Of a stretch of 64,000 nt of DNA, positions 1 to 64,000 are shown piece by piece. Position 1 is the stretch's first letter. Every line of letters begins with the position of its first letter. Source of the stretch: Stackebrandtia endophytica (GTDB taxonomy: Bacteria > Actinomycetota > Actinomycetes > Mycobacteriales > Micromonosporaceae); the NCBI RefSeq assembly GCF_006716355.1, contig NZ_VFOW01000001.1, positions 1,612,001-1,676,000 of the forward strand. Reading direction: 5' to 3'. The notes under the pieces were generated by a model. The model did no database searches and was not told the origin of the DNA. It saw only the letters and a list, made by a program, of their open reading frames with translations. Position numbers and translations under genes: made by a program.

Positions 1-2323
1 CGAGACCGTGAGCCTCGGCGTGGTCGACGACGCACAGCAGGGCGGCGTGTTCGGTGATGAACCAGTGGCGCGCCTCGACGGCATCGCACCACCTCTCCGC
101 GACGACCTCGGTGTCGGCGTCTGCGGGTGGCAACGGGATCGGTATTCGATGGGGGTCGAGCAAGCGGGCGGCCCCATGGGCGGTGTGCAGGTAGTAGTCC
201 GACATTCGGCGCAGAGCGGCTCGACGGTCGGCCTCGGAGTCGACGGCCCTCGACCGCTCCCCGGCATAGCGGTACAACAGATCCGGAAGCTCCGACCGGC
301 CTCCGGTGTGGAGGGTGACGAGGTGGGTGCCCGCTAGTTCCGTCAACAGTGGATGGACTCTCGCGGTGGACAGCCCGGCCAGGGCGGCGGCCGCCGCCAA
401 CGACACGTCGACGGGAGGGTGCAGCGACAACATCCGGAAGAGCCGACCGGCGTCCGGACTCAGTCGGTCGTAGGACCACGAGAAGACCGCCCGCAGATCG
501 CTGGCCGGATCGGTGGTACTGAATGCACTCAGGTCGTCCCGATCGCCCTCCAGCAGGTCGGCGAGTTCGTCCAGCGGCAGATCGGGTTCGGCCGCCGCGC
601 GGGCCGATGCGATCGCCAACGCCAACGGCAGCCGGTCGCACAGTTCCGCCAGCCGCACCACCGCGTCAACGTGGCGGCCGGTACGCGATCGCCCCAAGCG
701 TGAGGTCAACATCTCCACGGCCTCATCGGCATCGAGCGAACCGACCGGCATCGGGGTGGCCTGATGTGTCGTGACCAGGCCGGTGAGTTTGGCCCGACTG
801 GTCACCAACACCATCGATCCGTCCGAGCCGGGTAGCAGTGGTCTCACCTGGTCGGCATCTCGGACGTTGTCGAGCACGATCAGCATTCGCCGTCGGTACA
901 ACAGGGTTCGGTACAACCCGAGCAGCGCCTCATCACCGGTGGGGATGCGCTGCGGCGAGACTCCCAATGCCGGAAGCAGGCCCCGCACCGTCGCCACCGG
1001 TGAGGCGCTCTCAGCACCGCGGAAATCCACATACAACTGTCCATCTTCGAATTTGTCGGCGACGCGGTGAGACCAGTGCAGCGCCAGCGCGGTCTTCCCC
1101 ACTCCCGCACCGCCTTCGATCGTCACGATCTGAGTGCTGTTGTCGTCGAGCACCCGCGACAAGATCCGATCGAGTTGACGCGTCTGCGCCAGCCGACCCA
1201 CCAGGGAACCGGTCGGCAACGGCAACTGAGCGGGTCGGACCGACTCCACGGTCGCCGAACCCGCACCCGCGCGGTCGCGAAGGATCCGGACGTGGGTTTC
1301 GGCAAGTTCGTGACTCGGATCGATCCCGAGCGTCTCGACCAACCGTCGGCGCAGATGCTGGTAGTGATGCAGGGCCTCACCCCGTCGTCCCCGAGCCGCC
1401 AACGCCAGCATGAATCGGGCCTGTAGCGGTTCGTGCAGCGGATGATGTGCCGCCTGCAATCGAAGAGCGGGCAGCAGATCCTCGTCGACGACGGTCGCGA
1501 GCTCCGCCAACGACGCCGCCGCCGCGATCCGGGCCTCCTGCAGAGCGGTCATCAGCGGGTGCAGCCGAAGGCCGGCGACGTCGGCGAACGGCTCGCCCCG
1601 CCACAGTTCGAACGCCGAGATCAGACAGCGGGCCGCCTCCGGTGGCTCGGCGCGGCGGGCCCGGGTCACCAGATCCCGGAAACGCAACGTGTCCAGGGTG
1701 TCGGCGGTCGCGTCGAGCCGGTACCCGCCGGGCGTGGCCGAGAGGCTCAACCGGTCACACTCACCGACCCGCAGCGTTCGACGCAACCGGGCCACATAAG
1801 TCTGGATGAGACCGACGGCGGTGGCCGGGACATCGCCGTCCCACAGCAGGTCGACCAACTCGTCCCGCCCGACGGTCACGTTGGCGCTCAACGCCAGCCG
1901 GCCGAGCAACTGCCGTTGCCGCAGTGACGCCACCGCGATCTCGCGGTTCCCGTGGCGCAGGGTCAACGGGCCCAGAACAGCCAAGGTGATCGGGTCGTCG
2001 GGTTCGGCCGCAGACGGTGGGTACTCCGCATGGTCGTCTACCGGTTCGGTCGGTGACAGCGACGCGGTCTCGAACTCGGTGCGCAATGGTCCGGCCAACC
2101 GCAACGCGTCGACCAGCGCGGCGACCGATCGGCGACGGGGAAGCCGGGTGCGGTGCTGTTCCAGGTCACGAATGGTCGCCACGCTGATACCGCAGCGGCG
2201 GGCCAGAGCGTCTTGGGTCAGTCCCCTTCGCAACCGATGGTGGCGCAGTAGTTGGCCGAAACGGGGTGCGGATCGATCTGGCACCTTGTCCTCGCGATCG
2301 CCGGGCGGCTGCCATCGCTCCAT
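1..2323 (-). CDS. AfsR/SARP-family transcriptional regulator with N-terminal XRE helix-turn-helix (3' end beyond window)
   Basis: No stop is reached before the left edge, so the C-terminus is missing; at least 774 codons are present. Reading from ATG 2323, residues about 20-75 form a Cro/XRE-type HTH (LTQDALARRCGISVATIRDLE). A winged-helix OmpR-like domain (LAVLGPLTLRHGNREI) and a BTAD helical region (EALHHYQHLRRRLVETLGID) follow. Next is an NB-ARC-type STAND ATPase with P-loop IEGGAGVGKTAL (Lys410) and Walker B LIVLDN. SARP proteins activate secondary-metabolite genes, and the STAND module is a nucleotide-controlled switch; a TPR tail is usual and probably lies outside. It is divergent from the secreted protease at 2902, so it might control it, but that is inference. 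Confidence 0.88.
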   Translation of the reverse strand, partial: MERWQPPGDREDKVPDRSAPRFGQLLRHHRLRRGLTQDALARRCGISVATIRDLEQHRTRLPRRRSVAALVDALRLAGPLRTEFETASLSPTEPVDDHAEYPPSAAEPDDPITLAVLGPLTLRHGNREIAVASLRQRQLLGRLALSANVTVGRDELVDLLWDGDVPATAVGLIQTYVARLRRTLRVGECDRLSLSATPGGYRLDATADTLDTLRFRDLVTRARRAEPPEAARCLISAFELWRGEPFADVAGLRLHPLMTALQEARIAAAASLAELATVVDEDLLPALRLQAAHHPLHEPLQARFMLALAARGRRGEALHHYQHLRRRLVETLGIDPSHELAETHVRILRDRAGAGSATVESVRPAQLPLPTGSLVGRLAQTRQLDRILSRVLDDNSTQIVTIEGGAGVGKTALALHWSHRVADKFEDGQLYVDFRGAESASPVATVRGLLPALGVSPQRIPTGDEALLGLYRTLLYRRRMLIVLDNVRDADQVRPLLPGSDGSMVLVTSRAKLTGLVTTHQATPMPVGSLDADEAVEMLTSRLGRSRTGRHVDAVVRLAELCDRLPLALAIASARAAAEPDLPLDELADLLEGDRDDLSAFSTTDPASDLRAVFSWSYDRLSPDAGRLFRMLSLHPPVDVSLAAAAALAGLSTARVHPLLTELAGTHLVTLHTGGRSELPDLLYRYAGERSRAVDSEADRRAALRRMSDYYLHTAHGAARLLDPHRIPIPLPPADADTEVVAERWCDAVEARHWFITEHAALLCVVDHAEAHGL

Positions 2324-2901
2324 GACACCGAACGCGGGCGTCGGCGTCATTCAGTGATTGACGAGCGTGACAGATGTCTATGCGGGGGCCTGTCCAGCAT
2401 CATAGGACGATTTGGTGTGTTTCGTGCCCCCCGGGGACGACGAATCCCGCATCGTGAGCAGTGGGAGCGCGGCCAATCGGTACCGATCGCGGTTCGGGAC
2501 GCGGGAACCCACCGCGAGCCTCTTCGAGCAGGTGACGACCGCCGACCGCGTTGAACCGCCACGCATCGAACCGCGCCGCCCATTGAGGATCCGCTCACCC
2601 GGTGAACGAATGTTCGACTTCGGACCAATACTCCTATCACGACACATGTGCCGCAGATCAGTCTCAACAACCGGTTAACCGGACAAATCCTTAACCGGAA
2701 CCTAAATTAACAAACAGCCCGTTGCATATCGATGACTTTCAATTAACATGTCCGTAGGTGACACACCCCGGTGAGTCACCCGACAAGACCAGGTCCGCCC
2801 GAACCGGTCGAACCAGTACCCCTGGTGAGTCTCGCGAGCCTCCGGTGACGGCGACCCGGCCGCATCCCGTACCCCCGGCATGTATGCGAAAGGCCAATTA
2901 C
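2324..2901. other. Gene-free divergent promoter region between regulator and protease
   Basis: This stretch of 578 bases lies between the AfsR-like regulator and the first protease. ORFs across it have no ribosome site or recognisable product. The part from about 2640 to 2760 is markedly AT-richer than the surroundings and probably holds the protease promoter. A GTG at 2758 is in frame with the protease, but the intervening 48 codons are polar and do not look like a signal peptide. Confidence 0.6.
2671..2698. promoter_or_regulatory. Palindrome CCGGTTAACCGG plus half-site, possible operator
   Basis: A perfect 12-base palindrome (2671-2682) is followed eight bases later by TTAACCGG (2691-2698), inside the AT-rich region upstream of the first protease. 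The half-site CCGGTTAA recurs at 4175-4182 upstream of the second protease. Regulatory function is inferred from position only. Confidence 0.35.
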
Positions 2902-4059
2902 GTGAAAGCTCGAAGAATCGCAGCGGTGTTCGCGGCTACCGCCATCACGACCACCACCTTCGCCCTGGCGGGATCCCCCGCCGCCGCCCAGCCCGCCGGT
3001 TTCGACGAACAGCGTCTGGAACTGAGCCAGTCCGTCGACCCGGGAATGCTCGCCGCCATGAGCGAGACATTCGGATACTCCACCGACGAGGCCCTCGACC
3101 GCCTCGCCGTGGAAAGCCTCGCCTCCGAAGCGGAACCGCAACTGCGCGCCGAACTCGGCGACGATTTCGCGGGTCTGTGGCTGGAACCGGATTCCAACAC
3201 CGTCCACATCGCCGTCACCGACGACACGATCTCCATCACCGAGACCGGGTACGCCACCACCGTCGTCAAGTACAACGAGACCACCCTCCACAACTGGCAG
3301 TCAACATTGGACGGCACGGTGACCGGTGACGGCATCACCGGAACCTACGTCGACGTCACGACCAACCAGGTCGTCGTCGACGCCCTGCCCAGCGCGGTGG
3401 ACACCGCCACCGACCTGGTCGAGGCCTCCGGCGTGCCCGCCGAGGCGGTTCGCGTCGACGTGACCGACGAGGCTCCGCAGACGCTGGCGACCATCCGCGG
3501 TGGCGACGCCTACCACATCAACGGCTCCTCGCGGTGTTCCGTCGGCTTCGCCGTCAACCACAGCACCTACGGAAACGGCTTCGTAACGGCTGGACACTGT
3601 GGAACCGTCGGTTCCTCGGTCACCGGCGGAAGCGGTGGCACCGGCCAGTTCCGCGGCTCGTCGTTCCCCGGCCGTGACTACGCCTGGGTCGACGCCGACG
3701 CGGCGTGGACCAACACCGCGACGGTCAACCGCTACGACGGCACCGTCGTCCAGGTCTCGAACTCCACCGAGGCCGCCGTGGGCGCCTCGATCTGCCGTTC
3801 GGGATCGACCACCGGTTGGCGCTGCGGCAGCGTGCAGGCCAAGAACCAGTCGGTGAGCTACCCGCAGGGCACCGTGACCGGCCTGACCCGGACCAACGCG
3901 TGCGCCGAGCCCGGCGACTCGGGAGGCTCCTTCATTTCCGGCAACAGCGCCCAGGGCATGACCAGCGGCGGCAGCGGCAACTGCTCCTTCGGCGGCACGA
4001 CCTACTTCCAGCCACTCCTGCCCGCGCTCAGCGCCTACGGCCTGACGTTGCAGACCTGA
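2902..4059 (+). CDS. Secreted S1E serine protease, streptogrisin/alpha-lytic type preproprotein
   Basis: The 385-residue prepro-protease is made for export and self-cleavage. A basic start (KARR) and hydrophobic stretch ending near AAAQPAG form the signal peptide. An alpha-lytic-type pro-domain spans about residues 35-200 and the chymotrypsin-fold domain follows. The catalytic triad is visible: His232 in TAGHCG, Asp259 in GRDYAWV and Ser340 in GDSGGS. Paired cysteines (RCSV/GHCG, ICRSG/WRCG, NACAEP/GNCSF) fit the usual disulfides. I chose GTG 2902 because GAAAGG lies eight bases upstream and the same arrangement precedes the paralogue at 4342; ATG 2884 is an alternative. It is a paralogue of the next gene without the C-terminal extension. 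Substrate preference cannot be read from the sequence. Confidence 0.93.
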   Translation: MKARRIAAVFAATAITTTTFALAGSPAAAQPAGFDEQRLELSQSVDPGMLAAMSETFGYSTDEALDRLAVESLASEAEPQLRAELGDDFAGLWLEPDSNTVHIAVTDDTISITETGYATTVVKYNETTLHNWQSTLDGTVTGDGITGTYVDVTTNQVVVDALPSAVDTATDLVEASGVPAEAVRVDVTDEAPQTLATIRGGDAYHINGSSRCSVGFAVNHSTYGNGFVTAGHCGTVGSSVTGGSGGTGQFRGSSFPGRDYAWVDADAAWTNTATVNRYDGTVVQVSNSTEAAVGASICRSGSTTGWRCGSVQAKNQSVSYPQGTVTGLTRTNACAEPGDSGGSFISGNSAQGMTSGGSGNCSFGGTTYFQPLLPALSAYGLTLQT

Positions 4060-4076
4060 CCTTTATCCTCTCACCC

Positions 4077-4119
4077 GGCCCTGCTCGGCGCGTTCGGATC
4101 GGCGCCGAGCAGGGCCTTT
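4077..4119 (+). terminator. Rho-independent terminator after first protease
   Basis: Perfect 15-base arms GGCCCTGCTCGGCGC (4077-4091) and GCGCCGAGCAGGGCC (4102-4116) enclose a 10-base loop and are followed by TTT. It sits 17 bases after the protease stop. Confidence 0.85.
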
Positions 4120-4341
4120 AGCCGTGAATACACCGGCGTACTCGACAATCGACCATTGATTCGAAGACGACAGTCCGGTTAATGATGTTATGGGCGATTC
4201 GTGGGATTCAGTTAATTAATAAAGGTTCCAAATATCTATTGATCTCAATACTCTGATCACGCCACTTCCGGCAAGGGCTTCGATCCCCATCGATGTCCTA
4301 AGTGGTGACCACCTGAGTCCCCAATCGAAAAAGGCAGAACC
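4120..4341 (+). promoter_or_regulatory. AT-rich promoter region of second protease
   Basis: The 220 bases between the terminator and the GTG start are AT-rich, with CCGGTTAA at 4175-4182 and the palindromic run TTAATTAA near 4211-4218. The ribosome site AAAAAGG (4328-4334) lies about eight bases before GTG 4342. No exact -10/-35 pair is assigned. Confidence 0.4.
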
Positions 4342-5997
4342 GTGTACCCTCGCAGAACACTCGCCGCGCTCGGCGTAACCGCGCTCGCGGCGACAAGCGC
4401 GCTCGTCATGTCCAGCGCCACCAGCGCCGGTGCGGAGGAGCTGACGACATTCGACAACGCCCGCTCCGCACTGATCGGCAACGTCGACCCCGACATCCTC
4501 AAAGCCATGTCGAGCCAGTTCGACCTCACCGTTGACGCCGTCTACGACCGGCTGGCCACCGAAGCGGTCGCCGGCCAGGTGGAAGACGTCGCGGCCGCCG
4601 GCTTCGGCGACTCCTATGCCGGAACCTGGGTCAACGACGACGCGACCGCCATCATCGTCGCCATCACCGACCCGAACCTCACCCGACACGTGGAGAACCT
4701 CGGCGCCACCGCCGAAGTCGTCGACGAGTCGCTGAGCAACCTCTACACCCAATTGGCCGCCCTCGACTCCTACGATCAGCAGAACTCCTCCCCCGACGAA
4801 GTCCACGGCTGGTATGTCGACGTCACGACCAACTCGACGGTCGTCGTCGCCGACACCACCGCCGACGGTGAGAAGTTCGCCGCGTCGGCCGACGCCGGTG
4901 ACGTCACCGTCGAGGTCAGCACCGACCGGCCGCAGACCTTCGCCGACATCGTCGGCGGCAGCGCCTACAACATCAGCGGATCCAGCCGGTGCTCCGTCGG
5001 CTTCTCCGCCACCCACCCGACCTACGGCGACGGTTTCGTGACCGCCGGACACTGCGGCCGCGTCGGCGCGCAGATCACCGGCGGCATCGGCCAGGGCGGC
5101 CAGTTCCGCTTCTCCCGCTTCCCCGGCAACGACTGGGCCTGGGTTGAAGCCGGCCCCAGCTGGACCGTCGCACCCCTGGTCAACCGGTACAACGGCTCCA
5201 CCGTCTCGGTGACCGACGGCAACGAGGCCGCCGTGGGTGCCTCCGTGTGCCGCTCCGGCTCCACCACCGGTTGGCACTGCGGCACCATCCAGGCCAAGAA
5301 CCAGTCGGTGACCTACCCCGAGGGCACCATCACCGGGATGACCCAGACCACCGTGTGCGCCGAGCCGGGCGACTCCGGCGGCTCCTACATCTCCGGTGGC
5401 AGCGCCCAGGGCGTGACCAGCGGCGGCAGCGGCAACTGCCGCACCGGAGGAACCACGTTCTTCGAGCCGTTGGCCCGTGCGCTGGCCAACACCGGCACCA
5501 CGCTGACCACCACCAGCGGCAACCCCGGTCAGAGCGACTTCAGCCTGTCGGCCAGCCCGAGCCGCGTCGCCGTCCAGCCCGGACAGTCCGGTTCGGTCAC
5601 CGTCCAATCGCGCGTGACGCAGGGCCAGGCCGTCAACATCAGCCTGTCGTCCTCGACCCTCCCGTCGGGTGCCTCGGCGTCATTCAGCCCGGCGACCATC
5701 TCCTCCAACGGCAGCTCGCAGCTGTCCATCTCCACATCCGCCTCCACCCCGCAGGGCAGCTACCAGATCACCGTCTCCGCCAGCGGCGGATCGCCGTCGG
5801 TCACCCGCACCACCACCGTGACCCTGGTCGTCGGCCAGGACGACGGTGGCGGCGGAACCTGGGCGGCCGGCACCACCTACCAGGTCGGCGACCAGGTCAC
5901 CTACAACGGTGTGACCTACCGCTGCCAGATCGCGCACACCGCGTTCACCGGTTGGGAACCGCCCAACACCCCCGCGCTGTGGCAGCGGATCGGTTAA
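4342..5997 (+). CDS. Secreted S1E serine protease with Ig-like and chitin-binding (CBM5/12) C-terminal domains
   Basis: The 551-residue preproprotease is homologous throughout its first 390 residues to its upstream neighbour. It has a signal peptide (about 1-31), a pro-domain to about residue 205, then the protease domain with His237 (TAGHCG), Asp264 (GNDWAW) and Ser345 (GDSGGS). After a linker near residue 395, a beta-rich Ser/Thr domain (about 398-497, FSLSASPSRVAVQPGQSGSV) resembles bacterial Ig-like extensions. The last ~45 residues carry YQVGDQVTYNGVTYRC and WEPPNTPALW, typical of CBM5/12 chitin-binding modules. This layout resembles the known Streptomyces griseus protease C with its chitin-binding tail. 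A role on chitin-associated protein, such as insect or fungal material, is inferred. GTG start chosen for its AAAAAGG ribosome site. Confidence 0.93.
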   Translation: MYPRRTLAALGVTALAATSALVMSSATSAGAEELTTFDNARSALIGNVDPDILKAMSSQFDLTVDAVYDRLATEAVAGQVEDVAAAGFGDSYAGTWVNDDATAIIVAITDPNLTRHVENLGATAEVVDESLSNLYTQLAALDSYDQQNSSPDEVHGWYVDVTTNSTVVVADTTADGEKFAASADAGDVTVEVSTDRPQTFADIVGGSAYNISGSSRCSVGFSATHPTYGDGFVTAGHCGRVGAQITGGIGQGGQFRFSRFPGNDWAWVEAGPSWTVAPLVNRYNGSTVSVTDGNEAAVGASVCRSGSTTGWHCGTIQAKNQSVTYPEGTITGMTQTTVCAEPGDSGGSYISGGSAQGVTSGGSGNCRTGGTTFFEPLARALANTGTTLTTTSGNPGQSDFSLSASPSRVAVQPGQSGSVTVQSRVTQGQAVNISLSSSTLPSGASASFSPATISSNGSSQLSISTSASTPQGSYQITVSASGGSPSVTRTTTVTLVVGQDDGGGGTWAAGTTYQVGDQVTYNGVTYRCQIAHTAFTGWEPPNTPALWQRIG

Positions 5998-6017
5998 CCG
6001 GCAACACATCTCTCTAA

Positions 6018-6182
6018 GAAGCTGTCTTTAAACCTGCTGTTCTGTTGCGCGTCGCCCAGACGGGCGCCTCGCGGTGTTGTCGGTGTCCCTGCATACAACA
6101 CCGGTATGCAGGGACGCCTCCGCCACTGCGATCCACTCGCCTGGACCGCCGCTCACGACGAACGAGGTTCAAAGACAGCTTC
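6018..6182 (+). mobile_element. MITE-like element, copy 1 (165 bp, TAA target duplication)
   Basis: The ends are inverted repeats: GAAGCTGTCTTTAAACC on the left and GGTTCAAAGACAGCTTC on the right, 17 bases with one mismatch. TAA flanks both sides (6015-6017 and 6183-6185), as expected for a 3-bp target duplication. No transposase is encoded. A near-identical copy lies in opposite orientation at 26427-26592. TNA-type 3-bp duplications occur in parts of the IS5 family, so mobilisation by an IS5-like transposase elsewhere in the genome is plausible but unproven. Internally CCCTGCATAC pairs with GTATGCAGGG. Confidence 0.8.
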
Positions 6183-6283
6183 TAAACAGCCGTGGGCGGT
6201 GGCGCAGACGCGTCGCCGCCCACGGTGCCAAGTCGACCTCCATACGAGATCGCCGCCGTGGAACAGGCTCTAAGCTGGGGCCC

Positions 6284-6757
6284 ATGACCACCCGTTTGCA
6301 GCCGGGAGACCCGGCACCCGAGTTCGATCTGCCCACCGCCGACGGTCAGCAGCTCAGTCTGGCCTCATTGAAGGGTCACAAGGTGATCCTGTACGCCTAC
6401 CCGGCGGCGATGACGCCCGGCTGCACCAAGCAGGCGTGCGACTTCCGCGACAACCTCGCCTCGTTGCAGGCCGCCGGATACCGGGTCGTCGGCATCTCCC
6501 CCGACAAGCCGGAGAAACTGGCCAAGTTCGTTGAACGCGACGAGCTGACGTTCCCGCTGGTCTCGGACGTCGACAAGACGACCCTGACCGCCTACGGGGC
6601 GTTCGGGGAGAAGAAGAACTACGGCCGCATCGTGCAGGGCGTCATCCGGTCGACCTTCGTCATCGACGAGGACGGCAAAATCGAAGTCGCCCAGTACAAC
6701 GTTCGGGCCACCGGGCACGTGGCGAAACTGCGCCGCGATCTGGGATTGGACAAGTAG
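6284..6757 (+). CDS. bcp: Thioredoxin-dependent thiol peroxidase, BCP/PrxQ type
   Basis: The 157-residue cytosolic peroxiredoxin reduces hydrogen and organic peroxides using thioredoxin. PGDPAPEFDLPTADG opens the fold. The peroxidatic Cys47 sits in MTPGCTKQAC and the resolving Cys52 is five residues later, the arrangement of 2-Cys PrxQ/BCP proteins. The C-terminal FGEKKNYG and STFVIDEDGKI motifs are family hallmarks. The length is normal. I chose ATG 6284 because the in-frame extension back to 6074 reads through the mobile element. The gene stands alone, with MITE copy 1 ending 101 bases upstream, so its promoter must lie in that gap or in the element. Confidence 0.95.
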   Translation: MTTRLQPGDPAPEFDLPTADGQQLSLASLKGHKVILYAYPAAMTPGCTKQACDFRDNLASLQAAGYRVVGISPDKPEKLAKFVERDELTFPLVSDVDKTTLTAYGAFGEKKNYGRIVQGVIRSTFVIDEDGKIEVAQYNVRATGHVAKLRRDLGLDK

Positions 6758-6764
6758 CGGCCGA

Positions 6765-6893
6765 TCACCGGTCTTCCGGGTCGGCGACACCGTCGGTGGT
6801 CACCGGCGGCAGCAACTCCTGCGACCGAAGGCGCCGACGTGCGGTGCGGTTGGCGATACGGCGGCGCGGGTGCATCGTGCTGGGGAGGTTCAC
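6765..6893 (-). CDS. Possible small basic protein, 42 residues
   Basis: A short reading frame on the minus strand starts at GTG 6893 (or ATG 6875) and ends seven bases past the bcp stop, convergent with it. The product is very basic (MHPRRRIANRTARRRLRSQELL) with an acidic end. AGGAT lies about nine bases before the GTG. I do not recognise a family. It is supported only by the ribosome site, the coherent composition and its filling an otherwise empty gap; chance remains possible. Confidence 0.3.
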   Translation of the reverse strand: MNLPSTMHPRRRIANRTARRRLRSQELLPPVTTDGVADPEDR

Positions 6894-6945
6894 AAGCGCA
6901 GATCCTAGCCGGTGAAATGCCCCGATGGGGGCACTGATCTTGGCG

Positions 6946-6976
6946 GATGGCGACGCCCCCGTGGGGCGTCGCCATC
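6946..6976 (-). terminator. Terminator hairpin overlapping the HIT-gene stop codon
   Basis: Arms GATGGCGACGCCCC (6946-6959) and GGGGCGTCGCCATC (6963-6976) give a 14-bp stem with a 3-base loop. On the minus strand the stem begins inside the stop codon of the HIT protein. There is no clear T-run. Confidence 0.65.
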
Positions 6977-7460
6977 ACATCGCCGAACGGATACCGGCCG
7001 CGATCGCGGCCATCTCATCGGCGGTCTGGTCGAGTACGCCGTTCTCCGCCATCAGCGCGTGGAACTGCTGCCGTGGGTACGGCACCTCCGGTGGGAGACA
7101 GGCGACGTGCCAATGGATGTGGGCGTTGCCCTGCATCGATCCCAGCGACATCAGATAGACCCGTTCCGTCGGCAGTACCGACGCCGCGGCGCGGGCGACG
7201 CGATGCACGACAGCCTGCAGATCCAGGTAGTCGGCGGTGTCCAGGTCCCGCACCACGTCCACCAGGTGCCGTTTCGGTGACACCAACAGGTAGCCCGGCA
7301 GCGTGGGATAGCGGTTGAGGAAGGCGATGTACCGGTCGTCCTCCCAGATCACGTGGTGAGGGTTCTCGGTCTCACCGGCGACGATTCGGCAGATGAAGCA
7401 GTCGGTGGAAATAATAAGGCGCTCATAGGCTGCGATGTCGAAGGGGATTCGTCTGCTCAT
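6975..7460 (-). CDS. HIT-family nucleotide hydrolase/transferase
   Basis: The 161-residue protein has the histidine-triad signature NAHIHWHVACLP (His114, His116, His118), which in HIT proteins binds and cleaves nucleoside phosphates or phosphoramidates. An N-terminal DCFICRIVAGE motif is typical of HINT/HIT enzymes that begin with a possible metal-binding cysteine pair. I chose ATG 7460 because the longer frame runs into the upstream permease. It lies 28 bases downstream of the purine permease on the same strand, so the two are probably cotranscribed, consistent with a purine nucleotide link. Confidence 0.88.
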   Translation of the reverse strand: MSRRIPFDIAAYERLIISTDCFICRIVAGETENPHHVIWEDDRYIAFLNRYPTLPGYLLVSPKRHLVDVVRDLDTADYLDLQAVVHRVARAAASVLPTERVYLMSLGSMQGNAHIHWHVACLPPEVPYPRQQFHALMAENGVLDQTADEMAAIAAGIRSAM

Positions 7461-7488
7461 GAGCGCCTCGTCGTCGAAGATTCGCCGA

Positions 7489-8910
7489 TCAACCCAACTG
7501 GCCGAGGGCGTTGATCCCAAAGTAGGCGACGAACACCAGCGCCACGATCCACAGCAACCAGCCCGGCTCACGCCACTTGCCGCGGACCGCCTTCAGCAGC
7601 ACGAACGCGATGATTCCGGCGCCGACACCGGCGGTGACCGAGTAGGTGAACGGTGTGATGGCCAGGATCAGGAACGCCGGAAGCGATATCTCCACATTGG
7701 TCCAGTCGATGTGACGCATCTGCGCGCACATCAACCCGCCCACCAGGACCAGCGCGGGAGCGGCGGCCTGCTGCGGAACCACGGCGGCCAACGGCACCAG
7801 GAACATCGCCAATCCGAACAGCGACCCGGTCACCACGCTGGCCAGACCGGTGCGAGCACCGTCGCCGACTCCGGCGGCCGATTCGACGAACACCGTGTTG
7901 GCCGAGGACGAGGTGACACCGCCGAAGGCCGCGGCGGCACCGTCGATCGACAGGACCAGCCCCATTCCGGGCATCTTGCCGTCCTTCTTGACCAGTCCAG
8001 CCTCATCGGAGACCGCGATGATCGTCCCCATCGCGTCGAAGAAGCCCGACAGCACCAGGGTGAACAGGAAGACGATGACGGTGACGATGCTCAAGTGCGT
8101 GAACGCGCCGAACAGGTCGACCTGCCCGAACAGTGAGAAGTCGGGGGCGGCGAAGATGCGCTCCGGCACGGTCGGGGTGACCAGTCCCCAGCCTCCCGGG
8201 CTGGCGACGGTTTCGATGACGATACCGAGGACGGTCGCGACGACGATGCTGATCATGACGGCGCCGGGGACCTTGCGGCCCCACAACGCGATCATCAGCA
8301 GCAGTCCGATCAGGAACACCACGATCGGCCAGCCTTGGAGCTCTCCCCCGCTGCCGAGCACCACGGGCACCGTCGTGCCGTCGGAGTCGGGGCGGCGAGT
8401 CACGAATCCGGCGTTGACCAGCCCGATCAGGGCGATGAACAGGCCCAAGCCGGCACCGATGGCGTACTTGAGGTCGCGCGGTATCGCGTTCATGATCGCG
8501 GTTCGCGCTCCGCTGAGCGCCAGGATCATGATGAGGATGCCCTCCAGGACCACCAAGCCCATCGCCTGTGCCCAGGTCACGTGCGGCGCGATCTGGTAGG
8601 CGACCACGGCGTTGACGGTCAATGCGGCGGCAAGGGCCAGCGGCACCCGCCCGATCGCACCCATGATGACCGTCGCGATGAACGCGGAGAAGGCCGTCAT
8701 TGTCGTGACGCCGACGAGCGACAACCGCTCACCGGTCACATCGGTGGCGCCGGTGAGGATCAGCGGGTTCAGCACCAGGATGTAGGCCATCGCCATGAAG
8801 GTGGTGAAGCCGCCGCGAACCTCGGCGCCCACCGTGCTGCCGCGCTCGGTTATTCGAAACCAGCGGTCGAAGGCGTTGACCTTCTTCGTTTCGGACGCTG
8901 CTTTGGTCAT
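7489..8910 (-). CDS. NCS2-family (AzgA-like) purine permease
   Basis: The 473-residue integral membrane protein has about 13 hydrophobic segments. AzgA-like signatures include GGFTTFMAMAYILVLNP near the N-terminus, FFDAMGTIIAVSDEAGL in the middle, and GGVTSSSANTVFVESAAGVG, a motif of guanine/hypoxanthine proton symporters. ATG 8910 is preceded by GGGAG nine bases upstream, so the longer in-frame start at 9042 is not needed. It is followed closely by the HIT gene. I cannot tell adenine from guanine/hypoxanthine preference. No purine riboswitch is evident in the 265 bases upstream. Confidence 0.92.
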   Translation of the reverse strand: MTKAASETKKVNAFDRWFRITERGSTVGAEVRGGFTTFMAMAYILVLNPLILTGATDVTGERLSLVGVTTMTAFSAFIATVIMGAIGRVPLALAAALTVNAVVAYQIAPHVTWAQAMGLVVLEGILIMILALSGARTAIMNAIPRDLKYAIGAGLGLFIALIGLVNAGFVTRRPDSDGTTVPVVLGSGGELQGWPIVVFLIGLLLMIALWGRKVPGAVMISIVVATVLGIVIETVASPGGWGLVTPTVPERIFAAPDFSLFGQVDLFGAFTHLSIVTVIVFLFTLVLSGFFDAMGTIIAVSDEAGLVKKDGKMPGMGLVLSIDGAAAAFGGVTSSSANTVFVESAAGVGDGARTGLASVVTGSLFGLAMFLVPLAAVVPQQAAAPALVLVGGLMCAQMRHIDWTNVEISLPAFLILAITPFTYSVTAGVGAGIIAFVLLKAVRGKWREPGWLLWIVALVFVAYFGINALGQLG

Positions 8911-9175
8911 GTGGCGAAATCTCCCATTTTCCGCGTCGGATGTGTGGATCTCGGGCGCGGGAGGTGGCGTGTCGGGGCGGCGCGTCGAGGACGGGCGACG
9001 ACGCGATGCTGATCTTGCGCTCAGACCCGGCCGCGTCGACACCGGCCTACCCGAATGTGACGCGTACCCGGGTTACCGTCGTGGCGATTGAATTCTCGCG
9101 ACAATACCTGACATGGATTGTCCGGTATCGCTGTTAAACCTGAATCCGCCATAGTCGAACGGAAGGATTCATTCA

Positions 9176-10216
9176 ATGACGGACAAACCGTTGGCGGGAC
9201 GAATCGCCCTGGTCGCCGGGGCCACTCGTGGAGCTGGCCGGGCCACCGCGCTGGCCCTCGCCGACAAGGGTGCCTACGTGTACGCCACCGGCCGCAGCAG
9301 TCGGTCACACCGTTCCGAGGTCGACCGCCCGGAGACCATCGAGGACGTCGGAGACCAGATCGCGGCGGCCGGCGGTGAGGGTGCCGCGGTGATCGTCGAC
9401 CACCTCGACCCGGCCCAGGTGGACACACTCGTCGAACGTATCCGCACCGAGCAGGGGCGGTTGGACATCCTGGTCAACAACCTCTGGGGCGGTGACCACC
9501 TGGTCGGGTGGGACAAGTCGCTCTGGGAGCATGACATCGACGACGGCCTGCGGGTGCTGCGGCTGGGCGTCGACTCACACCTGATCACCGCTCACGCGGC
9601 GTTGAAACTGCTGGTGGAGCATCCGGACGGACTGCACGTCGAGGTCACCGACGGCACCGAGGAGTTCAACGAGCGGTACCGGGACTCCATGTTCTACGAC
9701 CTGGCGAAGGTGATCCCGCATCGCATCACGTTCGGTCTGGCCAAGGAGTTGGCGACGAAGGCGTGCACCGCGGTGTGCGTGACTCCCGGCTGGATTCGAT
9801 CCGAGGCCATGTTGGACACTCACTTCAAGGTGACCGAGGAGAACTGGCGCGAGGGCGCGAAGCAGGACGAACACTTCCTCATCAGCGAGACCCCGAATTT
9901 CCTCGCGCGGGGAATCGCCGCGCTGGCCGCCGACCCGACGGTGCATCGGTTCAACGGTCGGGTCATGTCCAGTTTCGATCTGTCGCAGGAGTACGGAACC
10001 ACCGATGTGGATGGTTCGACACCGGATTCGGTCGGATACATCACCGCCGCCGTCTTCGAAGGTAGAGACGTCGACGTGGCCGACTACCGGTTATCGTCAC
10101 CGCCGTCGGTGTCGTGCTCACCGGCACGGCGCCGACGGCGCAACAGCCGCCACAGCACCCCCGCCCACGAGATCGCGATGACCGCGACGACGATCCAGCG
10201 AACCGTGACCACCTGA
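9176..10216 (+). CDS. SDR-family oxidoreductase with unusual overlapping C-terminal tail
   Basis: A Rossmann-fold dehydrogenase of 346 residues as read. The NAD(P)-binding motif is GATRGAGR near residue 15; NNLWGG stands for the usual NNAG, and the catalytic pair is in YDLAK (Y-x3-K), followed by VTPGWIRSEAM. The family normally ends around the VDVADYR segment. Here the frame continues about 41 more residues rich in Ser and Arg, which are simply the antisense of the DUF2784 gene. The overlap is 133 bases (10084-10216). Loss of an earlier stop is the likely explanation. GGAAGGA about nine bases upstream supports ATG 9176. Substrate unknown. Confidence 0.88.
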   Translation: MTDKPLAGRIALVAGATRGAGRATALALADKGAYVYATGRSSRSHRSEVDRPETIEDVGDQIAAAGGEGAAVIVDHLDPAQVDTLVERIRTEQGRLDILVNNLWGGDHLVGWDKSLWEHDIDDGLRVLRLGVDSHLITAHAALKLLVEHPDGLHVEVTDGTEEFNERYRDSMFYDLAKVIPHRITFGLAKELATKACTAVCVTPGWIRSEAMLDTHFKVTEENWREGAKQDEHFLISETPNFLARGIAALAADPTVHRFNGRVMSSFDLSQEYGTTDVDGSTPDSVGYITAAVFEGRDVDVADYRLSSPPSVSCSPARRRRRNSRHSTPAHEIAMTATTIQRTVTT

Positions 10217-10497
10217 TCCCCCGGATACACCACTCCGGTGATGTACTCGTCGATGAACCCGCCCTCGTCGAGACCGGCCTGTCCGGCCCTGTCCCGGAAG
10301 TAATTCTCCAGATAGGTCAGTGGGCAGGCCAGCGGGAACGCGATGATGACGATGCCCCAACAGGCCACTGCCAGGTGCGCGAACCAGACCCTGGGCCATC
10401 GCCATGCCAGGAATCCACCGATGACCAGGAAGACCAGAAACAGGAAGTGCGCCACCATGGTGACCTGGGCGAGTATGCGAAACATCATCGTCGTCAC
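10084..10497 (-). CDS. DUF2784 membrane protein
   Basis: A small inner-membrane protein of 137 residues with about four hydrophobic segments, matching DUF2784: VAHFLFLVFLVIGGFLAWRW, then the FPLACPLTYLENYFRDRAG loop and YITGVVYPG, and a final helix before a basic tail (RLLRRRRRAGEH). Function is unknown in the family. It converges on, and overlaps by 133 bases, the SDR gene. ATGs at codons 1, 4 and 5 are alternatives for the start. Confidence 0.88.
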   Translation of the reverse strand: MTTMMFRILAQVTMVAHFLFLVFLVIGGFLAWRWPRVWFAHLAVACWGIVIIAFPLACPLTYLENYFRDRAGQAGLDEGGFIDEYITGVVYPGDQVVTVRWIVVAVIAISWAGVLWRLLRRRRRAGEHDTDGGDDNR

Positions 10498-10522
10498 CGT
10501 CCGTGGGTAGTGGAGCGGTGGG

Positions 10523-11521
10523 TCACCGCAGGTACATGTCGGCCAGCCGAGCGACCTGCCGGGCCATTCTCATTCGAGCCGAGTCGGGCGCCAGTATCTC
10601 GACCTCGGCTCCCAATCGGAACATCTCGGCCACCGCCACGTCAAGGTTCTCCACCGGTAGGTCCACCATCGCCGATCCGTGTGGCGGCAGCTCGTCGCGC
10701 ACCATCGACCACGCGTGAGGCGATATCGCCCCCTTGAGGCCCTTGACCCCCTCCTCGGTGAGTCGGATGGTGATGCGTTGAACCAGCATGGACGAACCGA
10801 AGCGATCCGACAGGTCACGCCAGGTGGCGACCAGGTCGAACTCGCGCGATCGATCGAAGGTGTCGTCCTCGATGCGAAGCCGCACCATCCGGTCGAGTCG
10901 GAAGGCGAGGAACCGGTCGTGGTGTCGGGCGATCAGGTACCAGACACCGGCCTTCAGAACCAGGCCGTAGGGCTGGAGGGTGCGAGTCCGCACCGGCGGG
11001 GTCTCGGCCCCCAGTCGGGTACCGGCCTGGTACTCCACGGTGATGGGATGGTCGTGCCATACGGCGCGGGCGACCTCGGTCAACGCCGGTGGGGTCTCGA
11101 CCTCCCGGAACCAAGCGGGGGCGTCGAGGTGGAAGCGGTCCCCCACCCGCGACGGTGCACCGCGCAGCGCCGGGGCCAGTGCCGCGCCCAGTTTGAGGCG
11201 GGCGGCCGCCGAGGCTCGGGACAGTCCCAGCCCGCTGACGGCTTCGGGAACCCCGGAGAGGAACAGCGCCTCGACCTCCTCCCGGTCGAGGTTACCGAGT
11301 CGGATCCGGACGTCGTGGCTGAGGCGATAGCCGCCGGTGCGGCCCCGGACCGGTTCCACCCCGATACCGGCGTCGGCCAGTTCGACGATGTCCCGGGCGA
11401 TCGTCCGTGGCGTGACCCCCAGCTCACGGGCCAGCCGGGTCGCGGTCATGACCTCCTGCCGCTGTAGCAACATGACCAGGTTGATCAATCGAGCAGCTCG
11501 CACGGTTACCAGGCTACGCAT
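10523..11521 (-). CDS. WYL-domain helix-turn-helix transcriptional regulator (YafY/PafC type)
   Basis: The 332-residue cytosolic regulator has a DeoR-like HTH at about residues 8-60 (RLINLVMLLQRQEVMTATRL, then ELGVTPRTIARDI). A WYL domain follows at about 140-210 (ITVEYQAGTR, LVLKAGVWYLIARH, FRLDRMVRLRI) with a WCX-like C-terminal part. WYL domains sense nucleic acid or small ligands. It starts just after the terminator of the M23 gene and has no obvious operon partner except perhaps DUF2784, 25 bases downstream. Confidence 0.9.
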   Translation of the reverse strand: MRSLVTVRAARLINLVMLLQRQEVMTATRLARELGVTPRTIARDIVELADAGIGVEPVRGRTGGYRLSHDVRIRLGNLDREEVEALFLSGVPEAVSGLGLSRASAAARLKLGAALAPALRGAPSRVGDRFHLDAPAWFREVETPPALTEVARAVWHDHPITVEYQAGTRLGAETPPVRTRTLQPYGLVLKAGVWYLIARHHDRFLAFRLDRMVRLRIEDDTFDRSREFDLVATWRDLSDRFGSSMLVQRITIRLTEEGVKGLKGAISPHAWSMVRDELPPHGSAMVDLPVENLDVAVAEMFRLGAEVEILAPDSARMRMARQVARLADMYLR

Positions 11522-11530
11522 GGAACACCG

Positions 11531-11565
11531 AACCCGCCGCCGGGATCACGACCCGGCGGCGGGTT
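11531..11565 (-). terminator. Terminator after the M23 peptidase gene
   Basis: Perfect 14-base arms AACCCGCCGCCGGG (11531-11544) and CCCGGCGGCGGGTT (11552-11565) with a 7-base loop. A second hairpin, AACCGGA/TCCGGTT at 11576-11594, overlaps the M23 stop codon. Confidence 0.8.
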
Positions 11566-11591
11566 GAAGAGGTCAACCGGATGGAATCCGG

Positions 11592-12539
11592 TTAACCACA
11601 GTGTTGGTAGGGGCTTTCCCAGCTGGTGCTGCCGACCGAGCCACCCCATTTGACGCAGGTGGCCGCCGCGACGTCCTTGACGGGCCCGGCGTAATAGGAG
11701 AAGTTGCCGGAATCGGTCTTCTTCGATTTGCCCTGCACCTGGAGGGTGGCCGAAACCGCCGTCGCCGAACCGAGGTTGGTCTTCTTCATCGTGACGACGC
11801 AGTTGTTCTTGTTGGAGGAGTTGTACAGCAGGTAAATCGTCGCCGCCGACCCCAGATCGTGCTGGTTGATCACCGAGAAGCCCGAACCGCACACCTGGGT
11901 GGGCGTGTAGGGGTTGCCACCGCCGCTGCATCCGTTGCTGCTCTTGATGGCCTTCTTGGAGCCCAGCGGAACGGAGATTCCCTCGACGACCGGGCTCTGC
12001 ACCGAACCGTTGACCCGCTGTTCGTAGTGCAGGTGCGGGGCACTGGAGTTGCCGGTGCTGCCGACGGCGCCGATCTTGGTTCCCTGGCTGACGCTCATCG
12101 TCTGGCCGGGGCTGCGAACCATGCTGCTCAGGTGGGCGTACAGGGTGCTGGCGCCGTTGCCGTGGTTGATGACCACGTACTTCCCGTAGCTGGTGTTGCC
12201 ACGGTCGTAGAAGGTGGCGGTGCCGCCGGCGCTGGCGCGAACGTTCTTGCCGTTGATCGTTTCCGAGGCGTTCTGCCAGTCGATCGAGTTCGACGGGTTG
12301 TGGCCGGGTGACCAGTTGTTGGCGTTGAAGGTCTTGTTGCAGTCGAATGGCGCCTTGTAGCTGGGCGCCATGATGCTGACGTCTTGTGGCGCGGCGGCCG
12401 GTTCCTCGGCGGAGGCGAACGCGACCGGGCTGAGCGCGAGCGCACCGAAGGCGGCCGCGGCGAGGATCGCGAGTCGACCCTTTCGCGACAATTTGGATAC
12501 ACGACTGTGAAGGCTTCGGCGAGTTGTTTCACTTGCCAT
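11592..12539 (-). CDS. Secreted M23 (LytM/lysostaphin-type) peptidoglycan endopeptidase
   Basis: The 315-residue exported protein has a long basic-plus-hydrophobic signal (about 1-44, ending AFASA). The M23 zinc site is complete: His80 and Asp87 in GHNPSNSIDW, His136 in YAHL, and His169/His171 in APHLHYEQR. The family cuts peptide cross-links in peptidoglycan. A C-terminal Cys-rich domain (about 215-315, VCGSGFSVINQHDLG to SPYQHCG) looks like a separate secreted binding domain I cannot name. ATG 12539 follows AAAGGAG by about seven bases. It is divergent from another wall hydrolase at 12918, which suggests shared control. Confidence 0.92.
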   Translation of the reverse strand: MASETTRRSLHSRVSKLSRKGRLAILAAAAFGALALSPVAFASAEEPAAAPQDVSIMAPSYKAPFDCNKTFNANNWSPGHNPSNSIDWQNASETINGKNVRASAGGTATFYDRGNTSYGKYVVINHGNGASTLYAHLSSMVRSPGQTMSVSQGTKIGAVGSTGNSSAPHLHYEQRVNGSVQSPVVEGISVPLGSKKAIKSSNGCSGGGNPYTPTQVCGSGFSVINQHDLGSAATIYLLYNSSNKNNCVVTMKKTNLGSATAVSATLQVQGKSKKTDSGNFSYYAGPVKDVAAATCVKWGGSVGSTSWESPYQHCG

Positions 12540-12917
12540 TGTGGTTCTCCTTTTTTGGGGCGTGTGGTGGGTATCCGCTCGCGGTCCGTTGCGGACCGAA
12601 CCGGCATCACCGTCCACTTGAACCACGCGACACGTAATCACGGGCTCCGGGTTCAGAATTACCGCAGCCACATACAAGTCACCTACAACCGGTCGACCAG
12701 CGGTCTCTTTGTTCCATATGGATAATGGCCATCGACCGTTGACGATGAGTTGAACTCATGTCCATAATTCGGCCACCACATACCGCTCAAGAATCCGGCG
12801 CATTATGCGTTTCCTTGTGGCGCTGTGCAATCCGGGTGATCGTCGACCTCTTATCACCCGAATGGGTGGCATCGGCTACCGTCGATACGCTCCCACTCCC
12901 TGCCGCGAGGAAGCCCC
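12540..12917. other. Divergent promoter region between two wall-hydrolase genes
   Basis: These 378 bases carry no convincing gene. They hold GGTCCG/CGGACC (12583-12597) in the probable M23 leader, the small palindrome CGCATTATGCG (12799-12809), and an inverted repeat CGGGTGAT/ATCACCCG (12833-12840 and 12853-12860) ending 57 bases before the lipoprotein start. I looked for, and did not find, a c-di-AMP riboswitch core. Confidence 0.5.
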
Positions 12918-13727
12918 GTGAGACTGCCGTCACCACCGCGCCTGCTGCTGTTGCCGATCCTGCTCGTAGCGGCGCTGGGCGGCTGTCAACTGGAACCGAC
13001 CGAGGCGGGCGTCCAGCAACGCTCTCATGAGGAGGCCGCCGAACAGGTGCCGCCGCTGGCCGGTTTCACCGTGGCCATCGATCCCGGCCACAACGGCGGC
13101 AACGGCGACGCACCCGAGGTGATTGACGAGCTCGTGGATGTCGGCAACGGCGAGAAACCTTGTGACACCACCGGAACCAATACCGACGACGGCTACTTCG
13201 AACACGAGTTCAACTTCGACGTCGCCTCTCGACTGTCCACGTTGCTCACCGAGGCCGGTGCGACCGTCCTGCTCACTCGCACCGATGACACCGGGGTCGG
13301 GCCCTGCATCACCGAACGAACCGCACTGGCCAACGACGCCGAGGCGTCGGTGTCGGTGTCGATACACGCCGACGGTGGGCCGCCCGACGGATCCGGTTTC
13401 CACATCATGGAACCGATCGAACTCGACGGACACGACGACGGCGTCGTGGACTCCTCTCACGAACTGGCGTTGTCGCTGGCCGATACGATCGAGGCCGTCT
13501 CGGGGATGCCGCCGGCCGATTACATCGGTACCGACGGGATCAACCCACGCTCCGATATGGGCGGCCTGAACCTGACGACGGTGCCCAAGGTCATGGTGGA
13601 GTGTGGAAACATGCGCAACAGCCACGACGCCGCCCTGCACCGCGACCCCGAGTTCCGGCAGTCCCTTGCGCAGGCGTTGGCCGACGGCATCACCGATTTC
13701 CTCATCGAGGAACCCGCCCCGAACTGA
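12918..13727 (+). CDS. Lipoprotein N-acetylmuramoyl-L-alanine amidase (Amidase_3)
   Basis: The 269-residue protein starts at GTG with a lipobox LGGC (Cys23), so it should be anchored outside the membrane. The amidase fold shows IDPGHNGG (zinc His58), a Glu in the FEHEFNFDVA segment, SIHADGG with the second zinc His, and VECGNMRN with the catalytic Glu. Amidase_3 enzymes cut the bond between MurNAc and L-alanine. It has no binding repeats, unlike the second amidase at 29158. Its last 26 bases overlap the convergent MFS gene. The inverted repeat at 12833-12860 may regulate it. Confidence 0.92.
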   Translation: MRLPSPPRLLLLPILLVAALGGCQLEPTEAGVQQRSHEEAAEQVPPLAGFTVAIDPGHNGGNGDAPEVIDELVDVGNGEKPCDTTGTNTDDGYFEHEFNFDVASRLSTLLTEAGATVLLTRTDDTGVGPCITERTALANDAEASVSVSIHADGGPPDGSGFHIMEPIELDGHDDGVVDSSHELALSLADTIEAVSGMPPADYIGTDGINPRSDMGGLNLTTVPKVMVECGNMRNSHDAALHRDPEFRQSLAQALADGITDFLIEEPAPN

Positions 13728-15072
13728 CCTCGACCGGTCGTCCGCGGGCCGCGATCGCGGTCGCCGCGAAACACACCGCGGTCACCACGATGGACACCAC
13801 GAGTGCCCGACGGAGCCCCGCCACCCCATCCGGTGCGAGACTCCACGCGATGCTGGCCACGGCCGGCCCGGCGGCGATTCCAATCTGACGCGCCATGTTG
13901 ATGGCCGCCGACGTCGTGGCCATCAGTTCGGGCGGCGATGCCGACAGGGTCATCGCGGTGTTGGCTCCGGCGAACAGTCCGGTTCCCGCCCCCAGAACCG
14001 CCAACCGAAGCGCGACATCCCATGAGGTCACCGTGTCGGTCGACCACGTCAACGAGACGAAGCCGATACCGGCGATCGCGATGCCCGACAGCGCGGTGGG
14101 GATCGCGCCCCACCGGTCGGAAAGCCAACCGCCCACCGGGCCCAACACGATCATTCCCGCCGGAATGGCCAGCATCGTCAGGCCGATCTCGCCCGCACCG
14201 GCCGACCGGGTGTCGGTGAGGAAGAACGGGATGAGGAACTGCACACTGACCAACGCCACGGCCTGCGCGGTCAAGGCGACCAGGGGCCCACTGATGCGGC
14301 GATCCCTCAACAGGCCGATGACCGGACGGCTGTAGGAGCGGCGGGACCAGATCACGATGACGGGCACCGCCGACAGGGCCAACCACAGCCAGCCGAATCG
14401 GCCCTGGGCGGTCAAGGTCAGGGCGAGCAACACCAACGCGGTCGCCGTCACGAGTAGCCCCGCCTCACCGAAGCGGTCACGGGGTGGGAGTGTCAGCCGG
14501 GCGTCGCGGGGCAACAGGAGGGCGACGAGTCCGGCGAGCACGACACCGATGATCGGGTTGACCAGGAACACTCCGCTGGGGCCGATCTGTTCGACGAGGA
14601 AACCACCCAGGACCGGGCCGCTGAATCCACCCAGGGGTCCCAGCGTCATGACCACTCCCATCGCCCGGCCGCGGGCGGCGGGTCGCACGGCGGTCGCGGC
14701 CAACACCGGCAGCAGAACGAACAGCACCGAACCGAAGGCGCCCTGGAGGACTCGGGCGGCGACGAGCAGCGGGAGGGTCGGCGCGGCGGCGGCAAACAGC
14801 CCGGCGGTCGCGAAGCCGCCGATCGCCCACAGTAGAGCAGACCGGCGCCCCACGCCGTCGATCCATCGGCCGATCGGCAGCACCAGCGCGATGAGGGGTA
14901 GGGCGTAGCCGAGGATCACCCACTGCACGGCGGCGGTGTCGACGGTGAACCGCTCCGCGATGGCCGGCAGCGCGACGTTGACGATGGTCGCGTCCAACTG
15001 CGCCATGAACACGCCCAATCCGGCGGTGACCACAACGGACCAACGGTCACGAGTTCTGATTTCGGTTGACAT
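13702..15072 (-). CDS. MFS drug efflux transporter, DHA2-like
   Basis: The 456-residue membrane protein has about 13-14 transmembrane segments. DHA2 signatures include FMAQLDATIVNVALPAI in the first helix, GRWIDGVGRRSALL in the loop after helix 2, and LGPLGGFSGPVLGGFL in helix 5. Such proteins expel hydrophobic drugs with protons. It is divergent from the TetR gene at 15166, with a perfect palindrome between them, so TetR-controlled efflux is very likely. The 3' end overlaps the amidase by 26 bases. The substrate cannot be predicted. Confidence 0.92.
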   Translation of the reverse strand: MSTEIRTRDRWSVVVTAGLGVFMAQLDATIVNVALPAIAERFTVDTAAVQWVILGYALPLIALVLPIGRWIDGVGRRSALLWAIGGFATAGLFAAAAPTLPLLVAARVLQGAFGSVLFVLLPVLAATAVRPAARGRAMGVVMTLGPLGGFSGPVLGGFLVEQIGPSGVFLVNPIIGVVLAGLVALLLPRDARLTLPPRDRFGEAGLLVTATALVLLALTLTAQGRFGWLWLALSAVPVIVIWSRRSYSRPVIGLLRDRRISGPLVALTAQAVALVSVQFLIPFFLTDTRSAGAGEIGLTMLAIPAGMIVLGPVGGWLSDRWGAIPTALSGIAIAGIGFVSLTWSTDTVTSWDVALRLAVLGAGTGLFAGANTAMTLSASPPELMATTSAAINMARQIGIAAGPAVASIAWSLAPDGVAGLRRALVVSIVVTAVCFAATAIAARGRPVEVSSGRVPR

Positions 15073-15101
15073 GACACCTCGTTCGAGCCGACGACAGAAA
15101 G

Positions 15102-15122
15102 AACTGCACAGTCTGTGCAGTT
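15102..15122. promoter_or_regulatory. TetR operator palindrome
   Basis: Arms AACTGCACAG and CTGTGCAGTT are perfectly complementary around a central T. The site lies between the divergent MFS and TetR genes. A second related site, CTGCGCAG within 15136-15148, follows on the TetR side. This is the classic layout for an autoregulated TetR/efflux pair. Confidence 0.75.
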
Positions 15123-15165
15123 GCTAAAGTACACACTCTGCGCAGTTTTAATCGAAGGAGGGGCC

Positions 15166-15798
15166 GTGAACTCGGTTACGCCCAACGCACGCAGCCGCCG
15201 CACCCGCGAGGCGCTACTGGTCGCCGGGCGGCAGCTGCTGGAAGAGGGCGGATTCGACGCGCTCACGATGGCCGCGACCGCCGAACGTGCCGAAGTGTCC
15301 CGACGAGGCATCTACCTGCACTTCTCGTCACGCGCCGAACTGGTCACCGCGATCCACGACCACATCGCCGAGCAACAGGGGCGAGCCGAGTCACTGAGTA
15401 GGGTGTGGAAGCAGACTGATCCGGTTGCGGCGCTTAGGGAGTGGGCTGCCCATCTGGCGCGCTATCACGTGCAGGTACTCGCCGTCGACCGCGCGGTCCG
15501 CACCGCCCGGTTCGGCGATCCCGATGTGGCGGCGTATCGGGCGCAGGTGGCACAGAATCAACGTGGTGCGTGCCGACGACTCATTCAGGGACTGGCCGAT
15601 CACGAGCTGCTCGCGGCGACCTGGACCGTTGACACCGGCACCGACATGCTGTGGAGTCTGCTGTCCACCGACATGATCGAGGCCCTGGTCCTGGAATGCG
15701 ACTGGTCGAGGGAAACGCTCAGCCGTCGATTGCAGGAGGTCTACTGCTCCGTCTTTGTCAACCGTGACACGCCGAACGATCATCCACACATTGAGTGA
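15166..15798 (+). CDS. TetR-family transcriptional repressor
   Basis: The 210-residue repressor has an N-terminal HTH (about 10-60): REALLVAGRQLLEEGGFDAL, then AERAEVSRRGIYLHFSSRAE. The C-terminal helical ligand domain has LWSLLSTDMIEALVLECDW near the end. GTG 15166 is preceded by GAAGGAGG five bases upstream, better than the longer frame from 15115, which would translate through the operator. It probably represses itself and the divergent MFS pump and is released by the pump's substrate. Confidence 0.92.
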   Translation: MNSVTPNARSRRTREALLVAGRQLLEEGGFDALTMAATAERAEVSRRGIYLHFSSRAELVTAIHDHIAEQQGRAESLSRVWKQTDPVAALREWAAHLARYHVQVLAVDRAVRTARFGDPDVAAYRAQVAQNQRGACRRLIQGLADHELLAATWTVDTGTDMLWSLLSTDMIEALVLECDWSRETLSRRLQEVYCSVFVNRDTPNDHPHIE

Positions 15799-15884
15799 AG
15801 ATTCATTTACGATCAGTTCTTCTTTGTCAATATCGCTCGCCGGCTCCGGGTGGTATCCACATCTCCAGTTAGGAAGAACGAATC

Positions 15885-16583
15885 GTGCGCAGGGTATTTG
15901 CCACACTGTGCGTTTCCGCAGCCGCAAGTCTTGCGGTTCTGCTGACCGCGACGCCCGCCTGGGCCGACGAGTACACCGAGATGACCGGTGACGTCTCGCC
16001 CGAGAAGGTGAGAATAGGTGAGCCGGTCACCGTCACACTGACGGTCACCAACCTCACCGACACCGAGGTGACCTACGACCCGATCACCGCACCGGACCAG
16101 TTCGCCGACTGTGCACAGGACATCGGCACCCTGGACGCGGGCGAGAGCGTCACAGTCACCTGCTCAACGGTGGTCCACAAGGACACACCGACCGAGGCCA
16201 CCTTCAGCGTCAAGGGGGTCTTCTATAAGAGCAAACCCCGCGACCGGGACCAGGACGAGGCCGCGGATCCGGACGAGACCACCGTCCAGGAGGAACCCGC
16301 CGCAGACGACGCCGACGAACCAGGCGACGTCTTCGGCTACGGCGATCACCACGACAAGAAGAAGAAGAAGCACAAGACCTACGCCGAGGTGACCGTCGAC
16401 TTCAAGATCAAGCACAAGCACAAGCCGACACCGTCACCGTCCGAACCGACGATGGCGCCCACGACTCAATCGCCGAGCCTGCCCACCACCGGCTCCTCGA
16501 TCACTCCGATCGCGGCCACCGGAGGCGCGCTACTGCTGTTGGGTGTCGGCCTGGGCGTCTGGCGACGGGTGCGCCGCAACTAG
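15885..16583 (+). CDS. Secreted LPXTG-anchored cell-wall protein with Lys/His-rich segment
   Basis: The 232-residue surface protein has a signal peptide ending at TPAWA, then a small beta domain (PEKVRIGEPVTVTLTVTNL) like DUF11/Ig-type repeats with one Cys pair. An acidic stretch follows (about 120-148), then a strongly basic His/Lys run (GDHHDKKKKKHK, later KIKHKHKP). The C-terminus has LPTTG, a hydrophobic helix and RRVRRN, the standard sortase signal. GTG 15885 has AGGAAG about ten bases upstream. No sortase gene lies in the window. Function unknown; the His/Lys tract might bind metal or wall polyanions. Confidence 0.85.
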   Translation: MRRVFATLCVSAAASLAVLLTATPAWADEYTEMTGDVSPEKVRIGEPVTVTLTVTNLTDTEVTYDPITAPDQFADCAQDIGTLDAGESVTVTCSTVVHKDTPTEATFSVKGVFYKSKPRDRDQDEAADPDETTVQEEPAADDADEPGDVFGYGDHHDKKKKKHKTYAEVTVDFKIKHKHKPTPSPSEPTMAPTTQSPSLPTTGSSITPIAATGGALLLLGVGLGVWRRVRRN

Positions 16584-16614
16584 AAACCTGACCACGCTCA
16601 CCGACCAGATCGAC

Positions 16615-16644
16615 GGGGCGGGAGGCGAGATCGCCGCCCGCCCC
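16615..16644 (+). terminator. Terminator after LPXTG gene
   Basis: GGGGCGGGAGGCGA (16615-16628) pairs with TCGCCGCCCGCCCC (16631-16644) with one mismatch, 31 bases after the stop. There is no T-run, as is usual in high-GC actinomycetes. Confidence 0.6.
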
Positions 16645-16774
16645 GCGATCACATCCGGCGACCTCTTTCGTCCCCAATGGATGCCATGGATATGCCATTA
16701 TGGTCGGTTTATGTCTACAATCGATAGCTTGTTCGAGCGTGTGCACCCCACCCACACGACGACAGGACACCCCC

Positions 16775-17800
16775 ATGAACCAGCAGTCAACGACCGGTCT
16801 CAGCCGTCGACGGCTTCTCTCCCTCAGCACCGGCGCGCTCCTCACCGCAGGGCTGGGGGCCGCCACCGGCCTCGCCATCGCTCCGGGCGTCGCGGCCGCC
16901 GCCGTTCCACCCTCGCAACGCCTGCCCCTGACCGGATCCTCCGACCGACTCTTCTGGAAGAAGTCCCTGCACGAGAAACCCATCATGCAGTGCTTCGCCT
17001 TCGACAACGTCAACGGCGAGGTGTACGTCATGCAACGCAGCGACCGGGCCAACAGCAAGACCGAGGGGCACCTGGCCATCAACCGGATGACCCTCTCCGG
17101 TGACCTCATCAGCCGGATGTATCTCAACGGTTTCGGTCACGGCATCGCGTTCGGCGTCCAGCCGACGGCGAACGGCGTCGTCCTGTGGACCGAGGCCGAT
17201 GCCCAACCGTACAAGGACAACAGTCGGGCGCGAGTCGTCTGCCGGTTCCCGTGGGCGGCTTCGACCACCCCCATCACCAAGGACGACGTGGAACTGTTCG
17301 AACCCATCGACGGCATGAAAATGGCATCGTGCTCACTCGACCTCGACCACAACACGATCGCGGTGCGCTACACCCGGGACGGTGTCGACGGCATGCGGGT
17401 ATCGCTGTACAACCTGGACGAATTCGCCGCCCACGACTTCTCCAACCGACTCGCCGACATCAGCACCCGCCCGGTACACGCGATCGGCGTGACCCCACAG
17501 GGCTATCAACACTATGGACAACATCTGTATCTGTTGCAGGGCAACCCCTATAAGGACTGCACCACACCCGGCCAGAAGGGCACCGGCAACACCGTCCTCG
17601 GGCGGATCAACTTCAACGACGAGACCGACTTCGAAACCCGTGGCACCGACGCCGGATACTCGCTGACGTTCCGCGAACCCGAGGGCCTCGGCCTGTACCG
17701 ACACCCCGACGGCCAACTTCGACTGGCGATGGGTTTCGCCTCCGGTTGTGCCGGCAGTCGCCAGGCGAACATCTATTACAAGGCGAACCCACCCGTGTAG
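16775..17800 (+). CDS. Tat-exported TagC-like (teichoic acid biosynthesis protein C family) beta-propeller protein
   Basis: The 341-residue protein begins with a Tat signal (SRRRLLSLSTGALL) cleaved near VAAAAVPP. The mature part reads MQCFAFDNVNGEVYVMQ, then a GDLISRMYLNGFGHGIAFGV segment and FREPEGLGLY. These match what I recall of the actinomycete proteins annotated as TagC-like or P68-RBP-like, thought to be propellers. Catalytic function is not established, and no TagA/B neighbours occur here. ATG 16775 is selected because it precedes the Tat motif. A terminator upstream makes it monocistronic. Confidence 0.75.
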   Translation: MNQQSTTGLSRRRLLSLSTGALLTAGLGAATGLAIAPGVAAAAVPPSQRLPLTGSSDRLFWKKSLHEKPIMQCFAFDNVNGEVYVMQRSDRANSKTEGHLAINRMTLSGDLISRMYLNGFGHGIAFGVQPTANGVVLWTEADAQPYKDNSRARVVCRFPWAASTTPITKDDVELFEPIDGMKMASCSLDLDHNTIAVRYTRDGVDGMRVSLYNLDEFAAHDFSNRLADISTRPVHAIGVTPQGYQHYGQHLYLLQGNPYKDCTTPGQKGTGNTVLGRINFNDETDFETRGTDAGYSLTFREPEGLGLYRHPDGQLRLAMGFASGCAGSRQANIYYKANPPV

Positions 17801-17879
17801 CGGTTCGCGTCACGGGACCGTTGGCCTCGCCCCGCGACGCGACCCCGACAGAAGGCCGGGCCGGAGTTCTCCGGTCCGG

Positions 17880-19664
<1,785 letters not shown>

Positions 19665-19728
19665 CCCCCCAGCCTGTCACACTCCCTCACCTGCGCGAAG
19701 GCGGCGTGTGCGGCCGGGGGAGGATGCT

Positions 19729-19980
19729 CTACGGATCGGGAAGGCAGCTGATGCACTTCCACCGAAGGTCATCGGGGTCGTGGGTAATAAACGGTGATGC
19801 ATAGACATCGACGCGGCCCTGGCTGAACGCCGGCGGCACCAATGCCCCGAAGGTGACGGTGGCTTGCGAGGCGAGATTCACGGTGAATCGCTTCCAACCC
19901 TCCGAGGCGATGACGACGAACTCGTCACCGGACCTGCCCTCGTACTGGGCATTCGCCCGCAGCACCTGGAGTTCACGCAC
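19729..19980 (-). CDS. Small hypothetical protein coupled to the PLP decarboxylase
   Basis: The 83-residue product starts at GTG 19980, one base after the decarboxylase stop, so translation is probably coupled. The sequence is ordinary globular protein (GDEFVVIASEGWKRFTVNL) with a C-terminal CISC pair. I do not recognise a family. Its tight spacing and clean codon use argue that it is real and functionally linked to the decarboxylase. Confidence 0.55.
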   Translation of the reverse strand: MRELQVLRANAQYEGRSGDEFVVIASEGWKRFTVNLASQATVTFGALVPPAFSQGRVDVYASPFITHDPDDLRWKCISCLPDP

Positions 19981-19981
19981 C

Positions 19982-21370
19982 TCACGCTTCCAATGCGGTC
20001 ACCAAGGCGGCGGCGACACGGTCGACGTCGGCCGGGGTGGTCCGCCAGTTGCTGAAGGCGGCTCGGATCGCGGGGAGGCCCCTGTGGATAGTCGGGGTCA
20101 GGAACGCGTCGCCGGACTCGGCGACGGTCTCCAACAGGGCCGAAACCCGCTCGGTGGTGGGACGTTCGGTGAGGGTGAAGCAGACGACGTTGAGCCGCAC
20201 CGGATCGAGCAGTCGGACGGTGGGCAGCTCATCGACCAGGTCGCCGAAGCGTCGGGCGGCGGCGATATCACGTTCCACGATTTCGCGGTGCCCGCTCCTG
20301 CCGTAGGCGGTGAGGGTGAACCAGGCCGCCAACGCCCGCATCCGCCGGGAGTTCTCCGGTGTCAGGTGCACGAATCCCGGATCATCTCCGGGTTCCCCCA
20401 GGTAGGCGGCGTGGTTGTGGAACACCCGTGCCTGCAGATCGGTCCGGTGGGTGAACTGCACTCCGGAGTCGTAGGGAACATTGAGCCACTTGTGCAGATC
20501 GACGCAGATCGAGTCGGCCAGGTGAAGACCGTGCACCAGATGGGCGTGCTCCGGCGACAGTGCCGCGAAGCCTCCAAAAGCCGCATCGACGTGCAACCAG
20601 AACGGGAAGTCCTCGCGCAGTCGGCCCACTGAGGACAGATCGTCGAAGTCGGCGGTGTTGACGGTGCCGGAATTGGCCACCACGATCGCAGGTCGCCCGT
20701 TCAACGCCGCCAGGTCGGCCCGAAGTGCGGCGGGGTCAACGGCTTCCCGGCCCGGCAGCGACTGAACGATGCGCAGCGCACCGCGACCGATGCCCAACAG
20801 CGACAGTGCCTTGTAGATACTGGAATGTGGAGTCGCGGACAGGACGGTGATCTCTCCGAGCGCGGCGACTCCGGCCTCGAATACCGACACACCGAGTTGT
20901 TCGCCGAGCCATTCTCGCGCCACAGCCAGCCCAACCACGTTCGACATGGTTGCACCGGTGACGAAGCTGCCCGGCATGGCCGAGGGAAGTCCCAGCATCT
21001 CCGCCAACCAGGTCAGGGTGTGGCGCTCCAGCGCGTCGGAGGCGGAGACCCCGTCACCGGCGGCGTTCTGATCGAACACGCTGGTCAACCAGTCACCGGC
21101 GACGGCGGCGGGAGTCGCCCCTCCCGTGACGAACCCCAGGTAGCGTCCGCCGGCGCTGCCCGACAGCCCCGGCTCCCATTCCCGGGCGAACCGGTCCAGG
21201 GCACCGGAGAGCCCCACACCCCGCTCGGGCAGCGACGGGTGCTCGACGGGTTCGGCGGTCACCGCGGCGGGCCGATCCTCGAGTCCCACGGCGTACCGAG
21301 CGGCGTCCTCGGCGACCACGGCCAGCAGGTCCGCGAACGCGGCATGATCGTCGGCGAGTTTGGGGTCCAC
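19982..21370 (-). CDS. PLP-dependent group II amino-acid decarboxylase
   Basis: The 462-residue enzyme belongs to the aromatic amino acid/glutamate/cysteine-sulfinate decarboxylase family. The PLP lysine is Lys294 in VDLHKWLNVPYDSG, and HVDAAFGG (His260, Asp262) positions the cofactor. FVTGATMSNVVGLAVAR is the phosphate-binding region. GTG 21370 follows GGGAGG by about six bases, so I prefer it to TTG 21391. Substrate is uncertain; the closest kind are aromatic amino acid or tyrosine decarboxylases. It is followed by a coupled 83-codon gene. Confidence 0.92.
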   Translation of the reverse strand: MDPKLADDHAAFADLLAVVAEDAARYAVGLEDRPAAVTAEPVEHPSLPERGVGLSGALDRFAREWEPGLSGSAGGRYLGFVTGGATPAAVAGDWLTSVFDQNAAGDGVSASDALERHTLTWLAEMLGLPSAMPGSFVTGATMSNVVGLAVAREWLGEQLGVSVFEAGVAALGEITVLSATPHSSIYKALSLLGIGRGALRIVQSLPGREAVDPAALRADLAALNGRPAIVVANSGTVNTADFDDLSSVGRLREDFPFWLHVDAAFGGFAALSPEHAHLVHGLHLADSICVDLHKWLNVPYDSGVQFTHRTDLQARVFHNHAAYLGEPGDDPGFVHLTPENSRRMRALAAWFTLTAYGRSGHREIVERDIAAARRFGDLVDELPTVRLLDPVRLNVVCFTLTERPTTERVSALLETVAESGDAFLTPTIHRGLPAIRAAFSNWRTTPADVDRVAAALVTALEA

Positions 21371-21876
21371 GATGGTCCTCCCGGTTGTCAACGGCTATCT
21401 GGAAACCTATCTCGACGACCGGGCACACGAGGGCAGCCGACCCGTCGTGGCCAACCGAATAAGTTCCAACTCCCCAGCCGATACGACGTCACCCGGCGAG
21501 CAGATGGGACGTTTCGGCACGTCCGCGGCGACCCGGCTGACACCGACCGGTCCCGCCTGATCCGTGTCGGCTCCGAGTACCCAGGCCGGCGGTGTCCGGC
21601 GCGGTGGTGACGATCCGCCCATCTCATCGGCGACACGACCCTCGGCGCCTGCTCGCGTAGCGTTTCGCATCCGTGCCGTCCCCGATGCGGGCGAACACGT
21701 CTGGCGGGTCCGGCGAAGCGCTGACCGGTGTTCGGCTCGGTGAGTAATCGCTTCAGCGCGTCATCACAGGGGGAAAGCCGGTTGGCAGACCGGCGGAAAC
21801 TTGCGATCATCAGGGGCCTGACCTGGGCGGCCGACAACCGCCGAGGTCATCGCGAACCGACCCTCGAGGAGCGTCA
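21371..21876. other. Gene-free region with structured leader before the GNAT gene
   Basis: None of the ORFs in these 506 bases has a plausible ribosome site or family. The last 130 bases can fold: GCCGGT/ACCGGC (21777-21794) and GACCTGGGCGG with CCGCCGAGGTC (21820-21848, one mismatch). The segment 21777-21794 superficially resembles a B12 box, but the rest of a cobalamin riboswitch is absent. Confidence 0.45.
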
Positions 21877-22584
21877 ATGACGAACTACGCAGCAGTTATC
21901 ACCGATTTCTGGCAGACGATGTTTCGTGGTGACGTCCGCTACGGGGACGAGACGGTCACCGTGACCGCGAACCCCGACCTCGCCCACGACCGGCGAGCCA
22001 TGGTGCTGGAGACCGTCGAGGGGCCGGCCGCACTCGTGGTGACCCCCGACCTCGCCGAGCGGTTGGACTTCTCGGGACGCCCCGACCTGTCGGAACTGCG
22101 CCGCAGACTGTCCGATGTCGACATCACTCTTCATGGTGCCGACCACCTCTTCTACTTCACCCGGGCGGCACGAGATCGGTTGCTGGCCGAAGGACCCGCC
22201 GACCACGTCCGGCAGCTGACCCGGCAGGACGTCGATCTGTTCGACGCGTTCACCTCCAGTGCCTCCGAATCGGACCTCGACGATGCCTTCGTGGAGCTCG
22301 ATCATTGGGCCGTGTTCGGTGTCTTCGAGGACGGACGCCTGGTCGCCGCCGCCAGCATGTACCCGTGGCAGAAGTCCACTCTGGCCGATGTCGGGGTGCT
22401 GACACTGCCGTCGTATCGGGGCCGGGGCCACGCCCGCCACGTCGTTCGCGCCATCTGCCGATACGCCTACCATCAGCGGCACCAACCGCAGTACCGCTGC
22501 CAGCTGGACAACGACGCCTCGGTGGCACTGGCCCGGTCGGCCGGACTGACCCGGTTCGGGCAGTGGGACGTGGTCGCCGAATAA
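21877..22584 (+). CDS. GNAT-family N-acetyltransferase
   Basis: The 235-residue protein has a GNAT fold in the C-terminal half: ALVVTPDLAERL early, then WAVFGVFEDGRLVAAASMY. The acetyl-CoA motif is LPSYRGRGHARHVVRAI (R-G-x-G-x-A) and the segment LDNDASVALARSAGL follows. The first 90 residues are an extra N-terminal part also seen in some actinobacterial GNATs. GAGG about nine bases upstream supports ATG 21877. Substrate unknown. The preceding leader has hairpins that might control it. Confidence 0.88.
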   Translation: MTNYAAVITDFWQTMFRGDVRYGDETVTVTANPDLAHDRRAMVLETVEGPAALVVTPDLAERLDFSGRPDLSELRRRLSDVDITLHGADHLFYFTRAARDRLLAEGPADHVRQLTRQDVDLFDAFTSSASESDLDDAFVELDHWAVFGVFEDGRLVAAASMYPWQKSTLADVGVLTLPSYRGRGHARHVVRAICRYAYHQRHQPQYRCQLDNDASVALARSAGLTRFGQWDVVAE

Positions 22585-22673
22585 CCTCAGCCGAAAATCG
22601 ATCACCTCGACGGTAAACAACCCTCCCGGGCCGACGCGTTGTAAAGGTGGAAGGGTTCAACACCGGGAGCGTG

Positions 22674-23168
22674 ATGGCGGACTTCGATGACTTCGTGCGG
22701 GGGCGCGGCGGCGCGCTCCTGCGGTTCGCCTTCCTGCTGTGCGGTGACCGACACCGCGCGGAGGATCTGGTGCAGGAGGCCTTGATGCGCTGTCATCACC
22801 GGTGGCGTCGAATCGAGCGGCTCGCAGGACCGGAAGCCTACGTGCGCAAGGTGATTCTGCGACAGTTCCTGTCGTGGCGGCGGCTTCGTTCGTCCCGGGA
22901 GATCGCCGCCGACCGGATTCCCGATCGTCGCGTGGACGGCGAAGCCGACACCTTCGCCGAACGCAGTGCGATCCGGGACGTTCTGGGATCGCTGCCCCGT
23001 CGACAACGCGCGGTCCTGGTTCTGCGTTTCTACGAGGATCTACCCGACGGTGCAATCGCGGACCTGTTGGGCTGTTCCCCCGCCACCGTGCGGGTGCACG
23101 CCGGCCGAGCGCTGGCGTCCCTGCGCAGGCACCCGGAGTTCACGGCGAGCGGGGTCGACCATGACTGA
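22674..23168 (+). CDS. ECF RNA polymerase sigma factor, SigE-like subfamily
   Basis: The 164-residue sigma factor contains only regions 2 and 4. Region 2 reads FDDFVRGRGGALLRFAFLL and AEDLVQEALMRCHHRW; region 4 reads LPRRQRAVLVLRFYEDLPDG, then ATVRVHAGRALASLR. ATG 22674 gives the typical short N-terminus (MADFDDF); GTG 22671 and GTG 22647 are alternatives, and GGGAG is close upstream. The downstream membrane protein overlaps its stop by eight bases, which suggests an anti-sigma or co-regulated partner. Confidence 0.92.
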   Translation: MADFDDFVRGRGGALLRFAFLLCGDRHRAEDLVQEALMRCHHRWRRIERLAGPEAYVRKVILRQFLSWRRLRSSREIAADRIPDRRVDGEADTFAERSAIRDVLGSLPRRQRAVLVLRFYEDLPDGAIADLLGCSPATVRVHAGRALASLRRHPEFTASGVDHD

Positions 23169-23772
23169 CATCAAGCACGCCCTGGAGGCCGAGGCGCTAT
23201 CGGCTCCCGGTCCCACCGGACTGCTCGAACGCGTCAAACGACGCAGTCGACGGCGGCGGCTGTGCCAGGCCGGCGTCGGTGGGTTCGCCGTGGCCGTCAT
23301 GCTGGCGGCGGTCGTGGGATGGGTGTGGCCGCAGACCGGCCCATCACCGGCGGCGAGTCGGCTGGGCACCGGGGATGTGGCGATCTGTTTCACCACGACG
23401 CAGGCGCCCTGGTCGGTCACCATTACCGAGCACGCCGGGGGCGACACCATCGACAGTCGCACCGAGGAGTTCACCTCCCTGTCATCGCCGATCGAACAAC
23501 CGATCGTCGGTGAAGTGCACACGCTGACCGTGTCGATCCGTTCCGGCCCAATGGAATCAGGTGCCTTGACGACGGCGCGACCGCTTGAGTTCGGCGAGAC
23601 CGCCGCGGTCGTCGGGTTCATAGATGAGCGCCCGGTCGTGATGTTCGAGTCGAGCGTCGCCGACTTCGTGATCGAGGTGACGGCGGCCGACTCTGATATG
23701 GACATCGACGTGCTGGTGGAGTTCGCCCGCAGCATCACCGTCCACACCGACCCGTCGGGCTGCGCCGACTGA
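23161..23772 (+). CDS. Single-pass membrane protein, possible partner of the ECF sigma factor
   Basis: The 203-residue product has a cytoplasmic basic N-part (about 1-38, LLERVKRRSRRRRL), one transmembrane helix (GGFAVAVMLAAVVGWVW) and an exported C-terminal domain with two cysteines. The topology is that of an anti-sigma or sensor protein. However, I see no HxxxCxxC zinc motif, so anti-sigma function is inferred from the eight-base overlap with the sigma gene. ATG 23161 is the natural start; the longer frame reads through the sigma gene. Confidence 0.75.
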   Translation: MTDIKHALEAEALSAPGPTGLLERVKRRSRRRRLCQAGVGGFAVAVMLAAVVGWVWPQTGPSPAASRLGTGDVAICFTTTQAPWSVTITEHAGGDTIDSRTEEFTSLSSPIEQPIVGEVHTLTVSIRSGPMESGALTTARPLEFGETAAVVGFIDERPVVMFESSVADFVIEVTAADSDMDIDVLVEFARSITVHTDPSGCAD

Positions 23773-23806
23773 CCACCAGTTCCATCCCACCCGACAAGGA
23801 CGCTCC

Positions 23807-25006
23807 ATGCCTCGATACCCCATGCCTAAAAACCATCTATCTCAAAGCCATCTGTCTCGACGCCCCCTGTCTCGACACCTCCCGTCTCGCAACTCCCCGG
23901 CGATCCCCCGGCGTGATCTGCTGCGCCTGCTGTCCATCGCGGCGGTGATTCCACCGTTGTCGGCGGTACTCGGCGGCTGTGAGTCCTCGACCGGGGATCC
24001 GGTGCGCGACATCGAGAACCTGTTGGCCGACCGATTGGCCGACAACGCCAACCTGACCCTGGGGGTGGTCGCCGATGGGGAAGTCCGCTACCGGGGCGAC
24101 TTCGGCAGCATCGATCGTGAACGCGATCTGCCCGCGACCTCCCGCTCGGTGTACGACATCGGTTCGGTCACCAAGCAGTTCACCGCCGCAGCCGTGTTGG
24201 CGCTCGAAATGGACGGCGCGCTGCGGGTGACCGACTCCGTCGCCGATCACCTCCCCGAGTTGAACCGGACCGATGTGACGATTCACCATCTGCTCACCCA
24301 CACCTCCGGGCTGGTGGACGTCCTCGGTGCGGATGACGACCCGGTCGGTCGTGACGACTTCATCGCCGAGGCGGCGGCGACCCCGCCGACCTCGCCACCG
24401 GGTCGCTACGCGTACTCGAATGTGGGCTACAGCCTTCTCGGCGCGATCATCGAGCGGGCCACCGATCTATCCTATGAGGAGTACCTGGCGCGGCGACTGT
24501 TCGCTCCTGCCGCCATGACCGACACCGGCTATGTTCTGCCGCAATGGGATTCCCGAGACATCGTCGTTGAGTACGACGAACGGTCCCGACCGCACGGACG
24601 ACCCAACGAACAGCCTTGGGCCAATGACGGTCCATACTGGAACCTTCGAGCCAACGGCGGAGTCCTGTCCACCGCCGACGACATGTGCCGCTGGCTGCTG
24701 GCCCTGGACGGCACCGACATTCTCTCCGAACCGATGGCGACGAAGATGTTCACCCCGCACACTCCCGAGGAGGACGACTCCAGCTGGTACGGCTACGGCT
24801 GGGTCATCCTGGAGGAATCCGGGCACCGCCTCGCCTGGCACAACGGCGGCAACGACCGGTCCTACAGCGAGATCCTGCGCGACCTCGACACCGGCACCGC
24901 GCTGTTCTGGTCCACCAACCAGGTCGCCGACATCGATGCATGGGATCTCGCCGAGTCCGACCTGACCTTCGAGCTTCTGACCGTCCTCCGCCGGTTCGGT
25001 TGGTGA
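23807..25006 (+). CDS. Serine hydrolase of the beta-lactamase/PBP-like family, Tat-type lipoprotein
   Basis: The 399-residue class C beta-lactamase-like protein shows the active-site triad SVTK (Ser120, Lys123), YSN (Tyr203) and HNGG (345-348). A Tat motif (RRDLLRLLSI) and lipobox LGGC (Cys58) place it outside, anchored by lipid. Before the Tat motif is an odd His/Ser/Arg-rich leader made from four 15-base repeats. AAGGA six bases before ATG 23807 supports the start. Such proteins act as D-Ala-D-Ala peptidases, esterases or beta-lactamases; which one is open. Confidence 0.9.
   Translation: MPRYPMPKNHLSQSHLSRRPLSRHLPSRNSPAIPRRDLLRLLSIAAVIPPLSAVLGGCESSTGDPVRDIENLLADRLADNANLTLGVVADGEVRYRGDFGSIDRERDLPATSRSVYDIGSVTKQFTAAAVLALEMDGALRVTDSVADHLPELNRTDVTIHHLLTHTSGLVDVLGADDDPVGRDDFIAEAAATPPTSPPGRYAYSNVGYSLLGAIIERATDLSYEEYLARRLFAPAAMTDTGYVLPQWDSRDIVVEYDERSRPHGRPNEQPWANDGPYWNLRANGGVLSTADDMCRWLLALDGTDILSEPMATKMFTPHTPEEDDSSWYGYGWVILEESGHRLAWHNGGNDRSYSEILRDLDTGTALFWSTNQVADIDAWDLAESDLTFELLTVLRRFGW
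23833..23892 (+). repeat. Four degenerate 15-bp tandem repeats
   Basis: Units begin at 23833, 23848, 23863 and 23878; the shared core is TCTGTCTCGAC with changes. They encode the pentapeptide-like series HLSQS, HLSRR, PLSRH and LPSRN ahead of the Tat signal of the serine hydrolase. Being a multiple of three, copy-number change would keep the frame. Confidence 0.7.
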
Positions 25007-25078
25007 CCGTCGCCAATCACATTGCGTGCGGGATGGCCCCCGCGACCCTGGCCGCGCTGGAGTGAACGACCACGTCCG

Positions 25079-26239
25079 TCACCGGTCGGTGACGAACTTG
25101 GTCACCGCCGACTCGTAACCGGCGGGATTCTCGTTCCAGGAGGCGGTGTGGCCGGCCGTCGTCGTCACGAGGGTCATGAGCGCCGGATCGACGGCCTCGG
25201 CGAACTCGAGGCTCGCCGCGACGTCCACGGTCTCGTCGTCGAGATCGGCGAACAGCAGGATCGGGATCGCCACCTCGGCGGCGAACCGACGTTGGTCCAG
25301 ATCGGTCAAGTCCAGGTCGACCCGCCACTCGACCAACCATTTGGCGACCGTGACGATCGGGGCGGGCACCGAACGCTGCGCACCCTGTTTATCGAGAGTG
25401 GATCCCCAGTCCAGGACCGGAGAATCCAGGATGACCCCGCTGACCAGGTCGCGGTCGTCCATGCGCCGCGCCGCCGTCATGACCACCGCACCACCCATGG
25501 ACCAGCCGTAAAGCACCACATCGGAGGCCCCTGCGGCAACCGCGTAGTCGACCGCGGCCGCCACGTCGCGCCATTCGGTGTCGCCCAAGTGATGCAGGCC
25601 GTCCGGGGATGCCGGGGCGCCCTCGTCGTTGCGATGGGTGATGGACAATACCGGCATACCGGCCGCATGCAGCGTTGGGATGATCCGCAGCGCCTCCCGG
25701 GGGCCGGCGTTGCGGCCGTGCACCGCGATCACCCAGGTGTCACCGTCGGCGGGAACATACCAGGCGGGGGCGCCTCCCAGCTCGGTGTCGATGTCGACCG
25801 TCTCATAGGGAATACCGAAGGCCGTCTCGGGATCCTCACCGACGGCCCAGAGGTCGATCCGAGTCGCGGTACCGGCCGTCAAGGTTCCATAGAGGATCCG
25901 CTGGATCGGACGGACCACGAAGCCGTCCTCGATGCGCAGCACGTCGCCCAGCAGCGCCCGGCCCTCGGGCCAGTGAAGGCCCCACACACCGGGGCGGGTG
26001 GTCTCATCGGTCACCGGCAGAGTCACCTCGGTGCCGTTGACCGCCGCCACGGTCACGGGGTAGTCGTATTCACCGTGTGTCACGTTGACGACCTCACCGG
26101 AGAAGTACCAACCGGCACCCCCGACCACACCACCCAACAGGACGATGAGGACGACCAGCGTGACGGTCACGAGGCGGCGCCATCGTCGAGGGCGTCGGGG
26201 CGACTGTGTTTCTTCGGTGTTCTGGGCAAGGTCGGTCAC
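25079..26239 (-). CDS. Membrane-anchored alpha/beta-hydrolase
   Basis: The 386-residue protein has a basic N-terminus (RRPRRWRRL) and one transmembrane helix (about 22-45), then an exported alpha/beta-hydrolase domain. Catalytic Ser is in LYGWSMGGAVV, the acid is likely in LLFADLDDETV, and the His is in TAGHTASWNENP. ITHRNDEGAPASPDGLHHLG is a typical pre-nucleophile segment. GTG 26239 has GGAG seven bases upstream; ATG 26266 and GTG 26281 lack good ribosome sites. Substrate unknown. It is divergent from the GH2 gene, with MITE copy 2 between. Confidence 0.87.
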   Translation of the reverse strand: MTDLAQNTEETQSPRRPRRWRRLVTVTLVVLIVLLGGVVGGAGWYFSGEVVNVTHGEYDYPVTVAAVNGTEVTLPVTDETTRPGVWGLHWPEGRALLGDVLRIEDGFVVRPIQRILYGTLTAGTATRIDLWAVGEDPETAFGIPYETVDIDTELGGAPAWYVPADGDTWVIAVHGRNAGPREALRIIPTLHAAGMPVLSITHRNDEGAPASPDGLHHLGDTEWRDVAAAVDYAVAAGASDVVLYGWSMGGAVVMTAARRMDDRDLVSGVILDSPVLDWGSTLDKQGAQRSVPAPIVTVAKWLVEWRVDLDLTDLDQRRFAAEVAIPILLFADLDDETVDVAASLEFAEAVDPALMTLVTTTAGHTASWNENPAGYESAVTKFVTDR

Positions 26240-26426
26240 CGGGGCACTCCGTCGGGCAAGGGGCATGGAAACGGTAGCCACGACACGCTATCGCGAGGGA
26301 TCCACCATCGCCATCCGTCGTTCGAACGAACACCCGGTTCCGTCGTCGGGCACGTGGGCGTCGTTCACCCGGGGCACGTAACCTCGCGGGAGACGCGAGT
26401 GGGATCGCGACAGGTTCTCTGCGTAA

Positions 26427-26592
26427 GAAGCTGTCTTTGGACCTCGTTCGTCGTGAGCGGCGGTCCAGGCGAGTGCATTCGCAGTGGCGGAGGCGTTCCT
26501 GCATACCGGTGTTGTATGCGGGGACACCGACAACACCGCGAGGCGCCCGTCTGGTCGTCGCGCAACAGAACAGCAGGTTCAAAGACAGCTTC
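26427..26592 (-). mobile_element. MITE-like element, copy 2 (166 bp, inverted relative to copy 1)
   Basis: The reverse complement matches copy 1 with only about ten differences. Ends GAAGCTGTCTTTGGACC and GGTTCAAAGACAGCTTC are flanked by TAA on both sides (26424-26426 and 26593-26595). It has no transposase. The element ends 12 bases before the GH2 start codon, and the right-hand TAA merges into the GH2 ribosome site. The internal CGGTGTTG and hairpin pairing are mostly kept. Confidence 0.8.
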
Positions 26593-26604
26593 TAAGGGGC
26601 GGAT

Positions 26605-28338
26605 ATGACCGAACTTCTCACCCGATGGGGCGCTCAGCTGGATCCCGAGGAGATTCTTCCGGAGTATCCACGGCCGCAACTGGTTCGAGACAGTTATCTG
26701 AATCTCAACGGGCGCTGGGACTACGTGATCACTCCGGCGGAGGTCACCGAGCCCGACCGGTTCGACGGCACGATTCTCGTACCGTTCTCCCCGGAGGCGC
26801 CGTTGTCGGGCGTCGATCGGCAACTGCTCCCCGATCAGCGGCTGTGGTATCGCCGCACCTTCGAACTGCCGCCGGGCTTTCGGCGGGACCGGGTTCTGTT
26901 GCATTTCGGAGCGGTGGACGAATCCTGCCAGGTATTCCTCAATGGATCATCGGTGGGATCCCACTCCGGTGGTTACTGGCCGTTTCACTGCGACATCACC
27001 GATGCCCTCGAAGACGGCGTCAACACCATCCTGGTCGCCGTACGCGACAGCACCGACACCGATGGGCACGCACACGGAAAGCAGCGGTTGGAACGGGGTG
27101 GCATCTGGTACACCGCGCAGTCCGGAATCTGGCAGACGGTGTGGCTGGAGAGCGTGCCGACCAGCCACATCACCTCACTGTCGGTGACCCCGCATCTGGA
27201 TGACGAGTCCATCGAGATCACCGTCTACTCCAGCGGCGCGGAGGAGCGGGCGCAGATCACCATCCGAGACGGTGAGGAGATCGTCGCCACCGCGCGAATC
27301 AATAGTGGACAGCCGACGATGATTCCGTTGGCCAGGCCACGGATGTGGTCACCCGAGGATCCGCACCTGTACGACCTGACCGTCCAATTGGGTGACGACG
27401 AGGTGGGCAGCTACTTCGGCATGCGTTCCTTCGGCATCGGCGAGGACGATGCCGGCGTTCCACGGATACTCCTCAATGGTCGGCCCTATTTCCACGCCGG
27501 AGTCCTCGATCAGGGCTACTGGCCCGACGGGTTGTACACCGCGCCGTCCGACGCGGCGATGATCCACGACATCGCGACCATGAAGGACCTCGGCTACACG
27601 ATGCTGCGCAAGCACATCAAGATCGAGCCGCTTCGCTGGTACTACCACTGCGACCGGCTGGGCATGCTCGTGTGGCAGGACCTGGTCAACGGCGGTGGCC
27701 CCGCCGACCCGCAGGTCGCCAAGGTGCCGAGGGGCGCACACCTGGACGACACCGACCTGGAGCGGTTCGGCCGCGCCGATCGCGGCAACCGCAAAGAGTT
27801 CCGCCGTCAACTGAGACAGACGGTCGCGCTGCTGCGCAACGTGGTGAGCCTCGCGGTATGGGTGCCGTTCAACGAGGGTTGGGGGCAGTTCGAGGCCGCC
27901 GCTATCACGGAGGAATTGGCCGGTTTGGATCCGACCCGCCTGATCGACCAGGCCAGTGGATGGCACGACCAGGGCGGCGGGGACTTCCGCAGCATTCACG
28001 TCTACATCGACCGTTTCGAGACTCCCACCGACGAGGACGCCCGCATCCTCGCGCTCACCGAGTACGGCGGCTACAGCCTCCGGATCGACGGACACCTCTG
28101 GGGCGAGGAGACCTTCGGATATCGCGGTTACGAAACCCTGGAGCAACTCGGCGACGCGTTCCGGTCACTGCACACCGAGCAGATCATTCCGGCTATCCCG
28201 GAGGGATTGAGCGCGACCGTCTACACCCAACTGTCTGATGTCGAGGATGAGATCAACGGTCTGCTCAGCTACGACCGGGCGGTCACCAAGCCCACGGCGC
28301 AGTTGATCAGGGAGGTGAACCGGCGCCTACGGCTGTAG
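26605..28338 (+). CDS. Glycoside hydrolase family 2 enzyme, beta-galactosidase/beta-glucuronidase type
   Basis: The 577-residue protein has the GH2 order. A sugar-binding jelly-roll comes first (NLNGRWDYVITPAE, LWYRRTFELP, VDESCQVFLNGSSVGSHSGG), then an Ig-like domain (about 190-290), then a TIM barrel. Acid/base Glu424 is in VPFNEGWGQ and nucleophile Glu486 is in LTEYGGY. There is no signal peptide, so it acts in the cytosol. AGGGG sits five bases before ATG 26605. No transporter or sugar regulator is adjacent. The MITE insertion separates it from any original upstream promoter, so its expression is in doubt or element-driven. Confidence 0.92.
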   Translation: MTELLTRWGAQLDPEEILPEYPRPQLVRDSYLNLNGRWDYVITPAEVTEPDRFDGTILVPFSPEAPLSGVDRQLLPDQRLWYRRTFELPPGFRRDRVLLHFGAVDESCQVFLNGSSVGSHSGGYWPFHCDITDALEDGVNTILVAVRDSTDTDGHAHGKQRLERGGIWYTAQSGIWQTVWLESVPTSHITSLSVTPHLDDESIEITVYSSGAEERAQITIRDGEEIVATARINSGQPTMIPLARPRMWSPEDPHLYDLTVQLGDDEVGSYFGMRSFGIGEDDAGVPRILLNGRPYFHAGVLDQGYWPDGLYTAPSDAAMIHDIATMKDLGYTMLRKHIKIEPLRWYYHCDRLGMLVWQDLVNGGGPADPQVAKVPRGAHLDDTDLERFGRADRGNRKEFRRQLRQTVALLRNVVSLAVWVPFNEGWGQFEAAAITEELAGLDPTRLIDQASGWHDQGGGDFRSIHVYIDRFETPTDEDARILALTEYGGYSLRIDGHLWGEETFGYRGYETLEQLGDAFRSLHTEQIIPAIPEGLSATVYTQLSDVEDEINGLLSYDRAVTKPTAQLIREVNRRLRL

Positions 28339-28416
28339 CCGCCGGCGTAGGCCGCCCCACGGTGTCAGACCTTCCTGGTACCCCTTGGTGGTCATCGTCC
28401 AGGGAAGGCGCATCCA

Positions 28417-28867
28417 GTGATCGATCTCGTCAGCGGAGACCTGTTGACAGACAACGCCGACGTTCTCGTCAATCCGGTGAACGTCGTCGGCGTCATGGGA
28501 AAGGGCCTCGCCCTACAGTTCAAGCGGGCCTTTCCCACGAACTTCTCCGTCTATCGCGACGCCTGTCAGCGGGGAGAGCTCCAGGCGGGCGTGATACTCG
28601 CGGTCCGGGTCGACGATCGTTGGATCGTGAACCTTCCGACGAAGCGCCACTGGCGCCAACCCTCCCGGCTGTCGGATGTCGCGGCCGGTCTGGACGGACT
28701 CGTCGAGTTCGTGCTGTCGAACCCGGTTGAGAGCGTCGCGATCCCGCCGTTGGGCGCCGGCAACGGCGGGTTGCCCTGGCCTCGGGTTCGCCGACCTCAT
28801 TCACGAGAAACTGGAGCCGCTCGACCTGTCGATCAGGTTGTATCAACCGGCCGCCTCCGGCCGGTGA
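28417..28867 (+). pseudogene. Macro-domain protein (Poa1/DarG-like) with a single-base frameshift
   Basis: The first 124 codons encode a clear macro domain, an ADP-ribose-binding fold: IDLVSGDLLTDNADVLVNPV, then VVGVMGKGLALQFKRAFP and IPPLGAGNGGLPWPRV. After about 28788 the open frame runs into low-quality Arg-rich sequence to 28962. One base earlier in phase, the expected ending continues: ADLIHEKLEPLDLSIRLYQP, stopping at 28867. Removing one C at 28789 restores a 149-residue protein of normal length. This is either a real mutation or a sequencing error. DarG-type macrodomains remove ADP-ribose from DNA, but no DarT toxin is adjacent. Confidence 0.8.
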
Positions 28868-29043
28868 GCCGACGAACCGCCCGACCAACACAAGCGACTT
28901 TACACAGTGGACTGGCGTGTAATCACAACGAGGCTGGTCGCAGCACGGTTACCGTCGGGTAGCAGTTGATTTCGGCAAGAATCTTCATTGGGCGCTCAAA
29001 TGACGGCGACAGTTGACGTGGCTCTTAACATCGAATACGTTCA

Positions 29044-29059
29044 ATGAGCTTTTGCTCAT
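29044..29059. promoter_or_regulatory. Small inverted repeat upstream of the amidase
   Basis: ATGAGC/GCTCAT around TTTT lies about 100 bases before the amidase start, in the 290-base AT-richer gap 28868-29157. It may be an operator or part of the 5' leader. No gene is seen in this gap. Confidence 0.3.
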
Positions 29060-29157
29060 CGAGTTATGCCCCGAAGAGCCATATCGACAGGTAAAGCCAG
29101 GACGTTGCGCCCTCGCCGACGAAGGCGACGACGTTCACCCTTAACCGTGAGGTACCC

Positions 29158-30231
29158 ATGCCCGAAGCACACATCAGTCGACGCCGCGCCCTCCTTCTCG
29201 CGGCCGGCGGCCTGGCGGCCGTCCCACTTCTCGGTGTCGGCCAAGCGCTCGCCGACACCTCCACCTCGGCGAAGCCCCGGGTGTACATCGACCCAGGTCA
29301 CGGCGGAACCGACCCGGGAGCCGTCGGCAACGGCCTCCAGGAGAAGAACCTGACGCTGGCGATCGCGCTCGGAGTGCGCGACCACCTCAACGCCAACTGG
29401 GACGTCGACATCCGGATGTCCCGCACCACCGACCTGACCCGCAGCCTCAGCTACCGGTCCTCCGACGCGAACTCCTGGGGCGCCGACATCTTCGTCAGCG
29501 TCCACATCAACGCCGGCGGCGGCACCGGATTCGAGAGCTTCCGCTACACCAGCGCCTCAGCCGGATCGGTGGCGTTGCAGAACGCGATGCACCCGCAGAT
29601 CCTGGCCGGAATGCGCACGTCCGGATCCATCACCGACCGGGGTCGCAAGACCGGCAACCTCCACGTGCTGCGGGAGACCCGGATGCCGGCGATCCTCACC
29701 GAGAACCTGTTCATCGACCGGGCGGCCGACGCCGCGCTGCTCAAGAGCTCCGCGTTCCTGGCCGCCACCGCTCGCGGGCACGCCCAAGGCATCGCGCAGT
29801 ACCTCGGACTCGGCGGCGGAACGCCCAGCCCGACCTGGCCGACGCTGCGCAACGGCTCCTCCGGCGAGAACGTTCGCACGTTGCAGTACCTGCTGCTGCA
29901 ACACAACCAGAACCTCGTCGTCGACGGATCGTTCGGCCCGGCCACCGAAAGCGCGGTGCGCACGGTACAGAGCAGCCGAAACCTCACCGTCGACGGCGTC
30001 GTCGGTCCGAAAACCTGGACGTCGATCGTCGTGACGCGTCGCCAGGGCGACAACGGTGACGCGGTGCGCGGCATCCAGCGGTCGCTGTCGAGCAAGCACG
30101 GCATCGCCACCACCGTGGACGGCAGCTTCGGGCCGGGCACCGACACCTCGGTCCGCACCTTCCAGTCCCGGAAGAAACTGACCGTCGACGGCGTCGTCGG
30201 TCCGATCTCCTGGCAGGCCCTACTGGGGTAA
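29158..30231 (+). CDS. Secreted N-acetylmuramoyl-L-alanine amidase with two peptidoglycan-binding domains
   Basis: The 357-residue protein has a Tat-like signal (SRRRALLLAAGG, cleavage near ALADT). The Amidase_3 domain (about 40-220) has YIDPGHGG (His48), Glu62 in GLQEKN, SVHINAGG (His116) and ILTENLFI (catalytic Glu). Two PG_binding_1 repeats follow, at about 225-285 (TLRNGSSGENVRTLQYLL to VDGVVGPKTW) and 290-357 (RRQGDNGDAVRGIQRSL to VDGVVGPISW). It should cut MurNAc-L-Ala bonds in the wall. It is a different subtype from the lipoprotein amidase at 12918. Confidence 0.94.
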   Translation: MPEAHISRRRALLLAAGGLAAVPLLGVGQALADTSTSAKPRVYIDPGHGGTDPGAVGNGLQEKNLTLAIALGVRDHLNANWDVDIRMSRTTDLTRSLSYRSSDANSWGADIFVSVHINAGGGTGFESFRYTSASAGSVALQNAMHPQILAGMRTSGSITDRGRKTGNLHVLRETRMPAILTENLFIDRAADAALLKSSAFLAATARGHAQGIAQYLGLGGGTPSPTWPTLRNGSSGENVRTLQYLLLQHNQNLVVDGSFGPATESAVRTVQSSRNLTVDGVVGPKTWTSIVVTRRQGDNGDAVRGIQRSLSSKHGIATTVDGSFGPGTDTSVRTFQSRKKLTVDGVVGPISWQALLG

Positions 30232-30240
30232 CCGGCGTCA

Positions 30241-30278
30241 ACGACGATGGCCCGTGCGATCGCACGGGCCATCGTCGT
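30241..30278. terminator. Bidirectional terminator between convergent amidase and MFS genes
   Basis: Arms ACGACGATGGCCCGTGC (30241-30257) and GCACGGGCCATCGTCGT (30262-30278) pair perfectly around GATC. It lies 9 bases after the amidase stop and 13 bases before the MFS stop on the other strand. Confidence 0.85.
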
Positions 30279-30291
30279 TCATCGGAAGTGC

Positions 30292-31836
30292 TCAGTGGAT
30301 CACGACCGAGGTCGGGGCCGCGTCCCCCTGCTCGGTCGGGGGTTGCCTCTTGCGGCGCAGGAACAGCGCCGGAATCAGGGTCAGCAGCATCATCGCCCAG
30401 GCGACCCAGTAGGTCGAGGCGAATGCGTCGGCCCCCTCGGCGAGTCCGGTCGCGATCGCCTGCGGCCCCAACTGCTCCGCGATCGACGGATCGCGTTGAG
30501 CACCGATGGCCGCCTGCGCCAACGGCGACTCCTTCAAGCCGTTGGTCAGCAGAACCGACATGATGGCCACACCGATCGAGCTGGCGATCTGCTGACTGAT
30601 GTTGAGCAGGGTCGTCCCCCGCGCCACCTTCTGGTCGGTGAGGGTTCGCAGCGCCGCCGTCATCAACGGCGTCATCGTCGCACCCATGCCGAGCCCCAAC
30701 ACGAACAGGCAGGACAACAGGAAGCCGTAGGAGGTGTCGGCGCTGATCTGGGTCAGCGGGAACATGCCCGCCACGATCAGCAGCAGTCCGAACGGAACGA
30801 TCCGGCCCACCGGTATGCGGTCGGCGAGGCGGCCCGCGATCGGCATCGTCAACATCGCGCCCAGCCCCTGCGGTGCCACCAGCAACCCCGCGTGCAGAGT
30901 GTCCTCGCCGCGGATCTGCTGGAAGTAGGTCGGAACCAGCAGCAGGCCGCCGAAGAACGCCGCACCGAACAGGAAGACGGTGATCACCGATACGGTCAGG
31001 TCGCGGTTGGCGAACAACCGCAGGTCCAGCAGCGGATGTTTCGGCCGGAACGAGTAGAGCACGAACGCGATGATCAGCACCGCGCCGATCAGCATCGGCA
31101 CCCAGACCCGGGTGGCCGTCACGGTGCCCTCATCGGGGATCGTCGACACGCCGAACAGGAACAACGCCAAGCCCGGCGACATCAGCAGCATGCCGATGAG
31201 GTCGAAACGCTCCGACGCCTTGGCCTTGTCGGACGGCAACACGAAGAAGGCGTAGACCAATGCGATCACGCCGATCGGCAGGTTGATCAGGAAGATCCAG
31301 TGCCACGACACCGCCTCGATCAGCCAACCGCCGAGGATCGGGCCCATGATCGGTCCCAGCAGCATCGGGATGCCCATGATCGCCATGAGGCGGCCCATCC
31401 GCTGTGGACCGGCGGCCCGGGTCATGATCGTCATGCCCAGCGGCATCAGCATTCCACCGCCCAAGCCCTGCACGACCCGGAAGGCGATCAACATGTTGAT
31501 GTCGTTGGCGGCGGCGCACAGTACCGAACCGGCGGTGAACAGCACCAGGGCCAACAGGTACAGCCGTTTGGTGCCGAACCGGTCGGCGGCCCAACCGGTC
31601 AACGGAATCACGGTGGCCAGCGACAGGGTGTACGCCGTCACGGTCCAGGCGACGTGGGCGTAGGAGACCGGGTTGTCCGGGCTTCCCAGATCAACTTGGA
31701 ATGTCGGCAGCGCGACATTGACGACCGTGATGTCGAGGATCGACATGATCGCACCGAGGACGACGACTCCCGCGACCTTCAACACCCCCGCGTCCAACTT
31801 CGTGTCGGCAGCGGGGCTGCGTTGACTTTCGGTCAT
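30292..31836 (-). CDS. EmrB/QacA-type MFS efflux transporter (DHA2, 14 TM)
   Basis: The 514-residue drug:H+ antiporter-like protein has DHA2 motifs ILDITVVNVALPTFQVDL, TGWAADRFGTKRLYL, RVVQGLGGGMLMPLGMTI and motif C, MLLGPIMGPILGGWLIEA. The C-terminal tail is basic and short. ATG 31836 has AGGAG nine bases upstream. No local regulator gene is adjacent. Substrate unknown; drugs or exported metabolites are both possible. Confidence 0.93.
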   Translation of the reverse strand: MTESQRSPAADTKLDAGVLKVAGVVVLGAIMSILDITVVNVALPTFQVDLGSPDNPVSYAHVAWTVTAYTLSLATVIPLTGWAADRFGTKRLYLLALVLFTAGSVLCAAANDINMLIAFRVVQGLGGGMLMPLGMTIMTRAAGPQRMGRLMAIMGIPMLLGPIMGPILGGWLIEAVSWHWIFLINLPIGVIALVYAFFVLPSDKAKASERFDLIGMLLMSPGLALFLFGVSTIPDEGTVTATRVWVPMLIGAVLIIAFVLYSFRPKHPLLDLRLFANRDLTVSVITVFLFGAAFFGGLLLVPTYFQQIRGEDTLHAGLLVAPQGLGAMLTMPIAGRLADRIPVGRIVPFGLLLIVAGMFPLTQISADTSYGFLLSCLFVLGLGMGATMTPLMTAALRTLTDQKVARGTTLLNISQQIASSIGVAIMSVLLTNGLKESPLAQAAIGAQRDPSIAEQLGPQAIATGLAEGADAFASTYWVAWAMMLLTLIPALFLRRKRQPPTEQGDAAPTSVVIH

Positions 31837-32142
31837 GAAAAACGGCTCCTATGTGAATGACAGGGGTCCCAAAACCCGTGATCGAGGTGACGAACGTGTC
31901 CGCAGCGCGGATTGACCGCCGCCCCCTACCGAGTCGGCCCCGCTGCCCCGCGGGTCCGCCTTGTGACACGTGCCGAGCGATATTAGCTCGACCCCCCGAC
32001 ACCCGAAACCCATTATCAACGCAGCTCAATATGGGCTCGATCACTCACGGCGCACACCGCGATGACAACCCCGGATCCATGTTGCACATACGATGGCGGG
32101 CGGCTCATCCCCGGGGACGAGCCGCCCGCGTCGGTATCCGGA
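31837..32142. other. Intergenic region with MFS promoter and oxidase terminator
   Basis: These 306 bases separate two minus-strand genes. The oxidase's downstream hairpin is at 32096-32129; the MFS promoter presumably lies in the less GC-rich part around 31980-32060. I see no gene. Confidence 0.5.
32096..32129 (-). terminator. Terminator after the flavin oxidase
   Basis: GCGGGCGGCTC (32096-32106) pairs with GAGCCGCCCGC (32119-32129), 14 bases past the oxidase stop on the minus strand. Confidence 0.7.
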
Positions 32143-33753
32143 TCAGTGGGTGTCCGGCCGGATCGACAGATCGTGGTGGAACACGTCGAGCGGGTCCCAA
32201 TCAGCCTTGATCCGCTGGAGTCTGGCGTAGTTGCGCCCGTAGTACAACTCGTGCCACGACGTGTCCGACCGGTTCAGTTCCGGGTCGGCCAGATCGGTGT
32301 CGGCGTAGTTGATGAAGCAACCCTCATTGCGCTCATCGGGGGCGGGCACCCCATCGGTGTCGGCGTATATGTCGCTGTACAGGTCTCGGACCCAGGCCAG
32401 CTGCGTCTCGTCCGCCTCGGCATCGGCCCACCCGTTGATGTAGATGGCCTTCAGGATCGAGCCGCGTTGCGCCACGGCGGTGGCCTCGGGGTCGACCGCG
32501 TTGACCTGCCCTCCGTAGGAGACCAGCCAGGTGGACCCGAAGGTCTGGACCTCCTCATCGGATAGGTACTCCCACAGCACCGAAATCTGGTCGTCGGTGA
32601 AGCGTTTCCGCAGGTAGCCGTTCTTGATCTTCGCCCGGGACGGCTCATTGATCTCCTCCATACCGGTGTTGAGCATGTTGCTCAGCCACGGTCGCCACTC
32701 CCGGGAGACGAACGGTTGGGCGGAGACACCCTCACCGATCGTGGCGAGGTACTCGTCCAGGATGGCTTCGGGATCGTCTCCCTTAACCTCCCCCGCCAGG
32801 AGGAGGACCTCGGTCTTGCGACTGTTGAGCATCAGGACGGTGTGGAGTCCAGCGTTCGGGGAACCCGGCTCACTGTTGTCCTCATGCCACTGTCCATGTT
32901 GGGCGACAATGCGACTGAAGGACTCCTCGTCCAGGTCCGCCCAATTCCAGATCGACGCGAACGTCAAGACCTGAGCCGGCGGCTTCGGCAGCAACTCGGT
33001 CGGGTCGGTGGAGTCGACCGGGCTTCGCATGAGGTACCGGGTGACGATGCCGAAGTTGCCGCCACCGCCACCGGTGTGCGCCCACCACAGGTCCCGATGG
33101 GGATCGTCGGCCTCCCGCGTGGCGACCGTGGCCTTGGCCCGCCCGTCGGCGTCGACGGTCACGACCTCGACACCGTACAGGTGATCCACGCTCAAGCCGT
33201 GCGTCCGCGACATCGGACCGTATCCGCCACCCAGGATGTGGCCGCCGACCCCGACCCCGGGGCAGGAGCCCGATGGGATCGTCACGCCCCACCCCAGGTA
33301 GAGCTGGCGATACATCTCGGTCAAGGTCGGACCGGGTTCCAATGAGAACGCGTTGTACTCGGGATCGAAGTGGACACCGCGCATCGCGGACATGTCGATG
33401 ATGATCTCGTCGTTGTCGACCAGATTGTCGAAGCAGTGACCACCGGAGCGGACCGTCACACGTTTTCCGGCGTCCACCGCCGCCTGCACCGCCTCCACCA
33501 CCTGTTCGGTCGATCCGACCACGTGAATGTGCTCGGGCTGCTTGTCGAACCGCAGATTGATACCGCGTGAGACCAGGTAGCGGTATCGCGGATCGTCCGG
33601 TGTGACCGTCACCGGCCCCAGCGGCGGCGCACAACCGTCGGCGGCCGACTCGGCGAACGCCGACGAGTTGAGTCCGGCCAGCGACAGGCCGGCCGCGACC
33701 CCGCCGAGTGCGGCCCCGCCCACCAAGATCGCGCGCCGATTGGAATTCGTCAT
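32143..33753 (-). CDS. Tat-exported FAD-linked oxidase of the berberine-bridge-enzyme type, probably bicovalent flavin
   Basis: The 536-residue PCMH/BBE oxidase has a twin-arginine signal (SNRRAILVGGAALGG). His106 in VRSGGHCF is the usual 8-alpha FAD attachment site and Cys164 in SGSCPGVGVGG the 6-S-cysteinyl site, so both covalent links seem present. GGGYGPMSRTHGLSVDHL and the C-terminal NYADTDL and YYGRNYARLQRIKADWDPLD are BBE-like. Family members oxidise sugars, alkaloids or polyketides with O2. The substrate here is unknown; position before a phosphatase and hydrolase could imply a sugar. GAAGGGCG precedes the ATG. Confidence 0.92.
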   Translation of the reverse strand: MTNSNRRAILVGGAALGGVAAGLSLAGLNSSAFAESAADGCAPPLGPVTVTPDDPRYRYLVSRGINLRFDKQPEHIHVVGSTEQVVEAVQAAVDAGKRVTVRSGGHCFDNLVDNDEIIIDMSAMRGVHFDPEYNAFSLEPGPTLTEMYRQLYLGWGVTIPSGSCPGVGVGGHILGGGYGPMSRTHGLSVDHLYGVEVVTVDADGRAKATVATREADDPHRDLWWAHTGGGGGNFGIVTRYLMRSPVDSTDPTELLPKPPAQVLTFASIWNWADLDEESFSRIVAQHGQWHEDNSEPGSPNAGLHTVLMLNSRKTEVLLLAGEVKGDDPEAILDEYLATIGEGVSAQPFVSREWRPWLSNMLNTGMEEINEPSRAKIKNGYLRKRFTDDQISVLWEYLSDEEVQTFGSTWLVSYGGQVNAVDPEATAVAQRGSILKAIYINGWADAEADETQLAWVRDLYSDIYADTDGVPAPDERNEGCFINYADTDLADPELNRSDTSWHELYYGRNYARLQRIKADWDPLDVFHHDLSIRPDTH

Positions 33754-33902
33754 GTTCTCGCCCTTCTCGTTGAGATTTCAGAATGGCCGAGAATGGACGG
33801 TGGACCATCACTCCGAAGCATGGAATCGCTGTGGCCCAATCGGGTGAGACTAATACACCCTGAGAAGGACACAGTGGTCGTCCGACTCGGTCGGAGAGCG
33901 TA

Positions 33903-33926
33903 GGCGACCGCCCGAGGGCGGCCGCC
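33903..33926 (-). terminator. Likely terminator after the alkaline phosphatase
   Basis: GGCGACCGCCC and GGGCGGCCGCC flank a 2-base gap (one mismatch), eight bases beyond the phosphatase stop on the minus strand. The effective loop is larger than two bases. The surrounding 180-base gap also holds the oxidase promoter. Confidence 0.55.
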
Positions 33927-33933
33927 CATGACG

Positions 33934-35865
33934 TCAGCGATCGCGAGTGGCGTCGATACCCAGGGCGTCGATCATCCGGTGGAACACCTCGGTGTTGTCG
34001 AGGAACGCGTTGAACCGATGAGAACCGGGACCGGACGCGAAGATCGACACATCCTCCACCGTGTGGACGCACGTCGTCGAGGAGACCGGCAGGTTGCCCA
34101 GCTGGAGTTCCGCGTCGGGATCCCGCTGCGGATTGGGCACCGCCCGACCGGTCTCGTCGTCGATGACGGCGGGGTCGAGGAAGGTCGGGTTGTGCTGGAA
34201 GTCGTCCGTGTGGTCCGGATGGTTGGACCAGCCGAAGAACAACTGCACATCGGGGTCGGGGTCGTCGGGAAAGCCGTCACCGTCACTGTCGACATAGGTC
34301 GGGAAACCCGCGTCGCCGTAGACGCCGTTGCCGTCGCGACCGGCGCCCTCCCGGGTGTCGTGGGTTCCGGCGATGCTCATCGCGTGGTTGTGGTCGGCGG
34401 TCACCACGATCAGGGTGTCGTCACGGTCGGCGGCCCACTCCCGCACCAGCCGCAGCGTCTGGTCCAACTCGATCGTGTCGTAGACGGCGCGTGGTCCGTC
34501 CAACGGGTGCTCCATCTTGTCGATCGAGGCGGCCTCGACCATCAGGAAGAAGCCCTCGTCGTTCTTCTCCAGGACGCGCAGCGCGGCGGCGGTCATCTCC
34601 ATCAACGTCGGCTGGTCGTCCCAGTCGCCCAGGACCTTCGGATCACGAATCTGCTGCCGATCAAGGTAGACGTTGAGGTTCCGGGTGTGGAACAGTCCGA
34701 GCAGCCGGTCCGGCGACTCGTCGGCGACCTTCGACAGCTCCGCCCGCGTCGAGGCGAACGAGTACCCCTCGGCCTGGAACTCCTCGACCAGGTCACGGTC
34801 GTCCTCGCGACGAGAGTCCTCATGGGACTTCGGCAGCAGCGACGCCAGGCCGCCACCCATCAGCACCTCGGGGCGACGAACCGGGTCAAGGGCCTGATCC
34901 ATGATCGCCAGGTACTCCGCGCGCTGCCGGGTGTGCGCGAACACCGCCGCCGGCGTGGCGTCCTGCACCTCCGCCGTGGACACGATTCCCACGCTCATGC
35001 CGCGAGTGCGCTTGACCAGTTCCGCCATGGTCTCGACCCTCGGGTGACGATCGTGATCGGTCTCGCTGGACTCGTAGACCCCCATCGCGTTGACCGACGA
35101 CTTGTGTCCACACATGTAAGCGGACATGGAGTTCGCCGAATCGGTGGCGATCGAGTCGGCACCCGAGGTCCCCACCAGGCCACAATCGTCCATCGTGTCC
35201 ATGGCCAGCAGTCCCCGGTACTTTCCCTGTGTCATGCCCTTCGACAGCAGCCGGGCACCGGTGATGGCGGCCGTCCCCATGCCGTCGCCGAGGAAGAACA
35301 CGACGTTCTTCGCGCCACCCTCACCGGCGCCCACCACCTCGTGGGTGACACTGGCCCTGATGGTCTTGGCGCCCTTACGAACCACGGTCACCTCGACGGT
35401 GTACTCACCCGGTTCGGGATAGGTCAGATCCGGGTAGAGGATCACCACCTGGTCGCTCGCCGCGTACGGACGGTGCGCTTTTTTATCGAGCACCGCCGCC
35501 GGTCCGGTCGGTCCGGCCACCCGGATCGTGACCTTCGCGTCGATCGGAGTGACCCCGTCGACCTCGACGCGCAGATCGAATCGGCCACCGGCGCGGAACT
35601 TGGCGTTGTCGATCGGGAGGATCGTGATGACCGGATCCGAACCGCGACGCTTACGCCTGGTGCGCACCGTTCCGGCGTGCGGGTCGCGCGTCGAGTAGTT
35701 GCGGGGCACCCGGTCGACGGCCTCGGTCGTCGAGCCGGCCGGGTCGGCGGACGCGGGGGTCGCGGCGACTCCCACGAAGGTGGCCGCGGCGACCGCGCCG
35801 CCGCCGAGCTTGAAGATCGAACGTCGGGTGTGGGTGGAGACGGGCAGGTCATGGTCAGAACTCAT
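33934..35865 (-). CDS. Tat-exported alkaline phosphatase (PhoA superfamily) with N-terminal Ig-like domain
   Basis: The 643-residue secreted metalloenzyme has Tat motif THTRRSIFKLGGG. Residues about 75-180 form a beta-sandwich domain. The catalytic domain follows, with metal Asp194 in FFLGDGMGTAA, nucleophile Ser243 in IATDSANSMSAY, VEAASIDKMEH and VTADHNHAMS. An Asp-rich loop (DSDGDGFPDDPDPD) looks like a calcium-binding insertion. It would release phosphate from monoesters outside the cell. GGAG before ATG 35865 supports the start. No Pho box was identified by eye. Confidence 0.93.
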   Translation of the reverse strand: MSSDHDLPVSTHTRRSIFKLGGGAVAAATFVGVAATPASADPAGSTTEAVDRVPRNYSTRDPHAGTVRTRRKRRGSDPVITILPIDNAKFRAGGRFDLRVEVDGVTPIDAKVTIRVAGPTGPAAVLDKKAHRPYAASDQVVILYPDLTYPEPGEYTVEVTVVRKGAKTIRASVTHEVVGAGEGGAKNVVFFLGDGMGTAAITGARLLSKGMTQGKYRGLLAMDTMDDCGLVGTSGADSIATDSANSMSAYMCGHKSSVNAMGVYESSETDHDRHPRVETMAELVKRTRGMSVGIVSTAEVQDATPAAVFAHTRQRAEYLAIMDQALDPVRRPEVLMGGGLASLLPKSHEDSRREDDRDLVEEFQAEGYSFASTRAELSKVADESPDRLLGLFHTRNLNVYLDRQQIRDPKVLGDWDDQPTLMEMTAAALRVLEKNDEGFFLMVEAASIDKMEHPLDGPRAVYDTIELDQTLRLVREWAADRDDTLIVVTADHNHAMSIAGTHDTREGAGRDGNGVYGDAGFPTYVDSDGDGFPDDPDPDVQLFFGWSNHPDHTDDFQHNPTFLDPAVIDDETGRAVPNPQRDPDAELQLGNLPVSSTTCVHTVEDVSIFASGPGSHRFNAFLDNTEVFHRMIDALGIDATRDR

Positions 35866-36051
35866 CGGAGACTCCAGGTCGTGGTTGGTTCACGAGAGGC
35901 CCCGCCACGCGAACCCAACCAGCCGACGCGACGGTCGGCACCATCCTGCGAATCGGCCCGGTACCGCGGCTCAACGACGTGGTGGCCGTGACAAACACAC
36001 CGGATGAACTCCGTTCCACGGCGATATCTGTCACTCAATCGTGTGGAGATC

Positions 36052-36101
36052 CAGGTTCGCAACTTGGTGGCGCCATGCCTCAGGTTCGCAACTTCGTGGC
36101 G
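36052..36101. repeat. 21-bp direct repeat across the GH26 gene's stop codon
   Basis: CAGGTTCGCAACTTGGTGGC begins at 36052 and recurs with one change at 36081-36101, a 29-base period. The second unit encodes the last residues and stop of the GH26-like gene, so the first looks like a duplicated, untranslated gene end. Confidence 0.7.
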
Positions 36102-37717
36102 AACGTCTTCGAGTCGGCCAGGGTGCGGTACGCGTCCAGTCCACGCGGCTCATTCTGCACCCGGGAATCCCGCCCCTCGGCGTTCTCCGATTCGAAGTAC
36201 ACCACCGCTTTCAAGCGCGGAAAGTGCGACAGTTGGTCGGTCGCGTGCTGGAACACCTTGGCCTGGTGCAGCGGATTGTCCTCCGAGTACCAGACGCCCC
36301 ACTCGGCGATCATCAACGGTTTGTCCGGGAAGTTGACCGCCGCCCAGTTGTAGAACCCGGGCCATTCCGGATTGGCGTCCGACACCCGGTTGACCAGCTC
36401 CGCGAAGTCCCCGAACCCGTGGCCGGGCTCGGAGTAGCCGTAGGTGTCCCAACCGACCCAGTCGACCACGTCGTCGCCCGGATACAGGTCACCGTGCCAG
36501 GGTTGGGCCGTCCACTTCAGATACGCCATGTACACCATGACGGTGACCAGTTTGTCGGCACCGCCGGCCCGCAGCCGCTCGACGACGTACCGGAACATGT
36601 CGGCGTAGTCGGTTGCGGTGTAACCGGATCCGGCTTCGGGCACCACGTCGTTCTCCGGCTCATGATGGACGGTGAAGAACATGGGCCGGTCGAACTCGGT
36701 CGCGATGTGCCGCGCGAGTTCGTCCAGGTAGGCGTCGGTCTGCGGGTCGCCCGCCGCGATCTGCGCCCAGGTCACGTCGGTGGGTTTCCAGTTGAGGAAC
36801 AGTGCGCGTGGCCGCTGCGGATCGGTGGCGATGGCTATCTGATCGGCGGTGGGGAACAGTTCGCCACGTCCACGGTGGTAGGCGTGGTAGATGTGCTGCT
36901 GTCGGCCGGTCAACTCCTCGAATCGCAGCAGCGCCTCGGTTTTGGACCCGGGCACGTGGGCTCCGGGAGCCACTCCCAACAGCGCACCGCAGCTGGGAAC
37001 CAGCAGTTCATCGGTCTCGCAGGGTTCCTCCCCCACCGGCGTGGCCTCGACCGGACCGGCCAACGGACGTCGGGTCGGCTCGGAACCGGGATCCTCGGGC
37101 GTGCCGGGGCTCCGCACTCCGACCGGTGGCATCTCCAGGCGAAGACTCGGTGCACCCGACGTCGACTCCCGCGAGTGCATCCGCCACAGTTTCCCGGTGG
37201 CCGGAGTCGTGACCGCGAACGAGGCGACCCGTCCGGGACGCACCGCCTGCGAGACGTCGAACTCGACGGTTCGGGCGTCGGCCGATACTGCCACGGTGTC
37301 CAGCACCCGCCCCAGCGGCGGAGCTTCGGCGGCCGTCAACACCCCCTCCGACCAGGCCGGGTCGACCTGGCTGATCTCCAGCAACCCCGCCACACCCGGT
37401 TCCACCATCGACAGCTGGAGCGCGGCGGCGCTCGGCTGCCCCACCGTCGGGATCGCGAAGCGCAGATACCCCACCGCGACACCGGCCTCATCAGACACTC
37501 CAACATGGAGTTCCGTGGCGGAGCCGCTGTTGCGTTCCGGCTGGTCGCCCATCGTGTAGGTGTCGCCCTTGGCCGCCAGGCCGGGCTGCTCGGCACCGGC
37601 GATCGGGAGTGGCGAGAACTCCAGCAATCCCAGGCCGTGCCCCGCCGTCAGCCCGGCGAGGACGACGGCCAGCACCATCGTCCCGGTCAGAAATCGTCGC
37701 TTCCGTGCCTTGCCCAT
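36080..37717 (-). CDS. Secreted GH26-like glycoside hydrolase with N-terminal DNRLRE/CBM96-type domain
   Basis: The 545-residue exported protein has a basic plus hydrophobic signal (GKARKRRFLTGTMVLAVVL). Residues about 50-200 resemble the DNRLRE/CBM96 beta domain (KGDTYTMGDQPERNSGSA, VGYLRFAIP). After a Pro-rich linker comes a TIM-barrel domain: probable acid/base Glu in FTVHHEPEND and nucleophile in LMIAEWGVW, as in GH26 (beta-mannanase-like). It is divergent from the polysaccharide operon and may trim that polymer or an environmental mannan. GGGGG five bases before ATG 37717 supports the start; TTG 37729 is a weaker alternative. Confidence 0.85.
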   Translation of the reverse strand: MGKARKRRFLTGTMVLAVVLAGLTAGHGLGLLEFSPLPIAGAEQPGLAAKGDTYTMGDQPERNSGSATELHVGVSDEAGVAVGYLRFAIPTVGQPSAAALQLSMVEPGVAGLLEISQVDPAWSEGVLTAAEAPPLGRVLDTVAVSADARTVEFDVSQAVRPGRVASFAVTTPATGKLWRMHSRESTSGAPSLRLEMPPVGVRSPGTPEDPGSEPTRRPLAGPVEATPVGEEPCETDELLVPSCGALLGVAPGAHVPGSKTEALLRFEELTGRQQHIYHAYHRGRGELFPTADQIAIATDPQRPRALFLNWKPTDVTWAQIAAGDPQTDAYLDELARHIATEFDRPMFFTVHHEPENDVVPEAGSGYTATDYADMFRYVVERLRAGGADKLVTVMVYMAYLKWTAQPWHGDLYPGDDVVDWVGWDTYGYSEPGHGFGDFAELVNRVSDANPEWPGFYNWAAVNFPDKPLMIAEWGVWYSEDNPLHQAKVFQHATDQLSHFPRLKAVVYFESENAEGRDSRVQNEPRGLDAYRTLADSKTFATKLRT

Positions 37718-37988
37718 GGTCGCCCCCAAGGTCGCGGTTACCGCCTATTACCCCATCAACCGAGCGATCAACGGCGGCGACACTCCGCAGGACGGTCCAA
37801 TATGTTCGCCCGCCGGGCGTGCCGACCCCACCATTCGGACACCTCGACGCCTCAATCCGATTCACACCCCGAAACACTCACTTTTGGTGATTGACTGGGC
37901 ACTAATAGTGCGTCACGACCGTTTCCGGTTCTCGTGACGCTCGTTGATCTCATCGACGTGTCCGCCTGCCAGGAAGGCCATACGTACC
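37718..37988. promoter_or_regulatory. Divergent promoter region of the polysaccharide locus
   Basis: These 271 bases separate the GH26-like gene and the Wzz-like gene. TTGACT (37891-37896) is a reasonable -35 element. The palindrome GCACTAATAGTGC (37899-37911) lies just after it and could be an operator. AGGAAGG at 37971-37977 is the ribosome site of the downstream gene. Confidence 0.4.
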
Positions 37989-39683
37989 TTGTCTGCCCCC
38001 AGTTCAGGCCGCACCCTCGGTGACTACTTCGCCATCTTGAGCCGACACCGGTGGCTCCTGATCACGGTCACCGCGCTGGGACTCGCGGCGGGCGCCGGCT
38101 ACGCCGTCTTCGCGCCCAAGCACTACGAATCCACGACCTCGGTGCTGGTACAGCCCACCGGTGCCGAAGACGGGGCCGTCAGCCAGAGTCGCACCAGAAC
38201 CGAGATCAACCTCGACACCGAAGCCCAACTGGTGAAGTCCACCCAGGTCGCCTCCCTCGCCGCCGAGCAGCTCGGCGAAACCGAACTGACACCCGCCGAA
38301 CTCGCCGAGCAGGTCCGGGTCACCGTCCCGCCCAACACCTCGATCCTCAGCATCGGATTCATCGCGACCGGGCCACGCGACGCGCAGGCGGGCGCCGAGG
38401 CGTTCGCCGCCGCCTACCTGGAACATCGGGCCCTCTCCGCCCATGCCCGCCTGTCGGACCAGGCCGACGCCACCGAATCGGAACTGGCCACACTGCGGGA
38501 CGAACGAGAGGACGTGTCCACACAGCTCGACTCGTTGAGCAGGAACTCGTCCCGCTATACGGCGTTGGTGACCGATCGAGACATTCTGGACGGCCAGATC
38601 GCCGAACTGACCACGGCGCACAGCCAGCTGCGTACCGCCGCCGAATCGGTGGGTTCGGGCCGGGTCATCAGCGAGGCGGCCATGCCCACCACCTCCACCT
38701 CACCGCATTACCTGATCAGCATGATCGGTGGTGCACTGGTCGGACTGCTGCTGGCGCTGTGCCTGGTCACGGCACGGATGCGGTTCGCGGTCCGGGTCTG
38801 GCATCCGGTGGACCTGCCCCGCCGTTGCGGAGTAGACGTGCTCGCCTCGCTGCCGGGTCGGTTGGAGATCAAGACGACCGACGTGTTCGGCGCCTTCGGT
38901 GCCGCCGGGCGAGTATTCGGAAAGCTGCGCCACGAGGTCGTCGCGGCGTTGGGTGCCCCGGCCCGGGTGATCGTGGTCGCCGGAGTGGCGGCCGGATCGG
39001 CCTCCAGTGTGGTGGCCGCCAATCTCGCCGCCGCGCTGGCCCGCGCCGGCGACACCGTCACCGCGGTGGCGACCCACCCCAACGGCGGCCGGGTCACCCT
39101 GGTCACGCTGTTGGGAACACCGGCGGTACCGGGGTTGGCCGATGTGTTCGGCGGCCGGGTGAGTCTGGACGACGCGGTGCACCGGGCGGCACGCCAACCG
39201 AACCTGACGGTGATCGGGCCCGGTGGCAGCGCGACGGCCGCAGGATTGTCGAACGAGACCGTGTCCACGTTGGCCGAGAGGTTGCGCGATCGCGCCTCCT
39301 ATGTGATCGTCGACGCCGCACCGATGGCGGTGTCCTCGGATGCGCAGCTCCTGGCCTCCATCGCCGACGGCGTGCTGTTGACGGTCGAATGTGGTCACGA
39401 CCGGATCGACCAGGTGACCGAGGCGGTTCAGGCGATCCAACGAGTCGATGCTCCGCTGCTGGGCGCGGTGGTCCTGCCCCGCGGTGTACTGCCCAAGGGC
39501 GCCGCACCGGAGGCTCCCCGGTTGGATCCGCGTCCGGCGCTGACTCAGCACCCGGCGCCCCGGCCCCGCAACGACGGCGGGTCGACTGAGGACGATGCCG
39601 ACGACCGGCCCACCGAGGTGATGCCCGCCGTGTCCGCCGACGACGGGTCGCCCGACTCCACCGTCGATACCCGCCGTCCATGA
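37989..39683 (+). CDS. Wzz/BY-kinase-like polysaccharide co-polymerase with degenerate ATP site
   Basis: The 564-residue membrane protein has a Wzz fold: TM1 (about 21-42, RHRWLLITVTALGLAAGAGY), a periplasmic coiled-coil part (LSDQADATESELATLRDERE) and TM2 (ISMIGGALVGLLLALCL). The cytoplasmic part resembles CpsD/CapB ATPases, but the Walker A region reads VAGVAAGSASSVVAANLA with no GK[ST], while Walker B is kept as YVIVDAAPM. No C-terminal tyrosine cluster exists. It probably controls chain length as a structural protein without kinase activity. TTG 37989 is preceded by AGGAAGG, 11 bases upstream; TTG 37944 is possible. It overlaps the next gene by four bases. Confidence 0.85.
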   Translation: MSAPSSGRTLGDYFAILSRHRWLLITVTALGLAAGAGYAVFAPKHYESTTSVLVQPTGAEDGAVSQSRTRTEINLDTEAQLVKSTQVASLAAEQLGETELTPAELAEQVRVTVPPNTSILSIGFIATGPRDAQAGAEAFAAAYLEHRALSAHARLSDQADATESELATLRDEREDVSTQLDSLSRNSSRYTALVTDRDILDGQIAELTTAHSQLRTAAESVGSGRVISEAAMPTTSTSPHYLISMIGGALVGLLLALCLVTARMRFAVRVWHPVDLPRRCGVDVLASLPGRLEIKTTDVFGAFGAAGRVFGKLRHEVVAALGAPARVIVVAGVAAGSASSVVAANLAAALARAGDTVTAVATHPNGGRVTLVTLLGTPAVPGLADVFGGRVSLDDAVHRAARQPNLTVIGPGGSATAAGLSNETVSTLAERLRDRASYVIVDAAPMAVSSDAQLLASIADGVLLTVECGHDRIDQVTEAVQAIQRVDAPLLGAVVLPRGVLPKGAAPEAPRLDPRPALTQHPAPRPRNDGGSTEDDADDRPTEVMPAVSADDGSPDSTVDTRRP

Positions 39684-41044
39684 CGATCGGTTCGCCGCTC
39701 TCCGCCACTCTGGACACCACGCCACACCGGTTGCTGACCGGCCCCGGCGCGGCGCTGACCTGGCTGCTGCTGTTCTTTCCGCTCTGGTGGGTACTCGGTC
39801 TTGGCGGCCTGATCTTCTACCTGGCGGCGATACCGATGGCGGTGTCGCTGGTGCGGCGCCGACACATCGAGGTGCCGCCGATGTTCGGGTTCTGGCTGGC
39901 GTTCTGCCTGGTGGTACTGGTGAGCATGTCGGCGTTGAACCTGGATCCCGCCAACACCGTCGCCGAGAACTGGTGGGGGCGCGTCCCGGGTGCGGTCTAT
40001 CGGGCTGCCGGTTACCTGTGCGTCACCGTGATCACGCTGTACGCGGTGAATCTGACCGAGCGGGAATACCCGCGCCGACTCCTGGTGAACCTGTTGGCGT
40101 GGACGGCGGTGGTCACCGTCGCGGGCGGTCTGCTCGGCACCTACTGGGGCCATCTGGAGTTCACCTCCCCGGTGGAGGCGCTGTTGCCGCCGGGAGTGGC
40201 CGCCGACGGCTTCGTGAAATCCCTGGTCCACCCGCAGGCGGCGCAGGTCATGGACTTCCTCGGCTACGAGGCCCCCCGACCTGCCGCGCCGTGGGGCTAC
40301 ACCAACACGTGGGGGAACGTCCTGGCGATCACCGCGGGTTGGGTCGTGGTGGCCGCGTTCTGTTTCCCGGTCCGGTGGGGTTGGCGACTCGGTGCGGTGG
40401 CACTGCTGGTGATCGCGGTGATCCCGACGGTGGAGTCGATGAACCGCGGGGTGTGGTTCAACCTGGCCCTGGGCGCGGCGATCGTGGCGCTTCGGATGAC
40501 CCTGATCGGCAAGGTGTGGATTCTGGGGGTCCTCGGGCTGGCGGGGGCGATCGGGCTGGGCCTCGTCCTGGTCACTCCACTGAGCACCACCGTGATGGCC
40601 AGATTGGACAATCCACATTCGGATGACGGACGCGGCTTCGCGACATCGACGGCGATGGAGGCGATCGGCGAGTCGCCGATCCTGGGCTTCGGGTCGACAC
40701 GGAAGGCGATCGGATCCGGCGACTCGATCGCGGTGGGGCCGACACACGACTGCCCTCGTTGCGGAGGAAGGACCCTGGGAGGCAACGGTCAACTGTGGCA
40801 GGTCCTGTTCGCTCACGGGCTAGCCGGCGCCGTGACCTATATTGGGTTTTTTTGTGCTGTTTTGTGGCGATTTCGCCGCGACCACTCGGCCATCGGAATC
40901 GTTGGTTCGGTTGTGATGGTTTTGTCGCTGACCTCGATGTTCTATTACAACGCGCTGGTGGCCCCGGCCGTGTTCACCATGCTGGTGTACGCGTTGCTGT
41001 GGCGAAACGAGCGTGACGGCGCCCTGGAGGGGGCTCGACGATGA
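39680..41044 (+). CDS. O-antigen ligase/Wzy-like polymerase
   Basis: The 454-residue membrane protein has about 10-12 hydrophobic segments. Its large outer loop holds WGYTNTWGNVLAI and MNRGVWFNLALG before further helices, as in Wzy_C/O-antigen ligase proteins; LGFGSTR follows. It probably polymerises lipid-linked repeat units outside the membrane. ATGA overlaps the Wzz-like stop, indicating coupled translation. Around 40843-40880 the codons turn AT-rich (two TTT codons, a run of seven T), unlike the rest. Confidence 0.85.
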   Translation: MTIGSPLSATLDTTPHRLLTGPGAALTWLLLFFPLWWVLGLGGLIFYLAAIPMAVSLVRRRHIEVPPMFGFWLAFCLVVLVSMSALNLDPANTVAENWWGRVPGAVYRAAGYLCVTVITLYAVNLTEREYPRRLLVNLLAWTAVVTVAGGLLGTYWGHLEFTSPVEALLPPGVAADGFVKSLVHPQAAQVMDFLGYEAPRPAAPWGYTNTWGNVLAITAGWVVVAAFCFPVRWGWRLGAVALLVIAVIPTVESMNRGVWFNLALGAAIVALRMTLIGKVWILGVLGLAGAIGLGLVLVTPLSTTVMARLDNPHSDDGRGFATSTAMEAIGESPILGFGSTRKAIGSGDSIAVGPTHDCPRCGGRTLGGNGQLWQVLFAHGLAGAVTYIGFFCAVLWRFRRDHSAIGIVGSVVMVLSLTSMFYYNALVAPAVFTMLVYALLWRNERDGALEGARR

Positions 41045-42258
41045 GCGAACGAGTCGCCGCCACCGACGACCAGCAGCGACGCGCCGACTATCTGGCCGAA
41101 GTCACCACCACCCTGTACCCGGACACCGCAACGACGGGAAACATCGGCTACATCGCGGTGCCCAACCTCCGGCACCCCCGCGTGTTGGTGCCGGCCGCCT
41201 CCCGCCGACTGGCCGCCATGGCACTGCGCCACTACGCACGGCCGGCCGGCCGGTCGGCCCGCCTCAAACGGGACGCCGCGGTGGCGGCACTGCTCAGCGG
41301 CGGCGACCGTGTGCTGCTGCGGGATCGGCTGGAACTGCCGTCGAGCCCCTCCGACATCAACTCCTACCTGCGCACCGCGTTGGGCACCGAGATCCACATG
41401 TGCATCCATATCGGACCGGCCCGCGCCAACCGGAAGCCGGTACTTCAACTACTCAATTGCGACGCCAAGACCATCGGGTTCACCAAGCTCGGCACCAACC
41501 CGTTGACGCGGGAGCTGGTCGGCGCCGAGACGACGGCATTGCGCGAGCTGGCCTCGGTCGACCTGCGGTCGACCCGCATCCCCGAGGTGTTGCACGCCGG
41601 CACCTGGCGCGGAAACACCGTGCTGGTGCAGGAGGCGCTGCCCGGTTGGCGACGACCGGTCGCCACCAACCAGGACCGGTTGATGCACGCCATGCGGGAG
41701 TTCGCCGAGTGTCGCGGGGTGACCCGGCAACGCCTGCAGGACAGTCCGTACCACGAAGTCCTGCAACGACGGCTCGACGTGTTGGCGCTGCGCACCAACC
41801 CGGACGCGGCCACCCTCGTCGACGCCGCGACCCGACTGCTTCGGCGACACGCCGAACAACCACTGGAGTTCGGCGCCTGGCACGGTGACTGGACACCATG
41901 GAACATGGCGATGCTCTCCGACCAGATCCTGCTGTGGGATCTGGAACGGTTCACCGTCGGTGTCCCCATCGGTTTCGACGCGCTGCACTACGCCTTGCAG
42001 CGCGACATCGTGACCCTGGGCAGCGACCCCACCACGGCGGTCCTGACACTGCTGGCACAGGCGCCGCGACTCATGGCCCGGTTCGACGTCGTCGAGACGG
42101 CCGCCCGGGTCAGCGCGCTCCTGTACCTGGTGGACCTGGCTGCTCGCTACCTGACCGACCGTCAGGCCGAAGCCGGGGCGACGCTGGGTGCCCTGGGCCG
42201 CTGGTTGTTGCCCACGCTGCTTCGACACGTGGCCACCGAAGGAGGAGTTGTTCTGTGA
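41041..42258 (+). CDS. Phosphotransferase (APH/choline-kinase fold) in polysaccharide operon
   Basis: The 405-residue soluble protein has the kinase-like core: WHGDWTPWNM (catalytic HGDxxxxN) and LLWDLERF (metal-binding Asp) near residues 280-305. The N-terminal lobe contains ETTALRELASVDL and VLVQEALPGWRRP as its lid and hinge. It is not an obvious antibiotic kinase. It starts with ATGA overlapping the polymerase and ends with GTGA overlapping the sulfotransferase, so it is bound to this operon. A role phosphorylating a sugar or alcohol substituent is my inference. Confidence 0.82.
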   Translation: MSERVAATDDQQRRADYLAEVTTTLYPDTATTGNIGYIAVPNLRHPRVLVPAASRRLAAMALRHYARPAGRSARLKRDAAVAALLSGGDRVLLRDRLELPSSPSDINSYLRTALGTEIHMCIHIGPARANRKPVLQLLNCDAKTIGFTKLGTNPLTRELVGAETTALRELASVDLRSTRIPEVLHAGTWRGNTVLVQEALPGWRRPVATNQDRLMHAMREFAECRGVTRQRLQDSPYHEVLQRRLDVLALRTNPDAATLVDAATRLLRRHAEQPLEFGAWHGDWTPWNMAMLSDQILLWDLERFTVGVPIGFDALHYALQRDIVTLGSDPTTAVLTLLAQAPRLMARFDVVETAARVSALLYLVDLAARYLTDRQAEAGATLGALGRWLLPTLLRHVATEGGVVL

Positions 42259-43133
42259 AACTGCTGGCCGAGCGCGTCCCTGCACCCGTGAAACGGTTGA
42301 TCCACACCGGAAGCCGTACCTACGGCAGATTGACCGCGTCGGGGCGACTGTTGCCGGGCTTCCTGGTCAGCGGTGGACAACGATGCGGAACCACGTCGCT
42401 GTATCGACTGCTGTCCTCGCATCCGGCCATCCTCAAGCCCATATTCCACAAGGGAATTCACTACTTCGACACCGGTTACCACAATGGGATCACCTGGTAC
42501 CGGGCGCACTTTCCCACGCGGGCGACCGCACAGCGGGTCGGCGAGCAGACCGGGCTGGCCGCCCAGGCGTTCGAGTCCAGCCCCTACTACCTGTACCACC
42601 CGTTGGCCGCCGAACGGTTCTCCCGCGACCTGCCCGGGGTGAAACTGATCGTGCTGGTGCGCGACCCGGTCGAACGGGCCAGGTCACAGCACGCCCACGA
42701 GGTGGCACGCGGTTTCGAGGACATCACGGACTTCCGGCGGGCCGTCGAGGCCGAGGAGAAGCGACTCGACGGCGAGATCGACCTGTTGCAGCGCGACCCG
42801 CGCCACTACAGCTTCAGCCACCAGCACCACGCCTACACGCTGCGCGGCCAATACACCGACCACCTGGAACGGATCTGTCGGGTCATCGCACCCGAACGGA
42901 TCCTGGTGGTCGACAGTGGGGACTTCTTCACCGACCCCGAACCCGTCTACGACCGGATACTGCGGTTCCTGGGGTTGCCCTGGCTGGGGGACCCGGTCTT
43001 CGCCCAGCACAACGCCCGACCGCGGAAGGCACCCACCGACACCGCACTGGAAACGCGACTGCGCAAGCACTTCGCCCCCTACGACGAGCGGTTGGCCGAG
43101 TGGCTCGGCACGACCCCGTCGTGGCACAGGTGA
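42255..43133 (+). CDS. PAPS-dependent sulfotransferase, heparan-sulfotransferase-like
   Basis: The 292-residue enzyme has the 5'-phosphosulfate loop SGGQRCGTTSLYRLLSSHP (about 37-55) and the 3'-phosphate site LIVLVRDPVERARSQHAHE (about 132-150), the order of the sulfotransferase-1 family. A general-base His may lie in the KPIFHKGIHYF segment. It should move sulfate from PAPS to a hydroxyl of the polysaccharide repeat unit. GGAGGAG seven bases before GTG 42255 decides the start. Overlaps of four bases on both sides tie it to the kinase and flippase. Confidence 0.9.
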   Translation: MKLLAERVPAPVKRLIHTGSRTYGRLTASGRLLPGFLVSGGQRCGTTSLYRLLSSHPAILKPIFHKGIHYFDTGYHNGITWYRAHFPTRATAQRVGEQTGLAAQAFESSPYYLYHPLAAERFSRDLPGVKLIVLVRDPVERARSQHAHEVARGFEDITDFRRAVEAEEKRLDGEIDLLQRDPRHYSFSHQHHAYTLRGQYTDHLERICRVIAPERILVVDSGDFFTDPEPVYDRILRFLGLPWLGDPVFAQHNARPRKAPTDTALETRLRKHFAPYDERLAEWLGTTPSWHR

Positions 43134-44656
43134 GCGTCTCCGCGCCTCAACTGCGTACCCTCCGCGACCGGGCGCTGCGCGGTACCGCTCGCGGTGGTCT
43201 GCTGAACCTGTTCGGAGCCGCCGTCGCCGGCGCCGGCGGGCTGGCGATCACCTGGCTCGTCGCGTTCGGGCTGGGACCGCAGGCCGCCGGTCAGTTCTTC
43301 GCCGCGACGTCGGCCTTCCTCATCGCCACCGCCGTGGCCAGGCTGGGTACCCCGACCGGACTCGTCTACTGGGTGGCGCGCTGCCGGGCACACGACCCGT
43401 CCGGTTTGGACACCGTCCTGCGTGCGGGGCTCGTCCCCGCCACCGTCGCATCCCTTCTGATCGCGGTCGTCGCCTTCGCCTGGGCACCACAGCTGTCACT
43501 GTGGCATGAGGACGGCGGGCCCCAGTTCGTGGCGATGCTTCGAGCCCTGGCGGTCTTCCTGCCGGCGGCGGTGGCCATGGAGGCCCTGTTGGCGGCCACC
43601 CGGGGCTTTCAACGGATGCGCGCGACGGTCGCGATCGAGAAGCTCGGCCGCACCGTGGCCCAGCTGGGCCTGTTGTGGGTCGCGGTGTCGTGGCTGTCGG
43701 GCTTCTCCGACCAGCAGGGTGGGATCACGGCGGTGGCGGTGGCCTGGGCGCTGCCGTATCTTCCGGCGGCGGTCATGGCGGGTCTGTGGTTGCGGCGCCT
43801 GCGTGCCACTCGGGTACCCGCCGCCGTCGAACCGCCCGACCTCCCCACCACGGCCCGTCGATTCTGGGCCTACACCACGCCACGTGCGATCGCCGGTGCC
43901 GCGCACCTGATCCTGCAGCGCATGGACATCCTGCTGGTGGCGGGCATGTTGGGATTCACCGAGGCGGCCCTGTACACGGTGGCGACCCGATTCGTCACGG
44001 TGGCTCAGTTGACATCCGGGGCGATCGGTTCGGCCGTGCAACCCCGATTGGCCACCAGCATGTCGGCGGCCGACTACGACACCGCCAAGTCGTTGTATCA
44101 GGTGACGACCGGCTGGATCGTCATCTCCAGTTGGCCGATCCTGTTGTCGGTGGGCTGGTTGGCACCGCAGTACCTGGGGGTCTTCGGCTCGGAGTACGTC
44201 ACCACCGCGGGAGTCACGGTGGTGTGGCTGTTGGTGGCGGGCATGCTGTCGGCGACCGTGTGCGGCGTTGTCGACAGCGTACTGGTGATGGCCGGTCGCA
44301 CCGGATGGCAGTTGTACAACGTGGTCGTGGCGCTGGCGGTGAACCTGGGATTGAACCTGTGGCTGATCCCGTCGCAGGGCATCGTGGGCGCCGCGATCGC
44401 CTGGGCGGTGTCGCTGGCGGTGAACAACGTGATCCCGTTGGCACTGCTCAACGGCGGTTTTCGGTTGCATCCCATCGGAAACGGCACGGTGACCGCGATC
44501 GGGTTGACGGTCGGGTGGTTCGGGGTGCTTCCGGCGCTCGCGTCGGCGATGGGTGGGCCCGGCGTGATGGTCGCGGCGTTGTCGATCGGGGGAATCGGGT
44601 TGGTCGCTTCGGCGTGGCGATCCCGGAACACGCTGCTGCGGCCGGCGCGTCAATGA
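43130..44656 (+). CDS. Wzx-like oligosaccharide flippase (MOP family)
   Basis: The 508-residue membrane protein has about 14 hydrophobic segments. Polysaccharide-flippase features include NLFGAAVAGAGGLAITWLVA at the start, RMDILLVAGMLGFTEAALYT in the middle, and AAIAWAVSLAVNNVIPLALL near the end. It would move lipid-linked units across the membrane. GTG 43130 overlaps the sulfotransferase stop in the same GTGA pattern as the neighbour; GTG 43121 is an alternative. The longer frame from 42188 is only the sulfotransferase read in another phase. Confidence 0.9.
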   Translation: MSVSAPQLRTLRDRALRGTARGGLLNLFGAAVAGAGGLAITWLVAFGLGPQAAGQFFAATSAFLIATAVARLGTPTGLVYWVARCRAHDPSGLDTVLRAGLVPATVASLLIAVVAFAWAPQLSLWHEDGGPQFVAMLRALAVFLPAAVAMEALLAATRGFQRMRATVAIEKLGRTVAQLGLLWVAVSWLSGFSDQQGGITAVAVAWALPYLPAAVMAGLWLRRLRATRVPAAVEPPDLPTTARRFWAYTTPRAIAGAAHLILQRMDILLVAGMLGFTEAALYTVATRFVTVAQLTSGAIGSAVQPRLATSMSAADYDTAKSLYQVTTGWIVISSWPILLSVGWLAPQYLGVFGSEYVTTAGVTVVWLLVAGMLSATVCGVVDSVLVMAGRTGWQLYNVVVALAVNLGLNLWLIPSQGIVGAAIAWAVSLAVNNVIPLALLNGGFRLHPIGNGTVTAIGLTVGWFGVLPALASAMGGPGVMVAALSIGGIGLVASAWRSRNTLLRPARQ

Positions 44657-44666
44657 CAATGACCCG

Positions 44667-45407
44667 ATGCGTCCTGATTACACCGAGGTGTTTCAAGATC
44701 CACGAGCGGTCACGAAATACGCCGAGGAGACGTACGCCGACGGCACCTTCTCCTCCACGGTGTCGGAACGGCAACGACAGTGGTTGCGCGGTTTCGTCTC
44801 CCAGATGTTCGAGGCTCCCCCGGTTCAACACGACTTCGCCTGCGGCACGGGTCGGGCGATCCGCATGCTGGAGGGCATGGTCAGCGCCGCGCACGGCTAC
44901 GACACCTCGGCGGCGATGCTGGCCAAGGCCGCCGATCTGGGCACCCGGGCGAGGCTGCACCTGGTCAGTCCGACCGGAGTCCTGCCGACCGGGTCGGATC
45001 AACCGAACCTGGTGACGCTGTTCCGGTTTCTGCTCAACGCCTCCGAGCCGGTGCGACATCGGGCGATGCAGTTCGCGGCCGGGATGTTGCCCGACCGCGA
45101 CGCGGGGTTGCTGGTGTGTGAGAACCACGGCAACGCGCGGTCGCTTCGGCATTTGAAGGCGGTCTTCGGCAAGCTGGACACCGAGTTGTGGTTCGCCGAG
45201 TTGAGCCACGGGGAGCTGCTGGAACTGTTCGACCAGTACGGTTTCGAGGTCGTCGCCAGCCAGGGCTTCACCCTGTTGACGCGCAGTTTCTACCATCGTG
45301 CGGCACTGTCGTGGTTCGCGCCGGGCTTGGACGATGTGGTGTCTCGGCGCCGCTGGTCGGCGAAGTTGGCCACCGATGTGGTTTACGTGGCGCGCCGCAA
45401 GCGGTAG
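44667..45407 (+). CDS. Class I SAM-dependent methyltransferase
   Basis: The 246-residue enzyme has motif I HDFACGTGRAIRMLE (about 53-67) and ends in a Rossmann-type fold with LLVCENHGNARSLRHL. YTEVFQDPRAVTKYAEETYA opens it, as in small-molecule or lipid-linked sugar methylases. It starts 11 bases after the flippase stop and is the last gene before a strong terminator, so it belongs to the polysaccharide operon. The methylated group is unknown. Confidence 0.85.
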   Translation: MRPDYTEVFQDPRAVTKYAEETYADGTFSSTVSERQRQWLRGFVSQMFEAPPVQHDFACGTGRAIRMLEGMVSAAHGYDTSAAMLAKAADLGTRARLHLVSPTGVLPTGSDQPNLVTLFRFLLNASEPVRHRAMQFAAGMLPDRDAGLLVCENHGNARSLRHLKAVFGKLDTELWFAELSHGELLELFDQYGFEVVASQGFTLLTRSFYHRAALSWFAPGLDDVVSRRRWSAKLATDVVYVARRKR

Positions 45408-45425
45408 AGCCGACGGCGAGGAAAC

Positions 45426-45466
45426 CTCCCGCTCGAATCCTGGGAACGTGAGGATTCGAGCGGGAG
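45426..45466 (+). terminator. Terminator at the end of the first polysaccharide operon
   Basis: Perfect 16-base arms CTCCCGCTCGAATCCT (45426-45441) and AGGATTCGAGCGGGAG (45451-45466) with a 9-base loop, 18 bases past the methyltransferase stop. It may also serve the convergent WecB/TagA gene. Confidence 0.85.
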
Positions 45467-45575
45467 CCTTGATTGTAAGGAATCTTTCGCTTAAGCACCA
45501 AAAGGTTACTTAACCAATCCATCGATGTCAACGAATATCTCCGGCTGGAGCCCGACCGTCGTTCAGTGAATGCCT

Positions 45576-46382
45576 TCAGCGGTGGCGCAAGCCGTGCCAG
45601 CCCGATCGAAGCAGCAGGCCCGCCGCGACCGGCGCGTCGTGCACCACGTACCGGACGAACAACCGCCGGGGCTCGCTGGCCAGCCGGTGCGCCCACTCCA
45701 GGCCACTGCGTTGCATCCACACCGGCGCCCGTCGTCGACGCCCCGCCACGAAGTCCACCGCCGCGCCACAGCCCAGGAACCACGCCGACGGCAGCCCCTC
45801 CGCCAACCGGGTGATGATCCGCTCCTGCTTGGGAAAGCCCAGCCCGACGAACACGATGTCGGGTGCGACCTCGACCAGTTCCTCGGCCAACTCATCCAAG
45901 TACGCCACATTGGATTCGAAACCCATCGGCGGGGTGCACGCCCCCGCCACGTCCAGCCCGGGAAACGTGTCGGCCAACCGTTCAGCCGCCACCACCGACG
46001 TGGGCCGTTCCCCGCCGGGCGTTCCCCCCAGGACGTAGATGCTCCGCTCGTCATCGGCGGCGGCCGCGCTGAGGTCCCAGATCAGGTCGGAACCGGCGAC
46101 CCGCTCGGGCAGTCTCGTTCCCGCCAGCCGGGACGCCCAGACCAGCGGCGCGCCGTCGGCCACCACCAGGTCACCGCAGGAGACCTGGTCGGCGAACTTG
46201 GGGGACTGCCGGACCTGGCGGACGATGTCCACGTTGGGCGTCACGATGTGGCCACCTCGACCGGCCACCAGGTCGGCGCGCACTCTGGTGATCACCTGTT
46301 GAGCCGTCATCGCGTCGAACGCGATCCCCCCGACGGTCACTCGCGTATCGAAGCGAAAACGGTCTGTGATTGCATTGTTCAC
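45576..46382 (-). CDS. WecB/TagA/CpsF-family glycosyltransferase (GT26)
   Basis: The 268-residue enzyme adds ManNAc(A)-like sugars to a lipid-linked acceptor in teichoic acid or enterobacterial-antigen-type synthesis. Family motifs are HIVTPNVDIVRQ (catalytic base region), VADGAPLVWASR, IYVLGGTPGG, and VFVGLGFPKQERII (PKQE). The C-terminal basic amphipathic region (PRRLFVRYVVHD) fits membrane association. It lies on the opposite strand to its neighbours within the polysaccharide locus and is divergent from the second sulfotransferase. GTG 46382 is the start. Confidence 0.92.
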   Translation of the reverse strand: MNNAITDRFRFDTRVTVGGIAFDAMTAQQVITRVRADLVAGRGGHIVTPNVDIVRQVRQSPKFADQVSCGDLVVADGAPLVWASRLAGTRLPERVAGSDLIWDLSAAAADDERSIYVLGGTPGGERPTSVVAAERLADTFPGLDVAGACTPPMGFESNVAYLDELAEELVEVAPDIVFVGLGFPKQERIITRLAEGLPSAWFLGCGAAVDFVAGRRRRAPVWMQRSGLEWAHRLASEPRRLFVRYVVHDAPVAAGLLLRSGWHGLRHR

Positions 46383-46571
46383 GTCGAGACGCTAACCGCC
46401 GCACCGTCTCCGAGGGGTGATTTGGCGATCAAACGTCCCATGGAACCGCGATACCACCGCGCGCGACCTGCGATTCTCGCCAAATTGGTGAGTCGGTGGG
46501 CGTGTCCTGGCGGGCACCTCGGCCGGTTATACATCTGACGGGTTCTCTCAACCGGGGGGCGAAGAGACAAC

Positions 46572-47597
46572 ATGACAGATCCAGCCGCACGCACCACAGT
46601 GCTGTTCATCGGTGGTTTGGGCCGAAGCGGTACGACACTTCTGGAACGTCTTCTCGGTCAGTTGCCGGGGGCACTGCCGCTGGGCGAGGTCACCCACCTG
46701 TGGGAACGCGACATTCGCGACGACGAGAGCTGCGCCTGTGGCTCGGCATTCTCCGCCTGCGAATTCTGGCAACGCATCGGAACCACCGCGTTCGGCGGCT
46801 GGGACGGCATCGACATCGAACGGGTCAGCCACCTGCGGGCGACCGTCGACCGCACCCGACACATTCCGGTGCTGGCGGCCAAGGAACTCAAGAAACCCCA
46901 ACTCGACCTGGTTCGCGAATACGCCTGGTACTACCACCGGGTGTACGCCGCAGCCGCCGCCGACGCCCGCGCGGGTGTCGTCATCGATTCGTCGAAACAC
47001 GCCTCGTTGGCCTACGTCCTGCGGTGGTGCGAAGAGATCAACCTGAAGGTGCTGCACGTGGTGCGGGACGCTCGCGGAGTCGCCCACTCGTGGACAAAGA
47101 AGGTGAACCGTCCCGAATCCCGCGAGCAGGATCAGATGACCCGCTACTCCCCCGCCCGCGCCGCGATGCTGTGGAACGCACAGAACGCCGCCTTCGGTCT
47201 GCTGCGTCGGCGCGGTGTGGAGGTGCGCCGAGTCCGCTACGAGAAACTCCTCTCCGATCCCCGCGGCGTGGTGAGCCGACTGGCGAACTGGGCGGGGATT
47301 CCCGCCACCGAGAGCCAGCTGCGCTACATCGGTGACGACTACGCCGACCTCGGTCCGAGCCATTCGGCGGCCGGGAATCCGATGCGGTTCACCGTCGGAC
47401 GGATTCCGCTGCGACACGACGACGCCTGGATCGACGACATGGCGAGCTCACACCGCCGCATCGTGTCCACATTGACTCGGCCGCTGCTGGGTCGATACGG
47501 CTACCTGAGCATCGAGGACCCCCAAGACCCGCCCACCGCCGCCGACCCGCAACCACAGCCCGATGACACTTCCATGAAAGCGAAGAGCCCGCAATGA
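46572..47597 (+). CDS. Second sulfotransferase-family protein
   Basis: The 341-residue protein has PAPS-binding motif LFIGGLGRSGTTLLERLLG (about 11-29) and a 3'-phosphate motif VVRDARGVAHSW (about 160-171). It also has DSSKHASLAYVLR, common in actinobacterial sulfotransferase-3-type enzymes. Cysteines CACGSAFSAC (about 54-63) look like a small metal or disulfide site. It is a different subfamily from the enzyme at 42255. A sulfuryl acceptor in the same polysaccharide is inferred from position. ATGA couples it to the GT2 gene. Confidence 0.88.
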   Translation: MTDPAARTTVLFIGGLGRSGTTLLERLLGQLPGALPLGEVTHLWERDIRDDESCACGSAFSACEFWQRIGTTAFGGWDGIDIERVSHLRATVDRTRHIPVLAAKELKKPQLDLVREYAWYYHRVYAAAAADARAGVVIDSSKHASLAYVLRWCEEINLKVLHVVRDARGVAHSWTKKVNRPESREQDQMTRYSPARAAMLWNAQNAAFGLLRRRGVEVRRVRYEKLLSDPRGVVSRLANWAGIPATESQLRYIGDDYADLGPSHSAAGNPMRFTVGRIPLRHDDAWIDDMASSHRRIVSTLTRPLLGRYGYLSIEDPQDPPTAADPQPQPDDTSMKAKSPQ

Positions 47598-48499
47598 ACA
47601 ACTGGCCCTCCATCGGGGTGGTCATACCCACCCACCACCGGCCCGATCTGATGCGCGCGGCGTTGCGATCGGTATTGGCGCAGCGTTATCCGGGGCGGCT
47701 GGGTGCGGTCGTCGTGTATGACCGATCCACACCGGACACCTCGTTGGAGGTCACGGGTGACCGCCCGGTGCGGGTGATGAAGAACAGTCGCACCCCGGGA
47801 CTGGCCGGGGCCCGGAACACCGGAATCTGCGCACTGGACACCGATCTGGTGGCGTTCTGCGATGACGACGACGTCTGGTTGCCCGGCAAACTCACCGCGC
47901 AGGTCGCGGCGATGCAGCCGACCACCGAGATGACGACCTGCGCGATCGCGGTGAGCTATCAGGGCCGCACCGTACCGCGAACCGCCGGACAGTCGATCGT
48001 GCGCCACGCGGACCTGTTGCGGTCACGGATGATGATGTTGCACTCCTCGACGTTCCTGTTGCGGCGCAATGCCATGCTGGGTGGCTTGGGCCTGGTCGCC
48101 GAGGATGCGCCGGGCAGTCAGAACGAGGACTGGGATCTGCTGCTTCGTGCGGCACGGCGTGAACCCATCATGAACGTGGACGCCCCCTACGCCAAGATCC
48201 ACTGGGGAAGGTCGCTGTTCCAGACCCACTACGACACCAAGATCTCCTCGCTGCGCTGGATGCTCGAACAGCACCCGGAACTGCACGGCTCACGGGAGGG
48301 GGCCGCACGTGTCTACGGCCAACTGGCCTGCTGGCACGCCGCCGTCGGTGACCGCAGGGCCGCGCTTCGCTGGGCCGGACGCGCCACGCGGTCACAGTGG
48401 AAGGAGCCACGCGCCATGATCGGTGCGGCGGCGGCACTGGGCATAGTCAAGGTGCCCACGGTGATGGACCTGCTGCACCGACGCGGCCGGGGGATCTGA
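47594..48499 (+). CDS. Family 2 glycosyltransferase
   Basis: The 301-residue GT-A enzyme opens with GVVIPTHHRPDLMRAALRSV. The nucleotide/metal motif is VAFCDDDDVWLPGKL and the probable catalytic region NEDWDLLLRAARR. It would extend the repeat unit from an NDP-sugar at the inner membrane face. It overlaps the second sulfotransferase by four bases. No initiating phosphoglycosyl transferase is present in the window, so the start sugar must be laid down by a gene elsewhere. Confidence 0.9.
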   Translation: MNNWPSIGVVIPTHHRPDLMRAALRSVLAQRYPGRLGAVVVYDRSTPDTSLEVTGDRPVRVMKNSRTPGLAGARNTGICALDTDLVAFCDDDDVWLPGKLTAQVAAMQPTTEMTTCAIAVSYQGRTVPRTAGQSIVRHADLLRSRMMMLHSSTFLLRRNAMLGGLGLVAEDAPGSQNEDWDLLLRAARREPIMNVDAPYAKIHWGRSLFQTHYDTKISSLRWMLEQHPELHGSREGAARVYGQLACWHAAVGDRRAALRWAGRATRSQWKEPRAMIGAAAALGIVKVPTVMDLLHRRGRGI

Positions 48500-48638
48500 G
48501 TATCGGGACGGCACCGCAACGCCCGCCAACGGCCGACGCGGACAGTCCATGCACCGAGTCCACGAACCCAGTTCATAGAGTCCCATTCGACCGGATGTAG
48601 CTCCACGATCACCGATCGCCGTTCCCGCCCCTCGCGAC

Positions 48639-49298
48639 TCAGATGTCGTCGACGCGACGGGCAACCGTCCATGTGGGACTCAGTTCGTCGCCCACCGTCA
48701 GACCGGCCTCGGCGAGCACCGCCCGCAGTGCGCCCGGGTCCAACAGCTGGGCGGTGAACTCCTGCGTCCAGGACCGCTCCCCCAACCGGTATGTCGCCCG
48801 ACCGTCGAAGACGTCACCGTCGCGACTGAGGACGTCGAACCTGGTGACCACCCGCCCCGAACGGCCGTCGCCACCGTCGATGCCGCGCATTCGGGCGGCG
48901 TCGTAATGCCCCAGATACACCCGGCCACCGGGTGCCAGATGCGTGGTGGCGGCATGCAGGAACGCCGACCGCATCGCCGCATCGGCCTCGTTGATCAGAT
49001 GACTGGCCATGATCACGTGGTCGAAGAGGGTGGACAGTCGCAGGGTTTCCAGGTTCGCCTCGATCCCGGTCACCTCGGGGGCGAGGTGGGCGAGCATGTC
49101 GGGCGAGTCGTCTACTCCGGTGACCTCGAATCCCCTGGCCGCCAACACATTGGCCAGGCGGCCAACCCCGCAGCCCAGGTCGAGGACCCGGCCCGGTGGT
49201 TGCAGGACGTTCAGGACCGGGGTGAACTCCGGCTCGACGTCCAGATTCAAGTAGACCTCGACGGGGGAACCGTCTCTGGTCACCGGTGATTCGGTCAT
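48639..49298 (-). CDS. Class I SAM-dependent methyltransferase
   Basis: The 219-residue methylase has motif I VLDLGCGVGRLANVLAARGF and post-I VTGVDDSPDMLAHL; LAPGGRVYLGHYD follows. ATG 49298 is preceded by AAGGGG six bases upstream. The reading frame extends farther upstream through the GGGTC repeat, but that part (RPDPTRPDPTRPDP) is repeat-coded and probably untranslated. Substrate unknown. It is not clearly in an operon; it converges on the GT2 gene. Confidence 0.85.
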   Translation of the reverse strand: MTESPVTRDGSPVEVYLNLDVEPEFTPVLNVLQPPGRVLDLGCGVGRLANVLAARGFEVTGVDDSPDMLAHLAPEVTGIEANLETLRLSTLFDHVIMASHLINEADAAMRSAFLHAATTHLAPGGRVYLGHYDAARMRGIDGGDGRSGRVVTRFDVLSRDGDVFDGRATYRLGERSWTQEFTAQLLDPGALRAVLAEAGLTVGDELSPTWTVARRVDDI

Positions 49299-49314
49299 GG
49301 GTGCCCCTTGTCTC

Positions 49315-49354
49315 GGGTCGGGTCGGGTCGGGTCGGGTCGGGTCGGGTCGGGTC
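49315..49354. repeat. Pentanucleotide microsatellite, eight GGGTC units
   Basis: Eight exact GGGTC units sit 16-56 bases upstream of the methyltransferase start (GACCC on its strand). Five-base units change both frame and spacing when copy number varies. The gap to the LysR gene (stop at 49395) is only about 40 bases beyond it. Confidence 0.85.
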
Positions 49355-49394
49355 GGACAAGGTTACGCCGCCGCACCGTGCCGGTTCGGGCCGA

Positions 49395-50309
49395 TCAATC
49401 GGCCCGGTCCACGGCGGGGATCCGCTCCAGCTCCGCCAGCACCGCGCGAACCGAGGGGCTGGCTCCGGCACTGTGACGCCACACCGCGTGCACCTCCCGT
49501 TTGGGCTGCCGTCGCAGCGGGCGGGAGACGACGCCGTCGGGAAACGGCGGACGAGCCAATCGAGGTATCAACGCGACCAGGTCGTCAGCGGCGATCAACG
49601 CCAGTTGAGTGGCGAAGTCGTCGACGAGGTGACGCACATCGGGGTCTTCGGGCACATCGGCGAACAGTCGTCTAAACCACTGGTGGCATACGGTCCCGGG
49701 AGGACTCGTCGCCCAGGTGTGACCGACGAGGTCCGTGCTCACCAGCGGGCGATCGATTCGGGCGAGCGGATGTGTCCGGTTCATGACCAGGTCACCGACG
49801 TCGGTGTGGACGCTGCGCTGGGTCAGTGACGACGGTAGCGCCGCCGGGAGTCCGTCCGCGTCGTGAACCAGCGCGAGGTCGGCGGTGCCGGCGTCGACGC
49901 TGTGAACCGCCTGATCGGGGTCCTGCTCGGTGATGTGCAGGACGAGGTCGGGGCACTCCACGGACAGGCGCCGCACGGCGGGAGCCAGTAGACCGCGGAT
50001 GCCCGTCGAGAACGCGACGACGTGCAGCACACCGCGTGGCGCCCCCTCCGAGACCGACTGAGCCGCCTCGGCGCACCGCTCCAGCGCCTGGAACACCTCG
50101 GGCGCGGCGTCGGCGATCGCCCGCCCCGCCGGAGTGAGCACGACCCCCCGCCCCGCCGGGGCCAGCACCGATACCCCGACCTGCCGTTCCAGCCGTTTGA
50201 TCTGCTGCGAGACCGCGGAAGCGGTGAAGCCGAGCTCATCGGCGGCCCGGGCCAGCGTGCCCAGGGCCGCCACCGAGCGCAACGCCTGTAGTGCACCCAC
50301 ATCGATCAT
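49395..50309 (-). CDS. LysR-family transcriptional regulator
   Basis: The 304-residue regulator has an N-terminal winged HTH (about 1-60): LQALRSVAALGTLARAADEL, then GFTASAVSQQIKRLERQVG. The effector domain (about 90-300) includes LHVVAFSTGIRGLLAPAV and ADLALVHDADGL. It is divergent from dapA with only about 70 bases between them, so dapA may be its target, as LysR regulators often control the divergent gene. The AT-rich spacer has no unique palindrome I could identify. Confidence 0.92.
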   Translation of the reverse strand: MIDVGALQALRSVAALGTLARAADELGFTASAVSQQIKRLERQVGVSVLAPAGRGVVLTPAGRAIADAAPEVFQALERCAEAAQSVSEGAPRGVLHVVAFSTGIRGLLAPAVRRLSVECPDLVLHITEQDPDQAVHSVDAGTADLALVHDADGLPAALPSSLTQRSVHTDVGDLVMNRTHPLARIDRPLVSTDLVGHTWATSPPGTVCHQWFRRLFADVPEDPDVRHLVDDFATQLALIAADDLVALIPRLARPPFPDGVVSRPLRRQPKREVHAVWRHSAGASPSVRAVLAELERIPAVDRAD

Positions 50310-50381
50310 GAAGCAAGACTACGCAATACTGCAAAAAAAGCATCGCTGGACCATGGGTATTTGTCGTGGCACAGTCGTATC

Positions 50382-51287
50382 ATGACCGACACTCAACCGG
50401 CTGACCTCGTCTTCGGCACCAACCTGGTGGCCATGGTGACGCCGATGGACGCCGACGGGACGATCAGCGAAACCGGAATCGCCAACCTCGTCGAACACCT
50501 GGTGACCACCGGATGCGACGGCATCGTGGTCAACGGCACCACCGGCGAGTCACCGACGCTCACCGAAGCCGAAACGGCTCACCTCATACGGACCGTCACC
50601 ACGTTGGTCGACGGCCGCGCCCGGGTCATCGCCGGTGTCGGCACCAACGACACCGTCAGCAGTATCCGGCGGGCGTGTGAGGCCGAGGGCGCCGGAGCCG
50701 ACGGGCTGTTGCTGGTGAGCCCCTACTACTCCAAACCGACCCAGGCCGGTCTGATCGCCCACTGCCGCGCGGTGGCCGACGCCACCGAACTGCCGGTGAT
50801 CCTCTACGACATCCCGGGGCGCACCGGAATAGCCTTCGCCGAGTCCACACTGATCGAACTGGCCGCGCATCCACGTATCCGGGCGGTCAAGGACGCCAAG
50901 GGTGACATGTACGAGGCGATGTCCATCATGGATAAGACCGAGCTGGCCTACTACTGCGGCATCGACGAACTCAACCTGCCGTACCTCGCGTGCGGCGCGA
51001 CCGGAGTCCTCAGCGTCGTCGGCAACATCGTCGCCGACCGCAACGCCGAACTCATCCGCGCCGTCGGCGTCGGCGACCTGGCCGCGGCACGCAAGATCCA
51101 CAATGAACTTGGTCCGTTGACCGACGCGGTCATGCGCACCTCGTCGGGGGCCATCATGGCCAAGGCCGCGCTGGCCGAACTCGGCGTCATTCCACACGCC
51201 ACGGTCCGTTTGCCGCTGGTCGAATCGCCGTCGGAGGATCTACGGCGACTCACCGATGCGCTGGCCACCGTGGCCGTGACCGTCTGA
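50382..51287 (+). CDS. dapA: 4-hydroxy-tetrahydrodipicolinate synthase
   Basis: The 301-residue cytosolic TIM-barrel enzyme condenses pyruvate with aspartate semialdehyde in lysine/diaminopimelate synthesis. Schiff-base Lys170 is in AVKDAKGD, Tyr142 in LYDIPGRTG, and the triad threonine is in VNGTTGESPTL. The length is normal. ATG 50382 lacks a clear ribosome site, so translation may be leaderless, as is common in actinobacteria. It has no dapB neighbour here, so it may be a second DapA-type paralogue. It is followed by a strong shared terminator. Confidence 0.94.
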   Translation: MTDTQPADLVFGTNLVAMVTPMDADGTISETGIANLVEHLVTTGCDGIVVNGTTGESPTLTEAETAHLIRTVTTLVDGRARVIAGVGTNDTVSSIRRACEAEGAGADGLLLVSPYYSKPTQAGLIAHCRAVADATELPVILYDIPGRTGIAFAESTLIELAAHPRIRAVKDAKGDMYEAMSIMDKTELAYYCGIDELNLPYLACGATGVLSVVGNIVADRNAELIRAVGVGDLAAARKIHNELGPLTDAVMRTSSGAIMAKAALAELGVIPHATVRLPLVESPSEDLRRLTDALATVAVTV

Positions 51288-51333
51288 AAGCCGGCTGTTG
51301 GGCGTTACGCCGCCGACACACCATCAGAAAACG

Positions 51334-51367
51334 GTAATGCCCTCGCCGAATACGGCGAGGGCATTAC
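51334..51367. terminator. Bidirectional terminator between dapA and the cvn operon
   Basis: GTAATGCCCTCGCCG (51334-51348) and CGGCGAGGGCATTAC (51353-51367) pair perfectly around AATA. It is 46 bases after dapA and 11 bases past the cvnD stop. Confidence 0.88.
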
Positions 51368-51378
51368 TCACGACTTAT

Positions 51379-51978
51379 CTAGTTCGCGGCACCGGCACCG
51401 GCGTTGGTACGAGAACGGTGCATGGACAGCACGTACTCGACCAAGTTGATGAGCACGGACTTGGTGGACTCACGGTGGCGGGCATCGCAGGGCACGATGG
51501 GGGTTTGCGGGGCTACGGCAAGGGCTTCACGGACGTCTTCGATGTCGTGGAACTGTTTTCCGTCGAACTGGTTCACCGCGACGAGGTAGGGCAAGCGGCG
51601 GTGTTCGAAGAAGTCGATGGCGGCAAAGGAATCCGCGAGACGACGGGTGTCCACGATGACCACGGCGCCGATGGCGCCGCGCACCAGTTCGTCCCACATG
51701 AACCAGAAACGGGTCTGGCCCGGGGTACCGAACAGGTACAGGATCAAATCGTTGTCGATCGTGATACGACCGAAGTCCATCGCCACGGTCGTGGTGGTCT
51801 TCTGCGCGACAAGGTCGTTATTGTCCACCCCTTCCGACGCGGAGGTCATGATGGCCTCGGTGGTCAGCGGAGTGATCTCCGAGACCGAGCCCACCAGGGT
51901 GGTTTTTCCTACGCCAAAGCCACCGGCGATAACAATCTTCGCCGAGGTCACCCGTCCGTTTGTAGGGCGGTCAGCCAC
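51379..51978 (-). CDS. cvnD: Conservon small GTPase, CvnD type
   Basis: The 199-residue Ras-like/MglA-like GTPase has G1 IAGGFGVGKTTLVGSVSE, a G3-like region LYLFGTPGQTRFWFMWD, and G4 LVAVNQFDGK. In Streptomyces conservons CvnD works with the histidine-kinase-like CvnA, roadblock CvnB and DUF742 CvnC, akin to a eukaryotic G-protein module at the membrane. GTG 51978 is preceded by GGAGG eight bases upstream; the longer start TTG 51984 is less likely. It is last in the operon and three bases from the cvnC stop. Confidence 0.94.
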   Translation of the reverse strand: MADRPTNGRVTSAKIVIAGGFGVGKTTLVGSVSEITPLTTEAIMTSASEGVDNNDLVAQKTTTTVAMDFGRITIDNDLILYLFGTPGQTRFWFMWDELVRGAIGAVVIVDTRRLADSFAAIDFFEHRRLPYLVAVNQFDGKQFHDIEDVREALAVAPQTPIVPCDARHRESTKSVLINLVEYVLSMHRSRTNAGAGAAN

Positions 51979-51980
51979 GT

Positions 51981-52358
51981 TCAAAGCCTCCGAAGTCCAC
52001 TGAGCACTCTTTCGAGCAGTTCGGTCCCGACCACATCGTCACCGTCGGATATGCCAGCCGGTTCGTGAACCGCGAGCAGGCCGTCCGCAGCCATGTCGGC
52101 TACGAGGACCCGCGCGACTCCCAGCGGCATCTGCATACGAGCGGCGATCTCCGCCATCGACTGCAAGCCGACACCACACATGCCGGCAATAGTCTGCTGT
52201 TCTTGCCCGGCAAGGAAACCACCGGACCGACCTCTCGCAGTCGTTTCTACCAACGCTTCCATGGCGATATCCAGCCGGGGCCGGGTACGACCGCGCGTGA
52301 CTGCATATGGACGCACAAGTGCGCCAACGCCGACCGAATCATCACGATCGATAACCAT
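51981..52358 (-). CDS. cvnC: Conservon DUF742 protein, CvnC type
   Basis: The 125-residue DUF742 protein has GALVRPYAVTRGRTRP near the N-terminus and a winged-helix-like part, IAARMQMPLGVARVLVADMA, then GLLAVHEP. It is one of the core conservon components, whose biochemical role is little known. ATG 52358 has GGGAG five bases upstream, so the longer ATG 52379 is not required. The gap from cvnB is 135 bases, unlike the tight spacing of the other cvn genes. Confidence 0.92.
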   Translation of the reverse strand: MVIDRDDSVGVGALVRPYAVTRGRTRPRLDIAMEALVETTARGRSGGFLAGQEQQTIAGMCGVGLQSMAEIAARMQMPLGVARVLVADMAADGLLAVHEPAGISDGDDVVGTELLERVLSGLRRL

Positions 52359-52493
52359 CGCTTCTCCCAACGCTGTCATCCATTATGGACAACCAAGTCA
52401 CTGGCATTAATTGCCACATATGTCCAAGTTCCTAGATATTTCGTTGTCGTTCGGCCACGCGAGCCGACATGGACTCTACCGCGCCGCAGCCAT

Positions 52494-52910
52494 TCACGCA
52501 CCCCCTGAGCCGTTACCACCGCGAGCCTCCGGCGTCAATGCCACGCCCACCCGGTCGACCAGAAGTGCCATTTCGTATCCGACTTGCCCAACATCGCAGG
52601 TACGTGACGCGAGAACCGCGAAAGACGACCCGTCACTGATGGACATGAGGAACAAAAAACCGTTGTCCATTTCCACGACGGTCTGCAAAACCGCTCCACC
52701 CTCAAAGCACCGCGACGCGCCCTGGGTCAAACTCACCATTCCGGAGGCCACCGCCGCCAACTGGTCGGCCCGGTCTCGGGGAAGGTTTCGGGACGCGGCC
52801 ATCAGCAGACCGTCCGCCGACACCGCGACCGCGTGAGCCACCCCTGGTACGCGTTCGGCGAATCCGGCCAGCAGCCAGCCGAGATCCTGCACGCCTGTCT
52901 GCGTCGTCAT
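52494..52910 (-). CDS. cvnB: Conservon roadblock/LC7 protein, CvnB type
   Basis: The 138-residue roadblock/LC7-domain protein has [40 protein letters not shown] and [18 protein letters not shown]. In conservons it is thought to interact with and regulate the CvnD GTPase. AAGGAG lies eight bases before ATG 52910. It follows cvnA by 40 bases. Confidence 0.94.
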
Positions 52911-52950
52911 CAGTTGCGCTCCTTGTCAGACCTGTTCCTCAGGTTGCTCT

Positions 52951-55900
52951 TCATCGATCGTTACCTCGTCCACGCTGGACACCCCGGTGGTATGCCGACA
53001 ACAATCCACGAACGCCTTCCGGGTCGCGTCGTGGTGCCCGCGTCATCGTCTCGGCAGGCTCCTGGACCGATCCAGGCACCAACCGTTCCATCGGCCGCCG
53101 CTTGGGTAGACCTGCCTCTGTGGACTCCATCGGGTCCAAGGCGGTCTTCTCCGCCGCGACCTTCCAACCCTGGTCAGCAGCAGTACGCCAGCGGGGATCC
53201 TGAGCGACCGACTCGGGTCGATTGGCCACCGGGTCGAACTCGGGCACCTCCGGGGCTTCCGGCGGTGTTCCGATCTGGCGCCTGGGCAGCCCGCTGGGAC
53301 CCGGCTCCGGCGCCGACTTTGGAGTGGGCGGCGACTGGTCGGTCGGAAGGTCGTCCGGAGACGAACCCGACTCAGAGCCCACTATGGAGTTGTTGTTCTC
53401 GGCAAAACCTTGGGAGTCGGCGGCTTCCGACGACTCCTGACCAATGGTCGCGCCACCCTCACCGTATCCGACGGACTCACTGTCCGCTACCGCCGGACGC
53501 GGCGCGGGAGTGCTCGACTTGAACCACGCCGACTCGACCTCTCGGAAGATCGGCAGTTCCATGGTCTCGTCCATCGCCGGGTACCGACCGGCCGCCTGCG
53601 CGACCGGGTCGGCGGTGGGCGCGTCACCGGCTCCAGCCGGCCACGACGGCGGACCGTCCGGCTGGCTCGGGAACTCCGGCGCCGGTCCCGGCAACGGAGC
53701 CGCGTCCAATCGGATCATCGGAAGGGCGACCGCACCGGCGTCGGGCGCACCCTCGGCGACGATCTCGCCGGTGACCTCCATGATCTTGCGACGAGGCAGG
53801 CCGCCGTCGGCCTGGTCGCCCGGATAGAAGGAGACGCCGGTCGAACCGGCCATCGCGCCGGACTCCTCACGCTCCCGGCGAGGCAGCTCGGAACCGTTGG
53901 CTCCACCCGAACCGTTGGTCGCCTGCGGCGGCGCGAACGGCTCGACCTGAGGGGCGCCGGAGGTGTCCATCGGCTCGAACAGGCTGCTGCGCTGCGAATC
54001 CCGGCTGCCGCCGTAGGGCGGCATGTCGATCGGCGGCGGAGGTGGCGGGGCGGCGTCGAGCATCCGACCGCTGGTCGACGGCGCGGCGCCACCGGTGAGC
54101 ACCTGCGGTGGCAGGATGACCTCGGCGACGGTTCCCCGACCTGGACCCTCCTGGAGGGTCACACGCAGGTTGTGCCGGTGAGACAGTCGCCCGACGACGA
54201 CCAGACCCATCATCCGCGACGCGGAGATGCCCACCGACGGCATGTCGGCCAGCTGCGTGTTGATCTCATTCAGCTGGGTCGGCGACATGCCGATACCCCG
54301 GTCGGTGATCCGCACGAGAATGTCGTTGCCGACCTGACGTGCCTCCGCGATCACGGCGGTGTCCGGCGGCGAGAACGCGGTCGCGTTGTCCAGCAGCTCC
54401 GCGATGAGGTGCACGATGTCGTTGATGGCACCGGGTTCGACCTCGGAATCGGCCAGCACCGTGCCGAACTCGATTCGGGTGTACTGCTCGACCTCGGACT
54501 GCGCGGCCCGCAACACGTCACCGATCTGCGCCGACGTGCGCTCCACACGGGTGGAGTCCGCACCGGCCAACACCAGGAGGTTCTCGTCGTTGCGACGCAT
54601 TCGGGTCGCCAGGTGGTCCAGCTGGAACAGCTCGGCCAACCGGTCGGGGTCCTCCTCACCGCGTTCGAGCCGGTCCAGGTGACCGATCAGACGGTCGACC
54701 AGGTTCTGGCTTCGGCGGGCGAGGTTGACGAACATCTGCGACACCGACGATTGCAGCGCCGCCTGTTCGGCCGCGGTACGGATCGCCTCACGGTGGACCA
54801 GGTTGAAGGCCCCGGCCACGGTACCGATCTCGTCGCGGTTGTCCATCTTCAGCGGGTCGTCCAGCTCCGCCACGATCTCATCGGGCGAGCGTTGGCCGAT
54901 TCCGTCGGAGTCACGCATCGAGGCCACCGCCTGTGGCAGCGCGACGTGGGCCACGTCCAGAGCGCCCTCGCGGAGTCGACGCAGCGACATCGCCATCGAG
55001 CGGGCGATCAACAGCGCCAGCAGGACCGCCACGATCAGGGTGATCAAGACCAGCGACATCTCGATGAGCACCTGCTGGACGACCTGGTTGCGGACCTCAC
55101 CGGCCAGCGCGACGGTGTCCGCCTCGACCGACCGCACGAAGGTGTAACTGACCGCGGTCCGGTCGTTGTAGGCGTCAATCAGCTCGGCGTGGTTGATCGG
55201 AGGACGAGAGTCGGGGGTGGCGTTGAGGATCGCCGCCTCGAAGGTGTTGGCGTTACGACTGGAACTGGCTCCCAGACCGGTCTCGGAGTCGTTGAGGGTC
55301 TGGTTCTGTTCAGGGGTGGTGGTCTCGGTGAGTTCCTTCAGCGCCTGTTCCCGCCCCAACAGCAGGAACAACAGCTGGGTGTAGTGGGCCTGACCGATCT
55401 CGTCGCCGCTTTCCATCTGGTAGACGGTCAGCCGGATACGTTCGGAGTTCTCGTTGGCCTCGGTGACCAGACCACTGACCCGCAGATCACGGGTGAGGTC
55501 GAGGTCGGTGCTGACATCGACGGTGTGGTCGTTGATGAGCAGCAGCCAGTTGATGATGGCGCCGTACTCGTTGAGGTCACCCTGTTTGGCGTCGCCCTCA
55601 CGGACCAACTGCCGCAGTTCGCCCATTCGGCCGAGCGCGGAGTCGATGTTGTCGAGGACCTGCGCGAACCGGGGGGTCTCGGTGTCGATGGGCAGATCAC
55701 CGCGACCGGCACGGTAATTCAGAATCATCGTGTCGGCTTCGGACACCGCCGACTCGAACCGGTCGACGGCTTCCAGTTCCTCGTCGAGGTCCAGCGCATC
55801 CTTGTTGATCTGAATGGCGGCCTCGGCGCGCTCGGCTTGGAGCCCGAACAACAGCTCGTTGGCGAGCGCGTTGAACTCCACGAGCGCGGCGGCGTCTCCC

Positions 55901-56082
55901 GAGGAGAGTGCCTGGCTGCTGGACTCGTAGAGCCGGATGCCGGCCATGCCCACCAGTACCGTGATCGGCAGGAGCAGGATGAGCCCCAGTTTGGAGCGAA
56001 TCCGCATATCGGCCAGCCGTGGCAGGCCCAACCTGCGCCGCGGCGGGGCGACGGACGCCTCCGTCGTGCTGCGCTTGCTCAC
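52951..56082 (-). CDS. cvnA: Conservon sensor histidine-kinase-like protein with NIT domain, CvnA type
   Basis: The 1043-residue membrane protein starts with TM1 (about 28-50, SKLGLILLLPITVLVGMAG). A nitrate/nitrite-sensing-like extracytoplasmic region follows (about 51-335), then TM2 (MSLVLITLIVAVLLALLIA) and HAMP. The cytoplasmic part has NLARRSQNLVDRLIGHLDRL and a HATPase domain with ELLDNATAFSPPDTAV and ITDRGIGMSPTQLNEI. Residues from about 680 on are a long Pro/Asp-rich, probably disordered tail. It is the sensor of the conservon. GTG 56082 follows AGGAGG by ten bases. Confidence 0.94.
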   Translation of the reverse strand: MSKRSTTEASVAPPRRRLGLPRLADMRIRSKLGLILLLPITVLVGMAGIRLYESSSQALSSGDAAALVEFNALANELLFGLQAERAEAAIQINKDALDLDEELEAVDRFESAVSEADTMILNYRAGRGDLPIDTETPRFAQVLDNIDSALGRMGELRQLVREGDAKQGDLNEYGAIINWLLLINDHTVDVSTDLDLTRDLRVSGLVTEANENSERIRLTVYQMESGDEIGQAHYTQLLFLLLGREQALKELTETTTPEQNQTLNDSETGLGASSSRNANTFEAAILNATPDSRPPINHAELIDAYNDRTAVSYTFVRSVEADTVALAGEVRNQVVQQVLIEMSLVLITLIVAVLLALLIARSMAMSLRRLREGALDVAHVALPQAVASMRDSDGIGQRSPDEIVAELDDPLKMDNRDEIGTVAGAFNLVHREAIRTAAEQAALQSSVSQMFVNLARRSQNLVDRLIGHLDRLERGEEDPDRLAELFQLDHLATRMRRNDENLLVLAGADSTRVERTSAQIGDVLRAAQSEVEQYTRIEFGTVLADSEVEPGAINDIVHLIAELLDNATAFSPPDTAVIAEARQVGNDILVRITDRGIGMSPTQLNEINTQLADMPSVGISASRMMGLVVVGRLSHRHNLRVTLQEGPGRGTVAEVILPPQVLTGGAAPSTSGRMLDAAPPPPPPIDMPPYGGSRDSQRSSLFEPMDTSGAPQVEPFAPPQATNGSGGANGSELPRREREESGAMAGSTGVSFYPGDQADGGLPRRKIMEVTGEIVAEGAPDAGAVALPMIRLDAAPLPGPAPEFPSQPDGPPSWPAGAGDAPTADPVAQAAGRYPAMDETMELPIFREVESAWFKSSTPAPRPAVADSESVGYGEGGATIGQESSEAADSQGFAENNNSIVGSESGSSPDDLPTDQSPPTPKSAPEPGPSGLPRRQIGTPPEAPEVPEFDPVANRPESVAQDPRWRTAADQGWKVAAEKTALDPMESTEAGLPKRRPMERLVPGSVQEPAETMTRAPRRDPEGVRGLLSAYHRGVQRGRGNDR

Positions 56083-56848
56083 CGTTTCAAACCCTCCTGG
56101 GGTTTCAATCCTGGTCGTCCGTTACGACGCCATGCATATCTCGGGCGGTCGCATCTCGCAAGAGCCCACGCGATTCCACCATGCGCCGACTGGAAATGGA
56201 AGGCCAGGGGAGGCTTGCCACTTCACATCTAGAACATATCGGACATATCGAGCTGCTCATCCATTCGAATATCGACTGAACCGCATACGACAAGCCACAT
56301 CTCATCTGGACGGCCGAGTGGGGAATCATCCGAATGGGGAGCGACCTGGCGAAACACCTTTCCATGTCGAACCGGGGGTAACCGAGTGGGTGGTCATCGC
56401 GGCGAGGACGCGGGGGTACCGGATGGGGTGTATCCGGCCGAGGATCACGTACGCCTCCACCAAAGTGTAAGCCGCACTTGCAGATTAGGGCCCGGGGGGC
56501 CAATCCCGCTCGCGACGGAATCACCCGAAGGGTACCGACCGCCCACAAAGGGTAGCCATGGACACCGGACCCGATCCCGCCTTTTAATCAATGACGGAAA
56601 CACCCACCAGGGCTTTCCGTCCGCATTTGCCCACTGTGTCCACTGCAGCCACCGCTCGCCCTCGCTGGGCGATTTATGGGGAAATTAATTCCGACATTCG
56701 GCGTATGCAATTATATTCCCGCCAATTCGGCCCAGACAAGGACGCACGCTTTGTGCGACGCTGTCCCGCCTCGGGACGGCACGTTTGAACGTGCCCGGAT
56801 CAACCCGGGCGCGTTCTCAATGACGACAGTCAATCCACCGCAACAGCG
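56083..56848. other. Long divergent intergenic region between cvnA and the MHYT gene
   Basis: These 766 bases contain no ORF I can support. The segments at 56220-56300 and 56690-56720 are AT-richer and probably hold promoters for the two divergent genes. The distal part folds into hairpins listed separately. I see no tRNA or repeat array. Confidence 0.55.
56763..56810 (+). promoter_or_regulatory. Three contiguous hairpins in the MHYT gene's leader
   Basis: GTCCCG/CGGGAC (56763-56777) and GGCACGTT/AACGTGCC (56778-56795) are followed by GCCCGG/CCGGGC (56793-56810). The last two overlap by three bases and so compete partly. They lie about 60-110 bases before GTG 56873. A cis-acting RNA or a terminator-like attenuator is possible. 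Confidence 0.45.
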
Positions 56849-56872
56849 GTGACGAATCATGGGACTTCACAC

Positions 56873-57874
56873 GTGACACACGCACACTTCGCCTACGGGT
56901 GGGTCAACCCACTCATGGGACTCGGATTCGCGCTGGCGGGTTCCTACCTCGGACTCAGTTGCATGGTCCAGGCCAGGACTCTGCCCCCCGGCCGAGCCCG
57001 CCTCAAGTGGCTGGTGTTCGGTTCGCTCGCCATCGGCGGCATCGGCATCTGGATGATGCACTTCATCGCGATGATCGGATTCAGCGTCACAGGAAGCTCG
57101 GTGCGCTACGACCTGGCGATCACGGCGGCCAGCCTGGTGATCTCGGTGATGTCGGTGGTCTTCGGCCTGTTCGTCATCGGCCTGGGTGATCCGTCCATCA
57201 CCAAGATCGCCGTCGGAGGACCGCTGACCGGCGCCGGAGTCGTCGCGATGCACTACACCGGGATGGCCGCGGTCAACCTGTCGGGCACCATCTCCTACGA
57301 CTCGACCTGGGTGATCGCCTCGATCGTCATCGCGGTGGTCGCCGCGACGGTCGCGTTGTTCTTCACGACCTGGGTCACCGGACGAGGTTCGCTGATCATC
57401 GCGTCGGTCATCATGGCCATCGCGGTGTGCGGCATGCACTACACCGGAATGGGCTCGATCTCGGTGACCCTGCGCAACCGGGGGCTCGACCCGGTTCCGG
57501 GCGTCGACCCGTTGCTACTGCTGATCCCGATCCTGCTGCTGGCGACCGTCGTTCTGATCACGTTGATCGTCGGCGTCCTGGGCGGACGGGACGATACCGA
57601 CCCGACCGCCTCCGAACTGGCGTTGAGCACGGTACGTCGGCCCGCGACCGCTTCGATCAGGAAGCGCACCGACACCTCGGAGACTCAGGAATCCGGGTTC
57701 TGGGGTACCGACAACGAGCAGTCCGGCGACAGTTCCGCGGCCGGACGCCATCTGGCCAGTGCGGCGGCTCGGATGCGGGACCGACCGAATCTGCCTCGGC
57801 CACGAGGCGAATCCCGTGAGCGAACCGACTGGAATTCGGCCGATTGGGACTCTCATCGCGACCCCCGGTTGTAA
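56873..57874 (+). CDS. MHYT-domain integral membrane sensor protein
   Basis: The 333-residue protein has seven probable transmembrane helices and three MHYT-like repeats: MMHFIAMIGF, AMHYTGMAAV and GMHYTGMGSI. In described MHYT proteins the Met/His/Tyr residues are proposed to bind copper and sense O2, CO or NO. Here a disordered 95-residue cytoplasmic tail follows (RGESRERTDWNSADWDSHRD) with no GGDEF or kinase output domain. I prefer GTG 56873 (weak GGGA eight bases upstream); GTG 56849 would add eight residues. It is divergent from cvnA, so partner signalling is a speculation. Confidence 0.85.
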   Translation: MTHAHFAYGWVNPLMGLGFALAGSYLGLSCMVQARTLPPGRARLKWLVFGSLAIGGIGIWMMHFIAMIGFSVTGSSVRYDLAITAASLVISVMSVVFGLFVIGLGDPSITKIAVGGPLTGAGVVAMHYTGMAAVNLSGTISYDSTWVIASIVIAVVAATVALFFTTWVTGRGSLIIASVIMAIAVCGMHYTGMGSISVTLRNRGLDPVPGVDPLLLLIPILLLATVVLITLIVGVLGGRDDTDPTASELALSTVRRPATASIRKRTDTSETQESGFWGTDNEQSGDSSAAGRHLASAAARMRDRPNLPRPRGESRERTDWNSADWDSHRDPRL

Positions 57875-57924
57875 CTCGAATCGGCATCGACGACAATCAA
57901 ACCAAGCCATATTATTGCCCCCAG

Positions 57925-57955
57925 GGGCCGGTCCTCCATTTTGGAGGACCGGCCC
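57925..57955. terminator. Bidirectional terminator between MHYT and adenosine deaminase genes
   Basis: GGGCCGGTCCTCCA (57925-57938) and TGGAGGACCGGCCC (57942-57955) pair perfectly around a 3-base loop, 51 bases after the MHYT stop and 57 bases past the deaminase stop on the other strand. Confidence 0.8.
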
Positions 57956-58011
57956 ACTTACGTTCAACCGCAACGAATCGGGGCTGACCTGGGATTATCG
58001 AAGTAGCGACC

Positions 58012-59097
58012 TCAGCCGATGAGCTTGGCGTAGGCGGGTTTGATCACGTCGTCGATGATGGCCAGTCGCTCATCGAAACCGATGAACGAACTCTTCATGG
58101 CGTTGATGGTCAACCAACGCAGATCCTCCCAGCCGAAACCGAAGGCCTCCGACAACAGCGCCATCTCCTTGGAGACGCTGGTGGCGCTCATCAAACGGTT
58201 GTCGGTGTTGACCGTGACCCGGAAGCGCAGTCTGGTCAGCAACCCGATGGGGTGCTCGGCGATCGATTCGGCGGCACCGGTCTGCAGATTCGACGACGGG
58301 CACAGCTCCAACGGCAACCGGGTGTCGCGGACGTACGCGGCCAGCCGACCGAGTTTCGCGGTGCCGTCCTCGGAGACGGTGATGTCGTCGACGATGCGGA
58401 CGCCGTGTCCCAGCCGGTGAGCACCACACCACTGGATCGCCTGCCAGATGGAGGGCAGACCGAAGGCCTCTCCGGCGTGGATGGTGAACCGGGTGTTCTC
58501 ACGCTGCAGGTATTCGAAGGCGTCCAGATGCCGGGTGGGCGGAAATCCGGCTTCGGCTCCCGCGATGTCGAAGCCGACGACGCCGCGATCGCGATAGCGC
58601 ACCGTCAACTCGGCGATCTCCATCGACCGCGCGGCGTGACGCATCGCGGTCAACAGCGCCCCGACCCTGATGGTCTTCCCCTGCTCGGCCGCGCGGGTCA
58701 TGCCCTCGGAGAAACCGGCCAGAACCGCCTCCACGACCTCGTCGAGGCTGAGGCCGTTCTCGGTGTGCAGCTCGGGGGCGAACCTGACCTCGGCGTACAC
58801 CACACCGTCGTCGACGAGGTCCTCGACGCATTCACGGGCCACTCGCCGCAACGAGTCGACCGTCTGCATCACGGCGACCGTGTGGGAGAACGTCTCCAGG
58901 TACCGTTCCAGCGAACCGGAGTCGGCCGCCTCCTGAAACCACTCGCCGAGTTGGGTGATGTCCCGCGTGGGCAGGGTGTGGCCGATCTCCTCGGCGAGTT
59001 CGACCACGGTCGCGGGGCGGAGTCCACCGTCGAGGTGGTCGTGCAACAGCGCCTTGGGGGCCTGCCTGATCTCTTCTATGGACAACGTCATCGACAC
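58012..59097 (-). CDS. add: Adenosine deaminase
   Basis: The 361-residue zinc enzyme converts adenosine to inosine. The metal site HDHLDGGLR (His19, His21), the catalytic HAGEAFG (Glu in [12 protein letters not shown]), HRLGHGVRI and the NTDN motif are all visible in order. The length is normal. GTG 59097 and ATG 59091 are two codons apart and neither has a ribosome site, suggesting a leaderless transcript. It is near the deoA gene, in a small nucleoside-salvage neighbourhood. Confidence 0.95.
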
Positions 59098-59148
59098 AGG
59101 ATACGCCCGGCATCGGTAATCGAGTCACCACGATCAGGCGACGAACGG

Positions 59149-59829
59149 CTACAACCTGATCTGATCCCATGGGCGGCCACCGTGCGCCAACCGGTTGCCG
59201 CTGCCGGCTCGGATACCCCATTCCAGTGCCCACCGCCGATGCCAGACCAACGACGGATCGAAGGGCAGGCCGAGGTGCACCCCGCGGCGCTGCGCGTCGG
59301 TGTAGAGCCAACCGAGGCAGCTGTACAGGTCGAGCATCTCGGCGACCTCGATGGCGTCGCGGGCCGTCGGACGTGCCCGACCGCGCCACAGCCGCATGGA
59401 CTCCTGGGTCCGCAGATCCGGCATGAGCGCCGGCAAGCCGTCGTTGCAATACTGGCTGGGGTCCAAATGTGTTGCCAGGCCCAACATCCACGCGAGCGTG
59501 TACAGCGACTCCAACTGCTCGGAGTAACGCTGCGGGTCGCCGTTTCCGGTGGCGATGAATTGCCATTCATCCCGGGTCAGTTCTTCCAGAACTCGGGCGT
59601 CCAACAACCACCGCATCGCCATCTGAGGCGGCATATCGAAAACCCGCGCCTGCACGATGTTCAAGATGGCCGCTCGGGCCTCGATATCTGGTTGGGGACG
59701 AAGGGCGACACGATCGTCGGGTTGAAAAGTCGCCGGCAGATACTCGGGGCGCACGGGCACACCGAGCTGCGATAGATCGTCACAGGTGCGAGCGCGTACT
59801 TGGCGGGGGTCAAACAGCAGCGGCGTCAC
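59149..59829 (-). CDS. DUF4272-domain protein
   Basis: The 226-residue protein has the DUF4272 pattern: RARTCDDLSQLGVPVRPEYL, then EARAAILNIVQARVF and WLLDARVLEELTRDEW. YSEQLESLYTLAWMLGL follows. Its C-terminal motif WHRRWALEWGI is shared by actinobacterial members. The family has no known function. ATG 59829 is used. It may be cotranscribed with the deaminase, 51 bases downstream. Confidence 0.75.
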   Translation of the reverse strand: MTPLLFDPRQVRARTCDDLSQLGVPVRPEYLPATFQPDDRVALRPQPDIEARAAILNIVQARVFDMPPQMAMRWLLDARVLEELTRDEWQFIATGNGDPQRYSEQLESLYTLAWMLGLATHLDPSQYCNDGLPALMPDLRTQESMRLWRGRARPTARDAIEVAEMLDLYSCLGWLYTDAQRRGVHLGLPFDPSLVWHRRWALEWGIRAGSGNRLAHGGRPWDQIRL

Positions 59830-60137
59830 AATGGCCTCGCTTATCAGGTCGCGTGGCTTTCGAGCACTTTACCTCTCACCCCGAGACCAACGTAATGGCC
59901 ATCACACGAAAAGACCAGCCGTCGAAGATCACGTTATGGACAAGCTATAGAACGCTTGAGCCGCAGTGAATGTCTGGTTATTCACATTAGTGGTGAATTG
60001 CTCGAAAACGACAGACCCGATGCGCCGCCTTAGGACGGTGCGGAACCGACGCCGCAGCCGTCCCACCGAACGCCTCCGTCGGCGCTCGGTGGACGAATTG
60101 GACCGTTACGCACGGATTAGTACGCGCAGAACACTTC
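59830..60137. other. Intergenic region upstream of DUF4272 gene
   Basis: These 308 bases lie between the deoA stop and the DUF4272 start. The part from about 59880 to 60000 is AT-richer and probably holds the promoter. A 69-codon frame from 59966 is basic and unrecognised, has no ribosome site and overlaps deoA; I do not call it. Confidence 0.45.
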
Positions 60138-61409
60138 TCAACCGATGCGATCCAATATCAATTCACGCGAATTGACCGAATCGCCTATGTCGACCGCGCC
60201 GGTGAGTGTCCGCCGCGCCAGGTCGAAGCGCTCCGGGTCATCGGCGTGCAACCGGAACACCGGCGCCCCCGCCGACACGTGTTCCCCTACGGCGGCAACG
60301 ATTTCGACTCCGGCTCCCGCCGACACCGCCTCCCCCTGTCGTGCCCGGCCCGCACCCAGTCGCCACGCGGCCACACCGACGGCATAAGCGTCCATACTGG
60401 TCACAATGCCGTCGCGTTCAGCGACGACCACTTCGGACTCCGGTGCGCGCGGCAGTTCCGCGTCCGGGTCACCGCCCTGTGCCACGACCATCGCCCGCCA
60501 GGCGTCCATCGCCCGGCCGTCCGCCAACGCGGCGGCCGGATCGGCATCGGGCATCCCGGCCAGCGCCAACATCTCGGCGGCCAGTGCGACGGTCAACTCG
60601 ACCACGTCGGCCGGTCCTCCCCCGGCCAGAACCTCCACCGACTCGGCCACCTCCAGCGCGTTACCGGCGGTCCGGCCGAGCGGGGTACTCATGTCGGTCA
60701 GCAACGCGCGACAACGCACACCGTGCGCGTCTCCCAATCGCACCATGGTCTCGGCCAGACGCTTGGCCATGGCGAAGTCCTTCATGAAGGCACCGGACCC
60801 GACCTTGACGTCGAGGACCAGCGCATCGGTGCCCTCGGCGATCTTCTTGCTCATGATCGAGGACGCGATCAACGGAATGGACTCGACGGTGCCGGTGACG
60901 TCGCGCAAGGCGTACAGGCGACGGTCGGCCGGTGCCAGGCGGTCACTCGCCGCGCACACGACGGCTCCGGGATCGGCCAACCGATCGATGAACTCGGTGG
61001 TGGACAGATCGGTGCGGAAACCGGGGATGGTCTCCAACTTGTCCAGCGTTCCACCGGTGTGCCCCAGTCCCCGCCCGGACAGCTGCGGGACGGCCACCCC
61101 GAACGCGGCGACCAACGGCGCCAACGGCAACGTGATCTTGTCGCCGACACCGCCGGTGGAGTGCTTGTCGACGGTGGGCTTGCCGACCCGGCTCAGATCC
61201 AGGCGATCACCCGAGGCGATCATCGCGGCGGTCCAGTCGCTGATCTCCCGGTCGGAGGCGCCGTTGAGCAGTATCGCCATCGCGAGGGCCGACATCTGCT
61301 CGTCGGCTACGACCCCCTTGGTGTAGGCGTCGATCACCCAGTTGATCTGCTCGGTGGACAACTCAAGGTCGTCTCGTTTGGTCCGAATGACATCGACGGC
61401 GCTGAACAC
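60138..61409 (-). CDS. deoA: Thymidine phosphorylase
   Basis: The 423-residue enzyme cleaves thymidine to thymine and deoxyribose-1-phosphate. The glycosyltransferase family 3 motifs are clear: KPTVDKHSTGGVGDKITLPL, SGRGLGHTGGTLDKLETIPG, and ALRDVTGTVESIPLI, with SGAFMKDFAMAKRLAETMV following. The length is normal. GAGGAGG five bases before GTG 61409 fixes the start. It is divergent from the STM4015-family gene at 61564, with only 154 bases between. Confidence 0.95.
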   Translation of the reverse strand: MFSAVDVIRTKRDDLELSTEQINWVIDAYTKGVVADEQMSALAMAILLNGASDREISDWTAAMIASGDRLDLSRVGKPTVDKHSTGGVGDKITLPLAPLVAAFGVAVPQLSGRGLGHTGGTLDKLETIPGFRTDLSTTEFIDRLADPGAVVCAASDRLAPADRRLYALRDVTGTVESIPLIASSIMSKKIAEGTDALVLDVKVGSGAFMKDFAMAKRLAETMVRLGDAHGVRCRALLTDMSTPLGRTAGNALEVAESVEVLAGGGPADVVELTVALAAEMLALAGMPDADPAAALADGRAMDAWRAMVVAQGGDPDAELPRAPESEVVVAERDGIVTSMDAYAVGVAAWRLGAGRARQGEAVSAGAGVEIVAAVGEHVSAGAPVFRLHADDPERFDLARRTLTGAVDIGDSVNSRELILDRIG

Positions 61410-61563
61410 GGTTCCTCCTCATGATCGTGCCGAGAGATCGTACGGCCTGGCGCGGTCACCCCCGATGACGGGCACCACCGCCGGCACCGACCTGTGGGCG
61501 GTGTCACCGGCTCGTGTTAGAACCTGTCTGGCAACAAGGCCAGTCCAAGGAAAGCGAGCGCCC

Positions 61564-62595
61564 ATGTCCACCGGTCATCTCACCAACTTCGTCGGGCTTC
61601 CCGTCGTGGACTTCCTGTCGGAGGGCGCCAAGGCGGACCACACCAGGTACGGCGGCCCGAACGCGACCGATGTCGCGGCGTTGAGCAAACTCGCCGACGA
61701 CGCGGCGACCGAGCCCGCTTTGGTGGCCTGGCGACTTCGCGTCGTGGAAGACGTCGAAGAGTTTCCCGACTACCTCGACCGTTTCACCCGCGAGGTGGAC
61801 ACCACACGCATCTCGGCCCTGGTGATCGGCGACTGGGGCGTCACCGACGCCGGCGCGGCCTCGACGGAGGCACGTGACGCCCTCATAGCCAAGGTGGCGG
61901 CGTTTCCCGCACTGCGCGCACTGTTCTTCGGCGACATCACCAGTGAGGAATACGAGATCTCGTGGATCACGCAATCCGACATGGCTCCACTGTTGACGGC
62001 CTTCCCGCTGCTGGAGGAGTTCACCGTTCGGGGCGTCGGCGACGGGCACAGCGGGCCGGGTCTGGCTCTGGAGATACCCGAGCACGACGCACTGCGATCA
62101 CTGACCGTCCAAAGTGGCGGACTGCCGGGTCGGATCATCGGCGAGATCGCCTCCTCCGCCCTGCCCGCGCTGGAACGGTTGGAGCTGTGGCTGGGGGTCA
62201 ACGAGTACGGCGGTGACGCCGTGCCCGCGGACATCGCCACCGTGCTGTCCGACGAAGCCTTCCCACTGCTGACCCACCTGGGCCTGCGCAACTCCGAGGA
62301 GACCGGGATCTGGTTGCAGGCACTGACGCAGTCCGCGGTGCTTCCCCGACTCACCTCCGTCGATCTGTCCCTGGGCACTCTGCGCGACGACGACGTGGAC
62401 CTCCTGTTGTCCGCCATCCCGAAACTGGCCCACCTCGCCTATCTCGACCTTCACCACCACTACCTCACCGATGCCAAGGTCAAACAGGTCAAGGCCGCAT
62501 GCCAGAAAGCCGGACTCATCGTCAACCTCGGCAATAAGCAGGAGCCCGACGAGTGGGACGGCGAAAAGCACTACTACCCGGCTGTGGGCGAGTGA
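61564..62595 (+). CDS. STM4015-family protein (LRR-like)
   Basis: The 343-residue protein matches, as I recall it, the STM4015 family: HLTNFVGLPVVDFLSEGA near the N-terminus, VIGDWGVTDAGAAS, then leucine-rich repeat-like segments (AFPLLEEFTVRGVGDG, LERLELWLG, LTSVDLSLGTLRDDDVDLLL). It is cytosolic and has no catalytic motif that I can see. GCGAGCG lies about five bases before ATG 61564; the longer frame from 61342 reads into deoA's promoter. It overlaps the next gene by GTGA. The family occurs beside STM4014, STM4013 and radical-SAM genes, but its role is undescribed. Confidence 0.85.
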   Translation: MSTGHLTNFVGLPVVDFLSEGAKADHTRYGGPNATDVAALSKLADDAATEPALVAWRLRVVEDVEEFPDYLDRFTREVDTTRISALVIGDWGVTDAGAASTEARDALIAKVAAFPALRALFFGDITSEEYEISWITQSDMAPLLTAFPLLEEFTVRGVGDGHSGPGLALEIPEHDALRSLTVQSGGLPGRIIGEIASSALPALERLELWLGVNEYGGDAVPADIATVLSDEAFPLLTHLGLRNSEETGIWLQALTQSAVLPRLTSVDLSLGTLRDDDVDLLLSAIPKLAHLAYLDLHHHYLTDAKVKQVKAACQKAGLIVNLGNKQEPDEWDGEKHYYPAVGE

Positions 62596-63725
62596 CGACC
62601 TCGCCGTCGGTCGCCCGCCTGGTGACGGTGTGCGTGCCACAGAACCGGCGTCGCCTACTGTTCGTCGAGGCGGCCCGCCGAGCCGGTTGGGATGAGCCCG
62701 AAGTGGTGCCGTGGCGGGATCTGGCCGACGAGGGCATCGCGATCTCACTGCCGGAGAACGCACTGGTCAGAGTGGATGCTCCCGGTGAAGACGTCGAGAC
62801 GGCGCGACTGCTGCGCGGTTGGGATCACGACCCGGATCTGCATCGGGTCGAGGGCGGCGCCGATCAGCATCGCGGATTCGTCGCCGCGCTGGATCGGCTG
62901 TCCCGGTTGGTGACCGCCACCCCCGGTGCGCGGCTGCTGCAACAGGTCGACGACCTGATCGACATGTGTGACAAACGCCGTTGCCACCTGCGGTTGAGTC
63001 GAGCGGGCGTACCGGTTCCGCTGGCATTGCCCGGACCGATCACCGGCTACGCCTCCCTGCGCGACCAGATGGCCGAGCACCGAATGGCCCGGGTATTCGT
63101 CAAACCCGCCCACGGCTCCTCCGCCTCGGGGGTGATCGCGCTGGCGGTCGCACCCGGCCGGGTCAGGGCGGTGACCTCGGTCGACCTCGTCCGCGATGAG
63201 GACGGCCGGATCCGGCTGTACAACTCACTGAGGCTTCGCACCTACAGCTCGCCGGACGAGGTGGCGGCCGTCGTCGACGCGCTGGCCCCCGACGGACTGC
63301 ACGTCGAGCGGTGGGTCCCGAAGGCCGACGTCGACGGTCGGGTAGTGGACCTGCGGGTGTTGGTGGTCGCCGGACGCGCCACCCACGTGGTGGTGAGATC
63401 CTCCCGCTCGCCGCTGACGAACCTGCATCTGGGAAACGCCCGTGGCGATACCCGCGCACTGCGCGAGGCGATCGGTGAACCCGCCTGGCGGGCGATGCTT
63501 GGCGTGGCCGAGGATGCCGCCGCGGTGTTCGGCTCCACATTGCACGCCGGTGTGGACGTACTGGCATCGCCTGACTGGCAACGGTTCGCCGTCGGTGAGG
63601 TGAACGCGTTCGGAGATCTGCTACCCCGGATTCTTCACAATGGACGCGATACCTACGCCGAACAACTGCACGCGCTGGCCACCGGCGCGTTCCAGCCCCT
63701 TAGCCCGACCCCTGTGGAGCATTGA
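62592..63725 (+). CDS. STM4014-family protein (ATP-grasp-like)
   Basis: The 377-residue protein shows the STM4014 start VCVPQNRRRLLFVEAARRAG and VVPWRDLADEG. The central FVKPAHGSSASGVIALAV is an ATP-grasp-like nucleotide loop, and GEVNAFGDLLPRIL near the end carries the probable metal residues. ATP-grasp enzymes join carboxylates to amines, so a peptide-bond or ligase-type reaction is likely. GTG 62592 overlaps the previous stop (GTGA), and its own stop overlaps the next ATG (TGATG). Substrate unknown. Confidence 0.85.
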   Translation: MTTSPSVARLVTVCVPQNRRRLLFVEAARRAGWDEPEVVPWRDLADEGIAISLPENALVRVDAPGEDVETARLLRGWDHDPDLHRVEGGADQHRGFVAALDRLSRLVTATPGARLLQQVDDLIDMCDKRRCHLRLSRAGVPVPLALPGPITGYASLRDQMAEHRMARVFVKPAHGSSASGVIALAVAPGRVRAVTSVDLVRDEDGRIRLYNSLRLRTYSSPDEVAAVVDALAPDGLHVERWVPKADVDGRVVDLRVLVVAGRATHVVVRSSRSPLTNLHLGNARGDTRALREAIGEPAWRAMLGVAEDAAAVFGSTLHAGVDVLASPDWQRFAVGEVNAFGDLLPRILHNGRDTYAEQLHALATGAFQPLSPTPVEH

Positions 63726-64000
63726 TGAGCGATCGCGTCGTGCCGGGTGGCGTCCCGGACATGAATACCCTGGTGGGAACCCACGACATCCTGCTGCTCA
63801 CCCTGGACACCCTGCGATACGACGTGGCGGCGGAACTGGCGTCGGCGGGGCGAACCCCGAACCTGGCGGGCCTGCTGCCCAAAGGCGGGTGGGAACGACG
63901 ACACTCCCCCGGTAGCTTCACCTACGCCTCGCATCTGGCGATGCTGGCCGGTTTCCTCCCCACCCCGGCGAACGCCGGTCCACACCCGAGGCTGTTCGCC
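63725..64000 (+). CDS. STM4013/SEN3800-family hydrolase (5' part only)
   Basis: The first 92 codons are present and the gene runs off the right edge. DILLLTLDTLRYDVA holds the metal-binding Asp of alkaline-phosphatase/sulfatase-superfamily enzymes. WERRHSPGSFTYASHLAM and AGFLPTP match the STM4013 family, where the Ser/Thr after the SPGS motif probably is the nucleophile. The ATG overlaps the previous stop by one base. Further cluster members, usually two radical-SAM genes, would be expected outside the window. Confidence 0.9.
   Translation, partial: MSDRVVPGGVPDMNTLVGTHDILLLTLDTLRYDVAAELASAGRTPNLAGLLPKGGWERRHSPGSFTYASHLAMLAGFLPTPANAGPHPRLFA

Follow-up and report, generated by a model that had tools for sequence, protein, structure and literature searches.

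The window analysed here is a 64,000-nucleotide stretch (positions 1612001-1676000) of the Stackebrandtia endophytica genome, which consists of one contig of 5.66 Mb. Its right end cuts through a gene cassette that, in the 16 kb of genome examined around that end, becomes complete just beyond it, in the order STM4015, STM4014, STM4013, STM4012, STM4011 and then a HAD hydrolase. All coordinates are in window numbering.

61564..62595, + strand: STM4015 family protein, ribonuclease-inhibitor-type LRR, 343 aa (NF038076, 331 bits, cut-off 275)
62575..62592, + strand: STM4015 C-terminal tail YPAVGE; the last codon, 62590-62592, is Glu343, the proposed attachment site
62592..63725, + strand: STM4014 family ATP-grasp protein, 377 aa (NF038074, 429 bits, cut-off 175)
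63725..64594, + strand: STM4013/SEN3800 hydrolase, 289 aa, alkaline phosphatase superfamily (NF038075, 407 bits, cut-off 250; PF00884, 36 bits)
64591..65904, + strand, beyond the window: STM4012 radical SAM protein (NF006067, 621 bits, cut-off 380)
65909..66889, + strand, beyond the window: STM4011 radical SAM protein (NF038073, 393 bits, cut-off 200)
66898..67703, + strand, beyond the window: HAD-IIB hydrolase (PF08282, 118 bits)

The five STM4011-STM4015 proteins all exceed their curated NCBIfam cut-offs and are encoded in a single operon on one strand, with neighbouring genes overlapping or separated by 4 bp; the HAD protein scores above the NCBIfam cut-off for HAD-SF-IIB and below that for the Cof-subfamily. 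The STM4013 gene crosses the window end at 64000, the window holding its first 276 bases only. A sequence-only reading of the window had described the first three genes as coupled through GTGA and TGATG overlaps and had named their families, and we confirm both points: the GTG start of STM4014 (62592) lies within the GTGA at 62592-62595, the ATG start of STM4013 (63725) lies within the TGATG at 63723-63727, and all three family assignments hold at the curated cut-offs. Its prediction of STM4012 and STM4011 radical SAM genes to the right of position 64000 was borne out as well, these being the next two genes. The short precursor ORF that it proposed to look for is missing from the operon: because the genes overlap or leave a 4-bp gap, there is no room for a separate precursor gene between 61564 and 66889. 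The wider idea of a modified-peptide or small-molecule pathway accordingly keeps its radical SAM genes and its conserved unit but gains no support for a separate precursor, and both pathway and product stay conjectural.

Comparison of gene order in other genomes, which the same reading had called for, revealed that the cassette is kept as a unit in five phyla, the full order 4015-4014-4013-4012-4011 recurring at loci of Actinomycetota, Deinococcota, Pseudomonadota, Bacillota and Chloroflexota. The relatives sampled were the best 80 of 577, so that the sample is weighted to Actinomycetota. Exceptions are a locus with a fragmentary STM4013 and no detected STM4012 (L037), one with STM4014 absent from its usual place (L057) and one without STM4013 (L084); the cassette is incomplete at the one Bacteroidota locus examined, and none was seen beside the STM4015 homologue on a Calothrix plasmid. 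The first four cassette genes are present in 154 of 5426 complete E. coli genomes. Salmonella, E. coli and four Nocardiopsis likewise carry the HAD gene directly after STM4011, and in Bacteroides finegoldii the HAD protein is fused to STM4011.

Other neighbours are less constant. The cassette in the window genome is flanked by what we take, by eye, to be deoA and cdd/nucleoside transport genes, which we rejected as a functional clue because the flanks differ in Salmonella and E. coli, where the cassette lies between ompL or a DeoR-type regulator and typA. A protein of ~100 aa beside DUF6745 flanks 49 of the 82 complete loci and is hence not universal, DUF6745 and the ~100-aa neighbour being found together at 47 of the 82. 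DUF6745 was rejected as a required component and kept as an associate: a search that did find matches in other genomes returned none in the window genome, and five of eight DUF6745 genomes in a 296-genome set have no STM4014 over the cut-off. A defence system was likewise rejected, a PADLOC scan of seven proteins having matched STM4012 only, and weakly (29.5 bits).

Our interpretation turns on the last residue of STM4015. Of 154 distinct C-termini, 149 have Glu at the final position, a count that excludes duplicates over the last 60 residues and ORFs scoring below 200 bits or having no stop codon, including a shortened copy at locus L048 and an unrelated LRR protein at locus L166. The Glu-ending proteins span Actinomycetota, Deinococcota, Pseudomonadota, Bacillota, Bacteroidota and Chloroflexota, and an earlier count without a bit cut-off, made when the set still lacked the Chloroflexota loci, gave 137 of 137. 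The five remaining copies end YLA or YLQD and are the lowest-scoring copy in each of five Chloroflexota genomes, all of which carry Glu-ending copies too. Glu343 is invariant in both of our STM4015 alignments (11/11 and 43/43 proteins); the E. coli copy and the Calothrix homologue also have the terminal Glu, and in the solved B. fragilis protein 2ra8 the last matched residue is a Glu at 354 of 362, the 8 residues past it presumably being a tag. A final Glu is found in 0/91 STM4014, 1/88 STM4013, 0/81 STM4012 and 2/86 STM4011 proteins, and in 59 of 2610 other long ORFs, a control in which real and spurious ORFs are mixed. Any two of 159 STM4015 ORFs are on average 48.5% identical, with a minimum of 22%. 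Between 42 and 61 residues separate the final LRR strand motif from the chain end (simple motif match, 148 proteins), so it is the C-terminus, not the fold, that sets the position of the Glu. The commonest tail, preceded by an acidic stretch, is [YF]-x-[AS]-[VIL]-[GSAT]-E; Tyr or Phe occupies position -6 in 147 of the 154 tails, the aromatic residue being absent in Salmonella, E. coli and Methylobacterium, whose cassettes are complete. The idea that STM4015 is just another LRR protein was rejected; in the one case available for comparison, an unrelated LRR protein from a Chloroflexota genome ends EEDIF.

STM4015 is also the sole cassette protein that varies in copy number. At the 82 loci with all four enzymes it occurs once in 51, twice in 23 and three times in 1, while 4 copies are found in 5 loci, 5 in 1 and 7 in 1 (L106, L046, L045, L160, L161, L164 and L165 being those with 4 to 7 paralogues); the counting threshold was 130 bits, whereby the L048 fragment counts as a second copy. 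The enzymes are single-copy per locus, two apparent doubles being split ORFs. The sequence-only reading had cast the LRR protein as a scaffold or recognition partner. We retain a recognition role for the LRR body, but the almost constant final Glu and the varying copy number make it more likely that STM4015 is a substrate or carrier and not a passive scaffold. Its AF2 model (pLDDT 90.9) finds 2ra8 as the best solved match. Residues 331-340, immediately ahead of the tail, are ordered in this model (mean pLDDT 96; 72 for the final three residues), which gives no support from the model to a floppy tail arm.

For the residue comparisons, alignment input was thinned at 78% identity; full-length domains of STM4014, STM4013, STM4012, STM4011 and STM4015 numbered 73, 71, 68, 70 and 116, and the aligned subsets 33, 11, 8, 13 and 42, plus window-genome and plasmid sequences. 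We had arrived at LysX as a model for STM4014 from the tail and from weak NCBIfam matches (LysX_arch, 14.4 bits against a cut-off of 275.6; RimK, 16.9 against 143.4), prior to the Foldseek search, and sequence profiles are weak as well (LysX, E 0.05; cyanophycin synthase, 0.0023). The top Foldseek matches of the STM4014 AF2 model (pLDDT 91.4) are LysX/ArgX solved with LysW (5k2m, 3.8e-12; 3vpb, 7.0e-12), alongside DcsG, RimK and PsnB, with both MdnC and PsnB within the top 50. The LysX fold match (TM 0.52 by query length, rmsd 5.5) is not exclusive, D-Ala-D-Ala ligases matching nearly as well (8evy, 2.6e-11). Against ten RimK-family proteins, hhalign gave 97.1% (E 5e-11), four control alignments reaching at most 1.2%; the metal, ATP and acceptor motifs of RimK are aligned, pairing K171, D253/R255, N277/H279, D322, E336 and N338 with the RimK pattern, and all of these residues are invariant in 34 STM4014 proteins. 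On the basis of predicted fold and aligned residues, we propose that STM4014 may be a RimK/LysX-like ligase acting on the STM4015 tail.

STM4013 keeps D28, T66, D246, H247, H259 and H263 invariant in 16 sequences, and T66 sits at what we take, from its spacing, to be the nucleophile/formylglycine position. Sulfatases require Cys or Ser there, and because an invariant Thr occupies the site as placed by spacing, the sulfatase half of the earlier phosphatase/sulfatase-type label appears doubtful. The CxxxCxxC cysteines of both radical SAM proteins are intact: C51/C55/C58 of STM4012 are invariant in 13 sequences, and C49/C53/C56 of STM4011 in 18. STM4012 matches HemN (1olt, 1.8e-51) and NocN (3.3e-32). 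A further five cysteines of STM4011 (C243/C261/C285/C290/C292), also invariant in the 18 sequences, resemble a SPASM auxiliary site, and its best PDB match is SkfB (6efn, E 0.0016).

Taken together, we favour, with slightly better than even confidence, the view that the cassette is a protein-scaffolded modification system in which STM4015 is the substrate, STM4014 ligates onto its terminal Glu and the other enzymes carry out modification. In the order of steps that we infer, the LRR body of STM4015 would be the part recognized by enzymes and partners; STM4014 would spend ATP to activate a carboxylate of the terminal Glu and attach an amine or amino acid there; the radical chemistry of HemN-like STM4012 and SPASM-like STM4011 would then change either this added group or the tail; and STM4013 would strip a phosphate-type group, aided in some lineages by the HAD phosphatase. 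The finished group might then be released or retained. No peptidase or amidase was identified among the six cassette proteins with NCBIfam and Pfam, and LysW-style release is thus unexplained. More tentatively, and with odds below even, LRR families of up to seven members per operon with a constant Glu handle might be loaded by STM4014, finished by the two radical SAM enzymes and keep their group. This would be a new class of chemistry borne on proteins, in which differing LRR bodies take one and the same unusual group to different partners.

Alternatively, the conserved C-terminus could be a docking signal instead of a substrate: STM4015 would gather or deliver the enzymes by this recognition handle, and a free small molecule, never attached to protein, would be made or salvaged. 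LRR proteins usually serve as binding platforms, and the fold of STM4015 suits that role, just as the phosphohydrolase types of STM4013 and the HAD protein suit a soluble metabolite and the missing peptidase would not be needed to free a product. Nevertheless, 4 to 7 paralogues per operon are not obviously required by a platform, and the ligases nearest STM4014 act on just such C-terminal Glu residues, so that we regard this alternative as unlikely. Somewhat less probable still is that STM4014 works as RimK does and lengthens the STM4015 C-terminus by at least one amino acid, as a tag for regulation or maturation that the radical SAM enzymes then modify in a pearlin-like manner. RimK is among the top fold matches and its type of residues is kept, but RimK is not known to have a dedicated LRR substrate or to work with radical SAM enzymes. 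Pearlins, too, build on a peptide C-terminus (PMC9303977), but they are loaded from a tRNA-borne amino acid (PMC9016710) and not by ATP-grasp. This alternative differs from the favoured ligation onto the terminal Glu only in the carboxylate used and in what is added, and our results fit both alike. Finally, an intrinsic crosslink with precedent in PqqA, by which STM4011 would join the tail Tyr/Phe to Glu as a protein-derived group while STM4014 acts elsewhere, is improbable: it draws on the frequent -6 aromatic and terminal Glu, the five SPASM-like cysteines and the SkfB match, but is weakened by Salmonella, E. coli and Methylobacterium tails that lack the aromatic despite complete cassettes, and it leaves no role for the ligase and phosphohydrolases.

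NCBIfam already names the STM4011-STM4015 families, and members are annotated in Salmonella, some E. coli, streptomycetes, Deinococcus and other bacteria, but the names say nothing about function. An earlier mention may exist in a 2009 survey of ATP-grasp amidoligases; in the open-access literature we found no function for these families, DUF6745, 2ra8, or an LRR protein combined with amino-group carriers or with radical SAM/ATP-grasp enzymes, and such a report may be in print elsewhere. Two papers merely list a locus: a selection table has STM4015 under the label hypothetical protein (PMC2784778), and a table of sigma-54 loci includes STM4013.S (PMC3844500). What we add to these families is the terminal Glu, the pattern of copy number and the fusion with HAD. 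The near-invariant last residue makes this unknown radical SAM cassette directly testable at the STM4015 C-terminal peptide. If the favoured view is true, carrier-protein biosynthesis extends beyond small LysW-like proteins, and enzymes can arm LRR proteins with a chemical group.

Among known systems, graspetide ligases such as PsnB and MdnC share the STM4014 fold; they activate Glu/Asp carboxylates of a precursor and crosslink within a short core, whereas in the STM4015 tail the final residue is the single near-invariant acid, and no hydroxyl or lysine partner is comparably conserved. RimK, the ribosomal protein S6 ligase, belongs to the same ATP-grasp group by hhalign and acts on the C-terminal Glu of a protein, although STM4014 falls far below its NCBIfam cut-off. 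Pearlin loading does not use ATP-grasp, unlike the cassette, and the pearlin carrier TglA has about 50 residues. Still, 3-thiaglutamate and 3-thiahomoleucine are pearlins, small products assembled at the C-terminal end of a ribosomal carrier, and radical SAM chemistry takes part for one of the two (PMC9303977). A further known system is that of the LysW/ArgW carriers with LysX/ArgX of Thermus, Sulfolobus and haloarchaea, and Vzb22 in Streptomyces. As described in PMC10433800, LysX couples an amino group to the gamma-carboxyl of the C-terminal Glu of LysW, a zinc protein of ~54 residues ending EDWGE, and ArgW E54A yields an arginine auxotroph. Shared with these systems would be a carrier protein that ends in Glu and is recognized through acidic residues, a predicted ligase of the RimK-type ATP-grasp group and a building block altered while attached (PMC9303977, PMC10433800). 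STM4015 differs from LysW in being an LRR protein, 280-357 aa long in the first eleven compared and ending mostly YVAV[GS]E; in 11 and 43 aligned proteins its invariant and nearly invariant columns contain no Cys, and hence there is no LysW-type four-Cys zinc domain; the later steps are of radical SAM and phosphohydrolase instead of kinase, reductase and aminotransferase type, and the cassette proteins include no releasing peptidase. By this analogy, we propose that STM4015 would act like an amino-group carrier protein, yet is no relative of LysW.

The right edge of the window cuts STM4013, the third gene of a cassette that opens with STM4015 and STM4014:

61564..62595, plus strand, STM4015, LRR protein
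62592..63725, plus strand, STM4014, ATP-grasp protein
from 63725, plus strand, running past the window end, STM4013, alkaline-phosphatase-fold hydrolase

The coordinates bear out the placing and the gene overlaps given in the sequence-only reading, and its family calls hold as well, each of the three proteins scoring above its own NCBIfam curated cut-off. That reading had also proposed looking for radical-SAM genes further right; in 16 kb of the same contig, extending 12 kb past the window, STM4012 and STM4011 indeed complete the operon, followed after 8 bp by a gene for a HAD-IIB hydrolase. Opposite-strand genes flank the cassette, recognised by eye as deoA-like on the left and cytidine deaminase-like on the right, and STM4015 occurs only once in this genome. 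It is practically certain that this is a real cassette and that it is complete.

The distribution of the cassette is patchy. A survey of the window's phylum (296 genomes) gave STM4014 above the cut-off in 6, the window genome among them, and in none of the eight same-order genomes outside the window's family. In the phylum of a Chloroflexota MAG (L107), 6 of 201 genomes encode STM4015, and 154 of the 5426 complete E. coli genomes carry the first four cassette genes, on the chromosome in every case. In the GTDB genome set, STM4015 relatives lie at no fewer than 577 places, the best 80 of which were kept. In a Salmonella Newport plasmid record (L130, 6001-6108), all that is left of the cassette is 36 STM4015 codons adjoining typA, so the cassette may be dispensable there. 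In one E. coli strain (L176, 5001-5848), STM4015 is annotated as frameshifted and the other five genes as whole.

The feature that singles out STM4015 is its last residue. In an alignment of 11 STM4015 proteins from nine organisms, all share this residue (Glu343 of the window protein), and the preceding stretch varies in length. Glu was final in all 137 distinct C-termini of a first set of loci (including the best 80 of at least 577 relatives) and in 149 of 154 after Chloroflexota and one further actinobacterial region were added, counting ORFs that score 200 bits or more and have a stop codon, and again including those best 80 of at least 577. The five other tails, YLA or YLQD, come one from each of five Chloroflexota genomes, where each is the lowest-scoring copy and its sister copies end in Glu. 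Further single cases agree: an E. coli copy ends in MNPMFTE and a homologue on a Calothrix plasmid, where STM4014 was not detected, in YCSVAE. Across the 154 tails (same best 80 of at least 577), the final residue has an entropy of 0.23 bits, against 0.84 at position -6 (Y in 129, F in 18), 0.87 at -3, 1.04 at -4 and 1.58 at -7, and 2.1 to 3.1 bits at -2, -5 and -8 to -12. Upstream of the final six residues, 20 residues hold on average 6.9 acidic and 1.8 basic ones, and the last LRR strand motif lies 42 to 61 residues from the C-terminus (148 proteins, simple motif match). Because the search pattern was drawn from the LRR body, and several matches stop short of the tail in proteins that nonetheless end in Glu, the sample was not selected on the tail. 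Control C-termini ended in Glu in 0 of 91 STM4014, 1 of 88 STM4013, 0 of 81 STM4012 and 2 of 86 STM4011 proteins. We are highly confident that the terminal Glu is strongly selected, and that this selection has to do with its place at the end of the chain. A shortened, decayed-looking copy (L048, 11860-12477) has lost its last repeats and kept the tail RYPAGTE.

The AlphaFold2 model of the window's STM4015 (pLDDT 90.9) predicts an ordered stretch before the tail, since residues 331-340 average 96; the last three average 72. Its best match among solved structures is 2ra8 from B. fragilis, followed by F-box, ribonuclease-inhibitor and NLRP-type LRR proteins. Released in 2007, 2ra8 is a close homologue of Bacteroides STM4015, matches the family profile at 1e-105 with SYPMITE as final matched residues, and was named in no publication found by our literature search. 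The Bacteroides protein (L037, 6627-7700) bears an N-terminal WGR domain. Among 82 four-enzyme loci (including the best 80 of at least 577 relatives), and counting fragments of at least 130 bits, STM4015 is present once in 51, twice in 23, three times in 1, four times in 5, five times in 1 and seven times in 1. In loci with at least three copies, these share 38-81% identity, and all end in Glu except four odd Chloroflexota ones. The enzymes are single-copy, two seeming doubles being split ORFs. Varied substrates served by single enzymes are the usual appearance of a maturation system, as established for RiPPs, and the cassette would appear to share it.

STM4014 matches RimK, LysX and MptN weakly in NCBIfam, and it was from these matches and the tail that the LysX analogy was drawn, prior to any STM4014 model. 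The AlphaFold2 model (pLDDT 91.4) has as top PDB matches LysX/ArgX with LysW (5k2m, 3vpb), the D-cycloserine synthetase DcsG, RimK and the graspetide ligase PsnB, with D-Ala-D-Ala ligases close behind and TM-scores by query length of only ~0.5. Against a profile of ten RimK-family proteins, STM4014 reached 97.1% probability (four other cassette alignments, as controls, at most 1.2%); the alignment pairs the ATP-binding Lys, the D-R and N-x-H motifs, and the D and E-x-N metal ligands, all invariant in 34 of 34 STM4014 proteins. STM4014 may use the terminal Glu of STM4015 as its covalent site, a proposal that we hold to be somewhat better than an even bet.

STM4012 is HemN-like, its solved relatives being HemN (1olt) and the methyltransferase NocN. 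Besides its radical-SAM cysteines, STM4011 has five more invariant cysteines towards the C-terminus, resembling a SPASM auxiliary-cluster domain, with PF13186 under its cut-off. STM4013 is a member of the alkaline phosphatase superfamily. By score, nucleotide phosphodiesterases and an uncharacterised Vibrio protein lead its solved relatives, with sulfatases after them. Its invariant Thr66 lies at what we infer to be the expected nucleophile position, which would speak for a phosphodiesterase or phosphatase and against a sulfatase. A HAD-IIB gene comes immediately after STM4011 in the window genome, in Salmonella, in E. coli and in four Nocardiopsis; it is near the cassette in Deinococcus taeanensis, and a fifth Nocardiopsis has a weak match 3 kb away. 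In Bacteroides finegoldii the gene forms a fusion with STM4011 (L037, 9034-10644). A similarity search with three such proteins placed one close to STM4011 in 8 of 86 loci (including the best 80 of at least 577), so the HAD-IIB hydrolase is a minority partner. That two members are of phosphohydrolase type hints at a phosphorylated intermediate.

A DUF6745 protein and a protein of ~100 residues with the pattern GH(S/A)H...HEEH...QREY flank 47 of 82 complete cassettes (including the best 80 of at least 577), for example at L033 12127-13436, L034 5616-6941, L038 5148-6770, L039 12085-13382, L040 12158-13479 and many actinobacterial loci; a search of the window genome gave no DUF6745 match. DUF6745 ends in [EQ]-[TA] in 49 of 50 proteins adjoining cassettes versus 2 of 5 in cassette-free genomes, and may be a second carrier-like protein. 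Elsewhere the cassette itself varies. It looks degraded in the B. finegoldii stretch, where STM4013 is a fragment and STM4012 was not found. Single ORFs hold STM4014 with STM4013 (L091, 11000-13123) or with STM4012 (L084, 10869-13598, STM4013 not found), and no STM4014 shows between STM4015 and STM4013 at L057 10951-11841; these are fusions, losses or draft errors.

That the cassette proteins include no peptidase, and that LRR paralogues are many, would tilt the balance towards an attached group that stays on STM4015 and is not released, which would be the novel case. Amino-group carrier proteins keep a building block bound through the gamma-carboxylate of their C-terminal Glu during its enzymatic modification, and acidic residues serve in recognition (PMC9303977; PMC10433800). 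STM4015 is like them in its terminal Glu, acidic stretch and, by fold and catalytic pattern, the probable type of its ligase. Unlike LysW systems, it has another fold, other downstream enzymes and no known releasing hydrolase among the cassette proteins, and we therefore do not class it as an amino-group carrier protein, while proposing that it may work like one.
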